DNA of 11,485 nucleotides, from the NCBI GenBank assembly GCA_015523575.1, contig WAJZ01000115.1, positions 1-11,485 of the forward strand, given 5' to 3'. The stretch is from Candidatus Hestiella acidicharens. GTDB taxonomy: Archaea; Thermoproteota; Thermoprotei_A; Sulfolobales; Acidilobaceae. Below, piece after piece: positions 1 to 11,485 of the stretch. The stretch's first letter is position 1, and each line of letters opens with the position of its first letter. The notes under the pieces were generated by a model. That model worked only from the letters and a program-made list of their open reading frames with translations, was not told the origin of the DNA and did no database searches. A program made the translations under genes and the position numbers.

Positions 1-830
1 AAATGGGGAAAGAGGTTTGGGAAACCGACCTCGGGCAGCTGCTAATACAGCTTGAAGGGGGAAAGCCAATGCACGCCACAGCCCCAGTTATACACATGAC
101 CCTAGAGCAAATAATAAAGCTGGTAAGAAGCAAGCTTGGAATGGATATAAGAGAAGATGAACCCCCCCAAGATATTGCGGGAAGGCTTAGGGTATTCCTT
201 AGGGAAAAGTTTGTAAAATCTGAGGTCGGGATAAGTGGCGCAAATGCTGTCTCTGCAGACACAGGTTCCGTCTTTTTGATAGAGAACGAAGGAAACATCA
301 GGCTTGTTACCTCATTACCTCCCCTGCACATTATACTTGCAGGAATAGAGAAGATTGTGCCAACGATGATAGATGCATTAAAGCTTGTTATGGTCCAGTC
401 TTCATATGCCGGTCTCTTTCCACCCTCGTATATAAACGTGGTGTCTGGCCCAAGCGCAACAGGGGACATCGGTCACAAAAAAGTATATGGAGCCCATGGT
501 CCAAGGGAGGTTCACTTGGTCTTACTTAACAATGGGAGAAAGGAAGCAAATAAGAACGTTTTCCTAAGGGAAGAACTCAGGTGTATTAGATGTGGAAATT
601 GCCAGATATTCTGCCCAGTTTGGAACCACGTTGCCAACACTTGGGGAGGAAAGGTCTATGGAGGACCGATGGGTGTCATATGGACCGCTATTACTGAAGG
701 AATAGAAATAGGTAGCGAGATCTCGCAGCTCTGCCTAGGCTGCAAGAGGTGCGATTTGGCCTGTCCAGTAGAGATACCTTTGTCAAACATAATACATTAC
801 CTTAAGACACAATTCAAAAAAGGTACCTAA
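1..830 (+). CDS. LutB-like LUD-domain iron-sulfur protein, 5'-truncated
   Basis: This is the C-terminal part of a LutB/YkgF-type protein; the family takes part in oxidation of L-lactate to pyruvate together with LutA and LutC. The frame is open from the first base. The ATG at 3 is probably internal, because the text that follows (WETDLGQLLIQL, then HATAPVIHMT) matches the middle of the LUD domain, and LutB proteins normally have roughly 100 or more residues before this point. Numbered from that Met, the LUD part includes NEGN, the PPLHI segment and HGPREVHLVLLNNGR. Two 4Fe-4S motifs follow: C194, C197, C200, C204 and C244, C247, C250, C254, each ending in CP. The protein ends about 20 residues after the second motif, so the longer C-terminal extension of bacterial LutB appears to be missing. 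Partners lutA and lutC are not in the window. The family call is firm; the lactate substrate is inferred from the family. Confidence 0.85.
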   Translation, partial: MGKEVWETDLGQLLIQLEGGKPMHATAPVIHMTLEQIIKLVRSKLGMDIREDEPPQDIAGRLRVFLREKFVKSEVGISGANAVSADTGSVFLIENEGNIRLVTSLPPLHIILAGIEKIVPTMIDALKLVMVQSSYAGLFPPSYINVVSGPSATGDIGHKKVYGAHGPREVHLVLLNNGRKEANKNVFLREELRCIRCGNCQIFCPVWNHVANTWGGKVYGGPMGVIWTAITEGIEIGSEISQLCLGCKRCDLACPVEIPLSNIIHYLKTQFKKGT

Positions 831-853
831 GAAAGTAAATGAAGGGATTATCC

Positions 854-859
854 TTATAT
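854..859 (+). promoter_or_regulatory. Candidate TATA box before the structured element and GPN gene
   Basis: TTATAT lies centred about 27 nt upstream of base 884, the usual distance between an archaeal TATA box and its transcription start. It would start a transcript almost exactly at the first paired base of the structured element. A second A/T-rich stretch (TAAAAATATA, 874-883) is an alternative that would start transcription near 905 to 910, inside the element. Confidence 0.4.
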
Positions 860-883
860 CTTTCAGAAAGGGCTAAAAATATA

Positions 884-948
884 GGAGGCCAAACTGCCTG
901 CGTGAAGGTGCCCCGTGTTCCGGGGTCATGTGTGCGCAGGAGGCCTCC
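884..948 (+). ncRNA. Candidate GC-rich structured RNA or leader element, class unknown
   Basis: Three nested perfect stems are visible. GGAGGCC (884-890) pairs with GGCCTCC (942-948); CCTGCG (897-902) pairs with CGCAGG (935-940); CCCCG (911-915) pairs with CGGGG (921-925) around a 5-nt loop. Internal loops are AAACTG opposite a single A, and TGAAGGTG opposite TCATGTGTG. About 68 percent of bases 884-949 are G or C, clearly richer than the flanks; GC-rich islands of this kind mark structured RNAs in AT-rich hyperthermophiles. A TATA-like box sits 27 nt upstream. It is not a tRNA (no T-loop GTTC, too short), and I saw no C/D boxes, 3' ACA box or riboswitch consensus that I know. It could be an independent small RNA or the 5' leader of the GPN gene, whose ribosome site starts 9 nt beyond the outer stem. 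AGGAGG occurs at 883-888 and 938-943, both within the stems. Confidence 0.45.
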
Positions 949-956
949 CAGAAAAA

Positions 957-961
957 GGTGA
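957..961 (+). promoter_or_regulatory. Shine-Dalgarno site setting the GPN gene start
   Basis: GGTGA, part of the archaeal consensus GGAGGTGA, lies 5 nt before the ATG at 967. The in-frame upstream ATG at 928 has no such site and lies inside the structured element, so 967 is preferred. Confidence 0.65.
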
Positions 962-966
962 AGAGA

Positions 967-1746
967 ATGTTTATAGTATTAATAGGTACTGCAGGTTCTG
1001 GAAAAAGTACCCTAGCCTCATATTTAAAGGCAACAATCGAGGCCTCAGGAAACGTGGTGGCAAGCCTAAACTTCGATCCTGCAGCCGAGTCCCTACCTTA
1101 TGAGGCAGACATAGACATTAGAGACTATATCAAGGTTGAAGATTTCATGGCCAGAGGTTATGGACCAAATGGTTCAGTGATAGCAGCCGTTGACTCAATA
1201 ATAAACTATGCAAATAAAGTAAGGGAAGAAATCTACTCATATAGACCCGATTTCGTTATCATAGACACGCCCGGGCAACTTGAGCTATTTGCCTACAGAA
1301 TAGGTGGCCCGATAGTCCTAGAGTCAATAGTAGAAGATGAGAAGGCCGTCGTAGTTTTCCTCATGGATTCAATATTTTTTGACAACCCGGCCGACATGGT
1401 TTCCATACTTACCCTTGCGAGCTCCGTCAATACTAGGCTCAAAAGACCCCAGATAAATGTGATAAGCAAGTCCGATCTAATAATTAGGGAAGTACTTGAA
1501 AATGTTATACCAATGATACATGAGGAAGGTTACCTAGAATCCATGCTCAGAGAGAGTAACGATATAGACCCACAGGTTCTAGGCTTATCAATAAGCCTTG
1601 CTAAGGCCCTCTATGAATCAGGGTATTTCGGCGAGATAATTCCAGTTAGCATCTATGATGAAGTTACCATTAAGAACCTTTACGGTAAAATACAGGAAGT
1701 ACTGAGCCAAGGAGAAGACAAGAAAATCTATGACACCTATGCATAA
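967..1746 (+). CDS. GPN-loop GTPase (archaeal GPN family)
   Basis: This is a 259-residue GTPase of the GPN-loop family, represented in archaea by PAB0955 of Pyrococcus abyssi and in eukaryotes by Gpn1-3, which act in RNA polymerase II assembly; the archaeal role is not settled. Numbered from the ATG at 967, Walker A is GTAGSGKST (7-15), the diagnostic Gly-Pro-Asn insertion is 66-68 within RGYGPNGS, the G3 motif DTPGQ is 100-104, and the guanine-specificity motif is SKSD (167-170), the S-K-x-D form being a variant of N/T-K-x-D. PVSI near 226 fits the G5 position. The frame can be extended to an ATG at 928, adding MCAQEASQKKVKR, but 967 has the ribosome site and places Walker A 6 residues from the N terminus, as is normal. 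Cytoplasmic dimer expected. The GC-rich candidate RNA leader lies directly upstream. No clear terminator follows. Confidence 0.93.
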   Translation: MFIVLIGTAGSGKSTLASYLKATIEASGNVVASLNFDPAAESLPYEADIDIRDYIKVEDFMARGYGPNGSVIAAVDSIINYANKVREEIYSYRPDFVIIDTPGQLELFAYRIGGPIVLESIVEDEKAVVVFLMDSIFFDNPADMVSILTLASSVNTRLKRPQINVISKSDLIIREVLENVIPMIHEEGYLESMLRESNDIDPQVLGLSISLAKALYESGYFGEIIPVSIYDEVTIKNLYGKIQEVLSQGEDKKIYDTYA

Positions 1747-1820
1747 TTTACGCTAAAAAGCAGCTAAACCATTTCCTGTCCTAGGTCATTATAAGCCTCT
1801 CTAGGTTGTACCTCTATCTA

Positions 1821-2003
1821 TTATTCATTTTGACTACAAGCCGCGTGGAAGTCATGAATATTATTCGAGGTAAATAGAATAAGCCCCATATCTAGGAGAT
1901 ATTTCTTGGCTATGTTCATTGTCTCTATGAAGTCCCTGTCATAGGTAAACCTGCATCTAGGAGACCTCATCATTCTTGGCTTATATCCATTTTCTCTTAG
2001 CAT
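1821..2003 (-). CDS. Doubtful small ORF, 60 residues, unknown
   Basis: A leftward frame with an ATG at 2003 encodes 60 residues, mixed basic and hydrophobic, with no family that I recognise. The central part (RSPRCRFTYDRDF, then a hydrophobic LLDMGLILFTS stretch) looks protein-like, but there is no Shine-Dalgarno site and an in-frame stop lies three codons upstream. The 7-bp hairpin at 2008-2025 occupies the place where a ribosome site would be. It could be a real small gene, a remnant of a longer gene, or chance. Confidence 0.2.
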   Translation of the reverse strand: MLRENGYKPRMMRSPRCRFTYDRDFIETMNIAKKYLLDMGLILFTSNNIHDFHAACSQNE

Positions 2004-2057
2004 TGCTAGTCATCAGAAGATGACTGCCTCTTTCTATCATACCAAGAAAAATTAAGG

Positions 2058-2066
2058 TTAATAATA
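2058..2066 (+). promoter_or_regulatory. Candidate TATA box for queC
   Basis: TTAATAATA preceded by an A-rich stretch (2047-2055). The expected start near 2088 gives a leader of about 20 nt that contains the GAGGGGTG ribosome site. Confidence 0.4.
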
Positions 2067-2107
2067 GCCCTTAGATCCGTTAACAAATGAAAAGAGGGGT
2101 GTAGGGT

Positions 2108-2950
2108 TTGGGTAGCTTTGGATTAACACCTATTGTAGTCAAGCCGTGCAGGGTTGTCTCTATAATGAGCGGCGGACCTGATTCAACGTGCTACACCAAC
2201 TTGTGGCTCTCAAGAGGATGCGATGTTCATGTGCTAACGTTCATTTATGGTCAAAAGGGACGAAAGGAGGTAGAGGTGTCAAAGAAAGTCGTGCAGAAGT
2301 TAACAGAGCTCTCCAAGGAAAACAAAGGATACGGTAGGATAGTTGAACACAAAATAATCGACATGTCGTTTATGGGCCAGTTATGGAAGAATACGCAACT
2401 TACCGATGAAAACATAAACGTAGAAGGAAGATATTCCCCGAGCGTTGTCGTACCAATCAGGAATGTTGTGATGCTTTCCATATCTGTAGCCTACGCATAC
2501 AGCCTCTTGCAACTATACAACAACAAAACCTACGTCATTTATGGTTCACACTATGACGACATAGTGCCTAGGGAAGATACTAAGGAACCTTTATATCCGG
2601 ACTGTAGCCCCGAGTGTATAGAATCGTTACAGAGTGCCTTTAGGATATGTCAATTCAGGAATCAAAGAAGCATAGAAATTTGGTCACCCAGCAAAGAAGG
2701 GATGAGGAAAAGCGAATTGATAAAAAGTTGCTACGAAAAAGTCAAGGATATCATCTATGAGACATGGAGCTGCTATCTAAGCCTTGATTATCATTGTGGG
2801 AGGTGTGAATCGTGCAATAATAGGCACAGGGCCTTTGAAGAAGCAGGGGTTTTGGACTGTACAAAATACTTAAATCCACCGGGCAACCCTAAAGATTTTA
2901 AGAAGGTTAATGGATACTACATAGATAAAAGGTGCGAAAATGGAGCATAA
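2108..2950 (+). CDS. queC: 7-cyano-7-deazaguanine (preQ0) synthase, QueC
   Basis: QueC converts 7-carboxy-7-deazaguanine to preQ0 using ATP and ammonia; in archaea preQ0 feeds archaeosine at tRNA position 15. The 280-residue protein shows the PP-loop SGGPDST (21-27), [36 protein letters not shown] and the zinc-binding cysteines C222, C230, C233 and C236 in TWSCY...HCGRCESC, followed by [12 protein letters not shown]. It is longer than bacterial QueC (about 220-230) because of insertions and a C-terminal tail. The PP-loop has Pro where bacterial enzymes usually have Gln or Met, and YGQ is followed by KG rather than RH, both mild departures. There is no fused glutamine amidotransferase domain, unlike the crenarchaeal GAT-QueC proteins. 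The start is a TTG at 2108, chosen because GAGGGGTG lies 6 nt upstream and because the ATG at 2165 would delete the first beta strand of the PP-loop. The gene converges on the transporter operon. Confidence 0.93.
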
Positions 2951-2954
2951 AAAA
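2949..2954 (-). terminator. T6 tract ending the leftward transporter operon
   Basis: On the minus strand TTTTTT occurs 28 nt after the stop of the last operon gene, in the short convergent gap with queC. Archaeal termination needs mainly a T-run and no hairpin, so this is a reasonable end point. It overlaps the queC stop codon. Confidence 0.4.
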
Positions 2955-2981
2955 GCGACCTCAGTTCATAAGTTTAAAGGA

Positions 2982-3167
2982 TCACCTTGAAACTCCAGAC
3001 AGGAGCTGTAGCAGCCCCCTTATTCCTATCATAGCACCCGCTAAGCTTAATGACAAACCAATTATCAATAACCACAAATTCGAGAACTTAACCCCTAAAT
3101 AAGCAAATACCAGAGACAAAACAAGTAATGATATACCTATTATTATTTCCGTGAAATGCTTCTTCAT
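2982..3167 (-). CDS. Small two-helix membrane protein, unknown
   Basis: This is a 61-residue protein with a basic start (MKKHF), a hydrophobic segment at about 8-27 and a second at about 31-52 with small residues (GLSLSLAGAMIG) suited to helix packing, and a short tail ending GVSR. I recognise no family. The ATG lies 9 nt after the stop codon of the upstream ATPase gene, on the same strand, so it is probably the last gene of the transporter operon. The upstream sequence (AGGCTCAGAAAATG) holds only a weak ribosome site. Position and topology suggest a small membrane partner of the importer, but this rests only on adjacency. Absence of repeats, even hydrophobicity and conventional operon spacing make it more likely real than chance. 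Confidence 0.6.
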   Translation of the reverse strand: MKKHFTEIIIGISLLVLSLVFAYLGVKFSNLWLLIIGLSLSLAGAMIGIRGLLQLLSGVSR

Positions 3168-3176
3168 TTTCTGAGC

Positions 3177-4166
3177 CTAATATAAATAACAAGCAACTTC
3201 ATGGTCAGGAGCCACCTTCTTGAGCTTTGGCATTTCCTGTAGACACCTCTCGCTAGCATAGGGGCACCTATGATAAAATGGGCAACCCTTCGATTCGATT
3301 TGAGCTGCTTCAGCTTCCTTCACGTCAATCCTCTTTATCACATCTTTCGTTTCTGGGCTTATCTTCGGATATGCCTGTATCAATGCCTTAGTGTATGGAT
3401 GGAGCGGATCCTTAAGCACCGCATTTATGCTTCCAGCCTCAACTATCTTTCCTCTATACATGACCAACATCCTCTCAGCTACAAGCTTTGCAATAGGAAG
3501 CTCGTGGGTTATAAATAGCATAGAAATGCCGGTCTTCCTGTTTATATCTTTAAATAGCTCAACTATTTCTCCCTTTAAAGACGCGTCTAGCATCGTCACG
3601 ACTTCATCCGCCACCAAGAACTTTGGGTCAAGGGAGATTGCCCTCGCTATACTTAACCTCTGCCTCTGCCCACCGGAGAGCTGGAAAACGTAATTCGGTA
3701 GTATATCGAGCGGGAGTCCCACCATAGTTAAAGAATCTTCTATTTTGCTTTGTATTTCCTTTTTGCTAAAGCCAGCGTATTTCAAGGGCATGCTTAAGGC
3801 ATCGTAAACCTTCATGTATGGATCTATAGAGGAATAAGGGTCTTGGTAGATCATTTGTAGCTCCCTCCTTATATACTTAGGCACCTTTGACTTGGTGTCA
3901 ATAATTATTGGTGAGCCATCCCTGTTATATATGACTTGGCCAGAGGTAATTTTCTGTAATCCTATCATAGTCCTTCCCAAAGTAGTCTTACCAGAACCGC
4001 TCTCGCCTACTAGCGCTAACACTTCCCCTTTCTTTATCTTAACATCTACACCATCTACAGCCCTTGTTACCTGTTTCTTGGAAAGAAAACCTCCCTTTAC
4101 AAAGTATACCTTTAGGTTCCTCGTTTCCATTATAACGTTGGGGTCAATATAACCAACATGCGACAT
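3177..4166 (-). CDS. Peptide-type ABC importer ATPase, second subunit (DppF/OppF)
   Basis: One of two cytoplasmic ATPases powering the importer. Numbered from the ATG at 4166 (329 residues): Walker A GESGSGKTT 54-62, Q-loop YQDP 107-110, signature LSGGQRQR 163-170, Walker B with catalytic Asp-Glu at 187-188, D-loop LD 193-194, switch His221. Walker B reads ADEVVTMLDAS, with Val where Pro usually follows Glu; catalytic residues are intact. The C-terminal oligopeptide-transporter region has C295, C301, C308 and C326 (spacing 5, 6, 17), the motif reported to hold an iron-sulfur cluster in some bacterial Dpp/Opp ATPases. The frame can begin at a GTG at 4175, but that GTG is part of the site GGTGAT (4171-4176), which sits 4 nt before the ATG at 4166, so ATG is preferred. 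The gene overlaps the upstream ATPase gene by 23 nt, indicating translational coupling. The substrate is probably oligopeptides, but other SBP_bac_5 ligands are possible. Confidence 0.93.
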   Translation of the reverse strand: MSHVGYIDPNVIMETRNLKVYFVKGGFLSKKQVTRAVDGVDVKIKKGEVLALVGESGSGKTTLGRTMIGLQKITSGQVIYNRDGSPIIIDTKSKVPKYIRRELQMIYQDPYSSIDPYMKVYDALSMPLKYAGFSKKEIQSKIEDSLTMVGLPLDILPNYVFQLSGGQRQRLSIARAISLDPKFLVADEVVTMLDASLKGEIVELFKDINRKTGISMLFITHELPIAKLVAERMLVMYRGKIVEAGSINAVLKDPLHPYTKALIQAYPKISPETKDVIKRIDVKEAEAAQIESKGCPFYHRCPYASERCLQEMPKLKKVAPDHEVACYLY

Positions 4167-5088
4167 TCCTATCACCTTCTATCTTCTTAAGCTCAGGCTC
4201 CTTTCTTTTACATATGTCCATAGCGTAAGGACATCTATCACTAAACCTACAACCACTTGGAAGGTTTGCTAGGTCTGGCATAAAGCCCGGTATGCCCTTT
4301 ATATAGTCCTTGTTGATGTCTGCTATTGCCTCCATGAGGAGCTGAGTATATGGATGCTTTGGATTCTTATATATATCAAGGGAATTACCACTCTCCATTA
4401 TACCGCCAGCATACATTATATATAGTCTGTCAGAAATTTCTGAAAGCAAGGCCATGTCATGTGTTATGAATATTATCGAGAGGCCTAAGTCTTTCTTCAA
4501 TATCTTTAAAAGGTTTATGATCTTTGCCTGTGTAATTACATCTAATGCTGTTGTGGGTTCGTCACATATCAGTATCTCGGGGTTTAAGGCCAATGCCATC
4601 GCAATAAATGCCCTCTGCTTCATCCCACCAGAGAGCTCATGAGGATATCTGTCTGCAACTGATGGATCCAGCTCTACCATCTTTAAAAGCTCCTTCACCC
4701 TCTCCTTAAAGTCTCCCTTGTATCCATGAACCTCTAGCACCTCTTCTATCTGCTCCCCTATCTTAAATACAGGGGTGAAACCGTTTAACGAGCCTTGGAA
4801 TATCATTGCTATTTTCTTCCACCTTATTTTGCTATTGAACTCACTTTCACTATACCTTAATATGTCATCTCCATGATAGAAAATTTTTCCACCGACGATC
4901 TTACCTGGTGGCGCTATAAGCCTCATTATTCCTAGCGCCAAGGTACTTTTACCGGAACCGCTCTCTCCCGCCACTCCAACAACTTCCTTTTTGTTTAGCT
5001 CAAGGCTAACCCTATCAACAGCCTTCCTTACCCCCTTCGGGGTGTAGAAGTGTATCGAGAGGTTTTCTATTGAGAGTATTGGCGACAT
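4144..5088 (-). CDS. Peptide-type ABC importer ATPase, first subunit (DppD/OppD)
   Basis: This is the partner ATPase of the downstream subunit. Numbered from the ATG at 5088 (314 residues): Walker A GESGSGKST 41-49, Q-loop around FQGSLNGFTP (Gln98), signature LSGGMKQR 152-159, Walker B ILICDEP with Asp176 and Glu177, ALD 181-183, switch His210. After the nucleotide domain come the HPYTQLL motif and PSGCRFSDRCP, both typical of Opp/Dpp ATPases. C280, C286, C293 and C311 repeat exactly the cysteine spacing of the other ATPase. A TTG at 5103 is in frame but belongs to the strong site GGAGGT (5096-5101), which lies 7 nt before the ATG at 5088; that ATG is therefore the start. It follows the permease C stop after a single nucleotide. 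The signature Met in LSGGMKQR and SLN in the Q-loop are usual for the D-type subunit. Confidence 0.94.
   Translation of the reverse strand: MSPILSIENLSIHFYTPKGVRKAVDRVSLELNKKEVVGVAGESGSGKSTLALGIMRLIAPPGKIVGGKIFYHGDDILRYSESEFNSKIRWKKIAMIFQGSLNGFTPVFKIGEQIEEVLEVHGYKGDFKERVKELLKMVELDPSVADRYPHELSGGMKQRAFIAMALALNPEILICDEPTTALDVITQAKIINLLKILKKDLGLSIIFITHDMALLSEISDRLYIMYAGGIMESGNSLDIYKNPKHPYTQLLMEAIADINKDYIKGIPGFMPDLANLPSGCRFSDRCPYAMDICKRKEPELKKIEGDRNVACWLY
4171..4176 (-). promoter_or_regulatory. Shine-Dalgarno site for the DppF-type ATPase
   Basis: GGTGAT on the minus strand lies 4 nt before the ATG at 4166, inside the coding sequence of the upstream ATPase. It includes the alternative GTG, which argues against that codon as the start. 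Confidence 0.6.
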
Positions 5089-5089
5089 G

Positions 5090-6439
5090 CTACCTACCTC
5101 CAAATATACCCCTTTCTATTGAAAACCCTATAATCACGAAAGGTATCGAAACAAGTATTATCATAAGCCCTGGGAACAAGATCCACCACCACCAGCCGTT
5201 AACTGCTGCAAAGTTCTGCTCAGCTCCATTAAGTATGGCTCCCCATGTTATTAATCCAGGCGGTGCTAATCCGAGAAACGCAAGCGTCTCTACAAGTATT
5301 ATCCCTGCGGGTACGCCCAAAGCCGTATAGGCTATGGCAAAGGGAGTCAACCTAGGCATGAAATGTGTGAAGAACGTCCTATAAGAAGGTATGCCCAAAA
5401 CTTTGTCTGCCTCTACATACACTTCCTTCCTTATTGATTGTGCTGAGCTCCTTGCTATTATTGCATAAAATGACCACACTAAGAAAGATATGAAGAGGGC
5501 TTCCATGAGCAAAGTAGGTCTCATTACGTATGACATCACAACTAGGAAGGGAAGTATTGGGAGGGAAAGCATTACAAGTGTTACCCAATTTATCGCTGAA
5601 TCCGTCTTCCCTCCAAGATAGCCCGATATTCCACCTATTATAACGCCTCCTATGACAGAGATGATAGAGGTTAGGAAACCTATTTCTAAGGCATTAGGTA
5701 GTCCTAAAAGGATGCCGATGTCAAGCGGCCTACCATATATGTCAGTTCCGAATATTCCGTAAGCATTTCCCTCTAGGTAAAGCTTGTTAGCAACAACCTT
5801 TGTGTGTGGAGGGACGACTAGCGTTATCTTAGCTTCGTAAGTACCCTTTTCCACGGTCCCATTCAGAAGGCCCTTACCTTCGTAACCGAAGAGGGCCTTG
5901 GAAAGCGTTGAAGCGACTACCCTTGGGGGTACATAGCCTATTTGGCTACTTATATAAGAATCCAGCGATGAGGTATAGGAAAGTAGATCCGTAGCTTTAC
6001 TTGGTGAGGATTGGCTAAGGGTTACCTGCGCCCCATCAGGCTTTTTCCAGACTATATTTATTGTTTCTATGGGACTTGAAGTATCTACATAAAAGACTAC
6101 ATCTGAGGGCGCGCTGCCCTTGTTCCACTTAAACTTGTAGTCTACCTGCACGACTTCATAGCTACTCGACGAATACAGCGTCTTTGGTTGCGATATAAAC
6201 GTCTTTGTCGAGAAAATCTTGTTTGGATTGAAATATATCATCCATGCGGGCATTGCAACCTTTGGGTATGTTCTCCAATAGTTTGCGTTGTTCCATTCCG
6301 AAGCAACGTTTTTGTACGCAGCCATACCATAAATTGACAACGCTATGAATAGTATTATCATAGCAACTCCTATTATACCAGATTTGTTCTTCAATATAGT
6401 GTTCAAATAAAGCTTAATTCCAGTTTCCGCGCTAGACAT
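5090..6439 (-). CDS. Peptide-type ABC importer permease C (DppC/OppC) with large outer loop
   Basis: This is one of the two channel subunits. The 449-residue protein has a first membrane helix at about 21-42, then some 190 residues predicted outside the cell, then the family core from GTDIYGRPL (231 on) with about five helices. The cytoplasmic EAA loop that docks on the ATPase is EADKVLGIPSYRTFFTHFMPRLTP (343-366), followed by the conserved LAFLGLAPP and W...P...ISIPF regions. Bacterial DppC/OppC proteins have about 300 residues with a far shorter loop; the inserted part here is rich in Ser, Thr, Tyr and Val, reads like beta strands, and has no cysteine. The ATG at 6439 has GGTGA 6 nt upstream and comes 2 nt after the permease B stop. 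The inserted domain probably faces the binding protein, which is an inference. Membrane location and family are secure. Confidence 0.93.
   Translation of the reverse strand: MSSAETGIKLYLNTILKNKSGIIGVAMIILFIALSIYGMAAYKNVASEWNNANYWRTYPKVAMPAWMIYFNPNKIFSTKTFISQPKTLYSSSSYEVVQVDYKFKWNKGSAPSDVVFYVDTSSPIETINIVWKKPDGAQVTLSQSSPSKATDLLSYTSSLDSYISSQIGYVPPRVVASTLSKALFGYEGKGLLNGTVEKGTYEAKITLVVPPHTKVVANKLYLEGNAYGIFGTDIYGRPLDIGILLGLPNALEIGFLTSIISVIGGVIIGGISGYLGGKTDSAINWVTLVMLSLPILPFLVVMSYVMRPTLLMEALFISFLVWSFYAIIARSSAQSIRKEVYVEADKVLGIPSYRTFFTHFMPRLTPFAIAYTALGVPAGIILVETLAFLGLAPPGLITWGAILNGAEQNFAAVNGWWWWILFPGLMIILVSIPFVIIGFSIERGIFGGR
5096..5101 (-). promoter_or_regulatory. Shine-Dalgarno site for the DppD-type ATPase
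   Basis: GGAGGT lies 7 nt before the ATG at 5088 and overlaps the last codons of permease C. It decides against the in-frame TTG at 5103. Confidence 0.7.
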
Positions 6440-6441
6440 CG

Positions 6442-7503
6442 CTACTCACCTACCTTCAACCTTGGATCCAAATATCCCTTTACCAGCTCATCAATAAACA
6501 ACGCAAGCAAGAGTATAATGGTTAAAACAAAAGTTATACCTAATATTACAGGCAAGTCGTTAGATAATATGGCAACGTATGTGAGCCATCCTAAGCCATG
6601 CCAGTTGAAAACAATCTCCGTTGTAAGCCCACCAGCAAAAGAACCTGCTATAGCAAGGGCTACCTGGGTTGATATCGCAGGTGAAGCCGTTTTAAGGATG
6701 TGCCTATAGAGTATCCTAGAATCTGAAAGGCCCCTGGCCTTTGCAGTAACGACAAAATCTTCCTTTGTAGTGCTTATCACCAAGCTCCTTATAATATATG
6801 CGAAACCGCCCACGTTGACTATGGTAAATGCGAGCAGGGGCAGGGCCATATGATATAACATGCTCGCAGAATACATCAGGGGATTCTTTGGTGGAGGAAC
6901 TGATGTGATGCCGCCTGGTGGAAATGCATGTATCCCATAAGCTAACGCCGCTATAAACAAAAAGCCCAGCCACCAAGTTGGCAAGCTAGAGTGTATAACA
7001 GCTATTGTTGGAACCAGCTTATCCCAGAACGTTCCTGCATACCTGGCTGAGAGGAGGCCTATTATAGTGCCAGCGAATATAACTATTAGGGTACCTGTGG
7101 TAAAAAGTATTATTGTATACGGCAAATAAGCAGCTATTATGGCAGAGACCTTGCGGCTACCTGATGGAGCTGTTAGGTAATACGCATTTCCGAAATGGAA
7201 TGTCATTAAATTATACATCTGTATAAAATATTTTGCATAGATAGGTCTATTAAGACCATAGGAAGATATAAGCTGTGCCTCATATCTATGCACCTCAAGG
7301 TTTATCTTCGTCATATTAATAGTACCATGACCAGAGGCATGCTTGAGTATTGCCTGCTTGAAATGCAAAGCCTCATTCTGTATGGTCTTCCTAAGTACTG
7401 TTTGTATTACAGGGTAGGTAAATACATATAATATGCTCATGGCGGCTATTAGAACAGTAATGTAGATTATGACCTGCTTCGCTAGGTAAGTCTTATATCC
7501 CAT
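6442..7503 (-). CDS. Peptide-type ABC importer permease B (DppB/OppB)
   Basis: This is the first channel subunit, 353 residues. A membrane helix at about 9-30 is followed by an outer loop carrying YGLNRPIYAKYFIQMYNLMTFHFG (82-105), the counterpart of the conserved GLDRP...GDLG stretch of bacterial DppB. Further helices begin near 121. The EAA docking loop is TAKARGLSDSRILYRHILKTASPA (253-276), then TEIVFNWHGLGWL (295-307), and the protein ends in the family motif YLDPRLK. It is slightly longer than bacterial homologues (about 310-340) because the loop after helix 1 (35-80) is extended. The ATG at 7503 has GAGGTG 8 nt upstream. It is the second gene of the operon, 80 nt after the binding-protein stop and 2 nt before permease C. 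The gap contains T-runs and a TATA-like box, so the permease/ATPase genes may also have their own promoter. Confidence 0.94.
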   Translation of the reverse strand: MGYKTYLAKQVIIYITVLIAAMSILYVFTYPVIQTVLRKTIQNEALHFKQAILKHASGHGTINMTKINLEVHRYEAQLISSYGLNRPIYAKYFIQMYNLMTFHFGNAYYLTAPSGSRKVSAIIAAYLPYTIILFTTGTLIVIFAGTIIGLLSARYAGTFWDKLVPTIAVIHSSLPTWWLGFLFIAALAYGIHAFPPGGITSVPPPKNPLMYSASMLYHMALPLLAFTIVNVGGFAYIIRSLVISTTKEDFVVTAKARGLSDSRILYRHILKTASPAISTQVALAIAGSFAGGLTTEIVFNWHGLGWLTYVAILSNDLPVILGITFVLTIILLLALFIDELVKGYLDPRLKVGE

Positions 7504-7538
7504 ATCCTAGGCACCTCAATAACAAGACCCCCTATTGT

Positions 7539-7548
7539 AAATAAATAA
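7539..7548 (-). promoter_or_regulatory. Candidate internal promoter before permease B
   Basis: The minus-strand stretch TTATTTATTT lies about 26 nt before base 7518, just upstream of the GAGGTG ribosome site (7512-7517). It would produce a permease/ATPase transcript with a leader of about 15 nt. The region is A/T-rich throughout, so the match is modest. Confidence 0.3.
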
Positions 7549-7549
7549 G

Positions 7550-7583
7550 AAAAAGGGTTAAAAAGTATGTCCTAAGAAAAAAA
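7550..7583 (-). terminator. Multiple T-runs after the binding-protein gene
   Basis: On the minus strand a T7 run (7577-7583) directly follows the TAA stop, with T5 runs at 7560-7564 and 7550-7554. Archaeal RNA polymerase terminates at such tracts. With the genes behind them clearly part of the same system, these probably act as a partial terminator that raises the ratio of binding protein to membrane subunits. Confidence 0.55.
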
Positions 7584-10415
7584 TTATTTCCTTCTAAAAC
7601 TAAATCCTAAAGTTATTGCAACCAATATTAACGTCACTATTGTTACTCCTAGTATTGCCCAATATGAAGAACCACTCGTTATGGCGTGGGTTACTGTGCT
7701 CGTATATGTTTTAGTAAACGTTGTTGTTATTGGTATCGTGGTCTTTATTGTTGCCGTTTTCGTTGTGGTTGTTGTTTTTGTAGCAGTAACTGTGGTTGTT
7801 GCCGTTTTCGTTGTGGTTTTCGTTGTAGTGGAAGTGGTAGCTGTGGTTGTTGTTTTCGTTGTGGTTGTTGTTTTTGTAGTTGTGGTTGTGGATATGGGTT
7901 TTGTAGTCGTAGTAGTGGTCGTTGTGCTTGTAGTAGTGGTTGTGGATGGTAACGCTATTAATGTATAGACGTTAGGATTAAGGAATATGTTTTCATGTGT
8001 ATACTTATATATCCTTAGGTAATATTTACCGTTGAGGTTCTTAGGCAAAGTTATGCTGAAGTATCCATTCGAATTCGTCGTCACATTATACACCTTGACG
8101 ATCTTACCTTTACTGCTCACTAACTGCACATATACAATAACGTTAGGTGCAGGTGTTGTCACTTTAGAACCATCTGGCGTCTGCATTACTTGACCAGTAA
8201 GCGTCTGTCCACCGTAAACGACCGAGGGTATACTAAACTTTAACGAATATATCATCGGTGTCATAAATACTACGCTTGGCAACGAGAGGTGGAAGTTTGG
8301 ATTTCTTACGAGCACGGCACCACCAGAGGTCTTGCTGAAGCTTGCTAGGATAAATGGCCCATCGCTTACGAAGGCATTTCCATATTTGTTAATGAAGTTT
8401 ATCAGCAAATTATACCCTTCCTTTGCCTGGGTTGGGTTAACTAATTGTACTCCACTAAGGTTTTGCACCTCAAGCAAAGTCTTTGGTATGTAATCAGTAG
8501 CGGAGAGGTTCTTTAATGCCTGGAGCATGTTTGAGACGTCTGTAGGACTAACTATGCTCAACCAATCAATACCTTTCGATTGTGCAGTAGATTCGTCCCA
8601 AGCCGCCAATCCCTTAGATACTACTGCATTCATAGCTTCGTATTCTTGCCATGGATATAGAGAGGCTGGGCTGTAACCGCCTAATGGTAAGAAGTCACTT
8701 AGCAACGTCTCTGCCGCATTTAGTGGATCAAAGAACTTGACATCGCCCCATATCTCTATTGCCGTGGAATTAATTACCTTAAAGCCAATAACTGTTGGGT
8801 ATTGCGCAAATGAGTAGAAAGACTCAACTGCAGGATCTGATATAGAAGAGTTTGGTGAGAGCATCTTCTGTGCCTCAATGTAAATATATAGTATATCTGC
8901 GAGCGTTATGCTCTGGTTATCAGCGAACTTATCATTCTTTATCAAGGGGGCAAAGTTCGCTATTATTGCTAATTCAGCCTTTGTATTCGGCTGTACGTGC
9001 TGTATCTTAAGGGTTGTCGTATTAAATGTTAGCGCACTTGTAGGTACAGGTATGTTAGGTGCTGTAGATTGCTTAACTACCTTCAATACTACTCCAGTTG
9101 GATATGTATAGCCATTGGGTCCTGCCTCCCCTAGAGGATAGACCAATGCATAGGCAATCTGAACTGAGTAGGCATCAGTGAAACCGAGACCAGGGTTCAT
9201 AGCGCCGGAAGACAGGTGTCTTACACCTATTACGGCAGTTCCTGTTGGCGTTGACATGGCCATGTAATTCGGTGTGTTCAATATAGAACCGTAGTAAATG
9301 GATGGTATAACGTTCTTTAAGGATGGATTGCCATAGATAGGTATATCAGATTCTGCCATAAATATCCTTATTGAATCATTCATGCCCAAAGCAACAAGCT
9401 GGTTTAACATAGAATAGTATTGCTTTGATGTATTGAAGTTTGTCATGTATAGCTGCCAAGATATGTTATCTATTTTTGTTAGCGTATCTATAAGGCTCTT
9501 TGGCTCATACTTCAAGTCATTGTATGCGCCCATAGTAAGTCCGACAAGGGAACCACCCACAGTAAAGTTACTTGTAGCCGGCATCGCCCCAAATATAGGG
9601 GCTAAAAATTCTATTGGCAGGAAATAGTCATAATAGGAATACCCACCTGACCACGCCTCCGGTAATATGTTCCAAGTAGCGTTAACAGGATCACTACCAT
9701 AGACTAGGCTTATCTCCTTGCTTAGGGTACCGGGGATCTCTTTCACCGTAAATCCAAGCTTTTCTAGCGTCGGTATGAGATAGTGCATAGTGTAGCTGTA
9801 TCTTATTATAGTATCAGTTCTAACGAAAACATATATCGTTATAGGCTTCCCATGGTAGTACCACTTGCCGTTAATGTATTTTGCACCATGTTTTGTTAAT
9901 GTATTGTATATTGTTAGGTTTGCGTAGGTCAAGTTATAGTGTATCCCGAGGTAAGGAGCAGTAGCATTTGAAGTCATAAGGGCTTCATACTCGCCTGCAT
10001 ATGGCCCATAAGTCGGAGTACCGTAACCCCCTAGTATTTGGTCTATGAAATATTTTCTGTTAACAATATAATTCATTGCAAACCTTACCTGGGGGAACAT
10101 GAATGGATTGAAGCCAAAGGAAGTATTAAGTGGATTTAATAAGAGATCGTAGAAACCAACTGGCATAATATACGTTGAGACGTTTGCTGGGAGGCCAGTT
10201 ATCTTACTTGGAGGCACAGGAAATGTATACATATCTATAGCTCCGCTTATAAACGCTTCAATACCGTTCAAATCTTGGCCCTTGTAGGATATTATCTTTA
10301 TCTCTTTTAGCCTTGGATACTGAGTAGTCTGCGCCTGTGCATTCACATATGCATACGGTAGTAGAATGCTGAGCAACATTACTCCAAGCAGAATGCCCAT
10401 TAAAAGCTTCTTCAC
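7584..10415 (-). CDS. Stalked, membrane-anchored SBP_bac_5 peptide-binding protein
   Basis: This is the substrate-binding subunit of the importer, displayed on the outer face of the cell membrane, 943 residues. In order: a Sec-type signal peptide (basic MKK, hydrophobic core, cleavage probably near VNA-QAQ, 24-29); a large SBP_bac_5-like binding region to about 720, including PQVRFAMNYIVNRKYFIDQI; an Ig-like or carboxypeptidase-regulatory-like beta domain at about 724-818 (GKIVKVYNVTTNSNGYFSITLP); a Thr-rich stalk at 825-913; one membrane helix at about 918-938; and a basic tail FRRK. Bacterial DppA has about 535 residues, so the extra length is the Ig-like domain, the stalk and internal additions. 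At least 15 N-x-S/T sequons suggest dense glycosylation. The GTG start has GGAGGTG (10424-10430) 8 nt upstream. It is the first operon gene, with a clear TATA box. The ligand is uncertain: peptides are the usual case for the family, but sugars occur in archaea. Confidence 0.93.
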   Translation of the reverse strand: MKKLLMGILLGVMLLSILLPYAYVNAQAQTTQYPRLKEIKIISYKGQDLNGIEAFISGAIDMYTFPVPPSKITGLPANVSTYIMPVGFYDLLLNPLNTSFGFNPFMFPQVRFAMNYIVNRKYFIDQILGGYGTPTYGPYAGEYEALMTSNATAPYLGIHYNLTYANLTIYNTLTKHGAKYINGKWYYHGKPITIYVFVRTDTIIRYSYTMHYLIPTLEKLGFTVKEIPGTLSKEISLVYGSDPVNATWNILPEAWSGGYSYYDYFLPIEFLAPIFGAMPATSNFTVGGSLVGLTMGAYNDLKYEPKSLIDTLTKIDNISWQLYMTNFNTSKQYYSMLNQLVALGMNDSIRIFMAESDIPIYGNPSLKNVIPSIYYGSILNTPNYMAMSTPTGTAVIGVRHLSSGAMNPGLGFTDAYSVQIAYALVYPLGEAGPNGYTYPTGVVLKVVKQSTAPNIPVPTSALTFNTTTLKIQHVQPNTKAELAIIANFAPLIKNDKFADNQSITLADILYIYIEAQKMLSPNSSISDPAVESFYSFAQYPTVIGFKVINSTAIEIWGDVKFFDPLNAAETLLSDFLPLGGYSPASLYPWQEYEAMNAVVSKGLAAWDESTAQSKGIDWLSIVSPTDVSNMLQALKNLSATDYIPKTLLEVQNLSGVQLVNPTQAKEGYNLLINFINKYGNAFVSDGPFILASFSKTSGGAVLVRNPNFHLSLPSVVFMTPMIYSLKFSIPSVVYGGQTLTGQVMQTPDGSKVTTPAPNVIVYVQLVSSKGKIVKVYNVTTNSNGYFSITLPKNLNGKYYLRIYKYTHENIFLNPNVYTLIALPSTTTTTSTTTTTTTTKPISTTTTTKTTTTTKTTTTATTSTTTKTTTKTATTTVTATKTTTTTKTATIKTTIPITTTFTKTYTSTVTHAITSGSSYWAILGVTIVTLILVAITLGFSFRRK
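7677..7943 (-). repeat. Low-complexity Thr-stalk coding tract with 48-nt periodicity
   Basis: This stretch encodes residues 825-913, of which about 59 of 89 are Thr, with Lys, Ala and Ser between. A 28-nt segment is identical at 7756-7783 and 7852-7879, exactly 96 nt apart, and an 18-nt segment at 7753-7770 recurs at 7801-7818, 48 nt apart. The unit is thus about 48 nt or 16 codons, keeping the reading frame. Confidence 0.8.
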
Positions 10416-10423
10416 CCAAATTA

Positions 10424-10430
10424 CACCTCC
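10424..10430 (-). promoter_or_regulatory. Shine-Dalgarno site for the binding-protein gene
   Basis: GGAGGTG, close to the full archaeal consensus, lies 8 nt before the GTG start at 10415. It is the longest Shine-Dalgarno match in the window, fitting a highly expressed product. Confidence 0.75.
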
Positions 10431-10460
10431 TTTCTGTGTTCTTATTTACATAAAAGAGTA

Positions 10461-10470
10461 TTTATATTTT
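10461..10470 (-). promoter_or_regulatory. TATA box of the transporter operon
   Basis: On the minus strand AAAATATAAA, preceded by an A-rich BRE-like stretch, is centred about 26 nt before base 10440, giving a leader of about 25 nt with the ribosome site inside it. It is the best archaeal promoter match in the window. Confidence 0.6.
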
Positions 10471-10552
10471 TTGTTTTTTAGTATCGGAAAGGTAGCGCTA
10501 GAACTTTTTATTTCTTCAAGCCTAAAACATAAGCTTTGATGGCATCCAAAAA

Positions 10553-10562
10553 TTTTTAATAA
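10553..10562 (+). promoter_or_regulatory. Candidate TATA box of the epimerase gene
   Basis: TTTTTAATAA is centred about 26 nt before base 10584, so transcription would begin about 10 nt before the ATG at 10594. The 178-nt divergent region (10416-10593) thus holds one promoter for each direction, with centres about 92 nt apart. Confidence 0.4.
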
Positions 10563-10593
10563 AGCCCTACCAAGAAATAAGGAATGGGGAAAG

Positions 10594-11459
10594 ATGGTAT
10601 ATATAATAACAGGTGGCGCAGGGTTTATAGGGAGCAAAATAGCAAACTCTCTAGGAGACGTTATTGTCATAGACAACCTGGAAAACGGCAAGGCCAGTAA
10701 TTTGAAGAAAGATGTTAAGCTGGTAATAGGAGATGTTTCTGATTATAAAAACCTAAAGTTCTTGGAAACCATAAAGGGGGAAGAAGTAAACATCTTCCAC
10801 CTCGCAGCAATATCAAATGCTAATGTATCAAGGCTTAACCCACTAAAAGCAGTAAAAGTAAACATTATGGGTACGGAAAACGTTTTGGAGCTTTCAAGAG
10901 TGCTTGATGCTTATTTTGTGTTTGCAAGCAGCGCTGCTGTCTATGGTGAAAAGACAGCATTACCGATAAGGGAAGACTCCAAAAAAGAGCCAATAAACCT
11001 TTACGGCTACACAAAATCTTTGGGTGAAGAGTTGCTAGAATCCTACGTTAAGGAATATGGAATCAAGGCCTCCTCCCTCAGGCTGTTTAACGTATACGGT
11101 GAAGGGGTTAAGGGGGAAGAGAATGCAAACGTCGTGGAAAGCTTTGCAAGGAAACTGATGAGAGGTGAAAGGCCAGTAATTTTTGGAGATGGAACCAACA
11201 CTAGGGACTTTGTTTACGTTGATGATGTAGTTAACTCATTTATAGCAATTTCTAGTAAAAAGATTACTGGAACCTTCAATATAGGTAGTGGGAAAGAAAC
11301 CAGCATAAGGGAGCTCCTCGAACTTATAGAGAAAGCAATGGGTAAAGCTATAGATCCGGTATTTAAGGAAGCAAGGAAAAACGATATTAAGAGAAGCGTC
11401 GCAGATATAAGCAAGGCCAAGGAAGTTTTGAATTGGAGCCCTAAGGTTAAGCTTGAAGA
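10594..11459 (+). CDS. NAD-dependent sugar-nucleotide epimerase/dehydratase (GalE-like), 3'-truncated
   Basis: This extended short-chain dehydrogenase probably acts on a nucleoside-diphosphate sugar, as in UDP-glucose/UDP-galactose 4-epimerisation. The frame is open from the ATG at 10594 to the contig end, giving 288 complete codons of an expected 300-315. Seen: Rossmann motif TGGAGFIGS near the start, acidic VIDN for NAD, GDV for the adenine pocket, HLAA, ASSAAVYG with catalytic Ser113, YGYTK with Tyr137 and Lys141, RLFNVYG, and TRDFVYVDDVV followed by FNIGSG. The final genomic residues KVKLE fit the usual last turn before the C-terminal helix, so only about 20 residues are missing. Apparent coding beyond 11459 is adapter. 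The ribosome site is weak (GGGGA), and transcription may start only about 10 nt upstream. The exact sugar cannot be told; such enzymes often serve surface glycan synthesis. Confidence 0.92.
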
Positions 11460-11485
11460 CTGTCTCTTATACACATCTGACGCTG
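11460..11485 (+). other. Nextera transposase adapter left at the contig end (artefact)
   Basis: The 19-nt Tn5 mosaic end CTGTCTCTTATACACATCT is present in full at 11460-11478, followed by GACGCTG, the beginning of the Illumina Nextera read adapter. It is not genomic sequence. It interrupts the epimerase gene, and on the minus strand it creates a spurious protein beginning MYKRQ. Base 11460 could belong to either genome or adapter. Confidence 0.97.

Follow-up and report, generated by a model that had tools for sequence, protein, structure and literature searches.

A GC-rich hairpin upstream of a GPN-loop GTPase gene in Candidatus Hestiella acidicharens is a diverged member of an order-wide small-RNA family

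A stretch of 11,485 nt of Candidatus Hestiella acidicharens DNA, which we call the window, carries a compact GC-rich hairpin just ahead of a GPN-loop GTPase gene. This locus raises the question of what kind of RNA the hairpin belongs to, and whether it acts as a small RNA or as the leader of the GPN messenger. An earlier note on the sequence had described three perfect nested helices in a G+C-rich 65 nt, and a sequence check found them exactly as claimed. GGAGGCC (884-890) pairs with GGCCTCC (942-948) in the lower helix, CCTGCG (897-902) with CGCAGG (935-940) in the upper helix, which is extended by U903.G934, and CCCCG (911-915) with CGGGG (921-925) in the apical helix. The G+C content of 884-948 is 67.7%, against 28% and 39% in the adjoining 100 nt, and a scan of 65-nt windows gave values as high in 3 of 11,421. 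Folding of 878-968 yielded -39.2 kcal/mol (z -4.08), equalled by none of 200 shuffles; with longer flanks (835-1000) the z-score was -2.31, equalled by 4 of 200. When the window was scanned for tRNAs and Rfam families the 884-948 hairpin matched neither, and a search of 830-1010 against Rfam with E up to 10 returned three chance-level matches only, in keeping with the note's view of a structured RNA that fits no tRNA, C/D, H/ACA or riboswitch consensus. The features of the locus are:

854-859, forward strand: TATA-like box TTATAT of the RNA and GPN transcript (from sequence)
884-890, forward strand: lower stem, 5' strand GGAGGCC (fold; within-genus compensatory changes, by eye on the alignment)
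891-896, forward strand: unpaired AAACTG, at the position of the relatives' 5' rRNA arm, without such a match here (alignments; -6.9 kcal/mol against its own helix 68 (H68) site in 23S rRNA)
897-903, forward strand: upper stem, 5' strand CCTGCGT (fold; covariation across ten families)
904-905, forward strand: putative kink-turn, non-bulged strand GA (alignments read by general kink-turn rules)
911-925, forward strand: apical hairpin CCCCG-TGTTC-CGGGG (fold; helix 2 of alignment A4, 98.7% of cells paired)
929-933, forward strand: putative kink-turn, bulged strand TGTGT (L1-L3, 1b, 2b; motif U-G in 47 of 47 A4 rows, by eye)
934-940, forward strand: upper stem, 3' strand GCGCAGG (fold; covariation)
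942-948, forward strand: lower stem, 3' strand GGCCTCC, at the position of the relatives' 3' rRNA arm, lost here (fold; -12.8 kcal/mol against its own helix 69 (H69) site)
957-961, forward strand: GGTGA, the probable ribosome-binding site for GPN, lying outside the stems (from sequence)
967-1746, forward strand: GPN-loop GTPase gene (PF03029, E 3.4e-52; homologues in 56 of 60 relatives)

A small-RNA family with a conserved hairpin core

The window hairpin belongs, in diverged form, to a family of small RNAs that extends through the window's order. A covariance model built from 19 sequences (R1) matched 135 of the 214 genomes of the order at a threshold of E<=0.1, and in the class a second model (R2), built from 47 sequences of ten families, matched 179 of 229 genomes (E<=0.05), mostly with one or two copies each; both counts include the genomes from which the models were built. 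Across the phylum R2 matched 73 of 398 genomes, 66 of these within the order, and it recognises the window copy with an E-value of 2.5e-10. Computation establishes both the family and its structure. The covariation that the earlier note had proposed seeking in relatives is present in the 47-row alignment A4, in which 20 of the 23 pairs change on both sides; double-change cells number 90, against a mean of 30.9 in shuffled alignments (0 of 500 shuffles as high), and the covariation score is 0.278, with at most 0.099 when the partners are slid. Copies share a conserved layout: above the upper stem comes an internal loop, which has (G/A)A in its 5' strand and, in its 3' strand, a bulge that closes with U-G-N, and a CCCCG-type apical hairpin caps the whole.

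The internal loop reads as an L7Ae-type kink-turn, an assignment that we made by inspecting the alignments with general kink-turn rules. By the same inspection, the putative motif appears near-standard in the copies of family f9 and of two sister types described below (B and C), while second pairs are non-standard in family f1 and in the window, where the second pair is G.U. A model built from 12 B-type RNAs alone also detects the RNAs that we term type A, including two in the window's genus (G001, G004), which supports A and B being one family. Rfam 15 gave no family above the gathering threshold for the window, for eight copy-bearing loci (of 11 scanned) or for the 18 loci of another scan; only tRNAs matched. 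Among named genomes, 77 stretches contain the 18-base core of the 3' arm exactly, of which 43 are archaeal and 34 bacterial; besides one Thermoplasmata record there are 42 archaeal occurrences, and the scattered bacterial ones we take to be chance.

Variants of the hairpin were observed at several loci. At L027 (about 1320-1430) an extra GC hairpin beside the kink-turn would make a branched RNA. Second copies in Acidilobus-like genomes (L097, L115) resemble the window type: they lack an rRNA arm, and their lower stem, GGGAC/GUCCC, is perfect. Hairpins of similar layout at L159 and L169 have outer arms (GCCCCGC...GGGGCGGGGC) that pair with each other, and it is possible that these are further family members or that they are unrelated. 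Weak R2 matches with the same hairpin layout lie at L164-L166, in an apparently Pyrobaculum-like family (f25), and these may be known H/ACA-like RNAs.

Genomic setting and the GPN gene

Within the window's family the hairpin lies upstream of GPN at 25 of 30 loci (24 by pattern and L027 by eye), with about 13 to about 205 nt between the matched core and the aligned GPN start. The RNA is not beside GPN in four genomes of that family (G007, G019 and G026 of genus g4, and G008), nor does it adjoin GPN in any of the 21 other-family genomes for which both coordinates were listed; ORFs printed around 20 loci outside the window's family included no GPN by eye. From family to family the RNA is therefore not tied to one downstream gene in the manner of a riboswitch or cis-leader. 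Confinement of the GPN neighbourhood to the window's family points to a free-standing small-RNA gene, one that is not a GPN regulator by origin. Computation also places TATA-like boxes at the right distance: 34 of 48 RNA copies have such a word beginning between -40 and -14, against 8 of 48 in an equal-length control stretch. The position of the RNA away from GPN, together with these boxes, indicates that most lineages transcribe it as a unit of its own. The window's genus differs in that the RNA is also a leader, because 18 nt separate the hairpin from ATG 967. There it must begin the GPN transcript as well, and it is either cut out of that transcript or is now a kink-turn leader.

We consider it rather improbable that the RNA of the window's genus is by now a cis-acting GPN leader, for example one that L7Ae binds as it does the leader of the l7ae mRNA, and that a separate RNA no longer exists. 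The nearby start codon speaks for such a leader, as do the lack of room for a second promoter before GPN, the loss of the rRNA arms while the stems of the window's genus keep compensating, and the kink-turns known from l7ae leaders (excerpt of PMC5539422). However, family-wide the RNA lies away from GPN, its spacing to GPN varies widely even within the window's family, and the ribosome site is outside the stems, with the kink-turn not placed over it. To another alternative, which explains the stems as a side effect of a conserved coding frame starting at ATG 928, we give almost no credence. That frame is open in the window and in L003, but it is shifted in L004 and meets a stop codon in both L005 and L006, so a coding extension from ATG 928 was rejected; GPN homology begins at ATG 967, and elsewhere the RNA is found far from GPN.

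These results bear on most of what the earlier note had proposed. It had left open whether the element is a small RNA or a long leader: the small-RNA option fits the family as a whole, given that GPN is not its neighbour in other families than the window's, and in the window's genus the leader option holds as well. The TATA-like box that it placed at the right distance is there (TTATAT, 854-859). Missing compensatory changes or a conserved reading frame, which it had named as grounds for abandoning an RNA, were not what we found, since such changes are present and the frame is lost. Its suggestion that the stems sequester or mimic ribosome sites, drawn from AGGAGG at 883 and 938, found no support: the stems do not include GGTGA, and the aligned relatives have not retained AGGAGG. 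The overall interpretation survives as regards structure, covariation and promoter, and lacks support as regards the ribosome site.

The neighbourhoods of the RNA hold further recurrent elements. C/D-box-like GATGA...CTGA sequences with conserved guide-like stretches occur at L023 (about 1249-1316), at L026 (on the opposite strand) and at L078 downstream of the RNA, and such sequences near the RNA are seen in both Acidilobaceae and Sulfolobaceae-like loci. Beside the RNA in several families (L065, L076-L081) stands a small gene whose product begins much like PTIHLSLPE and by eye resembles a ribbon-helix-helix protein, and intron-bearing tRNA-Ser(GGA) or tRNA-Pro(GGG) genes lie upstream of it in Acidilobaceae (L010, L011, L019, L021, L023, L024, L027). 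At the contig end, window positions 11460-11485 read CTGTCTCTTATACACATCTGACGCTG, presumably a Nextera sequencing-library adapter left in the assembly, to judge by its resemblance; it gives an epimerase ORF false ends.

Complementarity of the arms to ribosomal RNA

A first rRNA scan covered seven genomes, with no result from G203, and in type A RNAs of several genomes both arms proved complementary to 23S rRNA. The 5' arm is complementary to ACCGGGGU(N)CA. About 22 nt downstream of that site lies GGCCGGGAGU, to which the 3' arm (ACUCCCGGCC) is complementary. We take the first site to be the apical hairpin of H68 and the second to be the 5' strand of H69. The rRNA site could be read by pattern in 81 of 214 genomes, and 51 of these were paired with their own RNA. 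In 39 of the 51 the complement of the 3' arm lies in H69 of the same genome, with pairing at -18.5 to -26.8 kcal/mol, and one arm base tracks a variable rRNA position, with U facing A in 26 of 26 cases and C facing G in 13 of 13. G109 (C/G) sits inside family f9, the other 12 members of which are A/U. Computation shows that the arms co-vary with the rRNA: among the 39 arm-bearing genomes, own pairing beat 2000 of 2000 swaps for each arm, relatedness being ignored in this comparison. Swaps within families were as good in 2 of 5000 for the 5' arm and in 388 of 5000 for the 3' arm; the latter is nearly constant within families, so that the base switch rests on few independent events. Shuffled arms did as well in 568 of 7800 (5') and 57 of 7800 (3'). 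The 5' arm is the weaker of the two, reaching -15 kcal/mol or better in 33 of the 51 genomes, and it is poor despite a 3' arm in G008, G027, G034, G046, G161 and G163.

Extended to GGGUCACUCCCGGCC, the 3' arm has 14 of its 15 positions paired with GGCCGGGAGUAAC(U/C)C in 5 of 7 genomes; G003 and G201 reach 10 and 9 in their best registers. The extended duplex ends at a U followed by a G in 5 of the 7, and this U is presumably U1917 by E. coli numbering. According to an excerpt of PMC2584109, Psi1915 and Psi1917 of H69 are universally conserved positions. When the tail's complement was sought in ten genomes as a 13-mer allowing at most two mismatches, most of them gave counts like those of a reversed control, among the matches listed. 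As a separate observation, the 23S sequences of L122 and L123 depart from those of other genomes after CTCTTAA just 3' of H69, as if an intron were inserted.

The arm is absent in 12 of the 51 genomes: G184, G185, G196, G200, G201, G205 and G207 (f11), G022, G030, and G000, G001 and G003. The armless f11 genomes are Sulfolobaceae-like and the last three belong to the window's genus; two armless genomes that we examined keep the rRNA U-G. In the window's genus a perfect lower stem takes the place of the rRNA arms, and inspection of five aligned sequences by eye shows compensatory changes in it (C-G/U-G/U-A, G-C/A-U and A-U/G-C). The window copy scores -12.8 kcal/mol against its own H69 site, without the arm motif, and -6.9 kcal/mol against the H68 site. 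When a replacement arm against H69 was sought in 11 genomes, exact matches were found inside 23S genes only.

Sister RNAs have arms that match 16S rRNA instead. In 6 of 13 B-type copies the arm, AGGCUCCACCCCU, is complementary without a mismatch to 13 nt of 16S (AGGGGUGGAGCCU); five further copies match 10-12 nt at the same site, bringing the total to 11 of 13; in two of the 13 the longest exact match lies elsewhere. In 11 of the 13 cases the rRNA compared came from a relative's genome. Shuffles were as good in 0-2 of 500 for the 13-nt cases and in 5-82 of 500 for the shorter ones. A downstream match of type B to 23S was set aside because some copies lack it. C-type arms match 16S CGCCCGACGG-UG; here 65-212 of 500 shuffles were as good, and we rejected this match as a real pairing.

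A putative guide RNA and its known relatives

The reading that we favour, and hold to be just on the probable side, is that these small kink-turn RNAs form H/ACA-like guide RNPs whose 3' arm docks on H69 in most genomes examined, and that the window's genus has lost the arms. L7Ae would hold the kink-turn, the long 3' arm would dock the RNP on the rRNA beside the target U, and Cbf5 would pseudouridylate that U; the 5' arm would pair with the apical H68 hairpin just upstream of the H69 site, and the sister RNAs would direct their arms at 16S rRNA. We infer L7Ae binding, RNP assembly and rRNA modification. A kink-turn hairpin with free arms complementary to rRNA beside a U is found in the relatives and not in the window copy. 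An ANA box was sought 14-16 nt after the upper stem and is not at a fixed place, type A having CC(A/U), CA(U/C) or similar, type B AGG and two C copies ACC. A two-sided H/ACA target search with type A gave only weak recurrent 16S sites (U15, about U540), none convincing, and no pairing on the 3' side of U1917. Two-sided pairing around U-N amounts to 11+4 in one B copy and to 10+4 and 9+4 in two C copies, and is absent or weak in two other B copies. The lack of an ACA box, the lack of a convincing two-sided guide in type A and a 5' arm whose match lies upstream all count against the guide reading.

The main rival is an rRNA clamp. Such a clamp, in which both arms bind 23S at once (H68 apical strand and H69 5' strand) and hold these helices of the subunit interface open in assembly or block subunit joining, without pseudouridylation, would account for the missing ACA box, for each arm tracking its own rRNA site across species, and for the 5'-arm site preceding the 3'-arm site by about 22 nt, an order that an H/ACA pocket cannot use. 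We nevertheless regard it as unlikely: the extended 3' duplex stops exactly at U-G, type B follows the same rule on 16S, and the 5' arm is poor in the six arm-bearing genomes named above. We put no higher a likelihood on the fuller version, in which an RNA clamping H68 and H69 with two co-evolving arms around a kink-turn is a chaperone of assembly or subunit joining and not a modification guide, and in which the copy of the window's genus has lost its rRNA arms and been captured as a fixed GPN leader. Very unlikely, in our judgement, is the identity of type A with the described Sso1 RNA, the H/ACA guide for Psi35 of tRNA-Tyr that the excerpt of PMC4652768 reports from four Sulfolobales species and A. 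pernix. This species list overlaps the type A hosts, and both RNAs have a kink-turn hairpin. However, under the H/ACA rule the start of the 3' arm, GGGUC, is unable to pair with G34, the neighbour of U35, as judged from general tRNA features only, and a tRNA-Tyr gene pattern search produced no tRNA-Tyr-like match among the matches listed.

If the favoured guide-RNP reading is right, an order-wide archaeal small-RNA family is aimed at H69, the heart of the ribosome subunit interface, and would show how a universal pseudouridine (or H69 folding) is handled in these archaea. H/ACA-like RNAs would then extend beyond Pyrobaculum, with another pairing geometry, and the window's genus would offer a natural case of an RNA losing its target and joining an mRNA.

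Literature searches found no paper on this RNA family. A Sulfolobus copy may be among the S. acidocaldarius sRNAs counted in PMC5539422, the excerpt of which gives 2 H/ACA and 21 unknown sRNAs. Like archaeal C/D box sRNAs, the RNA has a (putative) kink-turn and is antisense to rRNA, and C/D-like sequences lie near several copies; unlike them, its kink-turn loop is embedded in a stem within a hairpin core and the type has no terminal C and D boxes. Assignment to that class was rejected since boxes C (RUGAUGA) and D (CUGA) are absent at the ends of the aligned copies (A1, A4). The l7ae mRNA leader of the PMC5539422 excerpt starts its mRNA with a kink-turn, as, on our reading, in the window's genus, whereas here the gene is GPN, the hairpin belongs to a free-standing RNA family and L7Ae binding is predicted. 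Canonical archaeal H/ACA sRNAs (Pyrococcus type) share the hairpin and, on our reading of its internal loop, a kink-turn about 8-10 layers above the guide region, and the H69 pseudouridines are typical archaeal sites; type A differs in having no ACA box, no convincing two-sided pocket with guides of 5-6 nt and no 9-bp lower stem.

The kind of RNA is known, best from Pyrobaculum to go by the excerpt of PMC4652768, and the family itself is absent from Rfam 15. The H/ACA-like RNAs of Pyrobaculum (Bernick et al. 2012, via PMC4652768) are the nearest known kind: they too consist of a single hairpin with an embedded kink-turn and free 5' and 3' guide-like arms, and their ANA box is often degenerate or missing. 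In contrast, the present family belongs to another clade and has other sequences, its 3' arm pairs over 10-15 nt, and the 5' arm of type A matches a site upstream of the target rather than the 3' side of the U.
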